Assembly (NCBI GenBank): GCA_030424715.1
Contig: JAUHWH010000002.1
Location: forward strand, 273,080-337,079
DNA length: 64,000 nucleotides
Direction: 5' to 3'
Source of the DNA: Bdellovibrionia bacterium
Lineage (GTDB): Bacteria; Bdellovibrionota; Bdellovibrionia; Bdellovibrionales; JAGQZY01
Part shown: positions 1 through 64,000 of the stretch, piece by piece
Position numbering within the stretch: position 1 is the first letter of the stretch
Layout: every line of letters starts with the position of its first letter
The notes under the pieces: model-generated
Told to the model about the DNA's origin: nothing
Databases searched by the model: none
Seen by the model: only the letters and a program-made list of their open reading frames with translations
Position numbers and translations under genes: made by a program

Positions 1-161
1 ATTACGAGCAGCAAGTTTCCAAAAGTTTTTGAAGTCCAGCGTTTCATAAAACCGGTCGCTTTCGTTATAGATTTCTAATTTTGTACTGTTTCGGGTAACA
101 CAAGTCCAGCCCGTTGTGTCAAGATTGCGTTAAGATAATCGACCGTGGCTTTGTAAGTCAT
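1..161 (-). pseudogene. 5' part of an unrecognised gene, apparently frameshifted
   Basis: On the minus strand an ATG at 161-159 lies 8 bases after AAGGAG and opens 28 codons (MTYKATVDYLNAI...) that end at TAG, 77-75. From base 123 to the window edge another frame is open for 41 codons and looks strongly protein-like (LDTTGWTCVTRN, then KLEIYNESDRFYE). That frame has no start of its own because TAA lies at 132-130. Joining the two by a one-base shift near 123-126 gives one plausible protein. It could be a real frameshift mutation, programmed slippage or a base-call error. I do not recognise the family, and the 3' end is outside the window. Confidence 0.4.
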
Positions 162-219
162 AGAGAACACTCCTTTTCTAGAGTCTTGCTATCTCAAGAT
201 GGCCAAAGTAACTTGAAGC

Positions 220-1287
220 GTGGACCCGATTTCTCAGAAAGTTATTCATATTGATATGGACTGCTTTTACGCAGCCGTCGAGATGCGTGACCGCCCTGAT
301 CTCCGAGATCGCCCCATGGCGGTTGGGGGGCGACCTGAATCTCGAGGCGTCATCACGACCTGTAACTACAAAGCTCGTGATTTTGGCGTCCATTCGGCTC
401 TTTCGTCGCGGGAGGCCTTAAGGCGCTGCCCCGATCTGGTCATTCTCCCCACTCGTTTTTCAAAATACAAAGAAGTGAGCCGGGCCATTCGTGCCATATT
501 CGATCGGTTCTCCGAGACCGTCGAGCCCATTTCTCTGGATGAGGCTTATCTCGATGTCACAAATAACCGTCAGTTCGATGGCAACGCCACCCAAACAGCG
601 CGCGCGATCCGCGCCGAGATCGAAAGCTCCTTAGGGCTCACCGCGTCCGCTGGGATTTCTAATAGTAAGTTTTTGGCAAAGATCGCAAGTGATTGGAAAA
701 AGCCCAACAACCAGTTCACCATCGCGCCGCCAGAGATCCCAGCATTTATGAAGAATCTTCCCGTGCAAAAAATACCGGGAGTCGGTAAAGCAACGCTAGC
801 GAAAATGCACAAGCTCGATATCCTTAATTGCCAAGATCTCCAGGCGTTGTCGGTTCAACAACTCACTCACCAATTTGGTGAATTTGGTATTCGGCTCTTC
901 GATCTCAGCCGAGGCATCGATCATTCAAGGGTTCGAACAGGACGAGCGCGAAAGTCTATTTCCGTTGAAACAACCTTAGCGAAAGATCTGGAACTTTGGG
1001 AAGGCATCGAAAAACACATTCACGCTCTGTTTGATGAACTCATGTTTCGTATGAAAAAATCAAAAGTAGATCCAGAATCCATAAAGTCGATTGGGGTCAA
1101 ATTTAAATCCAGTGAATTTCAGGTCACATCAAAGGAAAGTGCCCGGCCTTGTGACAAAGACAACTTTGTTAAGCTGGCGAAACAACACTTTTTTGATAGC
1201 AATATCTCCGTTCGACTGATTGGCATCGGCTGCAAGCTCAACGTCAAAGAGCCGCAAAAGTCGCGTCATCAGCTACGATTGTTTTAA
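220..1287 (+). CDS. dinB: DNA polymerase IV (Y-family translesion polymerase)
   Basis: Error-prone translesion DNA polymerase of 355 residues, normal length for DinB. The N-terminal catalytic motif HIDMDCFYAAVE carries D12, and SLDEAYLD carries D107 and E108; these are the expected metal-binding acids. A helix-hairpin-helix (IPGVGKATLAK, about residue 187) and the little-finger domain follow. The protein ends in QLRLF, a good match to the clamp-binding pentapeptide, so it should dock on the replicative sliding clamp. The GTG at 220 is the only plausible start, because an ATG at 199 runs into TGA after five codons; no strong ribosome binding site is visible. The 3' end overlaps the convergent pdxJ by 15 bases. 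No SOS operator was recognised upstream. Confidence 0.96.
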   Translation: MDPISQKVIHIDMDCFYAAVEMRDRPDLRDRPMAVGGRPESRGVITTCNYKARDFGVHSALSSREALRRCPDLVILPTRFSKYKEVSRAIRAIFDRFSETVEPISLDEAYLDVTNNRQFDGNATQTARAIRAEIESSLGLTASAGISNSKFLAKIASDWKKPNNQFTIAPPEIPAFMKNLPVQKIPGVGKATLAKMHKLDILNCQDLQALSVQQLTHQFGEFGIRLFDLSRGIDHSRVRTGRARKSISVETTLAKDLELWEGIEKHIHALFDELMFRMKKSKVDPESIKSIGVKFKSSEFQVTSKESARPCDKDNFVKLAKQHFFDSNISVRLIGIGCKLNVKEPQKSRHQLRLF

Positions 1288-2004
1288 ACAATCTAAATAC
1301 AAGGCGATGGTCTTTTCCCACCCGTAATGAAGAGCGTCGCAAACCAGGGCGTGACCAATCGACACTTCTTTAAGCTCCGGAATATTTTCTGCAAAATGGG
1401 CCAAATTATCCAGATTCAGGTCGTGACCGGCATTCACACCCAGTCCCATCGAGTGGGCGAGCTGAGCGCAATTTTGAAACACGCTCAAAACCTCAGCCAC
1501 CGTCTCTTCGGCATGGGCGACTGCGTAGGACTCTGTGTACATTTCAATACGATCAGCTCCCATATCTCTCAACGCGAGTAGTTCTTTGGTGTTGATTTCG
1601 TGGGGGTCTACAAATAGTGAAACTCGAATGCCCGCGCCCTTTAAGCGAGAGATTGTCGACGCCAGAAACTCCTCGTTACCAAAAACCTTCCAGCCCGCAT
1701 TCGAAGTGAGCACGTCGGGAGGGTCCGGTACAAGAGTGCACTGCCGGGGTTCAATCTCGCAGACTTTTTCAAGAAACTCGTCACTGGGGAAACCCTCAAT
1801 GTTGAGTTCCACAGAGATGTTATCTTTAAGCTCCAAGACGTCAGGCCACCGTATATGACGGCCATCCGGACGAGGGTGAACCGTGATTCCCTGGGCGCCG
1901 AAGCTTATGATTTTAAGAGACTCTTGCAGGACGTTGGGCCGGTCTCCGCCTCGGGCATTGCGCAGAGTTGCTACTTTATTAACGTTAACACTTAAAATGG
2001 ACAC
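1273..2004 (-). CDS. pdxJ: Pyridoxine 5'-phosphate synthase
   Basis: Cytoplasmic TIM-barrel enzyme that condenses 1-deoxy-D-xylulose 5-phosphate with 3-amino-1-hydroxyacetone phosphate in the last ring-forming step of the DXP-dependent vitamin B6 pathway. The 243-residue length is typical. Recognisable family blocks are the N-terminal VNVNKVATLRNARGG, the phosphate/substrate segment ITVHPRPDGRHI, VELNIEG, and the C-terminal NAGHDLNLDNL and SIGHALVCDAL. The start is a GTG (2004-2002) without a clear Shine-Dalgarno sequence. It is convergent with dinB and stands alone, with a 74-base spacer from the divergent signalling gene at 2079. Confidence 0.96.
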   Translation of the reverse strand: MSILSVNVNKVATLRNARGGDRPNVLQESLKIISFGAQGITVHPRPDGRHIRWPDVLELKDNISVELNIEGFPSDEFLEKVCEIEPRQCTLVPDPPDVLTSNAGWKVFGNEEFLASTISRLKGAGIRVSLFVDPHEINTKELLALRDMGADRIEMYTESYAVAHAEETVAEVLSVFQNCAQLAHSMGLGVNAGHDLNLDNLAHFAENIPELKEVSIGHALVCDALHYGWEKTIALYLDCLKQS

Positions 2005-2078
2005 AAAAAGTAACTAAAACAGAATTTAATAGAATACAATCACTAAAGCCTTACCCCAGTGATTCCGATAGTATATGA

Positions 2079-5000
2079 ATGGAGCTGGCTGAAAAAAGAG
2101 CTCATTTTAGGGAAAACTCTTCACCTTTTTTGACCCCACTGCGAGTGATCTTAGTGGAACCAAAAGGTCAGCGCACTCCTGTAGAAATTATCAACTACCA
2201 TTTCAAAGGTGCTTGTTTTAAAACCACCGAAGGAAACTTAGACGCTCTCAACGAATCCAACACCCTGAAATTCTACATCGGAAATAAAGAGATACCAGAA
2301 AAGATCACTCACCGTATTGTGTGGGAAACCGTAGAAAAAAACGGGATGTTCGGCGTCGAGTTCACCGGCCTCTCCGCTTTTCACCTCGAGCGGGCCTCTC
2401 GATTCGACAGTCACAAAATAAACGTGCCCGTGCTTCACTGTAAGGACCCGCTGGACCCCAATCGAGTGATTTACTTCAAGGTGAGAAATCTCTCGAAGAC
2501 AGGTCTGCGCCTTAGCACATCGCTCACCAACAAGCACATCTTTCCAGGAATGGAGCTGATAGACGCCAATCTCACCATCCCTGGGGTTGGAGAAACCAGA
2601 CTCAACCTTTACATCGAAAATTGCAAAACCGAAAAAGACTCTATGGAAGCAGAGTACGGTGTTTCCATTCACAACCCATCCAATGAGTTTCTAGAATTGG
2701 CGGCCCACTACGTCTCCAATCTGGCAACCATCAAAAAAAATGAAAAAAGACTAGAGACTCTTGAATCCGCGCAGATGCTGAGCAAAAAACTAAGTGCCCA
2801 TCTCACAATTCAAATTATCGATTCTCCAGAAGAATATGAGAAAGTTTTGAAACTGCGGTTTTTAGGCTATCGAAAAGCCAAAAAAACCAGCTCTGATATG
2901 ACCTTTCGAGATATGGGAGAGGGCCTTAAGACTGAAGGCTTTGTGTTGGCCGCCTATCTCGCCGGCGAATTGGTGGCCAGTTGCGAATTTAGAATGAGCA
3001 AATTTCACGAACTGGTTTTAAGTAAAAAGCTTGATTTGTCGGCCTTCCCACAAGTGAATACCGATCACCTTTCAGAAATCAACAAGCTGGTTGTTCATCC
3101 AAAAGCCAAGGGTACTGACATTGTTCTCGGGATTTTTCAGAAAATCCATTCCATAGCGATTATCAACGGAACACCCGATGGCATTATTCTGTCTGAACCG
3201 AAATTGGTCTCCCTCTACGAAAGACTTGGCTTTCATAAGCTGAACTTCCAAATGGATCACCCTAAAAAGAAAAACATGAAGCTGGAGCTGATGCTCATTA
3301 AAGGGCAAGCCTATTCAGACTCCACTGGAATGAATCCTTACGCCTGGTCGGTGGCGTTTGAACTGAGCCATCAGTTCTTCTCAAATATTGGAGTTCAAAC
3401 CCAGGTCAATTTTAATATCAAACAACGCCTTGTAAAATCACTAACAAAGCATTATCTCAACTTCTCAAAACGCCGTAAAAAAGTTGACAAAACTCCGCTG
3501 AAAGCCTCCCCCAAAACCAAGAGCCAGCAACACAGCCGGGACGTCAGTGACCCCAGGTGGACGAAACAGCACATCAATGCCACTGTGTTTCTACCCTACA
3601 TCCTCGAATCAGAAGTCCTGATCGGCGTCAACAAGACTAACGAAATCCTGAATCATTTCGGTTTCGAAAAAAGCTACTTTAAAAAGTTAAGCAACTGGGT
3701 AAGCATTGACTTTTTCGATGGTTTTCTTGAAGCCTTCACAAAACTGGGTGACCCCTACACCCTGAATCGAAACGCAGGATACCGGGCCACCAGCAAAGAG
3801 ATTCTCGGTGCAAACTACTTTATAATGAAGCACTTTTTCTCTCCTCGTGTGGCCTTTAAAGCTTTTGAGCGATATTTACCCAAATTCAATAAGACGCGAG
3901 TCTATAAAGTCACGGAATCTGGTCTTAACCACTGCCGAATCACAATATCGAATCTTGATCGGTCGTTGATCCCAAAAAGTCACTCCACCCGAGAAAACTG
4001 GATCGCCCTACTGGACGCCTACGTGCGAGTTCTAACGGGCAAACCTGCGAAGATTGAAGTGATTCGATCGACTTTTGACGGCGACTCTCACTGTGAGTAC
4101 TTGGTGCGCTGGAAGACGCCTTTTTTTAAAAACCGGCTTTTTATACTCGCTGCCTTCTTGGTCAGTTTCTTCGTGTTTAGGGAAGACATTCTTCGGTTCC
4201 TTAACATTAAAATGTCCATTGAGACCATCGCGATTGCTGTTTCCTGTACTATTTTTACCTTGTCTTTTACGGCGTGGGTCCGGACCAAAAGAAAGTACCA
4301 GGACATCTTAGAGTCCATGCACGATTTCGAGCAAAATGCAGACATAAAATATCGGGAGCTTCAAGCGTCAAAACATATCCTAGAAAAAAACTACCAGGAA
4401 GGACGCCTGCTTGACTCGATCAACCGCAAGATTCAAACCGCCGAGGATCTCAGCGAGACCCTGCAAGTCGCACTCGAGAGTATCTGCAGTAACTTTGGCT
4501 TTAAGCGAGCCTTTATTATGATTATTGATGAAGAATCACAGGTCCTAAGAACAGCCGCGGTGCAAGGAGCACAAGACACCGTTACTGACTTGTGGCGCTT
4601 TCAAGTCGATGTCTCCAGTCGGCGAGACAACCCGGCCCTCCTCTCTTCGGTGTTTCACACCGGTCAATCAGTGGTCATCAATGATATCGCGAACCATCTT
4701 TTCCATCTGAACGAAACTTCACGCATTCTTATCAAAAAGCTCAATGTGACGGGGTTCTCAATGGTGCCGATTCCTTCTGAGAGTAAGAGTTGGGGTGTGC
4801 TTGTTGCCGACAAAGGCGATTCAAAAGAAGAAATCACCAGAAGAGAGCTGGTCTCGATGAAGCGAATTTCGCAATCCATCGGCCTGGCTCTCGACAAAAA
4901 GTCGAAGTTGGATTCTGAAATCACCACACGGAAAATATTTCAAAAGTATGTTCCCGCTTGGTTGGTCGACGAAACTTTAAAAAACAGAGAGCCAGAGCTT

Positions 5001-5579
5001 GGTGGTAAAACCAAACAAGCCATATGCCTCTTTTTAGATATACGAAATTTTACATATATCTCATCAGTCTTGCCTCCCGAGGTGCTCGTGGAAATGCTTA
5101 ATGATGTGTACCACAGTCTGCAAGAGACGGTCTCCGAGCACAAAGGAGTGATCGATAAATTTCTTGGTGACGGCGCTCTGGTCACCTGGGGTGTTTACCC
5201 CTGGTCTCCAATGGATGCGGACCTGGCTCTTGGCGCGGTCTTCGCTTTTCTTGAAAATCTCGAAGAACTCAACAAAAAGTTGCAACCGAAAGGGATTCCT
5301 CGGATCGAAGTGGGCGTTGGAATTCACAAGGGCCCAGTTATCGCCGGAAACATTGGTTCGAGCGAGCGTATGGAATTCACCGTTATTGGGTCGACCGTCA
5401 ATATGGCAGCTCGCCTGGAACAATTGACCAAAAAGTTTGACGCTCATATTGTGGTCTCTGAAGATGTTATTGATTTCGAGACCTTGTCGAAAGACTGGAC
5501 CGTGCATAAGAAGATTCAAATTCGTGGTATCGTCGAAAAACAAGACGTCGCCTGTCTCACGCATAAAAAGGGAGCTTAA
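2079..5579 (+). CDS. PilZ-PilZ / N-acyltransferase / V4R-like / TM / GAF / adenylate cyclase fusion protein
   Basis: A 1166-residue multidomain protein. Residues 1-100 look like a PilZ domain (RAHFR fits RxxxR, then a degenerate NYHFKG). Residues 105-210 look like a second PilZ (RNLSKTG fits NxSxxG). Residues 240-405 resemble the FeeM-type N-acyl amino acid synthase branch of the GNAT fold (LKLRFLGYRKA, SEINKLVVHPKAKG, SLYERLGF). Residues 500-690 resemble a V4R-type ligand domain ending GDSHCEYLVRW. Two membrane segments (about 686-705 and 713-734) and a short coiled coil lead to a GAF domain (about 785-940). Residues 980-1150 form a class III cyclase with metal aspartates D987 and D1031, K1027 and T1101 for the base, and N1108/R1112, so it should be active. 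The domain calls are from motifs by eye; the cyclase is the surest. It is probably an inner-membrane hub reading c-di-GMP and other ligands. The ATG at 2079 has no clear ribosome site. Confidence 0.85.
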   Translation: MELAEKRAHFRENSSPFLTPLRVILVEPKGQRTPVEIINYHFKGACFKTTEGNLDALNESNTLKFYIGNKEIPEKITHRIVWETVEKNGMFGVEFTGLSAFHLERASRFDSHKINVPVLHCKDPLDPNRVIYFKVRNLSKTGLRLSTSLTNKHIFPGMELIDANLTIPGVGETRLNLYIENCKTEKDSMEAEYGVSIHNPSNEFLELAAHYVSNLATIKKNEKRLETLESAQMLSKKLSAHLTIQIIDSPEEYEKVLKLRFLGYRKAKKTSSDMTFRDMGEGLKTEGFVLAAYLAGELVASCEFRMSKFHELVLSKKLDLSAFPQVNTDHLSEINKLVVHPKAKGTDIVLGIFQKIHSIAIINGTPDGIILSEPKLVSLYERLGFHKLNFQMDHPKKKNMKLELMLIKGQAYSDSTGMNPYAWSVAFELSHQFFSNIGVQTQVNFNIKQRLVKSLTKHYLNFSKRRKKVDKTPLKASPKTKSQQHSRDVSDPRWTKQHINATVFLPYILESEVLIGVNKTNEILNHFGFEKSYFKKLSNWVSIDFFDGFLEAFTKLGDPYTLNRNAGYRATSKEILGANYFIMKHFFSPRVAFKAFERYLPKFNKTRVYKVTESGLNHCRITISNLDRSLIPKSHSTRENWIALLDAYVRVLTGKPAKIEVIRSTFDGDSHCEYLVRWKTPFFKNRLFILAAFLVSFFVFREDILRFLNIKMSIETIAIAVSCTIFTLSFTAWVRTKRKYQDILESMHDFEQNADIKYRELQASKHILEKNYQEGRLLDSINRKIQTAEDLSETLQVALESICSNFGFKRAFIMIIDEESQVLRTAAVQGAQDTVTDLWRFQVDVSSRRDNPALLSSVFHTGQSVVINDIANHLFHLNETSRILIKKLNVTGFSMVPIPSESKSWGVLVADKGDSKEEITRRELVSMKRISQSIGLALDKKSKLDSEITTRKIFQKYVPAWLVDETLKNREPELGGKTKQAICLFLDIRNFTYISSVLPPEVLVEMLNDVYHSLQETVSEHKGVIDKFLGDGALVTWGVYPWSPMDADLALGAVFAFLENLEELNKKLQPKGIPRIEVGVGIHKGPVIAGNIGSSERMEFTVIGSTVNMAARLEQLTKKFDAHIVVSEDVIDFETLSKDWTVHKKIQIRGIVEKQDVACLTHKKGA

Positions 5580-5580
5580 T

Positions 5581-6222
5581 GTGGAGCAAGTTAAAGAAAA
5601 AATTAGCAAGGCTCAATTGCTTTTTAAAGAGAGAATGATCGCTATTCAGGAACAAGGGGGGCTCACGCGCGAGCGATATATCCGTTTTTTAACGTGCCAG
5701 TACCATTTAACGAAAGGTGTTCAAAGGCATTTCTACAGAATTGCCGCTCACTCTTCGTTGGCTCGCAAAAAACCATTACGGGATTGGTTGGTGCAATTTG
5801 CTCGAGAAGAAGAATTCCATTTTGATATCGCTAAAAAAGATTTAGAGCAGCTCGACAGCCAACCTTTGGAGTGCCCTTTTGATGTAGCCCTCTGGTGGCT
5901 TTATTTTGATTCCGTTGTTGATGAGAGGCCCTACATTCGGCTCGGGGGAACCTGTATCCTCGAGAACATCAGTAACACCAGTTCAGAAGTCATCGATCAA
6001 TCACTGGCAACCAGTGATTTTTTAACAGCACAAAACACTCGTTTTTTGACCATCCACCGTCACGGCCCGAACCTCGATCACGGCAATGAGATCATCAACA
6101 ATCTCGAAGCCAGCCAGCCCGACGAAGACGAATTGCGAGACCTGGAGCTTGGCTGTGAGTATGCCACCAGTTTCTATCTGCGATTTATGAGCTGGATGAT
6201 GACGGGCGAGATAAGTAAATAA
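5581..6222 (+). CDS. Heme-oxygenase-like (TENA/iron-containing redox enzyme type) protein
   Basis: Predicted all-helical 213-residue protein. The start is GTG at 5581, one base after the stop of the upstream cyclase fusion, with GGGAGC just inside that gene, so translation is probably coupled. Helices with RERYIRFLTCQYHL, REEEFHFDI (ExxH) and IHRHGPNLDHGNE are the pattern of heme-oxygenase-like oxidases, which bind a diiron centre with carboxylates and histidines. Known relatives oxidise or cleave amino-acid, fatty-acid or pterin-type substrates. The histidine/aspartate spacing in the last motif is not the textbook HxxxDxxH, so metal binding is uncertain. Coupling to an acyltransferase-cyclase suggests it modifies a ligand or product of that protein; this is inference. 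Its last 38 bases overlap the convergent ATPase gene. Confidence 0.75.
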   Translation: MEQVKEKISKAQLLFKERMIAIQEQGGLTRERYIRFLTCQYHLTKGVQRHFYRIAAHSSLARKKPLRDWLVQFAREEEFHFDIAKKDLEQLDSQPLECPFDVALWWLYFDSVVDERPYIRLGGTCILENISNTSSEVIDQSLATSDFLTAQNTRFLTIHRHGPNLDHGNEIINNLEASQPDEDELRDLELGCEYATSFYLRFMSWMMTGEISK

Positions 6223-6826
6223 TTCGGTCTGAAAACAGCTCCGACTCTTCGCGAGAGTGGGTCACCATCAATGCGGTGATTTGGAGCTGACTGAACAGCT
6301 CTTTGATCTCACCAATTAAGAACTGGGTCTGCTTTGGATCGATGCTGGAAAAGGGTTCATCCATAAGGACGATGTCGGGCTTTAAAGCCAGACAACGGGC
6401 CAACGCCACCTTCTGCCTCTCTCCACCACTCAATTGATAAGGGTGCTTGTCGAGGTGGTCTGAAAGTCCCATGGCCCCACAGAGGCGTTCCGCTTCGTCA
6501 TAGTGAGCCCGCGTCTTACAAGCATAAAAAATGTTTTTCTTCACGCTGACTCTTTCAAACAAGGCGAAGTTTTGGAAAACATAACCCAAGCGTCGATTCC
6601 CCGGAGGGACTTGTTTTCCTTGACCAGAAACCAATTGCTCACGCAGAAAAATCTCGCCAGAGTCCGGCGCCTCTAAGCCCGCGAGCAACCGAAGGAGACT
6701 GGTTTTTCCGCAGCCGCTTTCACCCAGCAAACTGACTTTTTCGCCTCTCTCCAGTTGACAAGAAAAGTTTGAGAGCACGGTGTTGGATCCCCGGGAGAAA
6801 CTCAGGTGACGGCACTCAAGAATCAT
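6185..6826 (-). CDS. fbpC: ABC transporter ATP-binding protein, probably ferric iron uptake
   Basis: Cytoplasmic ATPase subunit of 213 residues. Walker A is GESGCGKTS, the Q-loop region VFQNFALFE is clear, the signature is LSGGERQKVALARC, and Walker B plus catalytic Glu is VLMDEPFSS. An H-loop histidine sits in MVTHSREE. It is shorter than classical FbpC and lacks the C-terminal regulatory domain, which is more like ThiQ. The iron assignment rests on the substrate-binding gene at the head of the operon. Its start overlaps the permease 3' end by 11 bases, and it is the last gene of the operon. Confidence 0.9.
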   Translation of the reverse strand: MILECRHLSFSRGSNTVLSNFSCQLERGEKVSLLGESGCGKTSLLRLLAGLEAPDSGEIFLREQLVSGQGKQVPPGNRRLGYVFQNFALFERVSVKKNIFYACKTRAHYDEAERLCGAMGLSDHLDKHPYQLSGGERQKVALARCLALKPDIVLMDEPFSSIDPKQTQFLIGEIKELFSQLQITALMVTHSREESELFSDRIIYLSRPSSSSS

Positions 6827-8354
6827 AACCAGCCTCTGCGTCTTTGAGATTGATTAGCGCGACAGAAGTCATACCAATCAAAACCAGCATAAGACCTGGC
6901 AATGAGGCCTTCTCCCACTCCCCCTCTGATGTGAAATTAAAGATTTGAATGGAGAGAGTTTGAAACCCACCCGGGGCTAACATAAGAGTTAAGGGCATTT
7001 CTTTCATAACCTCGATCATCACTAAAAGTGTCGCCACACCACAGGAAGACCGGAGGTAGGGAAAAAGAAACAACCGAATACGGCGCCACCAAGGCACTTG
7101 AAAAACATCCGAAATTTCAAAGAGCTCTTTTGGCAAAAATTGCACGGCGTCACTCAAGGGCCTCATCGCTGCGGTCAAAAACTTGTGGGACAAGGCCAGA
7201 ACAAGGCCCACCAGCAAAACCGTCTCGGTGACGTTGGAAACCAGGGCCAGTAGAACCGCGTAGACTGCCACGGCCAGAATGCTTCCCGGAAGACTGTAAC
7301 CCACCGTTGAAAAGACAACCCACAGACGTGGGTTTTGGCGAGTTTGCCGCAACCAAACCAAGAGAGTCACCGAAAAGCCCACCACAAGAATTCCAACCAC
7401 AGCTCCCAAAGCCATGGTTTTTATGGCGAGGGCTGCTGCTTTTACCCATAGTTGGAAACTCTGGAGTTGCACCACCCAAAACAGGATCTGCAAGCAGGGA
7501 TAGACAAAAGCCAGAAGGATATAGAAGAAAAGCAAACACAGTAGCGCTTTCATAGAAAAGGGTAAGGACGACTGAGGGCGCAAGGGATCTCGCCCCGAGC
7601 TCACCGGCTCTCGCGAAAACGTTTTAAAGAGAAACTCTATGACCAAAAATAATAAAATCACCCCCGAGTACTTCAGCGAGATCTGTACGGCCCCCGCAAA
7701 AGAGAACAGATCAAACCACATTTTATAAATCATAGTCGTCATCACCGGCACATTGACAATAGAGGCCGCACCAAAATCAGATAAAGTTTCAAACATCACT
7801 AATATTTGAGCCGAAATCAAGAAAGGCAACAAGCGAGGCCAAGTGCTGTATCGGAAAAATAGCCAACGTCCCCCCTGCAAAAGAGATTCTGTTTCTCGCT
7901 CACTTTGCGTCATGCTTTGCAGACCAAGACTGGAGAAGTAGTAGACATAGGGAGTCAGGGCTAAGCTGAGGACAAAAACAAGAAACCAAACCGCGCCTTG
8001 AATCTCGAAAAAAGCCGACCATTCGGTCGCGGGGCCGAAAGCACCTAGATAAATAAAAGCCAAAACATAGGCCGGAAAAGCCAGAGGCATCAACAAGAGG
8101 CCGTGTAATATTCTCTTGTAGGGGTATTCATAAAAAGTGTGAAACAGGGCAAAGGCAACCCCCAAGAGGCTCGAAGACAACACCACACCCATTCCAAGCA
8201 AGAGAGTGTTTCGTTGGGCTAACGAAAACAAATCGGCACTAATAGGCTCAGCCTCATCAGCTAAAAAAAATAGCGCAATGAGGGGCAAAAGAAGAATGAA
8301 GCCAAACACTGCCACCCATCCCCCCCTCGAGTTTCCTTTCCGATAGCCAGTCAT
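6816..8354 (-). CDS. fbpB: Iron(III) ABC transporter permease, two fused halves
   Basis: A 512-residue inner-membrane protein with about twelve hydrophobic segments in two similar halves, the usual layout of FbpB/ThiP-type permeases. Each half has an EAA-like cytoplasmic loop that docks on the ATPase: LLQGGRWLFFRYSTWPRLLP in the first half and FEISDVFQVPWWRR in the second. The start codon overlaps the stop of the binding-protein gene by one base (TAATG), a sign of translational coupling. It would pass ferric ion from the periplasmic binding protein into the cytoplasm. Confidence 0.9.
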   Translation of the reverse strand: MTGYRKGNSRGGWVAVFGFILLLPLIALFFLADEAEPISADLFSLAQRNTLLLGMGVVLSSSLLGVAFALFHTFYEYPYKRILHGLLLMPLAFPAYVLAFIYLGAFGPATEWSAFFEIQGAVWFLVFVLSLALTPYVYYFSSLGLQSMTQSERETESLLQGGRWLFFRYSTWPRLLPFLISAQILVMFETLSDFGAASIVNVPVMTTMIYKMWFDLFSFAGAVQISLKYSGVILLFLVIEFLFKTFSREPVSSGRDPLRPQSSLPFSMKALLCLLFFYILLAFVYPCLQILFWVVQLQSFQLWVKAAALAIKTMALGAVVGILVVGFSVTLLVWLRQTRQNPRLWVVFSTVGYSLPGSILAVAVYAVLLALVSNVTETVLLVGLVLALSHKFLTAAMRPLSDAVQFLPKELFEISDVFQVPWWRRIRLFLFPYLRSSCGVATLLVMIEVMKEMPLTLMLAPGGFQTLSIQIFNFTSEGEWEKASLPGLMLVLIGMTSVALINLKDAEAGYDS

Positions 8355-9349
8355 TAGCGGTATTTAACAGAGTCCATGAGAAACACGGCCTTTTTTTGTA
8401 AAGCCCCTATTTCGGTCAAGGAAACATCTTCGCGCGAAAAGGCGCCCCATTTTTTTATCGTCTCCGAAGGGGCCACACCTTCGACAACGGGATACTCATC
8501 ATTGAGTCCTGCAAAAATCGCTTGAGCTTCTTTGGTGACTAACCACTCAAGAAAAGCAACAGCTTGCTTTTTGTGAGCGCTGGATTTTATCACTCCAGCA
8601 CCCGACACATTAACATGCACGCCACCATCCGATTGTTTGGGCCAAAAGACACCCACGTTTGAAGCGTCACCTTTTTTAATCATTCGCGCCAAGTAGTAAG
8701 TATTGGCAATACCCACCTGACAAATTCCATTATCAATCGCCTCGAGCAACTGAGAGTCACTGGTGAAAACCGGCTTTGTAAGATTGTTGACCCAGCCCTC
8801 TACAATTTTTTTGGTGCGGTCCTCTCCTAAGCGAGAAATCAAAGCCGCCACCAACGACTGGTTGTAGACCTTGCGACTGGTTCGCAGGCACAGTCGCCCC
8901 CTCCACTTTTCATCAGCCAATCCCTGGTAGCTGGCTAGCTCTTCTTTTTTTACCTTCTGCTTGTTGTAAAAAATAGTACGAGCTCGCAGGGAAAGCCCCA
9001 CCCACAGGTTGTTGGTGCCACGATCCTTTTTGGAGATACTCTGCAAAAGACTTTTTGACGCCAAGGGCTCTAATAAGCCCATTTTCGCCGCTTGCCCGAG
9101 ATTACCAGCATCCACTGTGATCAAAACATCGGCCTTGGTTTTTGCGCCCTCTTGTTTAATCTTTTGGATCAACACGCCGGCTTTTCCGTTGATATGCTTG
9201 ATGGAAACGCCAGTTTTCTTGGAGTAAGCCTCAAAAAGAGGTTCGATAAGGTGAGTCTTTCTGGAGGTGTAGACCGTCAGCTCCGGGGAAGACTCAGCAA
9301 AAGCAGAAACGACAATAAAAAGCGACAGAATCAACGACAGTAAGGGCAT
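8354..9349 (-). CDS. fbpA: Periplasmic iron(III)-binding protein of ABC transporter
   Basis: Periplasmic solute-binding protein of 331 residues and first gene of a three-gene transporter operon. The start at 9349 is chosen because AAGGAG stands just upstream and the protein then begins with a clean signal peptide (MPLLSLILSLFIVVSAFA). An upstream GTG/ATG at 9403 would bury that signal. The mature part begins ELTVYTSRK, as in FbpA/FutA proteins. The family's twin tyrosines that ligate ferric iron are present in NTYYLAR (about residues 218-219). LCLRTSRKVYNQSLVAA is also family-typical. No convincing Fur box was found in 9350-9525. Confidence 0.92.
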   Translation of the reverse strand: MPLLSLILSLFIVVSAFAESSPELTVYTSRKTHLIEPLFEAYSKKTGVSIKHINGKAGVLIQKIKQEGAKTKADVLITVDAGNLGQAAKMGLLEPLASKSLLQSISKKDRGTNNLWVGLSLRARTIFYNKQKVKKEELASYQGLADEKWRGRLCLRTSRKVYNQSLVAALISRLGEDRTKKIVEGWVNNLTKPVFTSDSQLLEAIDNGICQVGIANTYYLARMIKKGDASNVGVFWPKQSDGGVHVNVSGAGVIKSSAHKKQAVAFLEWLVTKEAQAIFAGLNDEYPVVEGVAPSETIKKWGAFSREDVSLTEIGALQKKAVFLMDSVKYR

Positions 9350-9525
9350 GGGCTCTCTCCTTGAAGGACTCTCACCTATAGACAATGGTGACAGAGCCCT
9401 CAAGGAGAATTCCCGGGGGGGCCAAATATCAAGTGACCAGTATCATTTCTTGTTCAATTGGTGGACTCAAACCTCGAAAAAGTATATAACTTAGGCCACT
9501 TAACACGTGTTTCCAGGGGTTTTTC

Positions 9526-10764
9526 ATGAAATTACAACCGGTCCGTGGCACCCGCGATATCTATGGCGACGAGGCCCGCCTTTTTAGAGAAATCGATCAG
9601 CATTTTGCAAAAACTGCTTCCCTTTTCGACTTTCAAGAAATCGAAACACCCATCTTTGAATTCACCAGTGTGTTCCAGAGAACTTTGGGCGAGGGCTCAG
9701 ACATCGTCAATAAAGAGATGTACACCTTCGAAGACCGTAGTGGAGACTCTCTAACCCTAAGACCCGAGGGCACTGCGAGCGTGGCTCGTGCTGTAATTTC
9801 AAACTCCATGCTGCGTGATTTGCCTTTAAAACTTTTTTATTCAGGACCGATGTTTCGCCACGAACGCCCCCAAAAGGGTCGCTATCGACAGTTCACCCAA
9901 TTTGGCATTGAACTCATTGGCGTACCGACGCCGGTGGCAGACATTGAGGTGCTTGCCTGCGCCTGGATGTTTTTTAAAAATTGTCAGCTTTCCGATAAAG
10001 TGCAGCTTGAGCTCAATACGATAGGAGACGCCGACAGCCGAGATCAGTACAGAAGCAGACTGGTCAGCCATTTTGAGAAGTTTTCTAAAGATCTTTCCGA
10101 AGACAGTCAGGTTCGTTTAAAATCCAACCCCCTTCGAATACTGGATTCCAAAGATCCTAAAGATCAGGCTCTGATTGCCGACGCGCCGCTATTTTCCGAT
10201 TCCCTGAACCCAGCCTCGCAACAGTTTTTTGATCAGGTGGTTGAGGGCCTTAACCAACTGAATATTCCCTTTCAACTCAATTCTAAATTGGTGCGTGGTT
10301 TGGATTACTACTGTCACACCGTTTTTGAGTTCACAACCACTCATCTCGGTTCTCAAAATGCGGTTTTGTCGGGCGGGCGTTACAACGATCTAATAGAATC
10401 CATGGGCGGACCGAGCACTCCAGGAGTTGGCTGGGCGGCCGGCACCGATCGCCTGGCTCTTCTCTTAGAAAAACCCAGAACCCATCATCAGAATGTGGCG
10501 GTGATTGCCGCTGTTGCTGAGGCCGAGCCTCTCTTATTACCTCTGGTCAGTGAGCTGCGCGACAATAACATCGCCAGTCAGCTGATTTATTCTGGAAATA
10601 TGTCAAAGCAGTTAAAGAAGGCCAACAAGCGTAACTGCAGTCATGCCATACTGATTGGTGAAGATGAAATTCAATCGGGGCAATACCAGTTGAAGCATTT
10701 CGCTGATGGCAGCCAGATATCGGTTTCCAAGCAAGAACTTCTTAGAAAGCTTAAAGAACTCTAA
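9526..10764 (+). CDS. hisS: Histidine--tRNA ligase
   Basis: Class II aminoacyl-tRNA synthetase of 412 residues that charges tRNA-His in the cytoplasm. Motif 2 is FRHERPQKGR (110-119), and the histidine-specific loop LVRGLDYY is near residue 260. Motif 3 GWAAGTDRLALLLE and GGRYNDL are present, followed by an anticodon-binding domain with the typical ending (ISVSKQELLRKLK). The ATG at 9526 has CAGGGG upstream. The maf gene overlaps its stop by one base (TAATG), so the two are co-translated. Confidence 0.97.
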   Translation: MKLQPVRGTRDIYGDEARLFREIDQHFAKTASLFDFQEIETPIFEFTSVFQRTLGEGSDIVNKEMYTFEDRSGDSLTLRPEGTASVARAVISNSMLRDLPLKLFYSGPMFRHERPQKGRYRQFTQFGIELIGVPTPVADIEVLACAWMFFKNCQLSDKVQLELNTIGDADSRDQYRSRLVSHFEKFSKDLSEDSQVRLKSNPLRILDSKDPKDQALIADAPLFSDSLNPASQQFFDQVVEGLNQLNIPFQLNSKLVRGLDYYCHTVFEFTTTHLGSQNAVLSGGRYNDLIESMGGPSTPGVGWAAGTDRLALLLEKPRTHHQNVAVIAAVAEAEPLLLPLVSELRDNNIASQLIYSGNMSKQLKKANKRNCSHAILIGEDEIQSGQYQLKHFADGSQISVSKQELLRKLKEL

Positions 10765-11348
10765 TGAGCCAGCCTCTCGTACTCGCTAGCCAATCACCCT
10801 TTCGCAAAGCTCTTTTACAACAACTGGGACTGACCTTCACCACTGAGAGCCCACAGGTCGATGAACGAACCTTTGAAGAAAAATTTCAGGGCGACATCAC
10901 TGAACTGGCGCTGGCCTTATCCATTGAAAAGGCGAAATCCGTGGCAACCAAACACCCAAAGGCGGTGGTGATTGGTTCTGATCAGGTTCTTGTGTTTCGA
11001 AACGAAACACTCAGTAAACCCACAAGCCTAAAAGAAGTGGAAGAGCGCCTCCATCTTCTGGCGGGCCATACCCATGAGCTGCACACTGGACTTTGTGTTA
11101 TCAAAGACGAAGCGATGAAGACCGCCAGCATCCGATCAAGTATGACCATGCGATCCCTGTCCACAGAACAAATCTCTCGGTATGCTACAAAAGACCAGCC
11201 CATAGGCTGTGCTGGAGGCTACAAAATCGAGAAAGCCGGCCCCCTGTTGTTTTCAGAGGTTGAAACTAGCGATCATTCATCGATCATTGGCCTCCCCCTC
11301 CTCTCTTTAGTCGCATTCCTGCATGATTGGAAGATTTCAGGACTTTAA
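10764..11348 (+). CDS. maf: Maf-family nucleotide pyrophosphatase (YceF-like)
   Basis: House-cleaning enzyme of 194 residues that hydrolyses non-canonical nucleoside triphosphates to monophosphate and pyrophosphate. The phosphate-binding start LVLASQSPFRKALLQQLGL, the PQVDE segment, and catalytic VIGSDQV fit Maf. GCAGGYKIE and IIGLPLLSLV near the C-terminus are closer to E. coli YceF, the 7-methyl-GTP branch, than to YhdE, so that substrate is likely but not proven. It is coupled to hisS by a TAATG overlap. Confidence 0.92.
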   Translation: MSQPLVLASQSPFRKALLQQLGLTFTTESPQVDERTFEEKFQGDITELALALSIEKAKSVATKHPKAVVIGSDQVLVFRNETLSKPTSLKEVEERLHLLAGHTHELHTGLCVIKDEAMKTASIRSSMTMRSLSTEQISRYATKDQPIGCAGGYKIEKAGPLLFSEVETSDHSSIIGLPLLSLVAFLHDWKISGL

Positions 11349-11386
11349 TCGGGTGATTGTTTTCCCAAATATACCGAAGAGGTCTT

Positions 11387-12820
11387 ATGGGATCTGCGGC
11401 TAAAAAACAAGAACACCTAGAAGTGGTGGAATCGAAAATCCACTTAGAAAAACGACGCCTTGGGCGGTCGGAGCTGCAAGTGTCTCCACTTTGCTTTGGT
11501 AGTCTTCGTCTCACACCGGAAAATGGGATTTACAAAGAGACTCTTTTTAATGCCCTCAGCTCTGGTATTCATTTTATCGACACCAGCGGAGTTTACGGCA
11601 ATGGTGCTTCTGAAATCGTTATCGGCGAAGGCCTGAATGAATACTTCTCTCTGTACCCAGAAGAAAAAAAATCTATTGTTCTATGCACCAAGATGGGACT
11701 TGTTCAGGGTGCGACTTTGCAAGAGATGCAGATGCGAGAGCAACGAGGTCAAAAAGTGCCTGGCTCCTTTCAACTCTCTGAACGCACGAGCTATTGTCTC
11801 ACTCCCGAATTCATTGAATCACAACTGAGTCTATCACTTCGTCGCTTGCAACAGGACAAAGTCAACATTGTGTTGTTGCAAAACCCCGAACACCTTATGA
11901 GAATTATGAAGTCCAAAGACAATTTCTTGGCTTACCTAAAAAGGGCCTTCGAACATCTTGAGGTGGAAGTGGCTCGTGGACGTATTGAGCACTACGGGAT
12001 CAGCTCCCATGCCTTTCTCAACAAAGAAATTGCTTCTGACTTTTTGGACATCGATGAAATTATGAGTCTGGCTGATTCCGTCTCTAAAAAACATCATTTT
12101 TCGATCGTTCAGGTGCCGTTTAATCTTTTTGAGACGGAGCCCCTCTTTCAACAAAACCAACATAAAAAGACTTTTTTCCATGCCGCGAAACTGCATGATT
12201 TAGGCATTCTCACTTGTCGTCCTCTCACTAGCCACCATCGCGATAAGGTGCATCACTTTATTACCTTTCCCAGTCAAGATGAAGTTTCTATCAAAGGACG
12301 CATGCATAAAAATTTGATGGAAGTCATCGAGCTAGAGAAAGAATTATTTGAAAAGCTCCCTGACCACAAAGAATTGAAGTGGGGACACCTGCTTCGAGCC
12401 AACCTCAATAAAATCAGCGATTGGTGGAAGTGGAATATGTATTTGCAAAAACAGATACTTCCAAGCTTACAAGAAAGTATCGAAAAACTCCCCCACTCCT
12501 CGGAATGGAACACCTGGAAAGTGAACTATGTCAATCGCCTGCACTCTCTTTTTAATCTGGTGACAGAAAGCTTGCAAGGCATTGCCAATCTGAGAACCAA
12601 TCAGATTTGCATCTATCTCAATGAAAAATGTGAGTCGCTAAGAGATGAAAACAAGCTGTCTAACAAAGTCACTCGCCTGTATCTTTCTTTGCCGGAGATT
12701 CACTCTATTGTTATCGGATTGTCCCACCCGAAACATGTGGAAGACCTTCTCGAGCTGGGCTCGATACCAAACACCGAAACCACCATGAAGATTCTAAAAA
12801 AAGTAAAAATGCACTTCTGA
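11387..12820 (+). CDS. Aldo/keto reductase family protein with helical C-terminal extension
   Basis: A 477-residue protein. The first 310 or so residues are an aldo/keto reductase barrel: LGRSELQVSPLCFGSLRL, then the tetrad candidates Asp and Tyr in DTSGVYGNG, Lys in CTKMG and His in QNPEH. The remaining 160 residues are mostly predicted helical (WWKWNMYLQKQILPSLQESI) before a return to a barrel-like end (HSIVIGLSHPKHVEDLLELG). The insertion makes it longer than usual reductases (about 330). The start is the ATG at 11387 with GAAGAGG; an upstream TTG at 11357 is less likely. The substrate is unknown; it should be cytoplasmic and NADPH-dependent if active. Confidence 0.85.
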   Translation: MGSAAKKQEHLEVVESKIHLEKRRLGRSELQVSPLCFGSLRLTPENGIYKETLFNALSSGIHFIDTSGVYGNGASEIVIGEGLNEYFSLYPEEKKSIVLCTKMGLVQGATLQEMQMREQRGQKVPGSFQLSERTSYCLTPEFIESQLSLSLRRLQQDKVNIVLLQNPEHLMRIMKSKDNFLAYLKRAFEHLEVEVARGRIEHYGISSHAFLNKEIASDFLDIDEIMSLADSVSKKHHFSIVQVPFNLFETEPLFQQNQHKKTFFHAAKLHDLGILTCRPLTSHHRDKVHHFITFPSQDEVSIKGRMHKNLMEVIELEKELFEKLPDHKELKWGHLLRANLNKISDWWKWNMYLQKQILPSLQESIEKLPHSSEWNTWKVNYVNRLHSLFNLVTESLQGIANLRTNQICIYLNEKCESLRDENKLSNKVTRLYLSLPEIHSIVIGLSHPKHVEDLLELGSIPNTETTMKILKKVKMHF

Positions 12821-12822
12821 AA

Positions 12823-13467
12823 TTAGGCCGCTTTAATTCTTGCCGCTAGCGGGATCGCCGCGTTGACTTGGTTTGAATCCATCAGCTTTTTATGGGCTTC
12901 GATAAAGATCGCCACCAGCTCGGCGTCGAACTGAGTGCCGGCAAACTTCTCTAACTCCTGATACACCACAGAAAGAGGCAACCCTTTGCGGTAGGCGCGT
13001 TTGTGGGTCATAGCATCAACAGTGTCGACAATAAGAATGAGCCTCGAAATATAGGGAATCTCCTCACCTTGCAGATTGAAAGGATAACCCAAACCATCCA
13101 CCCGCTCATGATGATGCAGAACCAATAACTGTATGTCGCGAAAAAAAGAATCTTCGACCAATGGCTCCAGTAGTTCGGCACTGAAGATCGAATGTCGTTT
13201 TACCAAATGATACTCTTCGTCCGTCAATTTACCTGGTTTATTCAGCACCTCGATGGGAATTTTCATTTTACCGATATCATGGAGAAGACCAGCAAACTGA
13301 GCTTGTAAAATCTCGTCGCTTGTCATACCGGCGGCATCGGCTAAAAACCGACTCAAATAAGAAACCCGCAAACAGTGTTGCAAGGTCGCCTCATCGTAGC
13401 TCTTGAGATCGACAAGAATCTGATTCACTTTCAACAAAAGCTCTTCTGGAATGGATCTCCATGTCAT
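12823..13467 (-). CDS. HD-GYP domain protein, probable c-di-GMP phosphodiesterase
   Basis: A compact 214-residue protein that is almost only an HD-GYP domain. The metal pair is H63-D64 in LLHDIGKMKIP; RHSIF gives the next histidine, LHHHERVDGLGYP the HHExxDGxGYP signature (Y128-P129), and DTVDAMTHKRAY the final aspartate. All residues needed to open and hydrolyse c-di-GMP are present. There is no attached sensor or receiver domain, so control must come from a partner or expression. GGGGAGC precedes the ATG. It is convergent with the aldo/keto reductase (2 bases apart) and divergent from the transpeptidase gene. Confidence 0.92.
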   Translation of the reverse strand: MTWRSIPEELLLKVNQILVDLKSYDEATLQHCLRVSYLSRFLADAAGMTSDEILQAQFAGLLHDIGKMKIPIEVLNKPGKLTDEEYHLVKRHSIFSAELLEPLVEDSFFRDIQLLVLHHHERVDGLGYPFNLQGEEIPYISRLILIVDTVDAMTHKRAYRKGLPLSVVYQELEKFAGTQFDAELVAIFIEAHKKLMDSNQVNAAIPLAARIKAA

Positions 13468-13642
13468 AATTGCTCCCCAAAATGTTCTTATAGTCTTTTC
13501 GGCTAAGGTCTAGCAAAACTAAAACGCTTGTGCTGAATTTTTAAAAATCGCCTCTTTTGTGGGGCTCAAGTCTGTATTTTGGGTAATAATTCTCAAAAAG
13601 AGACAGTGTTTTCGGTAGAATAGGGGCAGAAAAGAGGAGTCT

Positions 13643-14827
13643 ATGAATTCTAAAAAGTCAGATCAAAAAATCTCTCCCCAAAAAATTCTCGGCCTCGGAG
13701 TGGTCCTTATGATGGCCGCCGGAGCATTGATCGTGGCGACCACCGGCATCGAAAGCCTCCCCAGTCCTTTAAGACAATTGGCCTCAACACTGAATGCCAA
13801 TCCCCACCTGACTCGCCTCAATGCCACCGACCGAGCTCGACTCGGGCAACAAATTATTGCCGACCGGTGCTACCGCACCATCGAAGAAAGAAATGAGATC
13901 TCTTGTAAGCGCAAGACCTGGATCGATGGAGATCCCAGTTTTTGGGGAGAACCACCACAGGGCAAAGGGAATCGCTACTTCAATCGCATCCCTCGTGACA
14001 CCCAAGCCGTTGTTACCATTGCCTGCAACCCCAACGACGGAAAATTCTACACCCAAGTGAGATTCCCCAGAGTCTGTCCCATGCGCTGCGATCGCAACAA
14101 CCGCAATTGCCAACCTCAAAACACCGATTGTGGTGCGACCTATTTTAAGAATCCCTACGACTCCGACGGGATTGGTCCTTTCTCGAACACTCCCACCAAT
14201 TGGCTCACTTCACCGGGGGCTTACAATGAGTTGGACTTCACTCACTTTAAGGGGCGACTAGGAAAAGAAGACAAACATGTGGAAATGACGGATACCTCGG
14301 GAGTGGTGCCTTTCGGTAGCAACTACGCACTCAACGAACTGCACTTTGTGGTGGGAGCAGAGGGGACCCGTTCGTCAGAATGGCGAGGCACCCCACTGAC
14401 CAACACAATCATGCTCGACACACTCAACGGTATTTATATGCACGGAAGTGAGGACGTGACTGGCTTCGGAAAATCGAGGGGTTGCGTGCGCCTGGAACCC
14501 TTGCAACAAAAAGGACTGTTTGATCTCGTTCGACGCGTGGGAACGAAGAATATGCAGTTTGAATTTAAAGGGTATGGCCCCTACGACTCTGACCTCGGCG
14601 GACCAGCCTGCTCGGCACCCAACGAGCAGGCGTGGCTCGCTGCCAAAAGAGGCCGAGGCTTGGCTCGCCTGATGCCACAGACATTCACACCAGAGCAAAA
14701 GCAACAGCGCAACCTGGTCAGTTGTCAGTCTCTCAACTTTTTCTCTCGTTTCTTCAAAAGTCTCGCCGGGACCTGTGAAAGATACCAACCCGTGCAAGAG
14801 ACCGCTCCACAGCCCGCAGAACGCTAG
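13643..14827 (+). CDS. L,D-transpeptidase (YkuD domain), membrane-anchored
   Basis: Cell-wall enzyme of 394 residues that would form 3-3 peptidoglycan cross-links or attach/exchange groups on tetrapeptide stems in the periplasm. A membrane segment (about 15-37) follows a lysine-rich N-terminus. The catalytic region is MHGSEDVTGFGKSRGCVRLE with the nucleophile C281; the residue before Gly-Cys is Arg rather than the common His. Between the anchor and the catalytic domain are several paired cysteines (CPMRCDRNNRNC, TDCGATYF), suggesting disulfides. GAGGAGTCT precedes the ATG. It is probably monocistronic. Confidence 0.88.
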   Translation: MNSKKSDQKISPQKILGLGVVLMMAAGALIVATTGIESLPSPLRQLASTLNANPHLTRLNATDRARLGQQIIADRCYRTIEERNEISCKRKTWIDGDPSFWGEPPQGKGNRYFNRIPRDTQAVVTIACNPNDGKFYTQVRFPRVCPMRCDRNNRNCQPQNTDCGATYFKNPYDSDGIGPFSNTPTNWLTSPGAYNELDFTHFKGRLGKEDKHVEMTDTSGVVPFGSNYALNELHFVVGAEGTRSSEWRGTPLTNTIMLDTLNGIYMHGSEDVTGFGKSRGCVRLEPLQQKGLFDLVRRVGTKNMQFEFKGYGPYDSDLGGPACSAPNEQAWLAAKRGRGLARLMPQTFTPEQKQQRNLVSCQSLNFFSRFFKSLAGTCERYQPVQETAPQPAER

Positions 14828-15196
14828 GAAAATGGGGAACCTCCCTGCCCCAAACAATAAGGGGCTCGTTCTCATCAAGGCACTACAATATGCGAAACTG
14901 TACAGCTTCTCTTATGGCCACACCGAAGATATCACTTCACATTTTCGAGAACCCTGATGCATCAATGACTTATGCTAATATAGAATCTCGTTTACAAGCA
15001 TTTGCCTCCGGACCAAAGCGATATCAAGAGCCAGCCTGGTAAAATGTGGAGAAAAAAAGGAGAATATTGACGAGCGAATTTAAAAAAGTGATCTATCATC
15101 ACATTAAAACAGAACTATGCTTTAATGAAAATTTGTTACCCACAAAAAGCCCTTATGAAAATGCAGCCTTTTTGTTTTTTTATTTTACGAATATTT
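14828..15196. other. Intergenic region between transpeptidase and lipoprotein genes
   Basis: There is no supported gene in these 369 bases. A weak hairpin (GCCCC / GGGGC, about 14847-14865) and an AT-rich hairpin with arms ACAAAAAG (15142-15149) and CTTTTTGT (15168-15175), followed by a T-rich run, could terminate the rightward transcript. Neither is strong. Confidence 0.4.
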
Positions 15197-15940
15197 TTAA
15201 TCGCAGGTGTGATAACTTTCGTTTGCTATCACGAATGAACTAACCGGGGTGATAGCCGAACTGAGTGAAAAGTGAAAGTTATTGGCCGAATAAAATCGAG
15301 CCGTTTCGATATCCCCTGTTTCTAAAATCGCCACCTTTATTTTGAAAGGACTGGTTTTCTTAAAGGGACCAATCACCCCGCCATCAGTGTTGTTCCAATA
15401 TTGAAATCGACCTTCGTAGATCTCACCTACTTTTTTTAGTTCATTCCCGTCATCGCTTAACAAGACTCTATCTTGATCCGCATTACCCTCGGTGGTGATA
15501 TCGATCTCGAGTTTATTGTTGCTTGAGCCTCCACCGTCGATATTCGCATAAAAGGTGAGCGCCAGACCGTCGCTGCCCTCGTAGAAAAAAACATTGGTTT
15601 CAAAACCGATAGGAACTGGGCCGATGATCGGATGGGCCGACTCACTAAAGTAATTGAAGTTGTCAGCAGCAGTTTCCTCACCTTGATACGACACGATGGA
15701 GCCCAGGTATTGGTTCTGATCAATGACTCCCGTGGCAAGAGGGTCTAAATAGACATTGAGTTTTTGACCGGAAACACAGTCAAATCCTCCTCCTCCTGTG
15801 CCGTAATCACCCTCGGCGTCACTATTTTCACTGGCTATTTGTTCTTGAGAGCGTTCGCTAAAGTTCACAGCCTCTGGCGAACAGTTTTGATAGCAAAGAA
15901 CGGCCACGACACCGACCGAAAGTATGAGATACTTTTTCAT
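15197..15940 (-). CDS. Secreted protein with YQNC-type probable lipid attachment site
   Basis: A 247-residue exported protein of unknown function. The start is the ATG at 15940 (MKKYLILSVGVVAVLCYQNC), because a signal-like helix follows directly; the reading frame extends further upstream without support. The cysteine in YQNC follows the hydrophobic stretch where a lipobox would be expected, but Asn precedes it. The mature part is rich in acidic and Gly residues (SDAEGDYGTGGGGFDC) and then beta-like, with a C-terminal Cys pair (YHTCD). It resembles the gene at 26293 only in the signal region. It may be a surface or outer-membrane lipoprotein. Confidence 0.65.
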   Translation of the reverse strand: MKKYLILSVGVVAVLCYQNCSPEAVNFSERSQEQIASENSDAEGDYGTGGGGFDCVSGQKLNVYLDPLATGVIDQNQYLGSIVSYQGEETAADNFNYFSESAHPIIGPVPIGFETNVFFYEGSDGLALTFYANIDGGGSSNNKLEIDITTEGNADQDRVLLSDDGNELKKVGEIYEGRFQYWNNTDGGVIGPFKKTSPFKIKVAILETGDIETARFYSANNFHFSLSSAITPVSSFVIANESYHTCD

Positions 15941-16414
15941 AAATCCCCCCAAACTAATCTCTAATGGCACCTAAGAAGATCAATCAAAACAATAGAAACT
16001 GTCGTGAGTGTATCAAACTCATACAACCTGTTGATGGTCGATCCATAGTCTTTACAAAAAACAGGCGACAGAACTGGTTTTAATTTTTATTTAAATGGGA
16101 TTTTTGATTTGACGAGAAAAATCTCGCTGTTGGAGATATTACCCAGAGTTTAGAGAGGACGAGAGGACCTTTTGAATGACGAGGGCACATCGCAAGCCGA
16201 TATCCCCGGACTATAATTTCACCATTACGACTAGTATCTACTCAATAAGTTGAAGTTCGAGCCTAATGAATGCGTCTCAATTTAATGCGTAGAATTTACT
16301 AGCGAACGTCGCAAGAGTAATCAGCAATAAAACGATCCAATCAATGTGACCTGAATAGAATCGACATGTCACTGGCATCTACTTTGCAAGAATTACTCAC
16401 TGATAGGAGAAGTC
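15941..16414. other. Intergenic region between two divergent exported-protein genes
   Basis: These 474 bases hold no credible open frame on either strand. The region separates a leftward from a rightward gene and must contain both promoters. GGAGAAG at its right end is the ribosome site of the gene at 16415. No repeat, RNA gene or mobile-element remnant was recognised. Confidence 0.5.
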
Positions 16415-17242
16415 ATGGCCAGGTATAACGTTCCCCTCATTCAAACAATTCTCAAAATTATCTTATTAGTTCCAATGCTGGGATTGACTCAAGGCTGCGG
16501 CGGCCTACAAAGTACAAATCCTCAAAAGCAAACAAGTGATTTAAATAGCCTAGCGCCAGAAACGCTACCAATTGACGAGCAAATAGCTTACTCCTTAAAT
16601 GAGGTTATCAAAGTAAATGAAGGAGATAGCGTCGAGCTTACAGCCTCTGGGAATGAGTTGGATCAATTAGGCATTGCAGAAAGTGAGATTTTAGAAGTTT
16701 CTTGGATCCGGATGGGCGGCATGGATTCTCAAGAAGAGCAATTGACTAGCTCTGATCTGACTCTGAAAATTAGCTCCGCGGCACTTACTGACAATGGTGT
16801 ATACCGGCTTGAAATCAATGGACTGAGCCGATCATTGGTAAAATTGATACAGTTAATCGTCAACAAGAAAGACCTGGAGACGGAAAATATACTGGGCAAC
16901 TATAGTGGCTACTTCTTAAATAAAGAGGGCAACCGAGAGAAATTCGCGGAGCTTAACGCAGTCACGAGACAGGAAGCACTCATCAATTGTGTGGCGGCTT
17001 CTCAGGACAATTCCTGGGGAATCCTTTGCCTATGGAAAAGGGAGATTATTTTCTCAAGAGAGCCTGAAGAGCCCTTGGGTGACTTTGAGGGATACAGAGG
17101 CAGCTCTGAAAGCAACATGAAACGATTTGCCCGCGGCACCGAATTTACCCGCCAAGAGGCAATAATCTCCTGCGAAGCCAATAGCATTGGTTACGAGTTT
17201 ACACGCTGTACATGGAGAGGGGTGGTCGTCTTTGAAAAATAA
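16415..17242 (+). CDS. Lipoprotein with Ig-like domain and tandem C-terminal repeat
   Basis: A 275-residue lipoprotein whose signal peptide ends in LGLTQGC (Cys about 28). Residues 65-150 look like an immunoglobulin-type beta-sandwich: VNEGDSVELTASG, then the typical tail LTDNGVYRLEING. The last 110 residues contain the same unit twice: G-[ND]-[YF]-x-GY..., TRQEALINC / TRQEAIISC, and a final Cys-Trp strand (LCLWKREIIF / RCTWRGVVVF). Each copy has two cysteines, likely a disulfide. TAGGAGAAG precedes the ATG. The function is unknown; the architecture suits adhesion or binding at the cell surface. Confidence 0.75.
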   Translation: MARYNVPLIQTILKIILLVPMLGLTQGCGGLQSTNPQKQTSDLNSLAPETLPIDEQIAYSLNEVIKVNEGDSVELTASGNELDQLGIAESEILEVSWIRMGGMDSQEEQLTSSDLTLKISSAALTDNGVYRLEINGLSRSLVKLIQLIVNKKDLETENILGNYSGYFLNKEGNREKFAELNAVTRQEALINCVAASQDNSWGILCLWKREIIFSREPEEPLGDFEGYRGSSESNMKRFARGTEFTRQEAIISCEANSIGYEFTRCTWRGVVVFEK

Positions 17243-17435
17243 TCCCTTACAAAAATAGATTCGATTCTAACGATTTAGGTGAAAGCAGCTGATTGCTACC
17301 AACTTCTGATATCGCTACTAAGACACTCACCGATTTGTAGGACCGGCGAAATTGCCGACAAATAAGGTTAGTAAACGCTTGGGTATGCTATTGATCTTGA
17401 ATAGACGCCCCACTAGGTGTTGCACTGGTGAGTTA

Positions 17436-17478
17436 TTTAAAAGAGAAAAGGGGCCTACCAGACCCTTTTTCTCTTAAA
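17436..17478. terminator. Probable bidirectional intrinsic terminator
   Basis: An inverted repeat (AAGAGAAAAGGG ... CCCTTTTTCTCTT) with a 9-base loop lies between the convergent genes ending at 17242 and 17514. Each strand ends the hairpin in a T-rich arm, so it could serve both transcripts. Confidence 0.6.
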
Positions 17479-17513
17479 GGATCAAAGTCGACAAAACATT
17501 GTCGACTTTAGAT

Positions 17514-18683
17514 CTAGCGAGAGACGCGGTCCACGTCTGACGTGTTCTGTTGTCCTGGCTGGCAACTAATTCCGGCGCGGGCACAGCAATCGAGGTTGCC
17601 ATTACATGCATTACAAAAGTTGGCCTGTTGCTGACGAGCGTTCGGACCACTCCCCGTTTTGGGACACACCTGAGGAACAATCGCCCCCAAAGGATCGGCA
17701 CCCGGTGGCGGAAGTACGACCGGTTGAGGTGCGGGACCACCATTGGTGCAACTTAAAATCTGGGCTTCCACATTTTGGCAGACCGCAGCCACCTTTGCTC
17801 GACTCCAAGACTGACCAAAAGTGCGCTGAGGATTGGAGCGTGTCTGAGGTCGACGGCCTCGCTGGTCACCCATCTTGAACTCAATACAGTCATTGGCATT
17901 ATTAAAGCACTGAGGCTTCAAGTTACCGGTGTTGGGCCAGCGACAGTTTGCATTGAATTTAAAATTTTTCGCAATCTCCCAAACGTCGCCTTTCGAGACA
18001 TTACCGCCCCCAACGCCAGAGATTCCCTGAAATATAGGGCGGCCATCGGCCCGACAGTTGCGACGGACCACCACGGGAGTTCCCACAGGTTGACCGACAG
18101 AAGGTTGCTGAACAACACCCGGGGCAGGCTGATGACAGGTACGGTGGGGACAATTGGGACGGGCGTGACACTGATGCTTACCAATGAGGTAGCCACCAAG
18201 CCCCCCCACTAAAAAGGCACCAAAAAGACCAAAGGCATCGGCCTCTTGGATAAAGAGAGACTCCCATTTGACTACTGATTTTTTTAGAACTTTCTCCACG
18301 TCATTAGTAAACGAACGAAAACTCTTCCCGCGATTGATTTCCAAAAGATGACCATTCACATATACAGCATCGAAGTTGGAAGGGTCTGCCTTCAGCATCA
18401 ACTGCACTTTACCATTCACCCGAAAAGCGACAGAATCACCTTTGGCTTCATAGCGCCACAGCCAATGCTTAGCCTTCTTACGAAGCTTCGCAAAGGTTTG
18501 ATCAATCAAGCGCTGGTCTTCATCGGTTGTAAACACCTGCTTAAGCGATTGCTTCATCTGACTGAGGCTACCGTGTTGATTCAACTTCTTAATCTCACTG
18601 CGACTCACAGAATCGGCAAAAGCCATATTGGCAAAAACAGCCATACCCATAAATAATTTAAAAACCAAGTGACAAAAGTTCAT
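17514..18683 (-). CDS. Secreted Cys-rich protein of unknown function
   Basis: A 389-residue exported protein that I do not recognise. The start at 18683 is preceded by AAGGGAAG and gives a signal peptide ending ANMAFADS. An N-terminal helical, lysine-rich half is followed by a glycine-rich hydrophobic segment (GLFGAFLVGGLGGYLIG), possibly a membrane hairpin. A Pro/Gln-rich linker and a C-terminal half with about fifteen cysteines come next (HQCHARPNCPHRTC, NFCNACNGNLDCCARAGISC). Cysteine spacing suggests disulfide-bonded modules, so a periplasmic or surface location is likely. Its promoter region lies just left of the large palindrome at 18784-19052. Confidence 0.6.
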   Translation of the reverse strand: MNFCHLVFKLFMGMAVFANMAFADSVSRSEIKKLNQHGSLSQMKQSLKQVFTTDEDQRLIDQTFAKLRKKAKHWLWRYEAKGDSVAFRVNGKVQLMLKADPSNFDAVYVNGHLLEINRGKSFRSFTNDVEKVLKKSVVKWESLFIQEADAFGLFGAFLVGGLGGYLIGKHQCHARPNCPHRTCHQPAPGVVQQPSVGQPVGTPVVVRRNCRADGRPIFQGISGVGGGNVSKGDVWEIAKNFKFNANCRWPNTGNLKPQCFNNANDCIEFKMGDQRGRRPQTRSNPQRTFGQSWSRAKVAAVCQNVEAQILSCTNGGPAPQPVVLPPPGADPLGAIVPQVCPKTGSGPNARQQQANFCNACNGNLDCCARAGISCQPGQQNTSDVDRVSR

Positions 18684-18783
18684 ATGTCTTCCCTTTGTTA
18701 AAACAAGAGTTTCGTTACGACCTCTCATCGGACTATTAAAAACAAGACTTGAACTCCCACCCATCAACTAGACTTTCGGCAGA

Positions 18784-19052
18784 CCAGCAGCCCTGAATTT
18801 CCATGGCAAGAGAGTTCCACTCCGGCCCCGGCTCCTGCCTAACCTGAGTCCCCCAAAGAAAGAAGAATAGAAAAGAAAGAGGGCCGAAATCTCCTGTGAG
18901 CGTGACGCGTTCGCACGCCAGTGCGACACAGGCAAGACAGGAGTCGTGGTTTTGGCCCTCTTTCTTTTCTATTCTTCTTTCTTTGGGGGCACGCATCCGC
19001 TCTCAGGAGGCCTGCGCGGAACTCTCTTGCCATGGAAATTCAGGGCTGCTGG
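18784..19052. repeat. 269-bp long inverted repeat (palindromic element)
   Basis: Outer arms 18784-18818 and 19018-19052 are exact reverse complements over 35 bases. Inner arms 18850-18885 and 18954-18989 are exact over 36 bases. The segments between outer and inner arms (31 and 28 bases) do not match well. At the centre a small hairpin TCGCAC-GCCA-GTGCGA occurs near 18911-18926. Weaker inverted similarity continues outward (ACTCCCACC near 18753, GGTGGGAGT near 19070). The right outer arm includes the last codons and stop of the acyltransferase gene. No transposase is present. It may be a non-autonomous inverted-repeat element, a transcription-stopping structure, or an inverted partial duplication. 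Confidence 0.85.
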
Positions 19053-19834
19053 CCTGGCGACCGATCTTGGTGGGAGTCCATGTTCATATAGAGGGGTTTC
19101 ATTCGTTCGAACTCCATGACCATTCGCTCTCTTACTTCAGCTTTTAGCTTTTTCATGTCTTCGATGGGTACGTCTTTGGTATCGATGGGGGGGAGAAATG
19201 TCACGCCCACCTTACGGGACCAGCAGTCTCGATTGATTAAGAGGGACTTTTTGGGCAAGGCATCGTCAACGCCACTGAGAACCACGGGAACGATGGGCAT
19301 CTTGGCGTTGATCGCAAAGATAAAAGGGCCGGACTTGAAGTCTTTGATCTCCGTGCCTTGGCGACGGCCGCCCTCGGGGGCCAGTGCAAAGGCCTCTCCT
19401 GCCGCCACGCGGGCTTCGGCTTGACGATAGACCTCCATCACTTTTTTTCGGTCCTCTCGGGTGATCGGCAGAGTTCCAGACAAGGTGATGGCGTATCCAA
19501 AGATAGGGATTTTAAACAGGGAGCTTTTCGCACCGAAACGAAACGACTTGGGTGAGACGGTAAACAACAAAGGAATGTCGAGGTGACTGCTGTGGGTGAA
19601 CAGATAGAGAAAGCCTCGCTCCTTCGGGACGTTTTCAAGACCATTGATCACTGGCTTCATACCTGAAAATCGCACCATCAAACCACACCAAAAAGGACCA
19701 ATCACAGCATCAACCCAGGATCGGGGCGCGCGAGTCAAAAGCAGAACAATGACGACAATTGAGCAGAAAAGGGTATGAAACACCACAAAAAATGCCAAAA
19801 ATACAGCCCGCAGCCGACACAAAATCTTTTCCAT
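19040..19834 (-). CDS. plsC: 1-acyl-sn-glycerol-3-phosphate acyltransferase
   Basis: Membrane-bound acyltransferase of 264 residues that makes phosphatidic acid from lysophosphatidic acid. Two hydrophobic N-terminal stretches (VFLAFFVVFHTLFCSIVVIV) precede the catalytic HSSHLD (HxxxxD). The substrate-phosphate motif is ALAPEGGRRQG, in place of the usual FPEGTRS, and MPIVPVVL forms motif IV. The ATG at 19834 is chosen over a frame-open start at 19924, because the added 30 residues do not look conserved; GGAGGAG lies 13 bases upstream, slightly far. The last four codons and stop are inside the right arm of the long palindrome. Confidence 0.88.
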   Translation of the reverse strand: MEKILCRLRAVFLAFFVVFHTLFCSIVVIVLLLTRAPRSWVDAVIGPFWCGLMVRFSGMKPVINGLENVPKERGFLYLFTHSSHLDIPLLFTVSPKSFRFGAKSSLFKIPIFGYAITLSGTLPITREDRKKVMEVYRQAEARVAAGEAFALAPEGGRRQGTEIKDFKSGPFIFAINAKMPIVPVVLSGVDDALPKKSLLINRDCWSRKVGVTFLPPIDTKDVPIEDMKKLKAEVRERMVMEFERMKPLYMNMDSHQDRSPGQQP

Positions 19835-19968
19835 GGGGCTAATATGACTCCTCCTTGGCCCCTGGTCAATAGTGACTGCGGGAGCTTCGCCCGACTCTTG
19901 TCGTGGATTTACGAAGTGGCTCAATCTTAAGAGCTCTCAAACCGATATAAGGTTCGAGGATATACAAC

Positions 19969-20859
19969 ATGAACTTCAGCGATATTTCGGCCCATTTTGC
20001 CACCATGATCAACTACTCGTTCTTCAAACTGGGGAGCCAGGATATATCGGTGAAAATTATTATTGTGTTTGCCGCCCTTCTGTTTGGGTTTTCTTGGCTT
20101 TCTAAATGGATCGAACGGTTTATTCACAAAGCTCTTCTTTACAAAGACCTAGATCCGGGGATTAAAGGATCTATCGAGAGATTCTCACGCTATTTGATTT
20201 TATTGGTTGGTGTTCTGATCAGCTTAAGTTCTATTGGAATCAATCTCACCTCCCTCACCGCCTTCGGAGCCGTTGTCGGTGTTGGTATTGGTATAGGGCT
20301 GCAAAATATCACCCAAAACTTTATGTCAGGGATTATTATCTTGCTGGAACGCCCAATTAAGAAGGGCGACATCGTCAAGGTCGGCAACACTTCGGGTCGT
20401 GTGCTTGATATCAAAGCTCGAGCCACTTTGGTTTTAACCAGAGACGACGTGGTCATGATCGTGCCCAATTCTGATTTTATCACTCAACAGGTGGTTAACG
20501 ATAGCTTCTCCGGTGATAAGCTTAGGCTGCATATCGATGTAGGGGTCTCCTATGGCTCTGACGTGGACAAGGTCACCGAAGTGCTCATGGAGTCAGCAGC
20601 CAAACACGAGAAAGTGCTTAAATCCCCACCACCCACTGTTGTTTTAAAAAACTTTGGCGACTCAAGTTTGGTCTTCACCCTTCGCATTTGGACCCATGAA
20701 CTCTGGTTTTCAGACATTCTACTCTCTGATCTGCGCTACGATATCGTTCGAAATTTTAGAAGCTCGGGGATCAACATTCCCTTTCCTCAAAGAGATCTCC
20801 ATATCCGGAGTGTTTCTGAGGAAACAGTCTGGGCAAAACCCAAAAAGAAGGGTGCCTAG
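19969..20859 (+). CDS. Small-conductance mechanosensitive channel, MscS family
   Basis: Inner-membrane channel of 296 residues that opens on hypo-osmotic stretch. Three hydrophobic segments are visible. The pore-lining third helix has the MscS pattern of small residues (GAVVGVGIGIGLQN), followed by the hallmark FMSGIIILLERPIKKGD. A beta domain contains VGNTSGRVLDIKARATLV and the conserved VPNSDFITQQVVN. The C-terminal cytoplasmic cage is normal. GAGGATAT precedes the ATG. It is divergent from plsC and stands alone. Confidence 0.94.
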   Translation: MNFSDISAHFATMINYSFFKLGSQDISVKIIIVFAALLFGFSWLSKWIERFIHKALLYKDLDPGIKGSIERFSRYLILLVGVLISLSSIGINLTSLTAFGAVVGVGIGIGLQNITQNFMSGIIILLERPIKKGDIVKVGNTSGRVLDIKARATLVLTRDDVVMIVPNSDFITQQVVNDSFSGDKLRLHIDVGVSYGSDVDKVTEVLMESAAKHEKVLKSPPPTVVLKNFGDSSLVFTLRIWTHELWFSDILLSDLRYDIVRNFRSSGINIPFPQRDLHIRSVSEETVWAKPKKKGA

Positions 20860-20951
20860 GTTTTTTGTGACTCGATACATTAAATACTGATTTATAAAGC
20901 ATAAGGATACAAAATTAGCTTAACCAAACAATCCGAAGAATAGGAGGAATT

Positions 20952-21320
20952 GTGAAAAAAATTTTCGTGCTTTCGGCAATTATATTAGGTCTGTCCGCTT
21001 GTAGCTCAACAGAGAAAAAAGAGATGGAAAACGAAGCAAACGAGGCTGTGAAGACAGAAACAAAGAAAATGGAAGATAAGGCAAAAGACGCCAAGAGCGA
21101 TGCCGAAACGGCAACGGCTAGTAAAACCTCTTGCACTTTAGACCAAGACACTCGCGTGATCGAGGTGAAGAAAACCGACGCTGGTGGTTGTGAGCTTTTC
21201 TACACCAAGTTTGGCGAAGCCAAGTCCGTGGCTTCCTCAGGCTTTGGCAGTCAATACTGTGAAGAAGTAAAAGACCGGATTCAAACCAATCTCAATAAAG
21301 CCGGATTTACGTGCCAATAG
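20952..21320 (+). CDS. Small lipoprotein with charged helix and Cys-rich C-terminus
   Basis: A 122-residue lipoprotein. The start is GTG at 20952 with a near-perfect AGGAGGAA. The signal ends in the lipobox LSAC (Cys 17). Residues 20-60 are a highly charged Glu/Lys/Ala helix (TETKKMEDKAKDAKSDAE) that could extend from the membrane as a spacer. The C-terminal part has four cysteines (TSCTLD, GGCELFY, QYCEEV, FTCQ). No family is recognised. An intrinsic terminator follows directly, inside the next gene. Confidence 0.72.
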   Translation: MKKIFVLSAIILGLSACSSTEKKEMENEANEAVKTETKKMEDKAKDAKSDAETATASKTSCTLDQDTRVIEVKKTDAGGCELFYTKFGEAKSVASSGFGSQYCEEVKDRIQTNLNKAGFTCQ

Positions 21321-22138
21321 GCTTAGTTGAAAAAATCAAAGGACGAGCCTCGTGGTTCGTCCTTTTTTTTGTCTTTTTTGCCTGTCTCCCCGACGTTTCC
21401 AGCGCCGCAAGCCTAGCCCCTTCTCGCTGGGGTCTTGGACTCGGGACAGGATGGCTCAGTGACTACCCCGGAGCCGCTCAAGGGCGCATTCGGTTTTTAC
21501 CGTTCCCTGTCTACCGAGGCTCGATCTTGCGTGTGGACCGAATCTCCGGAGTCTCAGGGGATGTTTATCATGACTCGAAATTGGATTTTTCTTGGAACTT
21601 TATCTTTCAGTTCCCGACCAACTCCGCATCAATACCAGCACGGGAGGGTATGCCCAACTTAGACTGGATGCTCAGCCTGGGCCCTCAGATGAAATACTAT
21701 TTCTACAGAAGCGCCCATCATAAAACCTTTTTTAGATTTCCTGTGCGCTTTAACACTTGCACCAATTTTTCGACTCGTACTCAATTTTGCGGAGTGGCCT
21801 TTAACCCAGGGTTCAGGCATTCCATGTGGTATCCCAGTGTGGGTGAATTTACCTTTCGATGGGAAGCATTCTCTCACACCAGCGAGTTCCAAAAATACTT
21901 TTACGAGGTGGAATCAAAATATGCCACCGCCACACGATCCGCCTATCACGCCCGGGCTGGCTTTTTGGGATTTGTCTATGGTGTGTCCCACGCCCTCCCC
22001 TTCGAAGGTTGGACTCTTTCATCATCAGCCAACATTTATGATTACAGCTTAGCCATCAACCAAAAAAGCCCACTGTTTGTTCACAAAACCAACTACGCAT
22101 TTTTTGTGGCCGTCACCTTCGATATCAAACCGATTTAA
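21311..22138 (+). CDS. MipA/OmpV-family outer-membrane protein
   Basis: A 275-residue outer-membrane barrel resembling MipA/OmpV scaffolds. WGLGLGTGWLSDYPGAAQG followed by FPVYRG is the recognisable family start. The rest alternates hydrophobic and polar residues with many aromatics and ends in a strand (NYAFFVAVTFDIKPI). The GTG at 21311 is the only start in this frame and overlaps the preceding stop by 10 bases. It gives a signal peptide ending DVSSAAS. A strong terminator hairpin at 21338-21370 lies within the signal-peptide codons, so expression may depend on readthrough from the upstream lipoprotein gene. Confidence 0.78.
   Translation: MPIGLVEKIKGRASWFVLFFVFFACLPDVSSAASLAPSRWGLGLGTGWLSDYPGAAQGRIRFLPFPVYRGSILRVDRISGVSGDVYHDSKLDFSWNFIFQFPTNSASIPAREGMPNLDWMLSLGPQMKYYFYRSAHHKTFFRFPVRFNTCTNFSTRTQFCGVAFNPGFRHSMWYPSVGEFTFRWEAFSHTSEFQKYFYEVESKYATATRSAYHARAGFLGFVYGVSHALPFEGWTLSSSANIYDYSLAINQKSPLFVHKTNYAFFVAVTFDIKPI
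21338..21370 (+). terminator. Intrinsic terminator embedded in a signal-peptide coding region
   Basis: Arms AAAGGACGAGCC (21338-21349) and GGTTCGTCCTTT (21354-21365) pair over 12 positions with one G-T wobble, with loop TCGT. The right arm runs into eight T residues (21363-21370). It lies 18 bases after the lipoprotein stop and within codons 10-20 of the MipA-like gene. Confidence 0.8.
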
Positions 22139-23451
22139 AGCCGCACAGCCTTTTGAAAAAGGACCCTATTGTTTTCACCCACAGCCTTGAAAAACAACTG
22201 ACTTTCTGATTTGTCTCTCTTTACATCCACGAGCACAAAGTTCCAACGCCCATCCACCCCCTTCAACTGGAGAGGATTTTGGTTTTTCTTGATCGCCCCG
22301 GGGTACACCTTGCTGTGCATGGGACTGGCTGTAATTTCGTAGGTCTTATAGCCTAACTCGCTTTTGGGAATGGCCATGAGCTCTGAGATGTGCCGATCCC
22401 CCGAAACAAAAAGAACTTTCTTCTTGGCCTTTTTTATGGTTCCCAATAGCTTTTTAAAGGCTATCGGATGATGCCCGGCAAAGGAATCAAAAGGATGATA
22501 ACCACCGAAAAACTGATCACCACTAATCAACCAATTTAACTCTCCGGAACGCAGTTGTTTGTGCAACCAGCGAGTTTGCCGCGCACCAAAGTGAGTGGCC
22601 GAAGGGCCCGCGCCCTTGGGTGAGCGAAAACTTCTGTTATCTAAAAACAAAAAACGTTGATCTCCCACCGAAAAGGCTGCACTAACCCCTGGCCCGCGCG
22701 ACCAAGAGGCCGCCTTCAGTCGCATTGGAAAAAAGGCGGAAAACGTGCGAGTGCTCTCTGACTTCCATGGAAAGCTACGGTCACCATTATTGACCCCATA
22801 GTCGTGATCATCCCAAGTCGCAAAAACGGGGGTCAACATCTGCTCTCGAAAGATAGGCAGTCGTAGACGAGTTTCCATATGACGCTTCCAAAAAGGCGGT
22901 TTACCATTAGTAACCAAGGGAGCCAGGCCATGAAAATCCACATAGGAATTATCACCAATCATAAATATGAGATCAGGCTTCTTGGAGGCCAGAGCTTGCC
23001 AGATCTTTGCCAGTCTCTGATCATCATCGCGCATGCAAGAGGTCAGAGCCAGCCTCAGAGTCGCCGGTTCTCTCGCCAGGGTCCGAAACGACCGCTTGTC
23101 TTGCCAACGCCCCCAGCGCTCCCGCACCATTAAGTCATAGACTTTCCTTGGCCGAAGTTTGTCAAATTGAAATTGAACCAGCTTCCACTGGGATTCAAGG
23201 TGTTCAATGGAAAGGGCTTCTCCCTTGACCAATATTTTTTGGTTCACCGGATCGATCAGTTCAACCACGACTTTGTCTTGACGAGGTACTGCCACAACGA
23301 AGCTGGCTTCAGTGGAGGATGTCGCTCCCTGCATGATAGCCAATTGCCCCCAGGGTTTCTGACTTTTGATTTCTGGAGCGAGATGAGAACACCCCACCAG
23401 AAATGAAGCAAACAATAACAGGGAAGCAAGACAAGCGCTCATTCTGATCAC
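22135..23451 (-). CDS. PhoD-like metallophosphatase lipoprotein
   Basis: A 438-residue lipoprotein; the signal ends LVGCSH. After an N-terminal beta domain (about 35-125, as in PhoD enzymes), the metallophosphoesterase core shows LALTSCMRDDD, FMIGDNSYVDF, ATWDDHDYG, FLDNRSFR, LISGDQFFGG and FVSGDRHISEL. These give the metal ligands Asp, Asp, Asn and His of the PhoD fold. It should hydrolyse phosphodiesters or monoesters outside the inner membrane. The GTG at 23451 overlaps the LysR stop as GTGA; an ATG at 23442 is an equally possible start. Coupling to the regulator suggests co-expression. Confidence 0.88.
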   Translation of the reverse strand: MIRMSACLASLLLFASFLVGCSHLAPEIKSQKPWGQLAIMQGATSSTEASFVVAVPRQDKVVVELIDPVNQKILVKGEALSIEHLESQWKLVQFQFDKLRPRKVYDLMVRERWGRWQDKRSFRTLAREPATLRLALTSCMRDDDQRLAKIWQALASKKPDLIFMIGDNSYVDFHGLAPLVTNGKPPFWKRHMETRLRLPIFREQMLTPVFATWDDHDYGVNNGDRSFPWKSESTRTFSAFFPMRLKAASWSRGPGVSAAFSVGDQRFLFLDNRSFRSPKGAGPSATHFGARQTRWLHKQLRSGELNWLISGDQFFGGYHPFDSFAGHHPIAFKKLLGTIKKAKKKVLFVSGDRHISELMAIPKSELGYKTYEITASPMHSKVYPGAIKKNQNPLQLKGVDGRWNFVLVDVKRDKSESQLFFKAVGENNRVLFQKAVRL

Positions 23452-24365
23452 TGAAATTTAGAAACGAGAAACTCGAGAGTTTTTTGTACTGGCGTGGAGT
23501 GGCTTCGGTTGATCACCGAGGCGATACTGATTTGGTTGTGGGACTCTTTACCCTTCGAATCAAACTCGTAAAGCTCATAGCCCTGCTCCAATAGCTTGTT
23601 GCCATGATGCCCAGGGAGCACACCGACACCCAAGCCAGAGGTTACAAATCGCGATATACCAAGAGCATCGGCCACGTAGGCACGCACCTTAAGATGGGTC
23701 TGTCCCGCTTTAAAGTGCTGCTGCAACCAACGACGGACAATCGGCTCACCTTTCTCGTAGGCGATGTAGTCAAGGGTCTCGTAGAGCTGACGCCCTTGGA
23801 GATCAGCCATTTCGGCTTTCTTGGAACTGTAGTAGCTCTCCGAACAGTACATTTTTAAAACTTCATCGTAGACTTTCTCAGTCTTGATTTGACTGTCCAT
23901 ATTGAATTCATCAACAAAAGCGAAATCCACTTCCCCGCCCAACAGCATATTGTTAAGAACATGACCCAATTCGAACTTAATATTGAAATTCAATTGGGGG
24001 TGCATCTCGCCGAATTCTTTTAGTAAAGGAATGATTAAGTTCAAACCGAACACCACCGGCATCCCGATGGTCACCTGACCGCGCAACAAGTGGTCTTTCG
24101 CCGTCACCCCATGCAAAGCTTGCTCAAGGCTCTTGAGTTGAGGAGAAACATTTTCGTAGAGCTTTTTACCAGCTGCGGTTGGAATCAACTTTTGCTTGAT
24201 ACGATCAAAGAGCTTCACCTCTAGGGAGTCCTCGAGAGACCGAATGTGCTGACTGATCCCCGACTGTGTCAAATGCATCTCTTGGGCCGCCTGAGTCATA
24301 CTCCGAGTACGGTAAACCGATTCAAAGATCCTTAGGTAATTGAGATTAATTTGGTCTAGAAGCAT
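23448..24365 (-). CDS. LysR-family transcriptional regulator
   Basis: A 305-residue regulator. The N-terminal winged helix-turn-helix has the family pattern: LNYLRIFESVYRTRSMTQAA, then HLTQSGISQHIRSLEDSL and LFDRIKQKLIPTAAGKKLYE. A periplasmic-binding-like effector domain follows (VTIGMPVVFGLNLIIPLL). The start is the ATG at 24365; the open frame continues upstream but the extra 37 residues precede the DNA-binding domain without similarity. It is followed by the PhoD-like gene with a 4-base overlap, an arrangement in which the regulator and enzyme share one transcript. The effector is unknown. Confidence 0.93.
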   Translation of the reverse strand: MLLDQINLNYLRIFESVYRTRSMTQAAQEMHLTQSGISQHIRSLEDSLEVKLFDRIKQKLIPTAAGKKLYENVSPQLKSLEQALHGVTAKDHLLRGQVTIGMPVVFGLNLIIPLLKEFGEMHPQLNFNIKFELGHVLNNMLLGGEVDFAFVDEFNMDSQIKTEKVYDEVLKMYCSESYYSSKKAEMADLQGRQLYETLDYIAYEKGEPIVRRWLQQHFKAGQTHLKVRAYVADALGISRFVTSGLGVGVLPGHHGNKLLEQGYELYEFDSKGKESHNQISIASVINRSHSTPVQKTLEFLVSKFQ

Positions 24366-24717
24366 GGATTCCCAATCGTAAAAGCTGCTACTACTTTGTA
24401 AAAAGTTCGACAATAAAACGCAACATCTAATAGACTGTTTATAACTTTTTCGCCGAATCCAACAATTTTGTCTCACGGTCCATCAAACACCGGCGAAAGC
24501 ATTCATAAACTCGACACAAAAAAAAATCGCAAAAATGCATAAAAAATATTTTTCTGGTGATTACAGGCACTTAAGTCGCTTCAGAACAAGACAAATTCCT
24601 GGAACCCCTCTGAATCTCTGCCTTTTCCTGAACCTTCTCTACTAACGCCTAGTCGAACTAAAATAAGGAGGACCACCGGGAAGACACTCTTCCCCAAGGC
24701 ATGAAGCGAGGAACGAT
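24366..24717. other. Divergent promoter region
   Basis: These 352 bases separate the leftward LysR gene from the rightward VWA lipoprotein gene. The region has AT-rich stretches (for example 24520-24560) suited to promoters. No open frame, repeat or RNA structure could be supported. GAGG at the right edge serves the gene at 24718. Confidence 0.45.
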
Positions 24718-25779
24718 ATGGAAACGTTAATGACAGTGAAAAGACTTCTGATCGCAACGGCAACCCTAGGACTCTTGGCTGCCTGCGGCTCGGACACCGG
24801 ATTTGGACTGGACACCGAGCAGAACCTCTTTCAACAGAGCGTCACCCGAACCCAGGTGAAAGTGGATATTCTGTGGGTGGTGGACAACTCGGGCTCGATG
24901 ATGACGTCGCAGAACAATGTCGCCGCGAACTTTCAATCTTTTATTGAGAAATTCCAAGAAACCAACTTTGACTACCAAATGGCCGTTACAACCACCGATG
25001 CTTGGCGGTCGAACCTGGTGGCCGACCCAGACGAAGCTTACAAACTGGCTCGATTCCGGGACGGGACAGATGCGACAGTCCGAACCGGCGTCACCGTGCT
25101 GAAGCCAGACACTCCTGACCTGCAAGCCACATTTATTGCAAATATTCAGCAAGGTGTGGAGGGCAGTGGTGACGAAAGAGGCTTTCAGAGCCTACAAACA
25201 GCCCTGTCTTTTCAAGACAATCTCGACGAGCCTTTTCCGCGAGAGGACTCTCTTCTTGCCGTGATATTCCTATCGGATGAGGCCGACGGATCGACCCAGG
25301 CCGACGACCCTGGTAATGACCCGGACTGGTTCGCTGACAAGGAGTACTTTGATTTCCTACTAGCGGCGACCAATAGCACGGCCGAGGCCCCCAATTTTAT
25401 GGTTAACACGATTGGTATCCTCGACCAAACTTGTCTCGATGAGCTCACTTCCGAATTCCTTGGACGAGGCATTGCCGAGCGCTACATCAACATGTCCGAT
25501 CGTACCGGCGGCTACAAAGGCAGCTTGTGTGATGATTTCACTGATGTCATGTCTGGTATCACAGATCTTATCATCGAAAAATCCACGGCCTTCACTCTGT
25601 CACGCCCCCCGGCCGTCGATACTATCGTTGTAACGATCAATGGAGAGATCATCCCCATGGACGCTGACAACGGGTGGACTTATGATCCCAACTCCATGCT
25701 GGTGACTTTTCATGGCTCGGCAATCCCCGGATCCGATGCGGTTGTTTCAATCACATACGACCCAGCAACTCTAAAATAA
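24718..25779 (+). CDS. von Willebrand factor A-like lipoprotein
   Basis: A 353-residue lipoprotein (lipobox LLAAC, Cys 23). A VWA-type domain begins at VDILWVVDNSGSM, whose DxSxS (D56, S58, S60) is the metal-ion adhesion site; LLAVIFLSDEADGS supplies the conserved inner strand and acidic residues. The C-terminal 75 residues (VDTIVVTINGEIIPMDADNG) look like a separate beta-sandwich. Such proteins are common on the surface of Bdellovibrio-like bacteria and bind proteins through the metal site. The start could be ATG 24718 or 24730; the former has GAGG at a good distance. A hairpin follows the stop. Confidence 0.82.
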   Translation: METLMTVKRLLIATATLGLLAACGSDTGFGLDTEQNLFQQSVTRTQVKVDILWVVDNSGSMMTSQNNVAANFQSFIEKFQETNFDYQMAVTTTDAWRSNLVADPDEAYKLARFRDGTDATVRTGVTVLKPDTPDLQATFIANIQQGVEGSGDERGFQSLQTALSFQDNLDEPFPREDSLLAVIFLSDEADGSTQADDPGNDPDWFADKEYFDFLLAATNSTAEAPNFMVNTIGILDQTCLDELTSEFLGRGIAERYINMSDRTGGYKGSLCDDFTDVMSGITDLIIEKSTAFTLSRPPAVDTIVVTINGEIIPMDADNGWTYDPNSMLVTFHGSAIPGSDAVVSITYDPATLK

Positions 25780-25795
25780 AAATTCTTACAATGAA

Positions 25796-25820
25796 ACACT
25801 CTCCTGTAAAGGGAGAGTGT
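25796..25820. terminator. Hairpin after the VWA gene, possible terminator
   Basis: Arms ACACTCTCC and GGAGAGTGT pair perfectly over nine bases with a 7-base loop, 16 bases after the stop codon at 25779. The following bases are A-rich rather than T-rich, so it is not a standard intrinsic terminator for the rightward strand. Confidence 0.4.
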
Positions 25821-25914
25821 CACTCAAAAAATCAATAAAAATGACTGTACTCTTTCCCCCAAAATTCCGATGTGAATCTTGAAGAACTTTAACAGCAAGT
25901 GAGTGGAATAGGGT

Positions 25915-26289
25915 TTGCGTATCTCTTTGGTTGTTTATATTTCAGCGATGCTACTGATAGCAGGATGCGGTATTGAATCCACAATACCCACGGGGACGGC
26001 TCCACCGTCCGAGACGGAACGAGCCGTGACGATTTCAAGCGTCGTGGTGAGCGGCACCGGATCCACAGTCACCTGCGAACTCAACGCTGCCATTGTGAGC
26101 CCCGACGTTACCATTCCCCTCTTCTTAGAATTTGAAAACAACGAAGTGCAGAGAGTGAATCTTGTCAACCAAAGCACCTACACCTTCAATGAATATAACC
26201 CTCCTGCCAATGGAATGGTCAAGTGTGTCGTGGAATTTGCGAATGCCGAATTCGAGAGCGAAGCCAACGCTTTGACCCACCTACCCTAA
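25915..26289 (+). CDS. Small lipoprotein of unknown function
   Basis: A 124-residue lipoprotein with a clean lipobox (LLIAGC). The start is TTG at 25915 with GAGTGG upstream; no ATG precedes the signal peptide. The mature protein looks like one beta-sandwich domain (VSGTGSTVTCELNAA, VKCVVEFANAEFE), with two cysteines that could pair. No family is recognised. It is convergent with the YQNC lipoprotein 3 bases away. Confidence 0.65.
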   Translation: MRISLVVYISAMLLIAGCGIESTIPTGTAPPSETERAVTISSVVVSGTGSTVTCELNAAIVSPDVTIPLFLEFENNEVQRVNLVNQSTYTFNEYNPPANGMVKCVVEFANAEFESEANALTHLP

Positions 26290-26292
26290 AGG

Positions 26293-26817
26293 CTATTGCG
26301 GCGGCTCGCTGGTAAAAATGATGTCCAAGGTCGCCTGATTGTTCGGCGTTGGATTAGAAACCTCTCGATTGCTGCTAGTGATACCCACAAGCTCCATCGA
26401 AAGTTGATAGCGCTGATCCGGAACCAACCCCAGCTGATTGGGCACAATGGGCACGATAAATTGTCCGAACTCACAGCGATCATCTTGAAAGCCTTGCCCC
26501 ACCAAACGCTGGGAGCCGAAGCCTTCTCGCAATTCCCACAAAAAGCTGTGACGTCCGAATGTTCCCACACCACAGCGTCCTCCCACATTGAAGTGTCCAA
26601 AGTTTACGGTGGCGATATGAATTCGGTAGGGCTCGTACTCACGGATTTTCAGCCATAAAAGTTCAGAGGCCTCAGTGCAGCCGCCACCTTCGCAAAGGCT
26701 GGTCGCCACAAGCTGTTCCGTCTGGTCAAGAAAATCAGAGTTTTGCACTGATTGACCACAGTTTTGGTAAACAAAGAGTAGTGTTCCCACAAGAAGCACT
26801 GGCACTAAGGCTTTCAT
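26293..26817 (-). CDS. Exported protein with YQNC-type probable lipid attachment site
   Basis: A 174-residue exported protein. The signal region MKALVPVLLVGTLLFVYQNC is followed by GQS, so the Cys occurs where lipidation is expected, but Asn is at -1 as in the protein at 15197. Further cysteines occur in LCEGGGC, GGRCGVG and DDRCEFG. The rest appears beta-rich. No family is recognised. A location in the outer membrane or periplasm is likely. Confidence 0.65.
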   Translation of the reverse strand: MKALVPVLLVGTLLFVYQNCGQSVQNSDFLDQTEQLVATSLCEGGGCTEASELLWLKIREYEPYRIHIATVNFGHFNVGGRCGVGTFGRHSFLWELREGFGSQRLVGQGFQDDRCEFGQFIVPIVPNQLGLVPDQRYQLSMELVGITSSNREVSNPTPNNQATLDIIFTSEPPQ

Positions 26818-26921
26818 GAATCCCCCAACATTGTCTTATTATCGTCACTTTTTGTAAGAAAATCGAATGATTTCAAAGATCATTTCATCTTAACCGCAGA
26901 ATGGGTTATAGAGGTCTCAAA

Positions 26922-28448
26922 ATGAAACACAATTGTTTAATCTTATCTCTCTGCTTGTTTTTGCTATCCTGCGAACGCCCAGCCTCAGGACCTGCTGTTT
27001 TTAGCCTGCACCTTTTTCAAGAGCCGTTGCACTTGGACCCCGCTCGGTCTCGAGGTTCGTCAGCGGCTTACTTTTTTTACAATACCATGCGAGGTCTTTA
27101 CCGGATCGACCAAAACAACCAGCTACAAGAGGAGGCCGGCTCCTGCCGATGGAAAAGCCCCACCCGATTGACCTGTCAGATCAAGGATGACTACTGGAGC
27201 AGCGGCGAACCGGTATTGGCACAAGACTACCTGCGCAGCTTTCGACATCTCGTGAACCCGCAACAGGGATCTCCTCGAGCTCAGTTGCTTGATTTGATCC
27301 AAGGGGCTCCAGAGATCCTGAGTGGGCAGAAACCACCTTCCACTTTGGCTATGAAAGTCACAGCCCCCAAAACTTTTGAAATCGATTTTATAAAACCGGA
27401 TCTCGAGTTTTTATATAAATTAGCTAGCACGGCCCTGTACCCCACCCACCCAAAACATCGATCTGACAAAAAGTCCTACCGAAACTTCTTAGGCAATGGT
27501 CCTTACCAGATTGCTTCGTGGGAGTTTGGCCATCAAATGCTCCTCAAACCCAACCCTCACTACAAACGCGGCAACCCTGAGAGGCCTGACGTTCGGTTCT
27601 ATTTTATTGACGACGAGATGACGGCTTTTCGCCTTTACGAACAAAAAAAAATGGCTTTCCTAAGGAGGCTCCCTTCCAAGCTGATTTCCACTCTTCAAAA
27701 GCGCCCCGACTTTCTACAGCAGCCCATGCTGCGCTTTGATTATGTCGGGTTTGGTCCGTCCCTTCGCAACGAGGAGAACCTGCGCAAAGCCCTCCTCCAC
27801 AGTGTGGACTACCAGGCTTTAAAAAAACTTTTAGGAGCCCTGGAGCGCCCGGGATGCCCCAGCCTTCCCAAGCAATGGTTTATAAAGCAAGGCTGCTTTG
27901 ACTTCGACCTCAACAAGGCCAGAGCCTATCTCGAGAAAGTGGCACCCTCCGCTAAAAATAAGGTTTACGAAATGCAAGTGAGCCAATTGGGGGGTGAAGA
28001 CATAAAGAAACAAGCCGAATTCTATCAGAATCAGTGGAAACTTCATCTCGGCATCCAAATCAATGTGAGTCAGGTGGAACAAAAAGTGTTCCTCAGTGGG
28101 TTGCGTACTTCGCCACCCGATATCTTTCGAAAAGGGGTGGGATTGGATCGGCCCACCTGTCTCAACGCCCTACAAACATTCACCGACGACAGTAAGCAAA
28201 ACTTTATAGGCCTGCAAGACAATGAATATCGCGAGACTCTCAAGACTTTACAGAGTCTCAAACCTCGCACCCAAAGTTATAAAAAGGCATGCCAGAAGGG
28301 TATGGACTTTCTTCTCAACAAAGGACTCATCATGCCCTTGGGAGAAATGCACTTTAGCGTCTTGGCCTCCCCTAACTATACCGGCTGGACGTTGAACGGC
28401 TTGAATCAACTGGACCTGAGCCAAGTCGCACCCACAAAACAGCAATAA
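26922..28448 (+). CDS. Oligopeptide ABC transporter substrate-binding lipoprotein (OppA/DppA-like)
   Basis: A 508-residue periplasmic lipoprotein (LFLLSCERP lipobox region) of the SBP_bac_5 family. Family blocks are the early EPLHLDPARSRGSSA, MRGLYRID, DYWSSGEPVLAQDYLRSFR, NGPYQIASWEFG and NEENLRKALLHSVDYQALK. It would bind peptides, useful to a protein-feeding cell. No permease or ATPase genes adjoin it, so it is an orphan that must use another transporter or act as a sensor. The ATG at 26922 has GAGGTCTC upstream; a frame-open ATG at 26901 is less suited because the signal starts later. Confidence 0.88.
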   Translation: MKHNCLILSLCLFLLSCERPASGPAVFSLHLFQEPLHLDPARSRGSSAAYFFYNTMRGLYRIDQNNQLQEEAGSCRWKSPTRLTCQIKDDYWSSGEPVLAQDYLRSFRHLVNPQQGSPRAQLLDLIQGAPEILSGQKPPSTLAMKVTAPKTFEIDFIKPDLEFLYKLASTALYPTHPKHRSDKKSYRNFLGNGPYQIASWEFGHQMLLKPNPHYKRGNPERPDVRFYFIDDEMTAFRLYEQKKMAFLRRLPSKLISTLQKRPDFLQQPMLRFDYVGFGPSLRNEENLRKALLHSVDYQALKKLLGALERPGCPSLPKQWFIKQGCFDFDLNKARAYLEKVAPSAKNKVYEMQVSQLGGEDIKKQAEFYQNQWKLHLGIQINVSQVEQKVFLSGLRTSPPDIFRKGVGLDRPTCLNALQTFTDDSKQNFIGLQDNEYRETLKTLQSLKPRTQSYKKACQKGMDFLLNKGLIMPLGEMHFSVLASPNYTGWTLNGLNQLDLSQVAPTKQQ

Positions 28449-28539
28449 AGCCTTACAAAATACCATCACCACTCGACTTAAGCCCCTCTTTTCCTTAACT
28501 AAAACGCGATAAACACCGAAAGGAGAGAGTGAGACTTAT

Positions 28540-30180
28540 ATGAAAAGAAATAGTAAATCAGACTATATGAAACGCTTGCACAGCCTTATTGAGATAGGCA
28601 TGGCACTGTCTTCTGAAAAGGAGCTGAATAAACTGCTCAGCGTGATTCTGCAGAAAGCGGCCGACGTGACTCAAGCGGAAGGTGCCAGTATTTATCTCAC
28701 CCACGAAAAAGCGAAACACGAATCCAACAACGTGATCTCTCTACAAAAAGAGTCTGTCTTACACTTTCACAAATCTATGAATCGCCGTCGGGGCCAATCC
28801 GACAAAAAGGGCGTCCTGACCATCGACAGCAAGAGTATTTCCGGCCACGTGGCTCAACACAAAGAGATCTTGAACATCGAGGACTGTTATAGCATTTCCA
28901 CCGAGGCGCCCTACCGTTTCAATAAAAATTTTGACGAAGAGTCCGGCTACCAAACAAAATCCCTACTGACCGTTCCCATGATCACGGCCGACGGCAAAGT
29001 TCGGGGCGTCCTGCAATTGATCAATAAACTTTCCAATAGCGGACTAGAAAAAGTGAAGAATGGTCAACTTCCGGCAAAAAATAGCATTCTTAGCTTCTCC
29101 AAAGACGACGAAGAGTTGATGCGAGTTTTCGCAAGTTACGCAGCGATCTCACTGGAAAACTCGCAACTCACGGAAAGTATCGAAAACCTCTTTGAAAGCT
29201 TTGTTCGAGCTTCAGTCAAAGCCATTGAAGCTCGAGACCCGACCACCAGTGGCCACAGTGATCGTGTCGCCATGATGACCGTCGAGCTGGCTCTAGCGAC
29301 CCATAAGGTCGGCGAAGGGCCTTTTAAAAAGGTTCAATTCTCTGAGGAACAATTAAAGGAAATTCGCTACGCCTCTCTGTTGCATGATTTTGGCAAGATT
29401 GGCGTAACCGAAAGCGTTTTGCTAAAGAAGAAAAAATTGTACGACCGCAGTCTCGAGTCTATTCTTTTACGCTTCGATACCATGGGCTACAACGAAGAAA
29501 CTCGAATCTGGCGTGACCTGTGCGAGAGAATGGTTGAGCAACAACGCGCCAATCCCAGTAAACCTTTTAATGCGGACTTAGCCTTTCAACAAGCCAAACA
29601 GGAAATTGAAAGTCTAAAATTACGAATCAATAATATGAGAAGCAATGTGATTACGGCCAACGAGCCCCAAGTCATGAGCGATGATTTTGATATCGATGTT
29701 CTGATTGCAAAAATCACTCGCGCCAACGAACATTTTAATAACGCCGTACTGAGCCAAGATGAGCTCTCAACATTGTCGATTCCAAGAGGCAGTTTGAATG
29801 CTACCGAACGGAAAGAAATAGAATCCCACGTCAGTCACACCTACGAGTTTTTAAAACAAATCGCCTGGACAGAAAACCTGAGTCACGTCACCACAATCGC
29901 CCATTGTCACCATGAAAAAATGGATGGCACCGGCTACCCTAGGCAAATTCAAGGGGATGCTATCCCCATTCAATCTCGCATGATGACAATTGCTGACATC
30001 TACGACGCCCTAACCGCCTTCGACCGCCCCTACAAGAAGGCGCTTCCAGCACCACGGGCCCTCGAGATCTTGGTAAAAGATGCAAGAGCCGGCAAAGTCG
30101 ATGGATTTCTCTTAAAGATTTTTATTGAGGCCGGCATCTTTCACCACGCCACTCTGGGAACTCACAAAAAAGTCAGCTAA
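28540..30180 (+). CDS. GAF domain HD-GYP phosphodiesterase with a large insertion
   Basis: A 546-residue cytoplasmic protein. A GAF sensor domain (about 15-215: GASIYLTHEK, SLLTVPMITADGKVRGVLQL) is followed by an HD-GYP domain with SGHSDRVAMM, LLHDFGKIGV, HCHHEKMDGTGYP and ADIYDALTAFDRPYK. Thus the metal site and GYP motif for c-di-GMP hydrolysis are intact. Between LHDFGKIG and the next conserved histidine (ESHVSHTYEF) there is an insertion of about 120 residues, partly coiled-coil, where typical domains have about 25. The insertion may mediate partner contact. GAAAGGAGAG precedes the ATG. Confidence 0.9.
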   Translation: MKRNSKSDYMKRLHSLIEIGMALSSEKELNKLLSVILQKAADVTQAEGASIYLTHEKAKHESNNVISLQKESVLHFHKSMNRRRGQSDKKGVLTIDSKSISGHVAQHKEILNIEDCYSISTEAPYRFNKNFDEESGYQTKSLLTVPMITADGKVRGVLQLINKLSNSGLEKVKNGQLPAKNSILSFSKDDEELMRVFASYAAISLENSQLTESIENLFESFVRASVKAIEARDPTTSGHSDRVAMMTVELALATHKVGEGPFKKVQFSEEQLKEIRYASLLHDFGKIGVTESVLLKKKKLYDRSLESILLRFDTMGYNEETRIWRDLCERMVEQQRANPSKPFNADLAFQQAKQEIESLKLRINNMRSNVITANEPQVMSDDFDIDVLIAKITRANEHFNNAVLSQDELSTLSIPRGSLNATERKEIESHVSHTYEFLKQIAWTENLSHVTTIAHCHHEKMDGTGYPRQIQGDAIPIQSRMMTIADIYDALTAFDRPYKKALPAPRALEILVKDARAGKVDGFLLKIFIEAGIFHHATLGTHKKVS

Positions 30181-30218
30181 AGCTTTTAATGGCACGGCCT
30201 TTCGTTTATAAGGCTTCT

Positions 30219-30950
30219 ATGAAAAAAGTAATCGTCACCGGAGCCAGTTCGGGAATAGGCCAAGCCATTGCCACCCGATTCAGTCAAAACCAGTGGGCCG
30301 TCCTTATGATTGCTCGCAACGAGGAGAAACTCGCCGCATTGAAAAAGGCGCTCCCCAACTCGGACTATTTGATTTGTGACCTTACCGAGCCAACGGCAAT
30401 CACTGACCTCGCCGACTCTCTTAATAAGGGACCTGTTGATGCCCTCATAAACAACGCCGGCATCTATACCTCCCAGTCGGTAGACGACGATGAGGATAGC
30501 ACGTGGGATCAACACTATCAGACCAATCTGATGAGTGCGGTGCGCCTGACTCGCATTTGCTGGCCAAAACTGAAAGTCAGTCAGGGTTGTGTGCTAAATA
30601 TCTCCTCAACCTTAGGGATACGCCCCATACCAAACACCGCCGCCTATTCAGCTCTAAAGGCGGCGATGAACAATTGGACCCAGAGCCTGGCCCTGGAGGG
30701 AGCCCCTCTCGGGATTCGCTCCAACGCCCTCTGTCCCGGCTTGGTGGACACTCCCATCCACTCCTTTGTCAACAGTGACTCGCCTGAGGACAAAGAGATC
30801 TACCAAACCGTACAAAGCCTGCAACCCCTTGGACGCACCGGCAAACCCGAGGACATTGCGACCATGGCCTATCACCTATGCCAAGACGAGGCCCGATGGA
30901 TTACCGGAACCCTACTCAACATTGACGGTGGCATTTTATTAAAAAGCTAA
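30219..30950 (+). CDS. Short-chain dehydrogenase/reductase
   Basis: A 243-residue NAD(P)-dependent oxidoreductase of the classical SDR type. The cofactor motif TGASSGIGQA is at the N-terminus, NNAGIY follows near residue 80, the catalytic Ser is in NISSTLG, and YSALK is the YxxxK pair. The C-terminal WITGTLLNIDGG is typical of 3-oxoacyl-ACP-reductase-like members. The substrate is not evident. The ATG at 30219 is chosen because the family starts right before the first strand; an in-frame ATG at 30189 would add 10 residues. Confidence 0.9.
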   Translation: MKKVIVTGASSGIGQAIATRFSQNQWAVLMIARNEEKLAALKKALPNSDYLICDLTEPTAITDLADSLNKGPVDALINNAGIYTSQSVDDDEDSTWDQHYQTNLMSAVRLTRICWPKLKVSQGCVLNISSTLGIRPIPNTAAYSALKAAMNNWTQSLALEGAPLGIRSNALCPGLVDTPIHSFVNSDSPEDKEIYQTVQSLQPLGRTGKPEDIATMAYHLCQDEARWITGTLLNIDGGILLKS

Positions 30951-31016
30951 GGCATTCCTCGACTTTTGCAGTGTTCAAATCTGAGACAAATGCTCCGATA
31001 AATCGTGGAGATGTTT

Positions 31017-31406
31017 ATGAGTTTGTTTTTTCTTTTATTCAGTATCGTGGTCCTCATGCTTTGCCATTGGTGGGCCCGCAAAGCCGAGCCTTCCACCGAC
31101 TCGGGGGTGTGCTTTGAGAAAAAATTTATGGGCTCTCTAGATGACTTTAAGAAGATTGTAGACCAACAAGTTCAGCGCCACCCACGCTGGCGACTTCTGC
31201 CTTCGGATTCGTCCCACTTTCTTATCAGTGAATCACCCGCCTCACCCTTTTCTTTTGGTCGCTTTTATCATGTTTCGTGTCGTCCACAAGAAGACCACTT
31301 GCTTGTCGCCATCGTCGTGCAGCCCAAGTTGGTCACTCAAGCGACCGACTCCAAAAAAACTATTTCTCCTTTTCAAAAACAATTGGAACTTCACAATGTC
31401 GGATAA
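31017..31406 (+). CDS. Small membrane-anchored hypothetical protein
   Basis: A 129-residue protein beginning with one hydrophobic helix (SLFFLLFSIVVLMLCHWWA) and continuing as a soluble alpha/beta domain (FKKIVDQQVQRHPRWRLLP, FYHVSCRPQEDHLLVAIVVQ). The ATG at 31017 has GGAG seven bases upstream; a GTG at 31005 is an alternative. The C-terminus overlaps the next gene by 11 bases, so the two are probably translated together. No family is recognised. Confidence 0.65.
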   Translation: MSLFFLLFSIVVLMLCHWWARKAEPSTDSGVCFEKKFMGSLDDFKKIVDQQVQRHPRWRLLPSDSSHFLISESPASPFSFGRFYHVSCRPQEDHLLVAIVVQPKLVTQATDSKKTISPFQKQLELHNVG

Positions 31407-32124
31407 GCTGAAGCGAATTAACAAGTATCTCGCCGACCGTGGCCTTTGCTCGCGACGCGAGGCCGAAGTATTGATCCAAAAAGGCTGGGTGCAGGTTAAT
31501 GGCGAGGTTCTGCAGGAGCTAGGATATAAAGTGAAACCGGGCGACCATGTCCAAGTCAGCGAAAAGGCCCAAACCCACCTCGGTGAGAAAAAGACACTTT
31601 TGATTCACAAGCCGCTGGGATACGTCTCCGCCCACGCCGAGGACGATTACATCCCGGCCATACGCCTCACCACCCCCGAAAACTATTTCGGAGGTAAAAA
31701 AGCACCGATCATTCGCCACGAGGGCTTCGCCCCTGCCGGTCGCCTGGATATTGACTCCACCGGTCTTCTTATCCTCACTCAGAATGGCAAGTTGGCCAAA
31801 ACCATCATCGGCGAAAACTCACAAGTGGAAAAAGAATATGTGATCCTCGTTAAGGGTGTCATCACTCAGCAAAAAGTGGAAAAGCTTTGTCATGGGCTGA
31901 GCCTTGACGGCAAACTGCTGAAGCCAGCACGAGTCACCCAAGAGGAAAAACAAAAGCTGCGCTTTATCCTCAAAGAAGGTCGCAAGCGTCAGATCCGTCG
32001 TATGTGTGAATTGGTGGATCTTGAGGTCACATCTTTGCGCCGAGTGCGGGTCGGACGAATCAAATTGGGCGACCTTCCTGTGGGCCAGTGGCGCTTGCTT
32101 AAAAAGAACGAAAAAGTTTTATAG
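31396..32124 (+). CDS. rRNA pseudouridine synthase, RsuA/RluB/RluF family
   Basis: A 242-residue cytoplasmic enzyme. An S4 RNA-binding domain (INKYLADRGLCSRREAEVLI ... VQVNGEVL) is followed by the catalytic domain with the aspartate motif GRLDIDSTGLLILTQNGKLA. EKEYVILVKG and the C-terminal EGRKRQIRRMCELVDLEV follow. The combination of S4 and this signature points to 23S rRNA modification; the ending (LGDLPVGQWRLL) is close to RluF/RluB, and I cannot decide between them. The ATG at 31396 matches the family start; the frame is open further upstream inside the previous gene. Confidence 0.92.
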   Translation: MSDKLKRINKYLADRGLCSRREAEVLIQKGWVQVNGEVLQELGYKVKPGDHVQVSEKAQTHLGEKKTLLIHKPLGYVSAHAEDDYIPAIRLTTPENYFGGKKAPIIRHEGFAPAGRLDIDSTGLLILTQNGKLAKTIIGENSQVEKEYVILVKGVITQQKVEKLCHGLSLDGKLLKPARVTQEEKQKLRFILKEGRKRQIRRMCELVDLEVTSLRRVRVGRIKLGDLPVGQWRLLKKNEKVL

Positions 32125-32269
32125 CCCATGTCAGAACCCCATCATGGGGCAAATATCGAACACCCACCGTCGACATGGTGCATCTCTGATGATTTCCACA
32201 GGGACCACTGGACAGATTCATCGGGCAAATTTAAATTGATTCCAGAAAAGACAAACTAAAGGATACCCC

Positions 32270-32986
32270 ATGGGAAAAAGCTGGAAAAACCCCTTCAAAC
32301 AAGCCAACGCCGCTAAGAAAGGCGCCGCCATATCAAAACTTGCCAAAGAGATCTCGGTGGCAGCAAAGTTGGGCGGGGGCGACCCAGACACCAACTCGCG
32401 ATTGCGACTGGCCATCAACAGTGCCAGAGCCGAATCCGTTCCGAAAGACACCATTGAGCGGGCCATAAAAAAAGGCACCGGCCAACTCGACGACGGCAAA
32501 ATCATTGAAGAGTGTCTTTACGAAGGATACGGCCCCCATCAGGTGGGTGTATTAGTCGAATGCCAAACGGACAATCGCGCCCGAACCGCACCCGATGTGC
32601 GATACATTTTTAAAAAACACCAGGGCCAAATGGGAGAACAAGGCAGTGTCGCCTGGATGTTTGATCGCGTGGGATTGGTTGAAGGCGAGGCTCCCAGTGG
32701 TAAAGACTTGGACGCCGAAGAAGAAGCTATCGAAGCCGGCGCCAACGAAGTGGAAAAAGTGGAGGGTGAGGATGCTCTGTTCTCTTTTTACACGGACCCC
32801 GATGAACTGGATAATGTTCAGAAGTCCTTGCAAGACCGTGGTTGGGACATCAAGACCTGTGAGCTGTCTTACCAGGCAAAGAACAAAACTGTTGATCTCA
32901 CCGAGGAACAAAAACAGGAAGTTTACGAATTTCTCGACGCCTTAGATGAGAACGACGACACGTCTCGTATCCACTCGACCCTTTAG
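32270..32986 (+). CDS. yebC: YebC/PmpR-family protein
   Basis: A 238-residue cytoplasmic protein of the YebC/TACO1 family, described as transcriptional regulators and, more recently, as factors that help ribosomes at proline runs. NPFKQANAAKKGAAISKLAK, GGGDPDTNSRLRLAINSARA, ECLYEGYGPHQVGVLVECQT and GSVAWMFDRVG are the family blocks. AAAGGA precedes the ATG. An acidic linker DLDAEEEAIEAGANEVE joins the last two domains. It overlaps the convergent SufE-like gene by 4 bases. Confidence 0.95.
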   Translation: MGKSWKNPFKQANAAKKGAAISKLAKEISVAAKLGGGDPDTNSRLRLAINSARAESVPKDTIERAIKKGTGQLDDGKIIEECLYEGYGPHQVGVLVECQTDNRARTAPDVRYIFKKHQGQMGEQGSVAWMFDRVGLVEGEAPSGKDLDAEEEAIEAGANEVEKVEGEDALFSFYTDPDELDNVQKSLQDRGWDIKTCELSYQAKNKTVDLTEEQKQEVYEFLDALDENDDTSRIHSTL

Positions 32987-33417
32987 CTTTTTGCTGTCAG
33001 GGTAAAGGCTTGCGCGTAGAGCATGATCTGCTTAACCATGGACAGAAAACCATTGGCACGGCTGGGTGATAAATAATCTTTAAATCCCAAGTCTTCAATG
33101 AAGGTGGGTGGTGTTTGTAAAACTTCCGCGGGGGCAAGTCCCGAATACAAACGAAGTAACAGGGCCGCCAAACCTTTGACAATCATGGCATCGCTATCAC
33201 CATGTAAAATCATCTGACCTTGTTCGTTCAGTTGGGCGTGCAACCAAACCTGAGATTGACATCCCTTTACTAAAAACTTGTCGTCGTAAAGTTCGTCACT
33301 CAAGCGCGGGAGCTCTTTGCCCACTTTTATGATGTGCTTGTAGCGCTCTTCCCAGCCCGAACACTGTTTGAATTCAGCGATGATTTCTTGCTGTCTTTGC
33401 TTTCCTAAAGATTCCAT
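32983..33417 (-). CDS. sufE: SufE-like cysteine desulfurase sulfur acceptor
   Basis: A 144-residue protein of the SufE/CsdE family. These proteins take persulfide sulfur from a desulfurase and pass it to an Fe-S scaffold. The acceptor cysteine is in LVKGCQSQVWLHA, preceded by DELYDDKF; the C-terminal IEDLGFKDYLSPSRANGF is also conserved. The ATG at 33417 is chosen because the family begins just there; a GTG at 33453 would add 12 unsupported residues. No suf/isc partner is nearby, but the gene directly upstream encodes a Cys-cluster protein. Confidence 0.92.
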   Translation of the reverse strand: MESLGKQRQQEIIAEFKQCSGWEERYKHIIKVGKELPRLSDELYDDKFLVKGCQSQVWLHAQLNEQGQMILHGDSDAMIVKGLAALLLRLYSGLAPAEVLQTPPTFIEDLGFKDYLSPSRANGFLSMVKQIMLYAQAFTLTAKS

Positions 33418-33466
33418 AGGCAAACAGCTAACACGATTCTTCTGGAGGCGCACCCCTCTTTGGGCA

Positions 33467-34165
33467 CTACATCAATGAGGCCGGGGAGGCCTTTTTCTGA
33501 GCCCAGGCCCAACTCTCGGAATACAAAGTTTCAACGTCAGCCAGGGATTCTAAAATAAAGTCAGCGGGGATGGATTGCTGTGGTTGGTCTTCTAAAGCCT
33601 CAACCCACTGGGCCCAGAGCTCGCCGTCTCCCCCTTGTTCGTCATACCATCTTTTGAGGAGATCGGTTTCAAGCCACATCCATTGGTTCTCCAATTCGTT
33701 TAAAAAGGTCTTTTTAAACTTAGATGCACAGAAAAACGTCATACATGTCGCGGGTCGATGCTGCCAGATCTTGCATTGACGGTTCTCTGAATCGAAAAAC
33801 TGACAGAGATCAGCGGCACTGGCCCGATGACCCTGGTTGTGAATAAGCCCCAGTTTCGTCATGACAACAGAGGGCGCTCGCTCCATCAATCCCTTTAAAT
33901 CACCTCCATCGGCGATCCAAGCGCCCACAGCAAAAGCGCTAACAAATGGAGAGAATTCACAGCACTTTGTTTGGGCAGAGTACGCTTCGACCCGCTCGAG
34001 CGGCGCTCGCACCTGGCAGGCATCACAATCCACCCTATCATCACGCAGGTTCGGCTTGGGGTAATTGAACACAGAAAACAGCCAATTCATCGCACCGGTG
34101 TACCACAGTCTCGCCCCGAGGCCAGCCTTGGAAAAGTGCCCCTCAATGTCACTTCTGGGTGGCAT
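33467..34165 (-). CDS. YkgJ-type cysteine-cluster protein
   Basis: A 232-residue protein with a Cys-rich zinc- or iron-sulfur-binding pattern: CDACQ, KCCEFSPF, LCQFFDSENRQC, then IWQHRPATCMTFFC. The C-x-I/Y-x-x-R-P-x-x-C element is the hallmark of the YkgJ family (function unclear). It lies 49 bases upstream of the SufE gene in the same direction, which makes an Fe-S link attractive. Start choice is uncertain: ATG 34165 (GGGG upstream) is used, GTG 34171 and ATG 34090 are alternatives. Confidence 0.8.
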   Translation of the reverse strand: MPPRSDIEGHFSKAGLGARLWYTGAMNWLFSVFNYPKPNLRDDRVDCDACQVRAPLERVEAYSAQTKCCEFSPFVSAFAVGAWIADGGDLKGLMERAPSVVMTKLGLIHNQGHRASAADLCQFFDSENRQCKIWQHRPATCMTFFCASKFKKTFLNELENQWMWLETDLLKRWYDEQGGDGELWAQWVEALEDQPQQSIPADFILESLADVETLYSESWAWAQKKASPASLM

Positions 34166-34295
34166 AGACACCCCGTCTCACAATGAAACAGTCCAAAAGC
34201 ACCAATATTCAGATACTTAAGGGTATTTCCTCAACAATCTTTTGGCCTTTTTCTTGCCTTATTAAAGGGTAACAAAAACATCCCAGGGGGGAACT

Positions 34296-34619
34296 ATGAC
34301 GAAGAAAATTATGATGATCGCTCTATACCTTACAATTGGATACCAGGCCAAAGCCATGACTCTTGTAACCACTCACCGCGCCCCAGCCTCAGCACCAGCG
34401 GACGCAAAGCCCATGCAGAACATCTGTATGATGCACGCAGGTGATGTGGGAAAACTCAAATTTAAAGGCAGCACCTTCGACCAAGCCTTCCGCAGAGTCA
34501 CCAATGAGTGTTTTGATCGCCGCACAAGCCTCTATGTAAAGAATAGAAACGAACAGCCTTCTGAAGACAGACAGATCCAATTTGCAGAGTCTTGCGCCAA
34601 CAGCGTGACCTGCATCTAA
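34296..34619 (+). CDS. Small secreted protein
   Basis: A 107-residue protein with a signal peptide (MTKKIMMIALYLTIGYQAKA) and a strong GGGGGGAA ribosome site. The mature part contains four cysteines (NICMMHAGD, NECFDRR, ESCANS, TCI), likely in two disulfides. It is followed by a perfect intrinsic terminator, so it is its own transcription unit. No family is recognised. Confidence 0.72.
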   Translation: MTKKIMMIALYLTIGYQAKAMTLVTTHRAPASAPADAKPMQNICMMHAGDVGKLKFKGSTFDQAFRRVTNECFDRRTSLYVKNRNEQPSEDRQIQFAESCANSVTCI

Positions 34620-34650
34620 CCCATAAAACCCAAACCCCATTCACCCTTGC

Positions 34651-34682
34651 AACCGGTTTCCCCCCAGAAACCGGTTTTTTTT
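34651..34682 (+). terminator. Rho-independent terminator
   Basis: Arms AACCGGTTTC (34651-34660) and GAAACCGGTT (34667-34676) are perfectly complementary, with loop CCCCCA, and run into eight T residues ending at 34682. It is 31 bases after the stop of the small secreted protein gene. Confidence 0.92.
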
Positions 34683-34760
34683 GCGCTCAGTCAAAGGTAT
34701 TTAAGTAGACTAAATTCCTGATATTTGTGAACTATGAGGGACAGTGTTTTGGAGGCAAAA

Positions 34761-34958
34761 ATGTTGAGCTCGATCTTAGGATTTCTATTTGGTACCCAAA
34801 CCAACATTTTTAATAAAAAGGGTCGGGTTGAACACGACCTGGGCCAAAAAAAATGGGACGATTGGAATGATCGCCTCGCCAAAAACCCGAACTACGACTG
34901 GCGCCAACACTCTGGCAAATCAAAAGACTCATCGAACAAGAACACAAAAGAAGGCTGA
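34761..34958 (+). CDS. Small hypothetical protein, 65 residues
   Basis: It begins with a short hydrophobic helix (MLSSILGFLFGTQTNIF) followed by a charged, hydrophilic tail rich in Asn, Lys and Trp (KKWDDWNDRLAKNPNYDW). The ATG at 34761 has GGAGG at ideal spacing, which is the main evidence for the gene; an upstream ATG at 34734 has none. The helix could attach to a membrane. No family is recognised. Confidence 0.5.
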   Translation: MLSSILGFLFGTQTNIFNKKGRVEHDLGQKKWDDWNDRLAKNPNYDWRQHSGKSKDSSNKNTKEG

Positions 34959-35033
34959 TCGGGTCTCTCGAGCTTGCCCCTCGCCCCTTAAAACTGACGC
35001 CGCAACAACATCCCGTCGAGGTCCTTTTACAAC

Positions 35034-36257
35034 TCACAACTCTAATGTTTGCAGTAGCGCCTCTTTTGAGGTGATTTTTTCACGCAACTGGGTTCGGTAA
35101 AGCCTTTTCAAGTGAGTCGCGATATCAGGACCCGGAGCCACACCGTACTGGATCAGGTCGTCTCCATTAATCAAGAGCTCGGGCAAGCGATTGGATTGAA
35201 AAAAAGACTCCGCACTTTTTAGCTTCTCAAAAAACAGTTCTTTAATGCGCCCCTGATGGAGTCTTTCAAAGACCTCAACAGCCAAACGCCCATTGGGTTT
35301 TGAGAGAAAAATCGCCATGTCCACAGCTTCGATCTTTTGAATGTTACGAAGCTGGGGCAAGCTTTGGAGACAGTAAATGATTTTTTGAATCAAAGTTTTG
35401 GGTAATTTCCAATGCAAGCCCAATTCCGCGATTTTCTCTTTCGATTCTTGGCAGTGAATTAAAAACCAAAGAATCCACGCCATGTCAGGGTCCGACTGTT
35501 TGAGGCTGAAATGTTTTTTGTACTCACTCGGCTGCAACTTCCAAGGCTGGAATAACGGAGACCATAAACCGAGATCGTAGGTTCTCTGAATCGCGCTCAC
35601 CGCATGTTCCGACTGCATAAGCTTCAACCATTCATCTCGGATACGCTCCATGGAAACCTGATGGATCAATACACCGTGCTTGCGAATGGCCTCTGCGGTT
35701 TTCGGCTCAATGGTGAAACCGAGCTGTCCATGAAATCGCACAGCCCGCAAGATTCGGAGTTTGTCTTCAGCGAAACGTTGATCTGGGTCCCCAACCGCTC
35801 TCAGCGTTTTTCGCATCAGATCCGTTTGACCGCCTACAAAATCAATGACCTGTTTCTTCTCGAGGTCATAAAACATCGCGTTGATGGTGAAATCTCGGCG
35901 TTTAGCGTCTTCTTGCTCAGAGGAGAACTCGATGGATTCGGGCTTGCGGCCGTCGAGATAGGGACCATCTTTGCGAAAAGTGGCCACCTCGATATCACTC
36001 CCCTCACAGATCACCCGGGACACGCCAAAGGCCCGCCCCACCATCACTGTTTTTTCAAACAGAGCCTCCACTTGCTCCGGCTTGGCGTCCGTGGCAATAT
36101 CCAAATCGTTCGGTGTACGACCTAGCAGCAAATCACGAACAGCACCTCCGGCAACGAGTGAGCGGTACCCACTTTTAAGAAGGGTCTGGTGAATTGAGGC
36201 GACGGCCGCCCACTGAGGATGATTTTCGAAAGTGGTCACATCATGAGTGTAGAACAA
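35034..36257 (-). CDS. cca: CCA-adding tRNA nucleotidyltransferase
   Basis: Class II nucleotidyltransferase of about 400 residues that adds or repairs the CCA end of tRNA. SLVAGGAVRDLLLGRTPNDL and the metal aspartates DLDIAT are clear. KRRDFTINAMFYD, the nucleotide-selecting EDKLRILRAVRFHGQLGF, and the neck helix SMERIRDEWLKLM follow. A poly(A) polymerase role cannot be excluded from sequence. No ATG exists in frame at the 5' end: the TTG at 36257 or GTG at 36239 must be used, neither with a good ribosome site. The 5' end faces queG and may not be separated from it. Confidence 0.92.
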   Translation of the reverse strand: MFYTHDVTTFENHPQWAAVASIHQTLLKSGYRSLVAGGAVRDLLLGRTPNDLDIATDAKPEQVEALFEKTVMVGRAFGVSRVICEGSDIEVATFRKDGPYLDGRKPESIEFSSEQEDAKRRDFTINAMFYDLEKKQVIDFVGGQTDLMRKTLRAVGDPDQRFAEDKLRILRAVRFHGQLGFTIEPKTAEAIRKHGVLIHQVSMERIRDEWLKLMQSEHAVSAIQRTYDLGLWSPLFQPWKLQPSEYKKHFSLKQSDPDMAWILWFLIHCQESKEKIAELGLHWKLPKTLIQKIIYCLQSLPQLRNIQKIEAVDMAIFLSKPNGRLAVEVFERLHQGRIKELFFEKLKSAESFFQSNRLPELLINGDDLIQYGVAPGPDIATHLKRLYRTQLREKITSKEALLQTLEL

Positions 36258-36274
36258 AAAGAGGAGAGCTGTCT

Positions 36275-37300
36275 ATTCATGTCATAGGGCAAGTCAAAGC
36301 GACCTTGGAGGCCTCTGACTTTAATTCATTTGAAATGATTTCTCTGCAAAAGCCCCTGAGCTTCGCCCATTACTCACAATGGCTACAGAATAACAACCAC
36401 GCCGATATGGGTTATATGGCGAAAAATCAGCGTGCTCGAGAACAGCCCTCCCAGCACTTCGCCCCCATGCGGTCGATGATTGTCTTTACTCGAGACTATT
36501 TTCCCGTGCCTAAGAACGAAGACAATCATTTTCCAGGGCTCAAAGTGGCTCACTACGCCCGCAACACCGACTACCACCTTTGGTTTCGAGAGCAGCTCAA
36601 TGAAGCTATTGAGAGGCTTGAGAAACAGTTTCCCGAGGCACACTTTCTCAGCTTCACGGATGCGGTTCCCCTTCTTGAGCGAGACCACGCCGTGCAAGCG
36701 GGCTTAGGCTGGATCGGCAAAAACACCTGCCTCATTCACCCCAAACAGGGCAGCCTCTTTTTTATCGGTGAGATTCTCACCAGTTTAGAGTGTGATGTCT
36801 CACACCCTCCGATGCACGACTTTTGTGGAAGCTGCACCGCCTGCATTGAGGTTTGCCCCACTGGAGCATTGGACGAACCAAGATCTCTTGATGCCAACAA
36901 GTGCATCGCGTACTGGAATATCGAGAGCAAAGGTGTCGTGCCCAAAGAGATGCGCCCGGCACTGGACGATTGGTTTTTTGGCTGCGATCTCTGCCAAACC
37001 GTATGCCCCTGGAATATGAAACTTTTTAAAGATGAAACAGACTTTCAACAAATCACTGCCTCGCCAGAGGCCATGGAAAAAGACCTGAGGCACATACTGA
37101 CAAGCTCAAACAAAGCTCTGCTCAAAGAAGTGAATAACTCCCCCTTAAGTCGCGCCGGGGGGCGGGGATTAAAACGCAACGCTCTCGTGGTGATAGGGAA
37201 TTTAAAATTGCAAAATTTACGGACTGAGGTCAGCGCCTACCTTGAGCACGAGATCTTAGGAGATCTCGCAGAATGGACTCTCAGCCAACTGCCTTCATGA
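36275..37300 (+). CDS. queG: Epoxyqueuosine reductase
   Basis: Cobalamin-dependent [4Fe-4S] enzyme for the last step of queuosine tRNA modification. The reductase core has HADMGYMAKN, VFTRDYFPVP, AGLGWIGKNTCLIHP and the paired clusters CGSCTACIEVCPTGAL and CDLCQTVCPWN, with HPPMHDFCG between them. Family similarity seems to begin at HVIGQVKATLEASDF, where the only suitably placed start is ATT at 36275, eight bases after AGGAG. TTG at 36308 would cut off the first helix, and ATG at 36194 would overlap cca. It is slightly shorter than the E. coli enzyme and seems to lack the long C-terminal HEAT extension. Confidence 0.9.
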   Translation: MHVIGQVKATLEASDFNSFEMISLQKPLSFAHYSQWLQNNNHADMGYMAKNQRAREQPSQHFAPMRSMIVFTRDYFPVPKNEDNHFPGLKVAHYARNTDYHLWFREQLNEAIERLEKQFPEAHFLSFTDAVPLLERDHAVQAGLGWIGKNTCLIHPKQGSLFFIGEILTSLECDVSHPPMHDFCGSCTACIEVCPTGALDEPRSLDANKCIAYWNIESKGVVPKEMRPALDDWFFGCDLCQTVCPWNMKLFKDETDFQQITASPEAMEKDLRHILTSSNKALLKEVNNSPLSRAGGRGLKRNALVVIGNLKLQNLRTEVSAYLEHEILGDLAEWTLSQLPS

Positions 37301-37314
37301 TATGTTGAGTCGAC

Positions 37315-37334
37315 GAGGGGTCCATAGACACCCC
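37315..37334 (+). terminator. Weak hairpin after queG
   Basis: Arms AGGGGT and ACCCCT pair over six bases with an 8-base loop, 14 bases after the queG stop. The T run behind it is short (TTTGT), so termination would be partial at best. Confidence 0.3.
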
Positions 37335-37395
37335 TTTGTCCAATCGATATACTCCGATCGATCGAAAATTTTTGAACCTTGAAAGGAGGCCATTT

Positions 37396-37974
37396 ATGGC
37401 TATCGAACTACCGAATCTCCCCTACTCGAAAGATGCTCTTGCTCCCCACATCTCTACAGAAACTCTTGAGTTTCATTATGGTAAGCACCACGCCGGCTAC
37501 GTAAAAAAACTCAACGCGGCCATCGAAGGCACAGCCATGGCTGAGAAATCTCTCGAAGAGATCGTCAAAACCGCAGAAGGTGGCACTTTTAATAACGCTG
37601 CCCAGGTGTGGAATCACACCTTTTACTGGAACTCATTAAGCCCGGATGGCGGCGGTGAGCCCACCGGAGCTATCGCGGACGCCATAAAATCTCAGTATGG
37701 TTCTTTTGACGATTTTAAAGAAAAATTCACTGACGCCGCTGGCTCGCTTTTTGGTAGTGGCTGGACTTGGCTTGTTAAAAATGCCGACGGATCTTTGGGT
37801 ATCGAAAAGACTTCAAACGCCGACACACCTCTAACCAGCGACAAAACACCCCTTTTGACTTGTGATGTCTGGGAACATGCCTACTATATCGATTATCGAA
37901 ACGCGCGCCCCGATTACATCAATGCCTTCTGGAATTTGGTAAACTGGGACTTTGCTAATCAGAACATGGGATAA
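37396..37974 (+). CDS. sodB: Superoxide dismutase, Fe/Mn family
   Basis: A 192-residue enzyme that dismutates superoxide. The four metal ligands are in place: H27 (EFHYGKHH), H74 (WNHTFYW), D157 and H161 ([11 protein letters not shown]). The GGGEPTGAI and GSGWTWLV segments fit the family, with the iron type the most likely; metal use cannot be proven from sequence. No signal peptide, so cytoplasmic. AAGGAGG stands just before the ATG. It is 3 bases upstream of the arginase-family gene and probably heads that operon. Confidence 0.95.
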
Positions 37975-37977
37975 ACT

Positions 37978-38943
37978 TTGAGCTGGTCAGAAAACTTTCA
38001 ACCAGCGCACGGTGATTTGTTCTTCAAGTCACAAAAAACGGGAGATCCACGTCTTGGTGAGATCTCCCTTTCTTTTAATGGGCAATCCATTACCCCGCAG
38101 TCTTGTGTGATCGCTGGGTACCCTGACGACGAGGGCATTCAACTGAACAGTGGACGAGTTGGTGCCAAGCAGGCTCCCGACGCCATTCGCTCTCGTTTCT
38201 ACAAGATGTCGGCCAGTCAATTCCATTCTGCCGATCTCCAATTGCTTGATTTGGGCAACGTCGACACGCGCCTTTCTCTCGCCGACAAGCATGGGGCCGG
38301 AAAAGCCGCTTGCCAACATGTTTTACAAAACAACGGCAAGTGGATTGGTTTGGGCGGAGGACACGACTTTGGTTACGCCGATGGCGCCGGCTTTCTTTTG
38401 GCCAATCGAGATTCCAAACGAAAACCTTTGATTCTTAACTTTGATGCCCACCTCGATGTGCGCCCGTTGGACAAAGGGCTCTCCAGTGGCACCCCTTTTT
38501 ACCGATTACTAACAGAAACCGATCTCCCCAACTTTGATCTTATGGAAATTGGCATTCAGCAGCAGTGCAACAGCCAAGAGCACATCCAATGGTTAAGAGA
38601 CAAAAATGTTGAGATTGTCTTTTTTGAAGACATTTTGATGAGTGGTCTCAGCCAAATGGAATACCTTAGTCAGATCATGGCAGAGACGTTGACGGTGACC
38701 CGCCCAACCTTTGTGTCCATAGATATCGATGGCTTCTCCAGCGCTTATGCCATGGGGTGCAGTCAGGCCTGGCCGACGGGGTTCACCCCCAACGGACTTC
38801 TCCCCTTTCTCAATATCCTTTATTCACGACTTGATGTGCAAGCCCTGGGAATCTACGAAGTGTCTCCCCCACTGGATCAGGACGAGCGCACCGTAAAACT
38901 AGCCGCTCAGATACTGCACCAATTTACGGGTGTGATTCGTTGA
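37978..38943 (+). CDS. Arginase/agmatinase/formiminoglutamase family hydrolase
   Basis: A 321-residue metallohydrolase of the ureohydrolase fold, which cleaves amidino or related C-N groups with a dimanganese centre. Metal-ligand motifs are complete: GGGHDFGYA, NFDAHLDVRP and SIDIDGFSSAYAMG. The early GYPDDEGIQLNSGRVGAKQAP is closest to formimidoylglutamase (HutG), but no hut gene is nearby. The start is TTG, 3 bases after sodB, and the stop overlaps the next start (TTGA). The operon with tryptophan dioxygenase hints at a formamide- or guanidine-type substrate in amino-acid breakdown; this is inference. Confidence 0.88.
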   Translation: MSWSENFQPAHGDLFFKSQKTGDPRLGEISLSFNGQSITPQSCVIAGYPDDEGIQLNSGRVGAKQAPDAIRSRFYKMSASQFHSADLQLLDLGNVDTRLSLADKHGAGKAACQHVLQNNGKWIGLGGGHDFGYADGAGFLLANRDSKRKPLILNFDAHLDVRPLDKGLSSGTPFYRLLTETDLPNFDLMEIGIQQQCNSQEHIQWLRDKNVEIVFFEDILMSGLSQMEYLSQIMAETLTVTRPTFVSIDIDGFSSAYAMGCSQAWPTGFTPNGLLPFLNILYSRLDVQALGIYEVSPPLDQDERTVKLAAQILHQFTGVIR

Positions 38944-39974
38944 GTCTGGTTAGCTTGGGGAGCGACAATCACTCGGGTATTCACCCCGCCCTATTGGACG
39001 CCATGGTCGCCGTCAATCAAGGTTTCGCAGCCAGTTACGAGCAAGACCCCTGGAGCCAAGAGCTTAAACAAAAAATTCTCTCCGAGTTCGATGCTGTCGA
39101 CAGCGCCTTGGTTTTTAACGGAACCGCAGCCAATGTGCTTTGCACCCAACTGGCTCTACAAAGCTACGAGGCACTGTTGTGTTCGGACGCCTCCCACCTC
39201 GCAGTGGACGAATGTGGTGCACCTGAAAAGATCGCAGGAGTGAAATTGGTGTCGCTCCCCACCGACAATGGGAAAATAAGGATCCCGAGCATCGAACAAC
39301 ACATCACCCGTCGTGGCGACCAGCACTGCTCACAGGTGAAAATGCTGTCCATCACTCAGCCCACAGAGTATGGCACACTGTATAGCCTTGAGGAGATCGC
39401 GCAAATCGCTGAGATATGTAAAAGCAATGATCTTTATCTGCATATGGACGGTGCCCGCCTCGGCAATGCTGCTGCGGCTCTCCAGTGCAATTTTAAAACC
39501 TTGGTGAAGCATTGTGATTTGGTGTCATTCGGTGGAGCCAAGAACGGCTCGATGCTCGGTGAGTTTGTGATCGTCCGCAACCCTGATCTTAAAAAAGGCC
39601 TGAAGTTTTTCCGCAAACAAAGTCTGCAGTTGCCGGCAAAAACCCGCTTCTTGAGCGCCCCTATGATCCGATACTTGCAAGATGACCTCTGGCTAGAGAT
39701 CGCCCAGCACGAGAACGAGATGGCCCAACTCCTACGACAAGGGCTTGAGAAGATCGGTACTGTCACATTCACCCGCCCCACCCAGGCGAACTCGGTTTTT
39801 TGCATCTTGCCTCGTCCCATCATTAAAGAACTACGGAAGAGTTTCTTTTTTTATGTCTGGGACGAGCAAACCTTCGAAGTCCGACTGATGACGGGCTTTT
39901 CTGTGACGCCTCAGCATATTAATGATTTTGTCACCCTGGTTCAAAGCATACACACTGAAAGGACAACCCCATGA
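38940..39974 (+). CDS. Threonine aldolase family PLP enzyme
   Basis: A 344-residue fold-type I pyridoxal-phosphate enzyme of the beta-eliminating lyase/threonine aldolase family. SDNHSGIHPALLDAM, FNGTAANVL, SITQPTEYGTLYSLEEI and MDGARLGNAAAAL are recognisable. The PLP lysine is in VSFGGAKNGSM. Low-specificity L-threonine aldolase (threonine to glycine plus acetaldehyde) is the default prediction. The start is TTG overlapping the previous stop by 4 bases, and the stop overlaps kynA (ATGA), so all three are translated in series. In a tryptophan operon a related lyase activity is conceivable. Confidence 0.85.
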   Translation: MSLVSLGSDNHSGIHPALLDAMVAVNQGFAASYEQDPWSQELKQKILSEFDAVDSALVFNGTAANVLCTQLALQSYEALLCSDASHLAVDECGAPEKIAGVKLVSLPTDNGKIRIPSIEQHITRRGDQHCSQVKMLSITQPTEYGTLYSLEEIAQIAEICKSNDLYLHMDGARLGNAAAALQCNFKTLVKHCDLVSFGGAKNGSMLGEFVIVRNPDLKKGLKFFRKQSLQLPAKTRFLSAPMIRYLQDDLWLEIAQHENEMAQLLRQGLEKIGTVTFTRPTQANSVFCILPRPIIKELRKSFFFYVWDEQTFEVRLMTGFSVTPQHINDFVTLVQSIHTERTTP

Positions 39975-41044
39975 GCACCTATCCACCTATCAATTATTCG
40001 GACTACCTGAAAGTCGATGAACTCACGGACCTTCAATCGTTACGAAGCGAGGCCTTCGGCCATCCCGCTCACGATGAAATGCTTTTTATTGTGATCCATC
40101 AAACCTATGAACTTTGGTTTAAACAAATTCTTTTTGAATTGAACTCCGCGATCACCGCATTTTCAGCACCAACCGTGGACGAGCGGGATATGTTGACTAT
40201 TAATAGTCGCTTGGATCGAATCATCGAAATTCAAAAAATACTCATCAGCCAAGTGGATGTGTTAGAGACGATGACTCCTATGGACTTTCTCGAGTTCAGA
40301 GACTACCTGTATCCAGCCTCCGGCTTTCAAAGTGCCCAGTTTCGCTTAATCGAAAACAAGCTGGGCCTTGAGCAAAGGCTGACCTACAACAAAAAAGATT
40401 ACAAAGAAGCTTTAAGCGCCAATGACCACAAAAAGGTTTCCCAAACAGAAGGGGAAGCTTCACTTTTTGTTCTTCTTGAAAAATGGCTGGAACGCACACC
40501 TTTTTTATCCATTGGGAAATTCGACTTCTGGAAAGACTATCGCCAGGCCGTCGAGGAGCGCCTCAAAAACAACCTTGAAAACATTGAAGCCGCTGGCTAC
40601 GACGAAGAAACCAAAAAGAAGCATCTCCAAAACTTTGAACAGATCACAAAAAGTTTCGATGCTTTACTCGACGAAGCGGTTTATAAAAAACTGCAAGGTG
40701 AAGGGTCTTGGCGCTTTTCACACAAGGCTCTTTCGGCCGCTCTCTTTATCTATTTGTACCGTCACGAGCCCATTTTTCAGCTCCCATTTAACTTGATGCA
40801 AAACCTGCAGACGATCGATGAGAACTTCACCCAGTGGCGCTACCGTCACGCCTTAATGGTGCATCGAATGATTGGCATCAAAATGGGGACCGGGGGCTCG
40901 AGCGGCCACCAGTACTTGAAAGCTGCGGGAGACAAGCATAAAATTTTTCAGGACCTCAATAACTTGGCCACATTTTTTATTCCAAAATCAAGCCTACCCG
41001 AGCTACCAGAAAGTATTAAAAGTAAACTGGGCTTTCACTACTAA
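39971..41044 (+). CDS. kynA: Tryptophan 2,3-dioxygenase
   Basis: Heme enzyme of 357 residues that opens the indole ring of tryptophan to N-formylkynurenine. INYSDYLKVDELTDLQ, HDEMLFIVIHQTYELWFKQI, DFLEFRDYLYPASGFQSAQF and the region MVHRMIGIKMGTGGSSGHQY are classic family blocks, the latter carrying the heme-ligating histidine. It is somewhat longer than the best known bacterial versions (about 280), with an inserted central helical part (YKEALSANDHKKV onwards). It ends 4 bases into the opposed kynB gene, which performs the next step. Confidence 0.95.
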   Translation: MSTYPPINYSDYLKVDELTDLQSLRSEAFGHPAHDEMLFIVIHQTYELWFKQILFELNSAITAFSAPTVDERDMLTINSRLDRIIEIQKILISQVDVLETMTPMDFLEFRDYLYPASGFQSAQFRLIENKLGLEQRLTYNKKDYKEALSANDHKKVSQTEGEASLFVLLEKWLERTPFLSIGKFDFWKDYRQAVEERLKNNLENIEAAGYDEETKKKHLQNFEQITKSFDALLDEAVYKKLQGEGSWRFSHKALSAALFIYLYRHEPIFQLPFNLMQNLQTIDENFTQWRYRHALMVHRMIGIKMGTGGSSGHQYLKAAGDKHKIFQDLNNLATFFIPKSSLPELPESIKSKLGFHY

Positions 41045-41685
41045 GCCGTAGTTCCAACCGCCGTGGGAGGCAAAAGAACCGCCCTCACGGGAGAAGCGTC
41101 GGCATCTTTCAATTTTAGCGGGAGTGCACAAAGGGTGTACTGCCCCTCTAAAACCGTATCGAGAACAACCCCTTCTAGGATGGCCATATGACTCTGATGA
41201 ATGGCCTTGTGGGCAAGAAGCTCCTTGCAATGGAACAAGTCCACCGATGGCGTATCGATTCCAACCAACAAGACATTCTTAGCACTCAGAAACTCAACCA
41301 ACTCCACCGAAAGCGCTGCGAAATCATCATTCCATTGATCGGGATTGCTAAAGGTTCCGGTTTTTAATAAAACGCGGGGCGCCTGAATGTCTGAAGTGGA
41401 AAGATCATTCACCTGAATACGCTCACCCCGAGCCACATCACACTCGATAACTTGGCAAGGTCCGTAGTAGAAATGCAAAGAGCGCTGATCAATCCCCGCG
41501 GCCTGCTCAACGTAGTGATTGGGCGCATCGGTGTGGGCCCCCAGGTGCAGTGTGGTCGTGACCTTCGATAGCCCCATGTGATCGCCACTGTCGGTGCTCA
41601 TCAAGACATCGCGGGAGTAAGGTGTGTCCCCAGGCCAAACACCAATGGCATCGCTGATCAAAGGACTAATATCGATGATGTCCAT
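41041..41685 (-). CDS. kynB: Kynurenine formamidase
   Basis: A 214-residue metal-dependent cyclase-fold enzyme that hydrolyses N-formylkynurenine to kynurenine and formate. The motif TLHLGAHTDAPNHYV gives the conserved HxGTHxDxPxH-like metal ligands, and DISPLISDAIGVWPGDTPY, GIDTPSVD, and the C-terminal PLKLKDADASPVRAVLLP fit bacterial KynB. The ATG overlaps the bcp stop by one base (TAATG). It faces kynA tail to tail with a 4-base overlap, so both enzymes are at one locus but in two operons. Confidence 0.93.
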   Translation of the reverse strand: MDIIDISPLISDAIGVWPGDTPYSRDVLMSTDSGDHMGLSKVTTTLHLGAHTDAPNHYVEQAAGIDQRSLHFYYGPCQVIECDVARGERIQVNDLSTSDIQAPRVLLKTGTFSNPDQWNDDFAALSVELVEFLSAKNVLLVGIDTPSVDLFHCKELLAHKAIHQSHMAILEGVVLDTVLEGQYTLCALPLKLKDADASPVRAVLLPPTAVGTTA

Positions 41686-42158
41686 TAAAGACTCTTTACA
41701 AAATCCAGAACCTCGTCAACATGCCCCGGGACTTTCACCTTACGCCATTCTTTAACAAGCTTTCCGGTCTCGTCGATCACGAAAGTGCTGCGCTCCACAC
41801 CCATATGCTTTTTGCCATACATGTTTTTCTCTTTGATGACATCAAAGAGCTGACACAACTCTTCGTCTGGATCACTAATCAGTTCAAACGGGAAATCAAA
41901 TTTGCTTTTGAAGTTTTCATGAGATTTTAAAGAATCCCTAGAAACACCAAAAATTTCGGCTCCTAGTTTTTTAAACTTTTTATACTGATCACGAAAACCT
42001 TCGCCCTCTTTTGTGCAGCCGGGGGTGTTGTCTTTCGGGTAAAAAAACAAAACTATTTTTTGACCTTTCAATTTGGTCAATTGCACTTGGCTATCGGTCG
42101 TTGCCTGAGCTTTGAAAGCGGGCACTTTTTTACCCAGGGCCACGGTTTTTGCGGACAT
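41685..42158 (-). CDS. bcp: Peroxiredoxin, Bcp/PrxQ family
   Basis: A 157-residue thiol peroxidase. The peroxidatic cysteine is in PKDNTPGCTKEG, followed by RDQYKKFKKLGAEIFGVSRD. The residue where many PrxQ proteins carry the resolving cysteine is Gly (CTKEGEGF), so it may be a one-Cys type or use the later cysteine in EELCQLF. AAGGAGATTTTT before the ATG at 42158 fixes the start; the open frame upstream has no support. It is the first gene of the bcp-kynB pair. Confidence 0.93.
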   Translation of the reverse strand: MSAKTVALGKKVPAFKAQATTDSQVQLTKLKGQKIVLFFYPKDNTPGCTKEGEGFRDQYKKFKKLGAEIFGVSRDSLKSHENFKSKFDFPFELISDPDEELCQLFDVIKEKNMYGKKHMGVERSTFVIDETGKLVKEWRKVKVPGHVDEVLDFVKSL

Positions 42159-42249
42159 AAAAATCTCCTTGTGTAGAGTCATGGGCAGACTAAACGCAAA
42201 CCCTAGTGAATTAGAACTGTTGACGGGCCGCTTCTTTGGACGGTAGATT

Positions 42250-43266
42250 GTGAGCACCATGAAAACCTATGAATTGCCCCACTGGATGGCCCCTTGGATC
42301 GATAAGCATTTAAAAGCCATCGGATATGGGCTCAGTAAACCGCAAAAATTAGCTAAAGCCATTCTCAATGCCTCCACGGATTATCAAGAGAGCCTCTCAA
42401 CAACCCCCTGGAAGGACCCAGCGGCACAAGCGGCTTATCTGAGCTATTTTTTTCCACTGAATTACCTACGAACCCTAAAGGTCATAGATGAGGGCAAGCG
42501 CTGGGGCTTTTTTGAAGGTGTGGACAGCGTGCTGGACTTCGGGTGTGGCCCCGGCACCACAAGTAAAGCCCTTCTGAATGACGACGAGATCACAGTGCCC
42601 CAATTTCACGGCACCGATATTTTTCCAGAACTGGGTGGACTTTATCTCGACAGCCCGAGGACCAACAGCGAAATGCGTTTTCACTTGCAACGTCCGGCCA
42701 AGGTAGATGCCAATAGCCTGCTCAGCGCTTCTTACGTGCTCAATGAATTGAAGGGCACCCCTCCCTGGTTTTTTGATTTTGACAAGTTATTAGTGATCGA
42801 ACCATCCACCAAGCAGGCCTTTCCGAAGCTCATAGAGTTGCGTTCCGAGCTTCTCGCTAAAGGCTTTGATGTGGTTGCCCCCTGCCCTCACAGTCACACC
42901 TGCCCCCTTTCAGAGTCGAAACGAGACTGGTGCCATGATCGCCTGCATTGGGAACAACCCGCCTGGTTCCAAAAGATTCAGGCCTTGCTCCCTATAAAGA
43001 ATAACACTCTGAGTTTTTCTTACCTTCTTGCCAGCCGCACCCCCTTGACCACCGAGCCCTACGCGCGAGTGGTTGGCGATGCTCTGGTGGAAAAGGGCAA
43101 AACCCGTTGGCTGATTTGCCAAGGTCCAGAAAGAGAGTTTTTGAGCTTTTTAAAACGACAGGGGAAAGCCCCCCTTCTCCGACGCGGTGATCGTTTGCAA
43201 CTGAGTCTTTTTGAAAAGCGCGGCCAAGAGCTCCGATTTGAACTCAAAGACTTAAAGAAAATTTAG
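42250..43266 (+). CDS. Rsm22/METTL17-like methyltransferase
   Basis: A 338-residue protein. The SAM-binding motif I is VDSVLDFGCGPGTTSKALL, preceded by the YLSYFFPLNYLRTL helix of Rsm22 proteins. VVAPCPHSHTCPL followed by RDWCHDRLHW is a four-cysteine pattern known from the Rsm22/METTL17 family, in which it can hold an Fe-S cluster. These proteins bind the small ribosomal subunit; methylation activity is often doubtful. The start is GTG 42250 or ATG 42259. It is divergent from bcp, with only a short promoter region. Confidence 0.87.
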   Translation: MSTMKTYELPHWMAPWIDKHLKAIGYGLSKPQKLAKAILNASTDYQESLSTTPWKDPAAQAAYLSYFFPLNYLRTLKVIDEGKRWGFFEGVDSVLDFGCGPGTTSKALLNDDEITVPQFHGTDIFPELGGLYLDSPRTNSEMRFHLQRPAKVDANSLLSASYVLNELKGTPPWFFDFDKLLVIEPSTKQAFPKLIELRSELLAKGFDVVAPCPHSHTCPLSESKRDWCHDRLHWEQPAWFQKIQALLPIKNNTLSFSYLLASRTPLTTEPYARVVGDALVEKGKTRWLICQGPEREFLSFLKRQGKAPLLRRGDRLQLSLFEKRGQELRFELKDLKKI

Positions 43267-44804
43267 ACCTGAGTGTACTCGAGGCTGTGTGGATTGATGC
43301 CCGTCGCGTCTTTACGCTTTTTAATTTGGATAGCCACCAAACCGGTCCCAGCCATGATCAAAAGGGCGATAGCCCCCACGGAAAGCAAAGACTTTTGCCC
43401 CTCTCCGGGACTGGTCATCGTACCACTACTGGCTCCAGGGGTTGGCTCTATTCCGGCTTCAGGAAAGGGCTCGATGTCGGGAACCGGCTCCGGCTCAAAG
43501 CCCATCTCCGCTATCTGAGCCTCAGGCAAGGGTGGTTCCGGTGGCAGACTGGCATCTTCAAAAGGCTCTTGCACCTCACCCATCGCCGCACCATCATCGA
43601 TGGGATCGGCCGGCGGCATGGTGTCGACTTCGGCGTTGTCGGCCAACTCTAAGGTCGGCTTCGACTCGTTGCCGGTCCAATACTTCAATTCAAGACCAGC
43701 GGGAAGAATAGTTTTGGAATCCACATTGGGGTTGATAGCCCAAATCTCCTTCCAGCCATCAGCAAAGCCGAGAAGCTTGGAACCGAGACGACGCATATTA
43801 TCGTTCTGTTCGGTACTATAAAACTGTGGGTCCACCCCAATATCGGAGTAATAGATTTTTAGGTTGGTGCGATCATCAGATCGGTTGGGAGAATTATAAT
43901 AGATTTTGTCTCCCGGATCGATTCCCTTTGCCAAATGGGGGTTGTCGGCTCGCAACTCCTGAGTCCGATCGGACCCGTACAATTTTTGACTGATGTCCTC
44001 AAAACTTTCAGAAGGTCTGGCAATGTAAACGGCGTTCATCAAGCGTTGATTGCGATAAAAAGGATCGGTCTTCACTTTTACCACGGGCACCCAAGATTCC
44101 GAAGCTGGCTCTACGGAATCATCCAAGGGAACAATGGGGTCTGCCATGCCAAGGTCATCTTGGGGAACTGTTTCGATCACCGGCGTGGGCTCAGCAAGAG
44201 CAATGTCTTGAGTCTCACTGGTCACTACCGGCGCCGCCATGGGAGCCTGATTGGGATCGCCTTCACCCATCACCTCTTCCGGAAACTGGGGCTGAGCATT
44301 TTCTGCAACTGGGTAATCTTGCATCTCTTGGGCTAAAGACTCTTCATTCTGGGCAAAAGCTTCGTCTTCCTGTTCGAATTCACCAAAATCATCAAAATCA
44401 GGATCGGAGTCATCGTCTTCCATGGAGGCAAACTCCCCATCAAGATCATCGCCCTCATCTAATAAGTCATCATCGGAAAACTCTTCATCGCCAAAGTCAT
44501 CATCACTGGAGGCGAACTCGTCATCAAAGTCTTCGTCCAATTCGTCGCCGAGGTCATCAAAATCGTCGTCACTCAGCTCAGCATACTCATCGTCTTCGCT
44601 CTCAAAATCTTCTGAGAAGCCTTCGTCACTTTCGGCAAAGTCTTCGATGTCTTCTTCAAAGGCATCTCCCTCGCCCTCAATGTCGAAATCTTCCAACTCT
44701 TCTTCGAGAACGGAGACATCGTCATCACTGGACGTGCAATTTGTCACAGAAAAAGGAATTACAAAAAATAACAATATACAGATAAAAAAACGTCGAATGG
44801 CCAT
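43263..44804 (-). CDS. Highly acidic lipoprotein with LysM-like domains and C-terminal membrane segment
   Basis: A 513-residue protein. A signal ends in VTNCTSSDDD, so Cys may be lipidated though Asn is at -1. About 140 residues of nearly pure Asp/Glu with Ser, Gly and Phe follow (EEELEDFDIEGEGDAFEEDI). A linker leads to LysM-like peptidoglycan-binding repeats (YIARPSESFEDISQKLYG and a second with WKEIWAINPNVDSKTILPAG). A Pro/Glu-rich spacer then leads to a membrane helix (SVGAIALLIMAGTGLVAIQI) and a basic tail KKRKDA. The order resembles FimV, but without its TPR part. The acidic part may bind calcium or basic proteins. Confidence 0.75.
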   Translation of the reverse strand: MAIRRFFICILLFFVIPFSVTNCTSSDDDVSVLEEELEDFDIEGEGDAFEEDIEDFAESDEGFSEDFESEDDEYAELSDDDFDDLGDELDEDFDDEFASSDDDFGDEEFSDDDLLDEGDDLDGEFASMEDDDSDPDFDDFGEFEQEDEAFAQNEESLAQEMQDYPVAENAQPQFPEEVMGEGDPNQAPMAAPVVTSETQDIALAEPTPVIETVPQDDLGMADPIVPLDDSVEPASESWVPVVKVKTDPFYRNQRLMNAVYIARPSESFEDISQKLYGSDRTQELRADNPHLAKGIDPGDKIYYNSPNRSDDRTNLKIYYSDIGVDPQFYSTEQNDNMRRLGSKLLGFADGWKEIWAINPNVDSKTILPAGLELKYWTGNESKPTLELADNAEVDTMPPADPIDDGAAMGEVQEPFEDASLPPEPPLPEAQIAEMGFEPEPVPDIEPFPEAGIEPTPGASSGTMTSPGEGQKSLLSVGAIALLIMAGTGLVAIQIKKRKDATGINPHSLEYTQV

Positions 44805-44882
44805 AACCCATTTTAACTATAGAGGCGAAACAAGCCACCTTAAATCCAAAGCGCCTAGACCTTCACAAAGCTCGACTTGGAC

Positions 44883-45839
44883 CTAAGTCTTACTTTTCGA
44901 CCAACCGAGATCACGGAAAAAAGCTTCGACTGCTTCGATGGGCATCAGAGACCCATGGTGAACTTCTGACTGATATTTTTGGAACAGGCTACTCATCTGA
45001 GGGTCTGCCAACAACTTCTGTCGAAATTCAGAGGATAACAGAGATTGATACCAAAATTCTGACATCATTTTTCGATTTCCATAATCAAAGCTTTTGAAAA
45101 ATTCTTCAAAGTGCTGAAGAACATCGTCAAGCCCCTGCCCTGTCAAACCACTGCACCCAAATATTTCCACGGGCTTCTGTCTGACAATTTTTAAAGCGGC
45201 GAGGTACTGCTGTCGTGTGATATTGACCTGTTGCGGGTCTCTGTCATTTTTATTAACAACGATCATATCAACGTATTCAAGAATTCCCTTTTTAATCCCC
45301 TGCAGCTCATCACCTGCTCCGGCCTGCGAAAGTAGAGTGAAGAGGTCCACCATTCGACTCAGTTCGATTTCCGATTGTCCGACTCCGACGGACTCCACCA
45401 GAATCCATTCATAGCCGGCAATTTCACACAATCGAATCACTCCAGGGAGACGACTGGTCACCCCACCCAAGTGGCCTCGTGTTGCTGATGGACGAACGAA
45501 GGCCTTTTCCGACCGGCTCAAGAGTTCCATGCGAGTCTTGTCACCAAGAATGCTACCGCCAGAGATTTCACTGGAGGGATCAATCGCCAATACCGCCACG
45601 CGCTGCCCCTTATTGGTTAACAGCAGTCCCATCTTTTCGATAAAGGTGCTCTTTCCAACACCAGGAGGACCAGAAAAGCCCAGGCGACGAGTCACCACCT
45701 CTTTGTCTTTAAAATGTTTTAAAAGTTTCTTGGCTTCATCCCAATCGGCTGGTCGAGTGCTCTCCATAAGAGTGATCGCCTTCGCCAGGGCGGTTCGATT
45801 TCCGGCCTCGAGGTCTTTACACAGTTTTTCAAAACTCAA
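44883..45839 (-). CDS. meaB: MeaB/ArgK-type GTPase, chaperone of methylmalonyl-CoA mutase
   Basis: A 318-residue G3E-family GTPase that guards B12 loading of methylmalonyl-CoA mutase. P-loop [30 protein letters not shown], the switch [12 protein letters not shown] and base motif VVNKNDRD are all present. The start is a TTG that overlaps the mutase stop as TTGA, so translation is coupled, fitting a 1:1 helper. It is the third gene of the leftward mutA-mutB-meaB operon. Confidence 0.94.
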
Positions 45840-47965
45840 GAGACCCCTCTCTCGATTAGATCAAGCAATTCGATCACGGCATCCGCGATGACCGTTCCCG
45901 GACCAAAAATACCATTGGCTCCAAGACGTTTTAGTTCTTCATGATCCTGAGGAGGAATGACTCCTCCCACCACAACCAACATATCGTCACGTTGCATTTT
46001 GCTAAGCTCCGCGCGCACCGCTGGCACCAGTTGGAGATGTCCTGCCGCCAAGCTACTCACACCCAAAATGTGAACATCGTTTTCGACGGCTTGCTTTGCT
46101 GACTCTTCAGGGGTCTGAAAAAGGGGACCGATATCGACATCAAAACCAAGGTCAGCAAAGGCGGTCGCTACCACTTTTTGACCGCGGTCGTGGCCGTCTT
46201 GCCCCATTTTCGCCAACAGAATACGAGGCGGTCGTCCGTATTGGCTGGTAAACTTTTTGACTTTGTCGCGAGCAACTTGAAAATTTTCGTTTTCACTGGA
46301 CATTTCGGACTGGTAGACTCCTGTTAAACCCTGTATTTGGGCTTGATGACGACCAAAAACCTGCTCCATGGCGGCACTCATTTCTCCGAGAGTCACACTG
46401 GCGCGAGCGCATTCCACACAAGCTTTCAGAAGATTTTCACCCGACTCAGCAGCTTGGGTCAAACGCTTTAAACTTCGTTCGGCGGCTTGCGCATCACGAT
46501 CTCTCTTGAGAGCCTTTAACTGTGCCAGCTGCTGCTCTCGTACCTGAACGTTGTCGACCTTTAAGACCGGGACCTCTTCAGCAACTGAACTGCGTAAACA
46601 GTTCACTCCCACCACCGGCTGTCGACCAGAGTCGATACGGGCCTGGGTTCGAGCCGCAGCCTCTTCAATTTTTAATTTCGGCAGTCCCTGTTCGATCGCA
46701 GAAGACATCCCCCCAAGCTCCTCGATTTCCGCAATATGCACACGAGCCTTGGCAATGAGATCTTCAGTCAGGCATTCAATAAAATAACTGCCTCCCCATG
46801 GGTCTACGAAGTCACAAAGACCCACTTCATTCTGCAAAAACAACTGCGTGTTGCGGGCAATGCGAGCGCTGAAGTCCGTGGGTAAAGCGAGGGCTTCGTC
46901 CAATGAGTTGGTATGAAGTGACTGCGTGCCTCCATAGGTCGCGGCCATAGCCTCGATACAAGTTCTGGTGACGTTGTTAAAAACGTCGGTCGCGCTGAGA
47001 CTCCAACCCGAAGTCTGACAGTGAGTGCGAAGACAACTGGACTTTGACGACTGGGGACGAAACGGAGCCATCATCTCGGACCACAAAACGCGAGCGGCTC
47101 TTAGTTTTGCAATTTCCAAATAAAAGTTCATGCCGATCGCAAAAAAGAAGGACAAGCGTGGCGCAAAGTCATCAACGGCTAAGCCAGATTCGACACCCGT
47201 TTTCACATACTCGATGCCGTCCGCCAAGGTGTAGGCCAATTCTAGGTCTGGCGTGGCTCCGGCCTCTTGCATATGGTAGCCCGAAATACTAATGGAGTTG
47301 AACTTTGGCATGCACTCTGATGTGTACTGAAAGATGTCGGCAATGATCCTCATCGATGGTTTCGGAGGATAGATGTAAGTGTTGCGAACCATAAACTCTT
47401 TCAAAATATCATTTTGAATGGTTCCGGAAAGTTTTTCAGCGGGCACCCCCTGCTCTTCGGCGGCCACAATAAACAAGGCCAAGATGGGCAGAACCGCTCC
47501 GTTCATGGTCATCGACACACTCATTTTATCGAGGGGGATTCCCTCAAACAGAGCGCGCATATCAACGATGGAATCCACCGCCACGCCGGCCATTCCGACA
47601 TCGGCCACCACTCGTGGATGGTCGGAATCATAACCACGATGGGTCGCCAAATCAAAAGCAACAGAGAGACCCTTCTGACCGGCGGCTAGATTGCGTCGGT
47701 AGAATGCATTGCTCTCCTGAGCTGTCGAAAACCCGGCGTACTGACGAACGGTCCAAGGACGAGAGGTGTACATTGTCGAATAGGGACCTCTTAGAAAAGG
47801 CGGAAATCCTGGCAGACTCGCGCGCGCTTCAAAAGACTTGCGGTCACTGGCGTCGTAATTTCTTTTATAAACAAAACCCTCCGGAGAATCCCACGAGTCT
47901 ACTGCTCCTTGGGCTTGCAATTCGGGACGTGACCAAGGGATTTTTGAAAAATCAATAGAGCTCAT
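45836..47965 (-). CDS. mutB: Methylmalonyl-CoA mutase, large (catalytic) subunit
   Basis: A 709-residue B12-dependent mutase that interconverts methylmalonyl-CoA and succinyl-CoA. The barrel domain has [37 protein letters not shown] and [20 protein letters not shown]. The C-terminal cobalamin domain starts [20 protein letters not shown], where DGHDRG supplies the cobalt-ligating histidine (DxHxxG). GAGGCAGCT precedes the ATG, which overlaps the small-subunit stop by 4 bases. The gene names follow the Propionibacterium convention, with mutB as the large subunit. Confidence 0.96.
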
Positions 47966-49638
47966 AGCTGCCTCCCGATAATATTGAACATCTTTTCATA
48001 GAAAGCCTGTAGATCGGTGGCCTGGCCTAAGACGGCATGAAACCCTTCCACGGCTTTTTCGCCAGTCCAAACCACCCACTGACACGAGGCTTTCTCCAAA
48101 CGGTCCAGCGACTGTTTAACAAAATCGCCCGATGGGTCAGAGGCAATCACCACTGCGAGGGTTGTTTTCGGCAAAGCTTCTATAGAGGTGATCTGCACAT
48201 CCAGAGCCGCCAAACTTAAAAGTCTTTTGGTCCGTTGTAGTTTCTGCGAGTTCTCCATGCCAGGTTCCACTAAAACAGGAACAAGGCCCCCCTTTGGGCT
48301 CTGGCTGCGCCACTGATCGGCACGAAACTGCCATCTTTCAAAGTAAGCCGGAAGAGATTCTGGCACCAAGCGCTTCACATCGCACAGCACCTCGTGGCCG
48401 TCATTCTGGCAGTGGTTTTTCCACCAGGTTTCAATATCAAGGGATTCTTCTTGTCTCGCCAAAGGATACTCTGAACTCAAAGATTGACTGAGAGGAAAGC
48501 TATTACAGCCAGTGATCTGCAAACGGCCTGCCAGAAAATTATTTTTTTGTTCGATGGCGCTCTCACGGATCTGATCATGCAACCAGCCCGACCGTAAGGC
48601 AGGCAGTAAACCGTTTTTCGTCTGAATTTCTTGAAACAGGCTCCACGAACGGGCCGCCATCCCATCCGTCAACTGCTCCTGAGTGTAACTGCCTTGGGTG
48701 GATGATGAAACTTTCCCAAGATAGGCTTCGCGCTCTAAGATTTCTGAAACGTTACGCGAGGTTCTTCCGCCCTGTCGCTTTGAAAACAAGTCATAGGGAA
48801 AGGTCAGCACCCCGTCGGCACCACCGACCCTGGCTGCTGCATGGATGGCGGTTAAACGAAGGATATTATTCCACGGTTCGCGAGTGGCGAGAAACCGAAC
48901 CGCAGGCGCACAGTAAATCGGAGGTCGTTCCAGCGCCTCTAAATTATAAGCCTGACTCAATTTCGTAACAAGCAGCTTGAGCGCTTGGATCTTCGCTCCG
49001 CTCAAAAACAAATGGGGCTTTAGAGTCAGCTCAAAAGACAAGTTATTGAGGATCGTACCGGCATCACATACACCTTCATAATCGTCAATCAGTTGCACCA
49101 CGGACGACAACAAAACCGCCAGTTGCAAAGCATCACTGGCTCCGGCCATGGAATAAGGCTGACTGGTTAACCGAAACAAGCGCTGTTCACTAGACCCTGT
49201 TTGCTCAATCCAATCCGACTCGATGTGAGACTTGTCAATATGAGACTGCCAAAGACCAAGACTGAAGGGATCGACTCCATAGTTCAGAGAAGCCTCTGGA
49301 GATTTTTTTAACAGTCCTTTTTTAAAATCAGTCAATTGCGAGGACAGGGCCAGATAAACAAAAGAAGATTCTTTACTCAATGACTCTGGCCAATGATCAT
49401 ACAAAAAGACCCCGCTCTGGGGACTGTTCAAAAATTCAGTAGAAATTGTATCATCTTGAAACTCACAAATATTATAGAACGAGGAGGTCACTGGGAATGT
49501 CGATTCAGGCTCAACTCGCTTCGTCTCCAGCCCCAATGGCGACACTGGAATATCAGCGAAAAACCCGTGAAGATTGTCGAGACGTCCCTTTTTGTACAAC
49601 TCCTCTGTGGCTTTTAGCCATTTTTGTTTTTGCTCCAT
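47962..49638 (-). CDS. mutA: Methylmalonyl-CoA mutase, small subunit
   Basis: A 558-residue partner of the mutase. It shares the barrel-type pattern ([29 protein letters not shown]) but has no DxHxxG in its degenerate C-terminal domain ([20 protein letters not shown]), so it cannot hold cobalamin; this is normal for the structural subunit of heterodimeric mutases. GGAGGGACA directly before the ATG at 49638 decides the start, with a frame-open GTG/ATG at 49665 rejected. It heads the operon, with a 193-base divergent spacer to the PilZ gene. Confidence 0.9.
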
Positions 49639-49831
49639 TGTCCCTCCGCAGTGTCTTTCTACCAAAGGGCCAAGCCAGCACCAATGAGAAACGCCTCTTG
49701 CAGTGCTTCACTTTGCCCAGAAAGGCTGCAAAATCAGGGAATTTAGGCCACTCACCACTAAAAAATCTCTTTATTTTTTTTTACAAACTGACGATAGCAA
49801 AGATAAGACACAGAAAGGACTGTACACTGCA

Positions 49832-50380
49832 ATGATGTCATTTTTAAGTAACATGCCACCCCTTTTTGATTTTCAACTGATTCGATCTCAAATTGAGATG
49901 TCACCATGGGAGTTTTTCCCAGGCGTGGTCATGCTGCTTTTCATCGGCGCTGGGCTTTCCCACTTCTGGCAAGAAAAAAGAAAGGTACGCTCGTTCGCGC
50001 AAAAGCAACGTGGAGAACGAGCAAGAATGGCTTTGCCCTTGCTTATAAATACACCTGTCACTCAAGAGTTCACGGTCAAGACCTATGACATCTCGATGAC
50101 AGGGGCTTTCTTACCCTATGAAGATCTCAAATCTAGCGTTACCTTTACAAGCTTGATTGGCAAACGTTCGGGAATTAAAGTGGGCGACCTTTTAGATATT
50201 AAAGTTTACACCGGTCGTTTTTCACAGTTTAGCTGTCAAGCCCGAGTGGTCCGTTACAATTTTTCTGACGACACCCCGCCTCCGAAAGGGATTGGTATCG
50301 AGTTCGTTAACATCAGTAAAAAAAGCAAACGAACCTTGCAAACCATTATCGAAAGAAAAAGAGAACCCTTCGCGTCTTAA
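49832..50380 (+). CDS. Membrane-anchored PilZ domain protein
   Basis: A 182-residue protein with one membrane helix (about 28-45, FFPGVVMLLFIGAGLSHFW) and a cytoplasmic PilZ domain. RGERARMAL gives the arginine motif, and YDISMTGAFL gives D-x-S-x-x-G, the two sites that bind c-di-GMP. GIGIEFVNISKKSKRTLQTI is a typical C-terminal end. The start could be ATG 49832 or 49835; AAGGA lies 12-15 bases upstream. The output partner is unknown. Confidence 0.87.
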   Translation: MMSFLSNMPPLFDFQLIRSQIEMSPWEFFPGVVMLLFIGAGLSHFWQEKRKVRSFAQKQRGERARMALPLLINTPVTQEFTVKTYDISMTGAFLPYEDLKSSVTFTSLIGKRSGIKVGDLLDIKVYTGRFSQFSCQARVVRYNFSDDTPPPKGIGIEFVNISKKSKRTLQTIIERKREPFAS

Positions 50381-50521
50381 GAGTCTTACAGGTCGCCGAC
50401 CACGCACGATCACGATTGACCTTCAATAGTGTCGACAAAGAAAAAAAATAGGGCAAGAACCAGCCCGTGAAGCGCTGCCCCCAACTGACAATCTATCCCG
50501 TTTTTTTTAACAAGTTATTTT

Positions 50522-53314
50522 CTAGAAGCAGTCTTCTTTGAACTGATGCCATATCGGAACTTTGCGATCCGGTACCACCACAGGGAAGGCACAGTGAGTG
50601 GAGTAACGATGATGGGTATCGAAATCATGGTAAATTTTTAACAGTGTTCTCTTTACCGCTGCCTCTGGGTTGTTCTCGAAATCATCTGACAGAAAGTATT
50701 TTTGCTTTTGATACCTAAACTCATCAAAGACCTCTTGATTAACCGTACGGTTGCAAAAGATTTCTCGTCGCCATTCACAAAAGACATTATCTGGGTGGGC
50801 ACGACAGTCGGGTGCCGTATCACTAGAAAGACTCTTCAGCAATGGGGTTCGCTTCTCCAACAGAAAAGACTGCAAACGCTGAACATGACTCATGTGGGTC
50901 ATTTCAGCCATGGCAGAAAACACTTTTAATACATCACCCGGAGTCGCTACGGCTCGCAAATAGGCTCGCTCCTCATTGTTTTTGTCTAGTATGGCTCTGA
51001 ATTTCAACAGTCCACAAGCTTGTCCCGATGAGACCGGCAGGTCCCCTTTCTTGAGCAGATGAATTAAGATCTTGGGGGCGATACAGCGGGCGAGCTCCAC
51101 GCCCTGCATGCCTTCACCACAAAATTTTTGGAAGAGCTCTTTGCGATTTGTCAAAATATCACTTCTTTTGTTCATCAGAAAATCGACAATTAGTGGTCTG
51201 AAGTGCATCTCAGCCAGTCGAATCTCAGAGAGCCCCTCACCTGTTGCCCTTCCATCGAGAAGGCCATTGACGTTGTCGCGATCGAACATAAAGAAGATCG
51301 ACTCGACAAAGGAAATGATCGAAACCACAACACGAATTTCGTTCATATCCACGGGTTTCTCTCGAATGACTCCTCCTCGAGACGCCACTTCAACGGAGCT
51401 CATAAAAGAGTCTTTTTCTTCTTCGGTCGCTTGGCTCCAATATTTTGATATATTGGGGAGGTGCTCGAAATACGTCAAAAAGTTCTTCTCTAGGTGTTGT
51501 CGAAAGCACTGAACATCCGTTACATTTCGATTGAGCACATCCACCGGCTCTAGCGAGCACGACTCAGGGATCTCCTCATAAATTCTGTTGGACAGTCGAC
51601 CCGCAGACATTGACATGGCGACGTACTCATAGCCTTCGTAAAAATCAAGAACACCATCACTTCGATTCTGAGTGGAAAAGTGGTTCATCTCAATAAAGGT
51701 TCGACGTCCTGAATCCAGAATTCGAGAGTCCATAAAAGCGAGCTCCACACCCAAAGTTCGGATCACTTCGTAAATTTGTTGGGTCTGATCTTGCGTGACT
51801 TGGTATTTCAAAGGGTTTTGTTGTTGCAAGTTAAAAGGCTTCATGAAGAGTTCAGCAAGGGTCATAATCGAGTTGGCAACAGTCAGCTCGCCATAAGAGA
51901 AGTGGTCCTTGTCTTCAGTAAACAGCAGTCGCAAGCGATCGTCCCACTGATGGGCGTTCACTGATGTGAGAACCTTCTTCAACTGAGTGGCCAAGGGGGA
52001 ATCCAATCCACCGAAGGCAGCTTCAAGGGATACGACACCGTCGCCCTTACCCTCGAACACTTGATTCACTAAATTTTGTCGACGCAACCAAACATTGAAA
52101 AAACGAGCCACATGTTGCACCTTCTTTGGATTTATGGCCGTCGCACGGGGGGCCCCAGGATTTAACCAAAACTCCGAAAAGTCAGAAAGGAATTCGGCGA
52201 TAGTGTCCGCGCTCAAATTTCCTTTCATGATTTCTGCCTTCTCTAAACCCAGTAACAGATTTTCGATATGAGACACCGGAAGCTCTCGATTGGGTCGATT
52301 TTGCGTTGAAAACATCAGGACGGCTTCCGCCGACTTCACAATATCCACCAGTGATTTTAATGAGACCGTTTCAAAAATGCGACCGCCGAGCAGCTGTCTT
52401 GGAATCCGGGTCATAAACGTCACCAAGTGCCCCATATTTGTAAATAAACTATCAACTCCATCTCGACGGAGCATATATTCGAAATGCACCATGGCCTCGT
52501 AGGTCAAGATGGACTGACGAACAAACAAGGCGAGGTTTTTAAAGTGAAGGTCTTCGCCCTCTTCGTTCACTGCAAAGGCCTTAAAAGCCTTAATCAATGG
52601 TAAATACTTTTCCATAGTTGCTGCTTGATCACCATAAATCTCAGCAAAGAAAAACTTGGCAAAGGCCTCTAGGTTCACCTTACGAGTTTTAGAGCCATCG
52701 CTGAGGGTTTTCAGAATAACCCCGGATTGACGTTTTAATTCATCGAAAGCTTGCTGAATTTTCAAGTAGCTTTCTTCGTTGGCCTCGAGAGTCGCGGACT
52801 GCTGCAGAACTTTGAGGTGGGGCAAAAGCTTTTTCAAAGCGCCCACAAAAATCGGCACCAAAGACTGTAGTTCTTTTAATTCGTTTTTTGATAGTGTCTC
52901 ACTTGAGCCACCAAACAAGAACGATTTTAAGTGAACATAGGTCTGAATGCGATCGGCGGTCATCGCAATTTCTTTATGGAACTGGCCTATCAATAACTCA
53001 ATATTTTCGCTGGAATAGTCATCCGACTCAGCTCGCCCACTCTTTGTGTGAACCAAGAAGGATTCGATAGACTCTTGGTAACATTCCGTCACAGCATCCA
53101 GCTCGGACTCTATGACTTGAATCTCAGGAGAGGTGTTAAAATATCGCTTGAGGGTTTGATTCACTTGCCCCACGCAAGACCCCATGGACTCGTTGTAGGC
53201 CACTTCTGTTACTTTTTTCTTTTCTTCAAAAAAGAAAGAACAACTGGTGATGGCCAACATCAATGACAAGGATATTAAGAGGAGAGGTGTCTTTTTCATA
53301 AGACTAGAAGGCAT
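50522..53314 (-). CDS. Large 930-residue lipoprotein of unknown function
   Basis: The ATG at 53314 has GGAGG at ideal distance. The signal MKKTPLLLISLSLMLAITSC gives a lipoprotein with Cys in TSCSFFF. The rest is predicted mostly helical, with long amphipathic stretches. At roughly residues 420, 553 and 678 there are short loops of the degenerate EF-hand kind (GKGDGVVS, NRSDGVLD, RDNVNGLLD), hinting at calcium. The C-terminus has several cysteines (APDCRAHPDNVFCEWRREIFC, HCAFPV). It overlaps the 3' end of the barrel gene by 11 bases, so the pair is co-translated and probably co-localised in the outer membrane. No family is recognised. Confidence 0.78.
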   Translation of the reverse strand: MPSSLMKKTPLLLISLSLMLAITSCSFFFEEKKKVTEVAYNESMGSCVGQVNQTLKRYFNTSPEIQVIESELDAVTECYQESIESFLVHTKSGRAESDDYSSENIELLIGQFHKEIAMTADRIQTYVHLKSFLFGGSSETLSKNELKELQSLVPIFVGALKKLLPHLKVLQQSATLEANEESYLKIQQAFDELKRQSGVILKTLSDGSKTRKVNLEAFAKFFFAEIYGDQAATMEKYLPLIKAFKAFAVNEEGEDLHFKNLALFVRQSILTYEAMVHFEYMLRRDGVDSLFTNMGHLVTFMTRIPRQLLGGRIFETVSLKSLVDIVKSAEAVLMFSTQNRPNRELPVSHIENLLLGLEKAEIMKGNLSADTIAEFLSDFSEFWLNPGAPRATAINPKKVQHVARFFNVWLRRQNLVNQVFEGKGDGVVSLEAAFGGLDSPLATQLKKVLTSVNAHQWDDRLRLLFTEDKDHFSYGELTVANSIMTLAELFMKPFNLQQQNPLKYQVTQDQTQQIYEVIRTLGVELAFMDSRILDSGRRTFIEMNHFSTQNRSDGVLDFYEGYEYVAMSMSAGRLSNRIYEEIPESCSLEPVDVLNRNVTDVQCFRQHLEKNFLTYFEHLPNISKYWSQATEEEKDSFMSSVEVASRGGVIREKPVDMNEIRVVVSIISFVESIFFMFDRDNVNGLLDGRATGEGLSEIRLAEMHFRPLIVDFLMNKRSDILTNRKELFQKFCGEGMQGVELARCIAPKILIHLLKKGDLPVSSGQACGLLKFRAILDKNNEERAYLRAVATPGDVLKVFSAMAEMTHMSHVQRLQSFLLEKRTPLLKSLSSDTAPDCRAHPDNVFCEWRREIFCNRTVNQEVFDEFRYQKQKYFLSDDFENNPEAAVKRTLLKIYHDFDTHHRYSTHCAFPVVVPDRKVPIWHQFKEDCF

Positions 53315-54704
53315 AATGACCTCCAAAGAAACAGCGATCGTTGTTCTGGTAGGTGTTGATAAAATCGCTTCCTATTATGAACTCGTCAGAACCACCAAAA
53401 AAGTCACACTGAGAAAACAGTTCGATGCCCTTATACAAAGACCAGCGAATGTCCGAGCTCAACCAGATATTGTCATTCTGCAAGTTTTGGTTCGCCGCAA
53501 AGGAGGCATTAACCAAATAAACGCTTTTACTTTTAAAAAGAAGACCTTCCCACTTCACCCGCAGGGTCTCATCAAAACGATTTCGGTTCTGGAAGGTCGA
53601 AATTTGCGCATTGGCAAACACACCGCCCAACTGGGTCTGGGGGCGATCCACCCGGATGTATCCGACCCACAACCTCTGAGTGTTACTTAAACGAAACAGC
53701 TGGGTCGTTGAAAAGATATTTTGATCCGGAAGCACGGGATAGGTCGCACTGACCGGGAGATCATACTCCACTTGCCCTTCGTGAATCCACGAAAATACCG
53801 TTTTCACATTTTCAAAGTTCCAACCAATATCAAGCCCCATCACTTGGTGCATGGCCACCTGAGGAAGCACGGTAATATCACCGTTAAAGGTCGTTAGATT
53901 GAGAACACCCTGAAAGGGCAACACCAGATCGTTGCGCGGTTTGCTCATAGCAAACCCACTTAATATAAAATCTTTTTTGTTATGGGGGGTTCCGAATAAC
54001 ACACCAAACGAGGTTTGTACCACCACGTCTTGGGAGTTGGGAACATCAATATCATAGTTGAGCTTTGCCTTTTCCCCCGCCAGATTGATAATCCCCACCG
54101 GCTCATTAAACCAGGGGTTGCTCGAGGTCAGACGACCATTTGACAAATCGAAGGAGGGCCCTTGGGTCGGCAAGAATAAAGGAGAGGCAAAAAAGGTCAG
54201 ATCAAAATAGTTTTTTACAACTGGGAAATTGAGGAACAAACCCGTTAGGCCCTGCTGTTCCGGTCTCGCCTCGTTCCATTTAAAAATGGGCTGGGTCAAA
54301 CCCAGGTTCCAAAAGCTGTCAGCAAAAGACCAATCGTAGAGAGCACGGCCAATAGTGAAATGGGTTTTACCCATTTGCCCCATCCGATAAAAGAGTTGAG
54401 GCGCTTTAACGTACGAAGACGCTTTCTCCCCAACCAAGCCTCCAGCGCCCACATCAACCCAGAGCTGACTGTTGGACCACGTGTTCTGGATAAGGAGATT
54501 GATAAACCCCTGCCCATTATTGTCACTTTCATCGGTGAAATAGAAATCACCGCCGAGGCCAATGTCGACAATGGAGCCAAATTCAGCCACAGAAGGGCTC
54601 AGATGCAAAAAAAAGCCACAGCAGAATATGATAAAGCTCTTTGGCACTTCACTGAAGTTGGCCCTTAAGACTCTAAATAGCTGTTTTTTCGATACATTTA
54701 CCAT
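53304..54704 (-). CDS. Outer-membrane beta-barrel protein
   Basis: A roughly 466-residue protein. A cleavable signal (FIIFCCGFFLHLSPSVAEFG) is followed by many short amphipathic strands with aromatic girdles (FTIGRALYDWSFADSFWNLG, LWVGYIRVDRPQ). The chain ends HYAF, and a terminal Phe is the classic recognition signal of the barrel-assembly machinery. It could be a porin- or transport-like barrel. The start is uncertain: ATG 54704 gives a compact signal, while a TTG at 54743 and an ATG at 54731 give a longer one. Translationally coupled to the 930-residue lipoprotein. Confidence 0.8.
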   Translation of the reverse strand: MVNVSKKQLFRVLRANFSEVPKSFIIFCCGFFLHLSPSVAEFGSIVDIGLGGDFYFTDESDNNGQGFINLLIQNTWSNSQLWVDVGAGGLVGEKASSYVKAPQLFYRMGQMGKTHFTIGRALYDWSFADSFWNLGLTQPIFKWNEARPEQQGLTGLFLNFPVVKNYFDLTFFASPLFLPTQGPSFDLSNGRLTSSNPWFNEPVGIINLAGEKAKLNYDIDVPNSQDVVVQTSFGVLFGTPHNKKDFILSGFAMSKPRNDLVLPFQGVLNLTTFNGDITVLPQVAMHQVMGLDIGWNFENVKTVFSWIHEGQVEYDLPVSATYPVLPDQNIFSTTQLFRLSNTQRLWVGYIRVDRPQTQLGGVFANAQISTFQNRNRFDETLRVKWEGLLFKSKSVYLVNASFAANQNLQNDNIWLSSDIRWSLYKGIELFSQCDFFGGSDEFIIGSDFINTYQNNDRCFFGGHYAF

Positions 54705-54824
54705 CACACCCATTAATATTGCGATAATCATTCCCAGCAGCAAAGCCTAGCTTCGATATGAGAACTCATCCCCCTCCATCACTGTCTAATGTTTTTACAG
54801 GTCCCCTGCCCCGCTCTTAATGTG

Positions 54825-54850
54825 AAAAAGCGGAGTCACCTCCGCTTTTA
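54825..54850 (-). terminator. Intrinsic terminator of the Arg-rich lipoprotein gene
   Basis: Arms AAAAGCGGAG (54826-54835) and CTCCGCTTTT (54840-54849) pair over ten bases with a 4-base loop. On the leftward strand the hairpin ends in five T residues, 30 bases after the stop at 54880. Confidence 0.8.
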
Positions 54851-54879
54851 GCTCAAACATCTTGAATAGCAAGTGTTCT

Positions 54880-55614
54880 TTAGTAGTTGAAAATAGGCGA
54901 AAACACCCGGACGCGGCAATGCCTACGAACCGCTCTATAACGAGGACGGGGGTGCACATACATGGTTGTTGAGTATCCCCAAGAGTGGGCCCAAGAATGA
55001 CGATAGCGACGACTGATCGGGATACGGCAACGGCCATTGACCAAAATTCTCTGGTGGCTACAGATATCAAAGCCGTAGTAGCGACGATCGGGCTGAGCCC
55101 ACTGCCATGACTTAAAACGGTCATGCTGCCGTCGCGGGCGTCTCCAACGTCCATGATCGCGGTCATTGTACTGGCGTCCGCGGTTGCCTACGTGTCCATC
55201 ACAATTTCTACCTCGGCAGGTCTGTTGACCTCTACGGGGGCGATTATCGTTTTGTCCTCGGCGTACAGGACGGTCATTGCGCCCACGGTTGTGAACGGGT
55301 CGATCATCAGTGCCTCGGCGGGCCGTGCTCAACTGCTCTTCTTCCACAAATGAAATCTCATCATCTTGACTAAACTGGGGTACCGAAGTCCACTCCGCCC
55401 GTTCTGCAGCGGCTTGTAAAGCTTCTGGAGTTTCAAAATCACCTTCAATAATAGCGATCTGATTGAGTTCATCACCTGTGACGCCACCTTCTGCTTCCAG
55501 GGTTCTCACCAAGAGCACAGCGTTGCCGTCGCCAGCCACTTCATTTTTATCACCCGCACATCCTGCGAGAAGTGTCAAAAATCCAAACCCAACTATCAAT
55601 GAATTGATCTTCAT
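54880..55614 (-). CDS. Arginine-rich lipoprotein with short repeats
   Basis: A 244-residue lipoprotein (lipobox LLAGC). The first 90 residues are acidic. From about residue 100 there is a repetitive Arg/Asn/Asp/Gly stretch (DDRPVHNRGRNDRPVRRGQ, then NDNRPRRGQ) with an N-D-R-P-x-R-R-G-Q unit. The C-terminal third is basic, aromatic, and has four to six cysteines (QTCRGRNC, DICSHQRILVNGRC). The charge contrast between halves suggests self-interaction, or binding of the basic part to lipopolysaccharide, nucleic acid or peptidoglycan; this is inference. No family is recognised. Confidence 0.72.
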   Translation of the reverse strand: MKINSLIVGFGFLTLLAGCAGDKNEVAGDGNAVLLVRTLEAEGGVTGDELNQIAIIEGDFETPEALQAAAERAEWTSVPQFSQDDEISFVEEEQLSTARRGTDDRPVHNRGRNDRPVRRGQNDNRPRRGQQTCRGRNCDGHVGNRGRQYNDRDHGRWRRPRRQHDRFKSWQWAQPDRRYYGFDICSHQRILVNGRCRIPISRRYRHSWAHSWGYSTTMYVHPRPRYRAVRRHCRVRVFSPIFNY

Positions 55615-55721
55615 AAAAACTCCTTTTCTTTCTGCCCGTAGACTTAGCTGCCACTTTCTCAGGCAACAATAAGAATCTGGACCGATTGCAGTCTTTACAA
55701 AATCATCTTATGAGAGTTCGA

Positions 55722-56411
55722 TTAATTGAGACTGGGGGGAAGATCGGAGATGACACTCTTTGCGCCTCGCGTTAAGTATCGCTCAGCCTTCTCGTAGTCA
55801 TTCACTGTCCAAACCATCACCTTTTTCCCAAAGGCGATCACGCGCTCGCGGCTGTCTTTATCATCAAGCAAGGCTTGGTCCACGTTCAGGTAATCTGGGT
55901 TGATCAGCTTAAGACACAAACCAAACCAAAAGCTGGCCAGCCAAGCGGGATCACTCACAATATAGGCCCGCACCAAGGTTGGAGCGAGAACACGCAACCC
56001 TAAGAGCACCATCGGATTAAAAGAGGAGACCAACACCTTTTTATTGCCACGACACCTGAGGAGAAGACCCAGAAGTCGATTGGCCGTAAAAAAACCAAAC
56101 CAAGATTTCGACTTCACCTCGATATTAAGGCAACGGGGAACATCATCACTCTCTAAAACCTCCTGCAGAGTCGGTATATTCAAGGCTTGCAAATCGCTAC
56201 TTTTGATCCGACGTAGGTTTTTGTCCACTTTAAATAAGTTTTTTAAACTAAAATCATGAAAGACATGAAACACACCATCGGAACTCAACTGAGTGTCTAA
56301 CTCCACCATCTCGCAACCCATTTTTTTTGCGAGCTGGAAGGCCTCGAGAGTGTTTTCTCGCACCCCCTCTTTCCAGAAACCTCGGTGCAATTGCCAATTT
56401 GGAAAACTCAC
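55722..56411 (-). CDS. ugpQ: Glycerophosphodiester phosphodiesterase
   Basis: A 229-residue GDPD-family enzyme that hydrolyses glycerophosphodiesters to glycerol 3-phosphate and an alcohol. The catalytic HRG is in QLHRGFWKEGVRENTLEAF; acid and second histidine are in MVELDTQLSSDGVFHVFHD. IEVKSKSW, VMVWTVNDYEKA and the end VISDLPP match the family. The start is GTG at 56411, overlapping the upstream stop as GTGA. No signal peptide is seen, so cytoplasmic. It is the third gene of greA-AsmA-like-ugpQ. Confidence 0.9.
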   Translation of the reverse strand: MSFPNWQLHRGFWKEGVRENTLEAFQLAKKMGCEMVELDTQLSSDGVFHVFHDFSLKNLFKVDKNLRRIKSSDLQALNIPTLQEVLESDDVPRCLNIEVKSKSWFGFFTANRLLGLLLRCRGNKKVLVSSFNPMVLLGLRVLAPTLVRAYIVSDPAWLASFWFGLCLKLINPDYLNVDQALLDDKDSRERVIAFGKKVMVWTVNDYEKAERYLTRGAKSVISDLPPSLN

Positions 56412-58540
56412 GGAGCATCCTTTTCGATGGTCGGCTTCTTCCACACGCTTTTCAGTCGCTCAATGGCTTTTTTACGAGCCTCATTGATCTTGTTGGCCAT
56501 CGACTCACCCGGCAAAGCGCTATAGGAGATGCTGCTGTTGTCTTTTAAGAACTCTTGATGGCTATCCAACCACTGTTTTACCCAGGGCGTCTCTGGCGAC
56601 CACTGCCCAGAAAAAAGAGGACCTCGAAATTGCCATTTCAAAAACTTTTTGTCCGGCCGATCCCATTGCAACCAAGCTTGTAAATTACGTTCTGAGTCTC
56701 GCAATCCTTCGGAGCTAAGCTGCCAGCCATTCTTCAGCGCCACATAGCCCCTTCTCCAGAACAAGCGGCGGTTGGGCAGCACTTCAACAGTCATTGACAA
56801 CTCACGGAAATTCAAGCCCGTCGCCTTCCAGTCTTGATGAAGATGGGTTGGTTCCAGCCACGACACGAGCGGTGCCTCGCTGGCCACAGAACCTTGATCA
56901 ACACTGATCTTTAGTTTCGCAAGCCGACTCTTGCCCCCCTGGCCTTTCACCTTGAGGCGCTTCAGACTGTAGAGATCAGATTCCAAAGAGGGCGTGGCGA
57001 TCACTGCCGACCACTGGTTGACGCCTTGGCGAGTGGCTTCGAATTTACCATAAAGTTTCACGTCCGCGGGCTTCGACTGCAACATCAACTCGTAGATCCT
57101 AGGATTCAAACGCAACCGATGAAAGGAAACACGCCCCTGGGCACGGCGACTGGCGGGGGAAAATTCAACATCCAAGCGACCGTCAAATTCTCCGCCATCA
57201 AGCTCGATCCCTTGCAGTTCAATCTGCCACTTGTTGGACCGCCCTGAAAATTGGAACGGCAATTTTTTTACTTTTTGAATGTCCCGCAGGTTATTGTTGG
57301 AAAAAATAAGTTCAGAATCTCTGACAACACCACGGGTTGCAAAATGACCTTCAGAGTATTTGACCTCGCCAGAGAGAACCCCGTAGTTTGCCAACACCCC
57401 AGAAAAGTAAAGCCCTCTCTTGTTTTGAATGATCTTATCGAGGACCAGGTTCTGAAAATTCAACTGAAGATTTTTTAGTTCACTCAGTGTTCCTTGCAAG
57501 CTTTGCACACTGATGTTTCCATAAGGGCCATCCACCTTGCATTCCTCAACCTGAAAGCCAGTGGTCATGAGAGATTGCCAGGGAGAAGACACTTCAACCT
57601 GACAGCTGGCCCATAGGTAACTCACACCTCCGGGCTGTTTCAATATTTCAGACAGCGCCGACAAGGGCAGCTTTTCCATTTTAATTTTAAGGTCGGTCTG
57701 GTGATCAGGCCTTCGAGAAATATTGAGGTTGGCATCCACCTGCCCCTCACGGACAGAGACTTGGCTCAACACGCTCAACCCTTCGGGTGTCGACTCAATA
57801 CGAATGTGTCCGTCTAATCCCTGCAATTCGTTGGCCCCAATACTTAAATCGGTGACATCAGCCTTGAGAGAGACTTGCTCGCCCAACGAGCCATAGAGGC
57901 GCCCCTTGATCCGATTGTGAGATTTAAGAGATTGGATATCTGTAAAAATGAACTGACTCACATCAATGGATGCCACGGGCCTTGATTTCAACCACTGGTC
58001 CACCTGATTAAAAACTTGTTGTAAATCGAAGGAAGAGACCTTCTCGGCGACTTTGATTTTGGGCAGCCTGTTCTTTTTGGTCAAAGGGGAAGATGGCACC
58101 GGCTCGTCGCTGTCTTCGCTTGCAACAGTGGATGCGCACACTCGAGGTGCACTGACTTCTAGAAAAGGAATCTTGAGCCGCCCGATCCGAAGTTTTCCAG
58201 CAAGAAGATCCCTGGCATTCAGAGTGACGAGAAGGTTCTGAGCAGTGACTTTACGATTCGGACAATCCTTTTCGAAAATCTCCACCCGCTCCAAGGCGAT
58301 ACCAAAGACGGGAAGAAAGCTCGAACGCAAGCGGGGCTCAACAGGCCCCATGGAAAGAGAATACTTTTCGGAAATCTCTAAGGATTCTAAAATTTTTTGT
58401 TTTAGGGGTATGCGCTGGATGAAAAACTGCGACACCAACCCAAGAAAAAAAACCGCGCTAAACGCCACAGTGAAACGAAGCAGAGACTGTTTAAATCGAA
58501 TGTCTTGGCGCCGTGTAATTTTTCTAGGGGGCGAACTCAC
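56408..58540 (-). CDS. AsmA-like membrane-anchored periplasmic protein
   Basis: A 710-residue protein with one N-terminal membrane helix (FTVAFSAVFFLGLVSQFFI) and a long periplasmic part predicted as repeated beta strands. The first part (SFLPVFGIALERVEIFEKD, NLLVTLNARDLLAGKLRIGRL) is like the AsmA/TamB group that forms lipid-conducting grooves between membranes. The assignment to that group is by pattern only. GTG start with CCAGGAAC upstream; it lies 16 bases after greA in the same direction. The neighbouring glycerophosphodiesterase fits a role in phospholipid handling. Confidence 0.65.
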   Translation of the reverse strand: MSSPPRKITRRQDIRFKQSLLRFTVAFSAVFFLGLVSQFFIQRIPLKQKILESLEISEKYSLSMGPVEPRLRSSFLPVFGIALERVEIFEKDCPNRKVTAQNLLVTLNARDLLAGKLRIGRLKIPFLEVSAPRVCASTVASEDSDEPVPSSPLTKKNRLPKIKVAEKVSSFDLQQVFNQVDQWLKSRPVASIDVSQFIFTDIQSLKSHNRIKGRLYGSLGEQVSLKADVTDLSIGANELQGLDGHIRIESTPEGLSVLSQVSVREGQVDANLNISRRPDHQTDLKIKMEKLPLSALSEILKQPGGVSYLWASCQVEVSSPWQSLMTTGFQVEECKVDGPYGNISVQSLQGTLSELKNLQLNFQNLVLDKIIQNKRGLYFSGVLANYGVLSGEVKYSEGHFATRGVVRDSELIFSNNNLRDIQKVKKLPFQFSGRSNKWQIELQGIELDGGEFDGRLDVEFSPASRRAQGRVSFHRLRLNPRIYELMLQSKPADVKLYGKFEATRQGVNQWSAVIATPSLESDLYSLKRLKVKGQGGKSRLAKLKISVDQGSVASEAPLVSWLEPTHLHQDWKATGLNFRELSMTVEVLPNRRLFWRRGYVALKNGWQLSSEGLRDSERNLQAWLQWDRPDKKFLKWQFRGPLFSGQWSPETPWVKQWLDSHQEFLKDNSSISYSALPGESMANKINEARKKAIERLKSVWKKPTIEKDAP

Positions 58541-58556
58541 GAGTTCCTGGCCTTTC

Positions 58557-59033
58557 TTATTTAAAAATCAATTCAAGGATCTCGTATTCTTTTTCACCTT
58601 TGGGGCTAGAAACGATGGCAACATCGCCCACTCGTTTTCCGATAAGGCTGCGGGCAATGGGTGACAAAATCGAAATCAAACCGTTTTTGACATCGGCCTC
58701 GTCAATACCGACGATCTGATAGGTCACTTCTTCATCTGCCTCACAATCAAGCATCTTGACCTTGGCACCAAAAACGACTTTGTCGCTGTCAATCTTTGCA
58801 GGGTCTACAACCTCAGCACCAGCCAACTTGCTTTGAATATCCTGGATACGTCCTTCAACAAGGGCCTGTTTCTCTTTGGCCGCATCATATTCTGCATTTT
58901 CACTGAGATCACCATGAGAGCGGGCCTCTTCGATCTGCTTAATCACATCGGGACGCTCATTGTGTATGAGGTTTTTCAATTCTTCGTCCAGCAGTTTTTT
59001 GCCCCGAACTGTAAGGGGTAGCGTAGTTGACAT
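58557..59033 (-). CDS. greA: Transcription elongation factor GreA
   Basis: A 158-residue factor that rescues backtracked RNA polymerase by stimulating transcript cleavage. The coiled-coil N-terminus carries the catalytic acidic tip EARSHGDLSENAEYDAAKEK, and the FKBP-like C-terminal domain has ISILSPIARSLIGKRVGD. GGAGACTTGT precedes the ATG. It heads a leftward operon with the AsmA-like and glycerophosphodiesterase genes and is divergent from mgtE. Confidence 0.96.
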   Translation of the reverse strand: MSTTLPLTVRGKKLLDEELKNLIHNERPDVIKQIEEARSHGDLSENAEYDAAKEKQALVEGRIQDIQSKLAGAEVVDPAKIDSDKVVFGAKVKMLDCEADEEVTYQIVGIDEADVKNGLISILSPIARSLIGKRVGDVAIVSSPKGEKEYEILELIFK

Positions 59034-59167
59034 ACAAGTCTCCTTTATCTTCGCGATTTAAGGAACAAAAGAAGGTTCGTTTATATCCAAAGACTTTATT
59101 CCTAGCAATGATTTAAAGATATTATTATAGTGATGAAAAAGGTCACACTCAGCTCAAGGGGACATGG

Positions 59168-60535
59168 ATGAAACTCAATCCTACCAACAAAGCCATTCTC
59201 AAAAGATTGTTGGTGGGCCGTAATTCCAGACCCCTCAAGTCAATTATTCAGCGTGTGGAGCCCGCAGACCTCGCCTCGTACCTCTCTCACCTCTCTCGCC
59301 TGGAAAAACGCCGCCTGGTTGAGGCCTTGGTGACCGTGCAACGGGCTGGCTCGGTTTTAGAGCAAATTCCGGACTCCCAGCTGGGCGGTCTTCTCGAAGA
59401 TATCGACGATGAAAAAATGGCTCGCATCTTGAAGCACAGCTCCATAAGTGAAGGCTCCCATCTCTTGCAGTTCGTTGACCCCTCCCGTCATGAACCACTC
59501 CTGGTCAATCTCTCTGCAGAGAAAAAGGAGAAACTCCTGCAGTTTCTCAACTATCCTGAAGACTCGGCTGGGCGAATTATGGACTCGCACTTCTTTACAT
59601 TGTCGTCGGAATTAACCACTCAACAAGGACTGGAACAGCTTCGTCAGAAATCCAAAGAAGAGAGTATCTACTACATCTATTGCGTATCCGATGATTTTCG
59701 CCTGACAGGAGTGGTGTCTCTGCGAGACCTGGCCATCAATGACCCCACCACCCGAATCTATGACATTGCAAAAAAAGAAATTGTCACCGTTCATCCAGAA
59801 ATGCCAGAAGAACAGGTCGCGCAATTGGTGAGCCATTACGACTTTATCGCACTGCCAGTGGTTGACGACCACGGAAAAATATTAGGTATTATCACGGTCG
59901 ACGACATCCTCGATATCATCGAAGAACAAGCCACTGCCGATATTTACGCCACCGCCGGTTTGCAAGAAAGCGATCGCGTGTATTCTCCCCTTTCGCAAAA
60001 AATTATGAGTCGAACACCTTGGATGATTCTCAACCTCATTCTCGCCGGAACTGCGAGCTTTGTGCTGCATATGTTCGAAGGTATTCTGGGAGAGCTGGTG
60101 ATTTTGGCTGTCACCAAGAATATCGTCACCAGTACCAGTGGCAACGCCGCCATTCAATCCCTCACCATCACCACTCGTGGACTGGCTGTGAATGACTTTC
60201 AATACATAAGTAAAAGAATGGTATTACTGCGCGAAACTCTCACCGGAACGACCCTTGGATTTATCACGGGGAGTCTTGCGGGTGTTGCCATATTCTTATT
60301 CAAGAACGATCTGAACTACGGCTTCTTGGTGGGATCGATCATGTTTCTATCGATGATCGCCACATCTTTTGTGGCCTGTGCCACCGGAGTGGGAGTGCCA
60401 ATTTTTCTAAAGCATATTGGCCGCGACCCTGCTGTTGGCAGTGGCGTCATAGTCACTGTCGTTACTGACATTTTTGGATTTATATCATTCCTTGGTCTTG
60501 CGACCTTAGCCCTTCCATACTTCGGGTTGAGCTAG
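59168..60535 (+). CDS. mgtE: Magnesium transporter MgtE
   Basis: A 455-residue inner-membrane magnesium channel/transporter. The N-terminal helical superhelix (LASYLSHLSRLEKRRLVEAL), two CBS domains (about 130-260; YIYCVSDDFRLTGVVSLRDL, FIALPVVDDHGKILGIITVD) and five membrane helices follow in the standard order. In the pore region the usual GGN-A-G-x-Q appears as TSTSGNAAIQSLTITTRGLA, so the first Gly is Ser and the Pro ahead of it is absent. AAGGGGAC precedes the ATG. No M-box riboswitch was recognised in the 134-base leader. Confidence 0.93.
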   Translation: MKLNPTNKAILKRLLVGRNSRPLKSIIQRVEPADLASYLSHLSRLEKRRLVEALVTVQRAGSVLEQIPDSQLGGLLEDIDDEKMARILKHSSISEGSHLLQFVDPSRHEPLLVNLSAEKKEKLLQFLNYPEDSAGRIMDSHFFTLSSELTTQQGLEQLRQKSKEESIYYIYCVSDDFRLTGVVSLRDLAINDPTTRIYDIAKKEIVTVHPEMPEEQVAQLVSHYDFIALPVVDDHGKILGIITVDDILDIIEEQATADIYATAGLQESDRVYSPLSQKIMSRTPWMILNLILAGTASFVLHMFEGILGELVILAVTKNIVTSTSGNAAIQSLTITTRGLAVNDFQYISKRMVLLRETLTGTTLGFITGSLAGVAIFLFKNDLNYGFLVGSIMFLSMIATSFVACATGVGVPIFLKHIGRDPAVGSGVIVTVVTDIFGFISFLGLATLALPYFGLS

Positions 60536-60616
60536 CCACTACTCAACCTTGCCTTTTCAAATTGAAGACCCCATAAATGCTTTTCAGAAACAAGGGTTTC
60601 ATGTACTCTTTAGATT

Positions 60617-61600
60617 ATGATCGAAAATGTCGCCAATAAAATCAAAGCCGCCCAATCTATACTCCTGACCACCCATCGCCAGTGTGACGGAGACGGACTA
60701 GGCTCTGAATTGGCGATTTATCATGCCTTAAAAAAGATCGGCAAAGACGTTCGCATTTTGAACGTTGATGGCACACCCAAGAAGTACGACTTCCTTTCTC
60801 CTGACGACCACATCCAGTACTTCGACAGCAAACATGATCCCATCGATCACCCCGATCTGGCTCTCATTTTTGACACCAATGACAGACGCCTCATTGAACC
60901 TCTTTACGGTAAGTTGCAGGCCCATTGCAAAGATATCATTTTCGTGGACCACCACCCCGTTTTGTCAGAAGGCCCGACGCCGACCGAAGGCTCAATCATC
61001 AACATCCGAGCGGCCAGCACAGGTGAATTGGCCTACGATATTATCAAGTGCCTCGATATCCCTCTTGATCCCATCATCGCGCGGGCGATCTACACCAGTA
61101 TTGTTTTTGACACCCAGCTTTTTCGTTATGTTCGAAATTCACCTCGTTCCCATGAGGTGGCGATCGAGTTGCTCAAGCACGAAAAGGAACCCGCCGAGGT
61201 TCATCGCCGATTGTTTGGAAACTTCACGGCCCTTAAACTCAAGTTTATCGCCAACTCCCTTGCTAAGGTCGAATTCACTGAAAATGATCAGCTGGCCATA
61301 CTCCACATCCGCAAGACAGACCTCGCTGACATGGGCCTTAATATTGATGACAGTCGTGACTTGGTCGACATGATTATGAATATTGAATCCGTACAGGCGG
61401 CCGCCGTTTTACGAGAAGACAAACCGGGGCAGTTTAAAATGAGCCTTCGTAGTAAAGGCGAGTTCCCTATTCTATCCATAGCCGAAGGCTTCGGCGGCGG
61501 TGGTCACCACTTTGCCTCTGGTGCCAGTCTACACGGAAAATACGAAGACCTTAAAGAGCAGATTTTAAATGAAATGAAAGAGCTTCTTAAGAAATATTAA
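60617..61600 (+). CDS. nrnA: DHH-family bifunctional oligoribonuclease/pAp phosphatase
   Basis: A 327-residue cytoplasmic enzyme of the NrnA type that degrades nanoRNA, including pGpG left from c-di-GMP breakdown, and 3',5'-pAp. DHH motifs are QCDGDGLGSELA (motif I), IFDTNDRRL (II), FVDHHPVL (III) and IVFDTQLFRY (IV), and the DHHA1 end is FGGGGHHFASGASL. Ligand residues are intact. Given the many c-di-GMP proteins in the window, a role in finishing that turnover is attractive, but this is inference. The ATG at 60617 has no clear ribosome site. Confidence 0.92.
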   Translation: MIENVANKIKAAQSILLTTHRQCDGDGLGSELAIYHALKKIGKDVRILNVDGTPKKYDFLSPDDHIQYFDSKHDPIDHPDLALIFDTNDRRLIEPLYGKLQAHCKDIIFVDHHPVLSEGPTPTEGSIINIRAASTGELAYDIIKCLDIPLDPIIARAIYTSIVFDTQLFRYVRNSPRSHEVAIELLKHEKEPAEVHRRLFGNFTALKLKFIANSLAKVEFTENDQLAILHIRKTDLADMGLNIDDSRDLVDMIMNIESVQAAAVLREDKPGQFKMSLRSKGEFPILSIAEGFGGGGHHFASGASLHGKYEDLKEQILNEMKELLKKY

Positions 61601-62039
61601 AAAATGGCGCCAATTTTGTTTTTCTAGGAAAAGCCACATAAAAACCAAAATAAGCAAACAGTAAGAAAGGGATTCCCTTTAAGGTACTCTGAGTCCAAAC
61701 CGACAACAGAACACCGTATAATCCCAAGGTCTCAAACAGAACAAACTGGAAAACCAAGGCAATAAGAACACTTTGCTTTCTGTCTTTCAGGGGCATTCTC
61801 AGAATTCTCTTTTTCCGCAGGGCCATATAATTTTTGAAAAATACAAAACCGAAAATAAAAGTGATCACACCGAGTACAGTGACCATCCACTCAAGACGTG
61901 AAGAGGGCAGTGGGTCCCGCTTCACGAACACCAGCTGACTCTGAACGTAAAAAAGAGTCATACTCAGGCACAATCCAGACCACAGATAAAGGGCTTGTTT
62001 TTGGGTGCTTTTAAGAAACTTTTCATTCTCGTTGTTCAT
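61587..62039 (-). CDS. Small integral membrane protein, four helices
   Basis: A 150-residue protein with four hydrophobic segments (LYLWSGLCLSMTLFYVQ, WMVTVLGVITFIFGFVFF, SVLIALVFQFVLFETLGLYG, GIPFLLFAYFGFYVAF) and a basic loop between the second and third (ALRKKRILRMPLKDRKQ). The 3' end overlaps nrnA by 14 bases in convergent orientation. No family is recognised. Confidence 0.7.
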   Translation of the reverse strand: MNNENEKFLKSTQKQALYLWSGLCLSMTLFYVQSQLVFVKRDPLPSSRLEWMVTVLGVITFIFGFVFFKNYMALRKKRILRMPLKDRKQSVLIALVFQFVLFETLGLYGVLLSVWTQSTLKGIPFLLFAYFGFYVAFPRKTKLAPFFNIS

Positions 62040-62114
62040 CTCGATCTTGTATCACAAAACCACGCAGCGAGAAAGAATTAGCAGAGGTCTGTTCTTTTGT
62101 GCTAAAATATTATC

Positions 62115-62546
62115 ATGAAGAAAAGCTTCCAATGGACTGAAGACGGTCGAGAACAGCTGGAAATCACCCTTGAAATCGAGGACTCTGCGATCACCCATGT
62201 GGATATGAAATGCGTGGGTTGCCTGCCATTTCTTGAAATGAGTCAGAGCATGAAAACCAAACTCAATGGCAGCATCGCCGACCTCACAGCCCCCACCGGC
62301 ACGGATCATGCCTCCATGATTTGGCGCCAGATCATTTCTGAAATTCAAGAAGAATGGCAGCTGCCAGTTCCTCAAGAGGAATTGTGTCACTGCCGTAAGG
62401 TCTCCACCCAACGGGTCGATCGGGCTGTGGTTTTTGGTGCCCACACTATCGATGAGGTTCGCAAGCGCACATCAGCCAACACCGGCTGCGGAACTTGCAA
62501 AGACGACCTGATGCAAATTATCAACCACCGCCTTAAAGTCGGATGA
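62115..62546 (+). CDS. Two-domain protein ending in a BFD-like [2Fe-2S] domain
   Basis: A 143-residue protein. The N-terminal part (TLEIEDSAITHVDMKCVGCL) has a CxxC and resembles small Fe-S or metal-scaffold folds only loosely. The C-terminal half is BFD/NirB-like: ELCHCRKVSTQRVDRAVVFG, then TSANTGCGTCKDDLMQI, giving CxC and CxxC ligands of a bacterioferritin-associated ferredoxin-type [2Fe-2S] cluster. Its stop overlaps the next start as ATGA, so it is coupled to the metallo-beta-lactamase-fold gene. It could be an electron carrier or Fe-S sensor. No ribosome site is visible. Confidence 0.75.
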   Translation: MKKSFQWTEDGREQLEITLEIEDSAITHVDMKCVGCLPFLEMSQSMKTKLNGSIADLTAPTGTDHASMIWRQIISEIQEEWQLPVPQEELCHCRKVSTQRVDRAVVFGAHTIDEVRKRTSANTGCGTCKDDLMQIINHRLKVG

Positions 62547-63340
62547 AAAAATTTTATCGTCACGACATCGCCAACCTTGTGATCTTGCAAACCCCGACGC
62601 TGTGGCAAACCTATAGAAATTATAATTATATTGTTAGCCAAGGCGGCCGCGCCACAGTGATTGACCCCGGTGAGCTGGCGCCCATCCAAGCCACGATAGC
62701 CCACCATGGGCTGCAGGTGGAGAAGATACTTTTAACTCACCACCACCCAGACCACACCAACGCCACTGAAGCGCTGGCCCGCCAATGGAATTGCGAAGTG
62801 ATTGGCTACCGGGGTGACCAACACCGTCTGCCTCCCCTGACCGTAACTTACGAAGCACAAGCGCTTGTCGATATCGCGGGTTACTCTTTTCAAGTGATGC
62901 ACCTACCGGGGCACACCCTTGGCTTGTGTGCTCTTTACTGTGAAGAACTTAAAATGTTGTTTTCCAATGATTTAATATTTTCTTTAGGATGTGGAAGAGT
63001 CTTTGAGGGCACCCCCAAACAAATGCAAGAGAGCCTGAAGAGAGTGCGCGATCTGCCGGACGACACTGTCATTTTTTCTTCTCACGAGTACACTCTTGCC
63101 AACCTTGAGTTTGGTTTGTCTTTATTTCCCAATGACCCCGCCCTTAATGATGTTCGCAAGTCGATCATTGCGAAAACGAAAAATGAACAACCAACGGTTC
63201 CTATGACCTTGGGCTTTGAAAAAGTCCACAACCCTTTTCTACGCTGGGATGACATCGAGATTCGTAAAGTTCTTGGGCTGGGTGATGCCGAGGATTGGCA
63301 AGTCTTCGCTGAAATTCGATCCCGCAAAGACAGTCACTAG
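62543..63340 (+). CDS. gloB: Metallo-beta-lactamase fold hydrolase, glyoxalase II-like
   Basis: A 265-residue enzyme of the hydroxyacylglutathione hydrolase branch. The metal motif LTHHHPDHTNA, MHLPGHTLG, FSNDLIFSLGCGRVFEGT and SSHEYTLANLEF are the four signature stretches, and NPFLRW is the C-terminal substrate signal of glyoxalase II. The usual GDTLF is NDLIF, with the metal Asp kept. It would detoxify lactoyl-thiols. The start overlaps the BFD gene stop by 4 bases. Confidence 0.88.
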   Translation: MKKFYRHDIANLVILQTPTLWQTYRNYNYIVSQGGRATVIDPGELAPIQATIAHHGLQVEKILLTHHHPDHTNATEALARQWNCEVIGYRGDQHRLPPLTVTYEAQALVDIAGYSFQVMHLPGHTLGLCALYCEELKMLFSNDLIFSLGCGRVFEGTPKQMQESLKRVRDLPDDTVIFSSHEYTLANLEFGLSLFPNDPALNDVRKSIIAKTKNEQPTVPMTLGFEKVHNPFLRWDDIEIRKVLGLGDAEDWQVFAEIRSRKDSH

Positions 63341-63398
63341 CCATCCCCACCACACGACTCAAGAATGCACCCGTTGAAAAGTTGGAGGGACCGCTATC

Positions 63399-63770
63399 TC
63401 ATGCCTTCGAAGAATCTTCGGCTTTGTGATTTTGACCGCGAAAGGTTTCCGCCGGGTATTTTAGAGCGTTCTTCGACATTTTATTTTGAAAGCTTTCACT
63501 GAGGTCAAAATTGTACCTCTCGGCCATACGTAAAATAAAAAAGAACACATCCGACATCTCTTCGGCAATGGCTTGCCTCTGGGTCTCGTCGACCATCATG
63601 GCCTCGACTTGCTTGTCACTTTGAAATCGAAAAGGCTCTAACAGTTCAGCGGCTTCGGTGACGGCCCCAATCGCCAAATCTTTTGCAGAATGGAAGGGGT
63701 CCCACTCGCGTTCTGAGCAAAAATCAGCGACCTGCTTTTTTAATTGATTGATTGTTGTCTGTTCATCCAT
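63399..63770 (-). CDS. MazG-like dNTP pyrophosphohydrolase
   Basis: A 123-residue all-alpha NTP pyrophosphatase. FCSEREWDPFHSAKDLAIGA, VTEAAELLEPFRF (ExxE) and AEEMSDVFFFILRMAE (ExxD) are the magnesium sites, and the start is like DCTPP1/RS21-C6 dCTP pyrophosphatases. It would remove modified or surplus deoxynucleotides. AAGGAG is placed well before the ATG at 63770. It is convergent with the glyoxalase gene, 58 bases away. Confidence 0.88.
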   Translation of the reverse strand: MDEQTTINQLKKQVADFCSEREWDPFHSAKDLAIGAVTEAAELLEPFRFQSDKQVEAMMVDETQRQAIAEEMSDVFFFILRMAERYNFDLSESFQNKMSKNALKYPAETFRGQNHKAEDSSKA

Positions 63771-63843
63771 CAGCGCTCCTTCTTAAAACATAAAACAAAA
63801 GGTCACAAAAAAAGACCTCTGTCCGATCAAAGCCAGTCAAACT

Positions 63844-64000
63844 TCAAGCCCCTTCATCTCTGGGACCTGCCGACTCTGTTGATTTCTTTTTCGGCCGAGG
63901 GTGCTTTTTTAAAAAATCAATCACCCGCTCTATCTGAGAGCTGTGACACGCGATGGTCCCTCGGTTCAAATAGTTAGCTTTGCCATAAGCCATGGGCTTT
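63844..64000 (-). CDS. C-terminal part of an unrecognised gene at the right edge
   Basis: An open frame enters from the right edge on the minus strand and ends at TGA (63846-63844). It encodes at least 51 residues including MAYGKANYLNRGTIACHSSQ and a Lys/Pro-rich tail HPRPKKKSTESAGPRD. The basic, polar tail suggests a small or nucleic-acid-interacting protein, but nothing is recognised. It is probably upstream of the MazG-like gene in the same direction. The true start may be inside the window (ATG near 63995) or beyond it. Confidence 0.45.
   Translation of the reverse strand, partial: KPMAYGKANYLNRGTIACHSSQIERVIDFLKKHPRPKKKSTESAGPRDEGA

Follow-up and report, generated by a model that had tools for sequence, protein, structure and literature searches.

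Results and Discussion

In the window (the whole stretch of 64,000 nucleotides from a Bdellovibrionia bacterium analysed here), a single gene encodes a protein in which two PilZ domains and a FeeM-like acyltransferase are joined to a putative ligand-binding domain of V4R/H-NOX fold, two predicted membrane helices, a coiled coil, a GAF domain and a class III nucleotide cyclase. The open reading frame is unbroken from its ATG start and codes for 1166 residues; the reverse-strand frame across it is interrupted by many stops. The gene occurs as a single copy in its genome, where the sole other match is a different cyclase. Its parts and the neighbouring gene are located as follows.

2079..5579, + strand: whole fused gene, PilZ-PilZ-FeeM-V4R/H-NOX-like-2TM-coiled coil-GAF-class III cyclase, 1166 aa (Pfam and six full-length homologues)
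2091..2378, + strand: PilZ domain 1, residues 5-100, with R7xxxR11 and N39YHFKG44 (Pfam, motif table, fold)
2388..2726, + strand: PilZ-like domain 2, about residues 104-216, with E104RASR108 and N137LSKTG142 (second Pfam PilZ stretch, tandem-PilZ fold matches, motif table)
2790..3314, + strand: FeeM-like N-acyl amino acid synthase / AHL-synthase-type GNAT domain, residues 238-412 (Pfam, conserved residues, fold matches)
3546..4127, + strand: V4R/H-NOX/TRAPP-fold putative ligand-binding domain, residues 490-683 (AlphaFold2 model, Foldseek, VIA-align, family alignment)
4137..4193, + strand: predicted membrane helix 1, residues 687-705 (hydropathy)
4224..4280, + strand: predicted membrane helix 2, residues 716-734 (hydropathy)
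4446..4892, + strand: GAF domain, residues 790-938 (Pfam)
5019..5528, + strand: class III nucleotide cyclase, adenylate type (K1027/T1101), residues 981-1150 (Pfam, catalytic residues all present)
5581..6222, + strand: heme-oxygenase-like gene, 213 aa, GTG start (PDB 3dde match, hhalign to PF14518 members, linkage)

We propose that the fused gene encodes a membrane-anchored signalling hub. Binding of a cyclic dinucleotide to the PilZ pair would control how active the FeeM domain is, and this domain would transfer the acyl chain of acyl-ACP onto an amine, for example an amino acid. The cytoplasmic V4R/H-NOX-fold domain would bind the resulting lipid-like molecule, which the heme-oxygenase-like protein encoded alongside may have modified first. 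From there the signal would pass via the membrane helices, the coiled coil and GAF to the class III cyclase and yield cAMP for the cNMP-binding effectors of the cell. While the chain with its domains, the conservation of catalytic residues, the recurrence of the fusion and the gene linkage are shown by the data below, we infer that c-di-GMP is the PilZ ligand, what the product is, that it serves as ligand for V4R, and in which direction control runs. To the scheme as a whole, a product of PilZ-set FeeM activity sensed by the V4R domain and setting the cAMP output, we assign a probability of about 0.4. Its strictest form, an autocrine circuit within one polypeptide in which a cyclic-dinucleotide-gated synthase has its own product read by the V4R/H-NOX-fold receptor to give cAMP, is possible, but we would lean against it.

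The initial annotation of this DNA had named two PilZ domains, a FeeM-like acyltransferase, a V4R-like domain, two membrane helices, a GAF domain and an intact class III cyclase. Pfam and hydropathy reproduced this order, and the six cyclase residues were found as named. The two stretches on which that reading had been made to depend both gave matches, residues 240-405 to acyltransferases and residues 1-210 to PilZ. For the V4R-like domain, a predicted fold in the H-NOX/TRAPP/V4R group could be added, but no Pfam cut-off is reached. With helices at about residues 687-705 and 716-734 the large domains should all share one side of the membrane, taken as the cytoplasm.

The PilZ family (PF07238, cut-off 22.5 bits) was assigned by Pfam with 33.4 bits (E 6.2e-8, two stretches) in the whole protein and with 36.6 bits in residues 1-468. 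A model of residues 1-468 is of low confidence (pLDDT 50.6), as our structure predictions were built from three sequences only; its matches are still coherent, with the tandem-PilZ proteins PP4397, MrkH and YcgR at 1e-7 to 2e-6. The two sequence motifs of c-di-GMP binding, RxxxR and (D/N)xSxxG, are distributed over the pair. PilZ1 keeps the first (RAHFR) and has NYHFKG in place of the second, PilZ2 keeps the second (NLSKTG) and has ERASR in place of the first, and no single domain of this protein holds both. A complete motif is present in PilZ2 of the fused relatives in genomes G174, G175 and G177, and most type-C proteins likewise carry RxxxR and (D/N)xSxxG in PilZ2. Family-wide, most proteins show a full or near-full motif in one of the two domains. 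Reading of c-di-GMP is thus plausible for the PilZ-FeeM family; for the present copy, to which it had been ascribed initially from the PilZ domains, binding is uncertain because both motifs are imperfect.

At the other end of the chain, Pfam assigned GAF to residues 790-938 (E 2.6e-9) and Guanylate_cyc to residues 981-1150 (72.1 bits, E 5.8e-20). The metal-binding residues D987 and D1031, the adenine-type pair K1027 and T1101 as well as N1108 and R1112 are all present, and the catalytic residues are intact in all fused copies. The K/T pair predicts ATP as the substrate, i.e. a cyclase of the adenylate type. Since the genome also encodes GGDEF domains (five) and cNMP-binding proteins (five), both messengers are likely in use. 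In one of the relatives (G085) the gene next to the module encodes two cNMP-binding domains (115 bits).

Recurrence of the fusion

The full-length protein was found in six other genomes of the Bdellovibrionota. The end-to-end fusion occurs there in two other families and, overall, in three genera. Two of these homologues belong to the Bdellovibrionaceae MAGs ACE_BDE5 (G084) and ACE_BDE1 (G085) with 46% identity overall; the others (G174, G175, G177, G178) come from another family of the phylum. Unfused arrangements were also observed. In G212 (L091) the PilZ-FeeM protein, the V4R-cyclase and the heme-oxygenase-like protein are encoded by three overlapping genes on one strand, which is the expected state before fusion or after fission. 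In G001, which belongs to the same genus as the present genome, and in G003, G086 and G128 the halves are separate genes that flank the heme-oxygenase-like gene, itself on the opposite strand. In G026 these genes are divided between two contigs by a break at this site, and its cyclase gene contains histidine-kinase-like and receiver-like segments. A separate small GNAT gene considered in G001 and G003 (incomplete loci L003/L004) was rejected, being the C-terminal part of the PilZ-FeeM reading frame.

Within the fused clade, the two halves of the protein give concordant trees. The fused proteins stand together with the split G212 proteins nested inside, which implies either two fusions or one fusion followed by one split. 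The present protein groups with G084/G085 and not with G001 of its own genus; since both loci lie between pdxJ and hisS, this points to replacement at the shared site. An assembly or frameshift artefact was rejected on the basis of the seven genomes that carry the fusion. Moreover, the loss of a stop codon could not have created it, as the heme-oxygenase-like gene separates the halves in the split locus of the same genus. The fusion is a real recurrent module and not a chance event. A scan of genome contigs gave no relative when this protein alone was the query; with three fused proteins (two short patterns) it gave only the two Bdellovibrionaceae MAGs and one cyclase-only match, so that the module may also exist outside the phylum. 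Plasmid records all stay below 80% coverage of the protein, and the best of them match its GAF/cyclase end.

Linkage to a heme-oxygenase-like gene

The GTG start of the partner gene (5581-6222) lies one base past the stop codon of the fusion. While its product gave no significant match in Pfam, a profile match to a solved protein of heme-oxygenase fold (PDB 3dde, E 2.6e-8) and an hhalign match to the PF14518 members among the split-module partners (E 5.4e-6) were obtained. It thereby has a fold in common with the heme-oxygenase-like dimetal oxidases (HDOs) UndA and CADD (PF14518; PMC13108848). Of the HDO metal ligands, three His and three carboxylates, the present copy keeps His and two Glu, but the alpha1 Glu is replaced by Cys and the alpha3 Asp by Asn. 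Both positions are lost in all fused-type partners, which differ in this from the HDOs; the partners of most split modules retain the full set. The gene is found directly downstream in 7/7 fused loci. The span described initially ended at 5579 and so missed this coupled gene.

Using the PilZ-FeeM profile alone, we found PilZ-FeeM proteins in 34 of the 369 genomes of the phylum. A class III cyclase is fused or adjacent in 28 of 33 loci with readable flanks, a count for which loci were gathered with the PilZ-FeeM profile only and the two contigs of G026 were read as adjoining. Two kinds of cyclase partner predominate. The V4R-TM-GAF cyclase is accompanied by the heme-oxygenase-like gene in 15/16 loci. 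The second kind has a different membrane-bearing N-terminus without V4R, occurs with the heme-oxygenase-like gene in none of 11 loci and is often found with a gene for an ICMT-like methyltransferase. Mainly from this pattern, the heme-oxygenase-like protein and the V4R sensor may concern the same small molecule. Such linkage demonstrates functional association; that the product of one domain is the ligand of another is a further step that we infer.

The same data bear on the alternative with the best prospects, namely that the two halves are parallel outputs. The PilZ pair would then control the synthesis of an acyl signal, the V4R/GAF half would sense an unrelated hydrophobic or redox ligand to give cAMP, and fusion would fix stoichiometry and location only. 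Indeed, the second module type (L035-L037) has a cyclase without V4R, so the link between synthase and cyclase needs no V4R domain. Moreover, V4R, TRAPPC3 and H-NOX proteins have one common fold and bind ligands as varied as phenols, palmitate or heme (PMC10933270). The co-occurrence of V4R and the heme-oxygenase-like gene suggests, however, a dedicated ligand pathway, and the fused form has been kept in three genera. We consider parallel outputs unlikely overall.

The acyltransferase

The FeeM call at residues 286-405 is the weakest Pfam assignment of the protein, its 27.4 bits lying just above the cut-off of 27; relatives score 31-50 bits and fused homologues 33.9, 35.3 and 42.4. Following the PilZ proteins, the matches of the low-confidence model of residues 1-468 are GNAT enzymes, including FeeM (2g0b, E 1.3e-4, prob 1.00) and the AHL synthases MesI and EsaI. 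Positions R260, Y264, K269 and E333 are invariant across 25 homologues. E333 is the sole invariant Glu among them and would, by its position, be equivalent to Glu95 of FeeM and to the catalytic Glu of Nas354, in which a change of the matching Glu to Ala abolishes activity (PMC4897644). The genome encodes a second, shorter FeeM-like protein at another place.

The score near the Pfam cut-off, together with K336 where Arg is usual, could also be explained by a FeeM domain that is no longer a synthase. It would then act as a sensor of acyl-ACP or of an acyl-amino acid and gate the cyclase together with the PilZ domains, as a coincidence detector of fatty-acid supply and c-di-GMP. The four invariant positions argue against this, as does the Arg retained by the sister copy G084. 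Likewise, the dN/dS of the FeeM domain is low, 0.06 between G084 and G085, with dS near saturation; per-domain dN/dS is of little use in general, since dS is saturated in most comparisons. We regard loss of the synthase function as quite improbable.

The V4R/H-NOX-fold region

When the region of residues 490-683 from 14 homologues was compared to Pfam, no family exceeded its cut-off. Arabinose_bd appeared weakly in four of them, and V4R (PF02830) in one, with an E of only 0.1 and below the cut-off. A profile search of solved structures with this region gave nothing significant. The AlphaFold2 model is of medium confidence (pLDDT 58.5, pTM 0.55). In Foldseek its best 40 matches are all H-NOX domains, either stand-alone or as part of soluble guanylate cyclase (E 2.6e-6, prob 1.00; TM about 0.3), followed by the palmitate-bound TRAPP protein Bet3 (6aq3, prob 0.99). 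VIA-align gave Z 7.8 for H-NOX and Z 4.5 for the V4R protein 2oso, a range in which the similarity could still reflect a commonly occurring arrangement; absence of a family from the Foldseek and VIA-align lists does not exclude it. The region is accordingly predicted to fall in the H-NOX/V4R/TRAPP fold group of ligand binders. Because the heme signature of H-NOX is absent (YxSxR in 0/14 homologues, no invariant His), the region more likely has a site for hydrophobic small molecules than for heme.

These fold matches recall soluble guanylate cyclase, in which H-NOX and PAS-like domains, a coiled coil and a cyclase form one chain. The order of H-NOX fold, coiled coil, GAF and cyclase and the heme-oxygenase-like fold of the partner gene would suit a gas or heme sensor cyclase responding to NO or O2. 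Differences to soluble guanylate cyclase are the lack of YxSxR and of a conserved His, the adenylate-specifying K/T pair, the membrane anchor and the PilZ-FeeM part in front; the motif search does not support such a sensor, and we regard it as very unlikely.

Comparison to known systems

The closest described proteins are Nas343 and Nas354, metagenomic NAS-PilZ proteins that make N-acyltyrosine (PMC4897644). Like the present protein they carry a FeeM-type synthase and PilZ in one chain with the catalytic Glu conserved. In contrast, they consist of two domains only, with NAS first and PilZ last, lack V4R, membrane helices, GAF and cyclase, and are presumed to lie outside any biosynthetic operon. 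FeeM (2g0b) and the LuxI-type enzymes EsaI and MesI share the fold and the conserved Arg, Tyr and Glu positions with our FeeM domain but are free-standing, without fusion to PilZ or cyclase. NasP, as far as it is described in the papers citing Clardy and Brady 2007 (PMC4897644, PMC8762209), is an N-acyl amino acid synthase activated by cAMP. It ties this synthesis to cAMP as well, yet cAMP making is not reported for it in those accounts. With this precedent and the linkage of cyclase and synthase in every module type, reverse control, in which cAMP from the cyclase activates acyl-amino-acid synthesis, can be conceived; as Pfam found no cNMP-binding domain in the present protein, this role would fall to the GAF domain. 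We regard this reading as highly improbable. Within the phylum, Bd1971 of Bdellovibrio, a c-di-GMP phosphodiesterase that senses cAMP (PMC6717892), joins the same two messengers in one protein, but contains neither acyltransferase nor cyclase.

A full-text search of a partial literature library gave no paper with both an N-acyl amino acid synthase and an adenylate cyclase, and none on V4R with an adenylate cyclase and GAF. Within this literature the joining of NAS to a cyclase appears undescribed. The initial statement that no such protein was known stands, within the same literature, for the combination with cyclase and V4R-like sensor, which appears to be new; the components and some pairings, PilZ-linked and cAMP-activated NAS, are known.

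Conclusion

The domain reading of the protein is right, and the signalling scheme built on it, PilZ-set acyl synthesis read out as cAMP, is a well-motivated hypothesis. A conserved PilZ-FeeM/class III cyclase module, both fused and split, in a phylum that includes predators allows a direct test of whether the acyl product alters cAMP. It would also bring a third messenger into the convergence of cAMP and c-di-GMP that is known from Bdellovibrio. If true, the autocrine circuit would fuse synthase, receptor and output enzyme, which are normally separate in quorum-type signalling.

The interval between pdxJ and hisS is one site that is occupied by differing versions of the module. The window has the fused gene there; G001, a genome of the same genus, has a split V4R module, and G048 a module of the second type.

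Window 1273-2004 and 9526-10764; L033; L035: pdxJ-hisS interval
Window 6185-9403, minus strand: putative iron-type ABC transporter genes (ATPase, permease, binding protein), read by eye
L035, L036, L037, L059, L060, L062, L088, L090, L092, L094, L095: second-type modules

In the window the putative transporter genes are placed between the fused module and hisS, with the ATPase reading frame overlapping the heme-oxygenase-like gene at its 3' end; they are absent from the corresponding place before hisS in G001. At the 11 second-type loci a PilZ-FeeM gene is adjoined by a membrane cyclase gene, often together with an ICMT-like methyltransferase gene, and the K..GD motif of this cyclase is one residue shorter than that of the window cyclase.

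Further variation was observed in G026, where the V4R-GAF-cyclase protein of a split module (L039:2-3352) is interrupted between its GAF and cyclase domains by histidine-kinase-like and receiver-like segments. Additionally, the window genome encodes another FeeM-family protein elsewhere (G000:C8:133587-133910; 39.7 bits, 271 aa frame).

Ligand positions were compared among the heme-oxygenase-like proteins that accompany the fused clade and that of G212, a genome with split, overlapping genes.

Window 5581-6222; L058:4549-5187; L084:2974-3615; L085; L086; L087; L091: heme-oxygenase-like partners compared
L058:3374-4468, minus strand: double cNMP-binding protein of G085

The latter gene directly follows the heme-oxygenase-like gene, and a similar reading frame is found in the same position in G084. 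At all seven loci the alpha1 Glu is lost, while the His and remaining Glu ligands are retained; the alpha3 Asp position lacks a carboxylate in all of these partners except that of G212. Partners of the other split modules have the complete ligand set, except for one His missing in two of them. Judging from these residues, the fused-type heme-oxygenase-like protein may bind a single metal or follow a different mode of action.

Follow-up and report, generated by a model that had tools for sequence, protein, structure and literature searches.

Linkage of a heme-oxygenase-like protein family to GNAT-type acyltransferase genes in Bdellovibrionales

The heme-oxygenase-like diiron oxidases (HDOs) MboA, UndA, HrmI, BesC and SznF have their fold and a ligand pattern (E-x2-H, E and a His-rich stretch) in common with the protein described here, and for MboA the ligands are given as Glu86, His89, Glu143, His172, Asp176 and His181 (available part of PMC13185094). 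The partner of our protein, referred to below as the window oxidase, is a GNAT, unlike the partners described for the pathways of these five enzymes. The closest solved structure by fold is 3dde (Sden_3740 of Shewanella denitrificans), the best PDB match in VIA-align (Z 22.1, rmsd 2.8, 210 residues aligned), and it is also the closest by the profile of the oxidase family (7.3e-36). In the alignment 3dde carries all six ligand residues including the canonical Asp, which the window oxidase lacks. For GN2, the GNAT family that is the usual partner of the oxidase, the described proteins that come nearest in predicted fold, by a small margin, are the LuxI-type and aryl-HSL synthases RpaI and BjaI, with which the model aligns over residues 4-219. 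As in LuxI systems, a regulator-like gene is often adjacent in GN2 loci, but it is PAS-like instead of LuxR, and an oxidase is added. Finally, operons of Gamma- and Betaproteobacteria with the order T_hemolysin, AMP-binding, iron-containing redox enzyme and SDR also place a member of the same oxidase family beside a GNAT-like gene; these operons differ in that the GNAT belongs to another family and that an extra ligase and SDR are present.

Genes and proteins of the window locus

The window, by which we mean the whole stretch of 64,000 nucleotides that was analysed, is part of contig C8 in the 3.13 Mb genome of a bacterium related to the predator Bdellovibrio. The features of the locus are as follows.

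1273..2004, minus strand: pdxJ, anchor gene on one flank (Pfam)
2079..5579, plus strand: fused synthase-cyclase gene, 1166 aa (Pfam, homology to the separate genes of relatives, hydropathy, motifs)
Residues 5-100 of the fused protein (best Pfam stretch): PilZ domains
2937..3293, plus strand, residues 286-405: FeeM (N-acyl amino acid synthase, PF21926) domain (Pfam)
Middle region of the fused protein: homologous to the N-terminal part of the separate cyclases of relatives
Residues about 681-735: two hydrophobic stretches (hydropathy)
Residues 790-938: GAF (Pfam)
5019..5528, plus strand, residues 981-1150: class III nucleotide cyclase domain (Pfam Guanylate_cyc)
5570..5574, plus strand: putative ribosome-binding site GGGAG, within the fused gene (sequence)
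5581..6222, plus strand: heme-oxygenase-like protein gene, 213 aa, GTG start (ORF list, sequence, predicted fold)
6185-9403, minus strand: ABC transporter set of three genes (ATPase, permease, solute-binding protein)
9526..10764, plus strand: hisS, anchor gene on the other flank (ORF list)

Only two genes, the fused synthase-cyclase gene and the oxidase gene, lie between pdxJ and the ABC transporter set, with hisS beyond the latter. The stop codon of the fused gene (TAA) occupies 5577-5579, the GTG of the oxidase gene follows one base later at 5581, and six bases separate GGGAG from this GTG in the window sequence. An earlier sequence-only reading of this DNA had placed the oxidase start one base past the upstream stop and its ribosome site within the big gene, and both points were confirmed on the sequence. 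Given that the pair recurs in other genomes (see below), its occurrence in the window is not due to chance. The ABC transporter set converges on the oxidase gene and its ATPase gene overlaps the oxidase 3' end by 38 bases; the order of its genes is reminiscent of iron(III) uptake systems. The set is missing at the corresponding position in G001.

The domain order of the fused protein, obtained from Pfam, hydropathy and motifs, was PilZ-PilZ-FeeM-TM-GAF-class III cyclase, and the matches to FeeM, PilZ, GAF and Guanylate_cyc agreed with the label 'acyltransferase-cyclase' that the protein had been given. The FeeM domain passes the Pfam cut-off (27.4 bits in the window and 39.6 bits in G001, cut-off 27) and is also conserved in relatives. 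A weak resemblance of the middle region to Arabinose_bd (0.0053) was found in L024 only. The Guanylate_cyc match (72.1 bits) identifies the last domain as a class III nucleotide cyclase, and the motifs FLDIRNF, DKFLGDG and FTVIGSTVNMAARLE at residues 985, 1026 and 1100, which are presumably the metal-binding and catalytic motifs of this class, are intact. In the second PilZ domain, ERASR is found in the window versus ERRTSNR in relatives, the latter being of the type that we take to be the c-di-GMP-binding motif of PilZ, and c-di-GMP binding by the second PilZ domain is therefore doubtful.

When searched alone, the window oxidase had no match in Pfam or NCBIfam and no significant sequence match in the PDB; Haem_oxygenas_2 (PF14518), which did not match the window protein, was matched at E 0.01 by 35 of the 38 aligned relatives. 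The AlphaFold2 model obtained from a 38-row alignment of relatives was all-helical with eleven helices (mean pLDDT 93.6, pTM 0.89). Further VIA-align matches of the model were CADD (Z 19.0), HrmI (18.9) and UndA (17.2), and in Foldseek 3dde was the sole entry below E 0.001 (1.4e-4 and 2.0e-4), followed by TenA homologues, CADD and UndA. A heme-oxygenase-like fold is thus well supported for the predicted structure, and the designation heme-oxygenase-like, proposed before a model was at hand, holds on this fold and on the structure matches to 3dde, CADD and HrmI.

Linkage of oxidase and acyltransferase genes within and beyond the order

A profile made from six oxidases was searched in 140 genomes of the order and matched in 101 of them. 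This overturned an apparent rarity of the window oxidase, which in a single-sequence search had been found in 2 of 58 relatives besides its own genome. Profile matches with an E-value of up to about 1e-23 were fetched with about 5 kb on each side; the counts do not include weaker matches or the partial match G047:C199.

A GNAT-type gene was located within 1 kb of 98 of the 112 oxidase genes (110 loci), either upstream on the same strand (80), downstream on the same strand (8) or on the opposite strand (10). Of the 14 oxidase genes without a GNAT within this distance, three belong to the fused forms, whose GNAT domain is part of the gene immediately before the oxidase. In L103 the GNAT is 1.1 kb away, in L157 (E 2.7e-4) and L140 (E 0.07) the neighbour is a divergent GN2-like gene, in L156 it is a gene of 219 aa, and L080, L107 and L163 are at contig ends. 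No GNAT neighbour at all was seen for L075, L079, L144 or the degenerate copy in L127. The oxidase neighbour in L075 and L079 appears by eye to be methyltransferase-like and not GN2. In the 1.05 Mb examined, there was no GN2 match more than 1 kb from an oxidase, except for L103 and the fused genes, and in two genomes a single open frame naturally encodes both GN2 and oxidase (L118:4913-6280, 455 aa, and L068:4259-5635, 458 aa). Linkage of the oxidase to an N-acyl-amino-acid-synthase-type GNAT, as suggested from the window, is therefore borne out by the order as a whole and is wider than the sequence-only reading knew.

The window's own genome contains a second, standard GN2-oxidase pair (L124, G000:C12:25500-35500, at about 4820-6050), whose oxidase scores above the Pfam cut-off for Haem_oxygenas_2. 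BdHM001_36580/36570 likewise form a GN2-oxidase pair. In L235:2732-3437 the oxidase match is in two pieces beside a GN2 gene, as would result from a frameshift or an assembly error.

TenA, CADD and heme oxygenases are found within the same fold family, and the window oxidase might be an unrelated housekeeping enzyme of this kind (a TenA thiaminase, a CADD-like protein or a true heme oxygenase) that is located here by chance. The GNAT linkage in 98/112 loci and the two protein fusions make this explanation very improbable. True heme oxygenases, furthermore, carry the axial haem-ligand His in the first helix, whereas the helix at residues 2-24 of the model, which is the site of this ligand, has no His, and none occurs before residue 42 of the window protein.

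None of 32 GN2 members matched any synthase family in Pfam, LuxI-type included, and no PDB sequence match was obtained. The AlphaFold2 model of GN2 (32 sequences) had a pLDDT of 92.7 and a pTM of 0.89, and a Foldseek search with it placed BjaI and RpaI at the top (7.4e-7 and 1.2e-6), with EsaI, LasI and FeeM lower. In VIA, GN2 versus RpaI gave Z 15.9 over 191 residues and generic GNATs gave 15.0 over fewer residues, a difference of less than 1 Z that should be read as a tie. According to the model, GN2 would have a GNAT fold that over its full length is most like the AHL synthases, by a margin of about one Z. Comparison of GN2 with the FeeM domain in hhalign gave 77-82%. The window FeeM was among the sequences in the seed alignment of the first GNAT profile, and the FeeM matches of this profile are therefore circular; an independent profile from which the FeeM rows had been removed gave no FeeM match by HMMER, and the link between GN2 and FeeM comes via hhalign alone.

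Genes for candidate sensors were frequent near the oxidases. Within 3 kb there was a PAS-like gene for 84/112 oxidase genes and an HTH gene of the Xre type (HTH_31) for 46/112, both profiles having been built from neighbours in the same loci, so that these counts measure recurrence and are not an independent test. The PAS identity is weak, given that PAS_9 was matched by 3 of 24 members with a best E of 0.0042 and that a PDB search with the PAS-like protein returned no PAS match. In the eight FeeM loci with an oxidase, neither a PAS-like nor an HTH gene is found and a cyclase is present instead.

GN2 was detected in 135 of 368 genomes of the phylum, 43 of which lie outside the order. An oxidase was located within 1.1 kb of GN2 in 19 of the 23 outside-order loci examined, which were picked by hand, not at random, from the listing of the 43 matching genomes. 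Twelve GN2 loci within the order, fetched for having no oxidase match, were confirmed to be without an oxidase, and the oxidase is therefore not obligatory. A PAS-like gene is present in 8 of these 12 loci, indicating that the synthase and the PAS-like gene may occur together with no oxidase nearby.

Outside the phylum, a tblastn search with the G001 oxidase gave 44 plasmid records, of which 13 were inspected together with one Bdellovibrio plasmid from another search. The order 'thermostable hemolysin' - 'AMP-binding' - oxidase - SDR was found in 9 of the 13 (L257-L260, L262, L263, L266, L269 and L270), and in one of these nine the oxidase match falls inside the gene annotated as AMP-binding. 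The oxidase has a sub-threshold FeeM-like gene upstream in Deefgea, an annotated acetyltransferase beside it on a Pseudomonas coronafaciens plasmid and a 195-aa gene beside it on a Rhizobium plasmid; no GNAT-like gene was present at the oxidase locus of a Nostoc plasmid. The GN2 search led to a plasmid of Bdellovibrio sp. HM001, on which a GN2 gene is present together with an oxidase annotated only as hypothetical. T_hemolysin and the FeeM profile gave 88% in hhalign, and sequence comparison suggests that the plasmid 'hemolysin' may be an acyltransferase rather than a toxin. That GN2 and T_hemolysin are one family was rejected (hhalign 0.3%).

FeeM loci and the metal ligands of their oxidases

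PilZ-FeeM was found in 16 of the 140 order genomes, and in 13 of these 16 FeeM adjoins or is fused to a cyclase or cyclase-like gene; the short proteins of the oxidase-free FeeM loci are named cyclase-like solely from their similarity to the long cyclases, and the one in L027 matched no Pfam family. A fused synthase-cyclase with an oxidase downstream was present in the window, G083 and G084 (L071 and L074 besides the window), and in L071 and L074 the two genes overlap, with the oxidase ATG 14 nt before the end of the large gene, so that the coupling is tighter than in the window. In G001 (same genus) and G003 (same family) the parts are split over three genes, with the oxidase, on the opposite strand, between FeeM and cyclase, and G085 and G127 show the same arrangement. 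In G025, FeeM and oxidase occupy one contig end and a relative of the cyclase protein (L031:2-3352) occupies another; in the latter, histidine kinase and receiver domains lie between GAF and cyclase. The locus is positioned between pdxJ and hisS also in G001 (L024) and G047 (L026), and pdxJ adjoins it in G001, G003 and G047. Judged from gene order, the window carries the rarer form, in which the putative synthase domain is fused to a cyclase that is a separate neighbour in relatives.

The claim that the two genes form a translationally coupled and conserved pair was upheld in part. Adjacency and linkage are kept in relatives, but coupling is seen in three loci only, and in five FeeM-split loci (L024, L025, L030, L064 and L065) the adjacent oxidase is on the opposite strand, which weakens the coupling argument and leaves the adjacency intact. 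Absence of the oxidase from same-genus relatives was considered and rejected, since a diverged copy sits on the other strand. The tree groups the fused-type oxidases in one clade with a long stem (SH-aLRT 100) and the FeeM-split oxidases in a second (94), and a single clade of all FeeM-linked oxidases was not rejected (p-AU 0.508). The window oxidase may be a FeeM-split gene that has moved and diverged, or it may be a replacement.

An oxidase was present in 8 of the 16 FeeM loci and absent from the other 8. Five of the eight oxidase-free loci (L026, L027, L028, L236 and L238, all FeeM-cyclase loci) carry a PEMT/ICMT-type methyltransferase, and oxidase and methyltransferase never occurred together (0 loci). 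It is possible that the two enzymes represent alternative tailoring steps on the same product. The same observation could also fit a product that is not a signal: the pair might make a structural or secreted lipid (an N-acyl amino acid surfactant or an aminolipid), with the cyclase merely regulating its production. FeeM-type enzymes, going by the Pfam name, would make N-acyl amino acids, and the methyltransferase that stands in for the oxidase in five FeeM loci is in line with a lipid product. We regard this explanation as unlikely, given that the common GN2 form is accompanied by PAS-like and HTH genes and not by genes for lipids or export, and that the GN2 fold is nearest to autoinducer synthases, though generic GNATs are within about 1 Z.

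The pattern E-x2-H, E, H-x3-D-x2-H was invariant in 20 diverse Bdellovibrionales oxidases and is visible in 3dde, and all six ligands were present in 133 of 137 aligned oxidases. The four exceptions were the window, L071, L074 and the degenerate L127 copy; the last (L127:4932-5513, in G084) has lost most ligands and is without a GNAT neighbour. The window oxidase keeps E77, H80, E128, H159 and H167 and has N164 at the position of the canonical Asp, and all three fused-type oxidases (window, L071 and L074) have this Asp to Asn change with a one-residue insertion and an invariant HRHGPNLDH. The sequence-only reading had proposed to check whether E/H/D residues converge on a diiron site; at the sequence level, five of the six canonical ligands are present and the Asp is not. 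Given the Asp to Asn change, a standard diiron site is not secured in the window oxidase. Having five of the six residues, it falls short of the canonical HDO set (three His, three Glu/Asp) and is not classed with these enzymes, but might function like them.

The fused-type protein might instead have ceased to be a diiron oxidase and serve as a sensor or regulatory subunit of the synthase-cyclase, in a mononuclear, metal-free or heme-binding state. The replaced Asp with its one-residue insertion, the invariant HRHGPNLDH, the three invariant His lying close together (H159, H161 and H167) and the long stem branch of the clade would all fit such a change of role. The other five ligand positions are nevertheless kept in all three proteins, which is unusual for a decayed site, and the side chains of H161 and D166 could substitute for the Asp; on balance, we think it improbable that the oxidase function has been given up.

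A possible acylated signal and what it would mean

The explanation that we prefer is that the heme-oxygenase-like protein is a tailoring oxidase and that, jointly with a FeeM-type GNAT, it produces an acylated amine or amino acid as a signal, which in the window would be read by the cyclase; we give it an even chance of being correct. The GNAT would transfer an acyl group from acyl-ACP or acyl-CoA onto an amine, and the heme-oxygenase-like enzyme, as a non-heme iron protein, would oxidise the substrate or the product, which might then be secreted. In the window, the simplest reader of the product would be the sensory portion of the synthase-cyclase itself, and the cyclase would turn this reading into a cyclic nucleotide; c-di-GMP might be a further input, via the PilZ domains. 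In other loci, PAS-like and HTH proteins would be the readers. Sensing is plausible from the gene context, given that a candidate sensor, GAF and cyclase are on one polypeptide in the window and that PAS-like and HTH genes are beside the common form. B. bacteriovorus is reported to have at least 18 PilZ proteins, genes annotated as adenylate cyclases and a c-di-GMP phosphodiesterase that responds to cAMP (available part of PMC6717892), and a cAMP output would therefore have a target in the group.

The acylated-signal explanation is favoured by the fold, the 98/112 linkage, the two fusions, the AHL-synthase-like predicted fold of GN2, the association of FeeM with cyclases and the alternation with the methyltransferase, and also by the PAS-like and HTH neighbours and the T_hemolysin operons outside the phylum. 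Against it are the Asp to Asn change, the opposite-strand oxidase in five split loci, the dispensability of the oxidase (12 GN2 loci and 8/16 FeeM loci), the long stem of the fused-type clade and the doubtful c-di-GMP binding by the second PilZ domain.

We found no report of an acyltransferase/heme-oxygenase-like oxidase pair in Bdellovibrio or the phylum in the open-licence literature, which is weak evidence of absence. Pseudomonas quinolones have been described as acting on Bdellovibrio (available part of PMC8461301), and for Micavibrio, which is also a predator, luxI and luxR genes are reported (available part of PMC3189940).

The occurrence of oxidase and acyl-transfer genes together across the phylum points to a small-molecule, possibly cell-to-cell, signalling system. 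More tentatively, and with the chances against it, Bdellovibrionota may have a quorum-sensing-like system of their own, in which a LuxI-fold synthase outside the named Pfam synthase families and a heme-oxygenase-like iron oxidase would make an oxidised acyl-amine autoinducer that is read by PAS/HTH proteins, the window holding a derived form with synthase and receptor-cyclase in one protein. If true, the window form would connect the making of the signal directly to a second messenger inside a single molecule. Should a signal be the product of the pair, the two genes are ready for knock-out and can be used to ask if these bacteria, which include many predators, communicate, and by what means. 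The association of oxidase and acyltransferase also provides a hypothesis on the type of reaction for many unassigned heme-oxygenase-like proteins, 3dde included, and the synthase-cyclase fusion of the window is useful evidence when neighbouring genes are assigned to a pathway.
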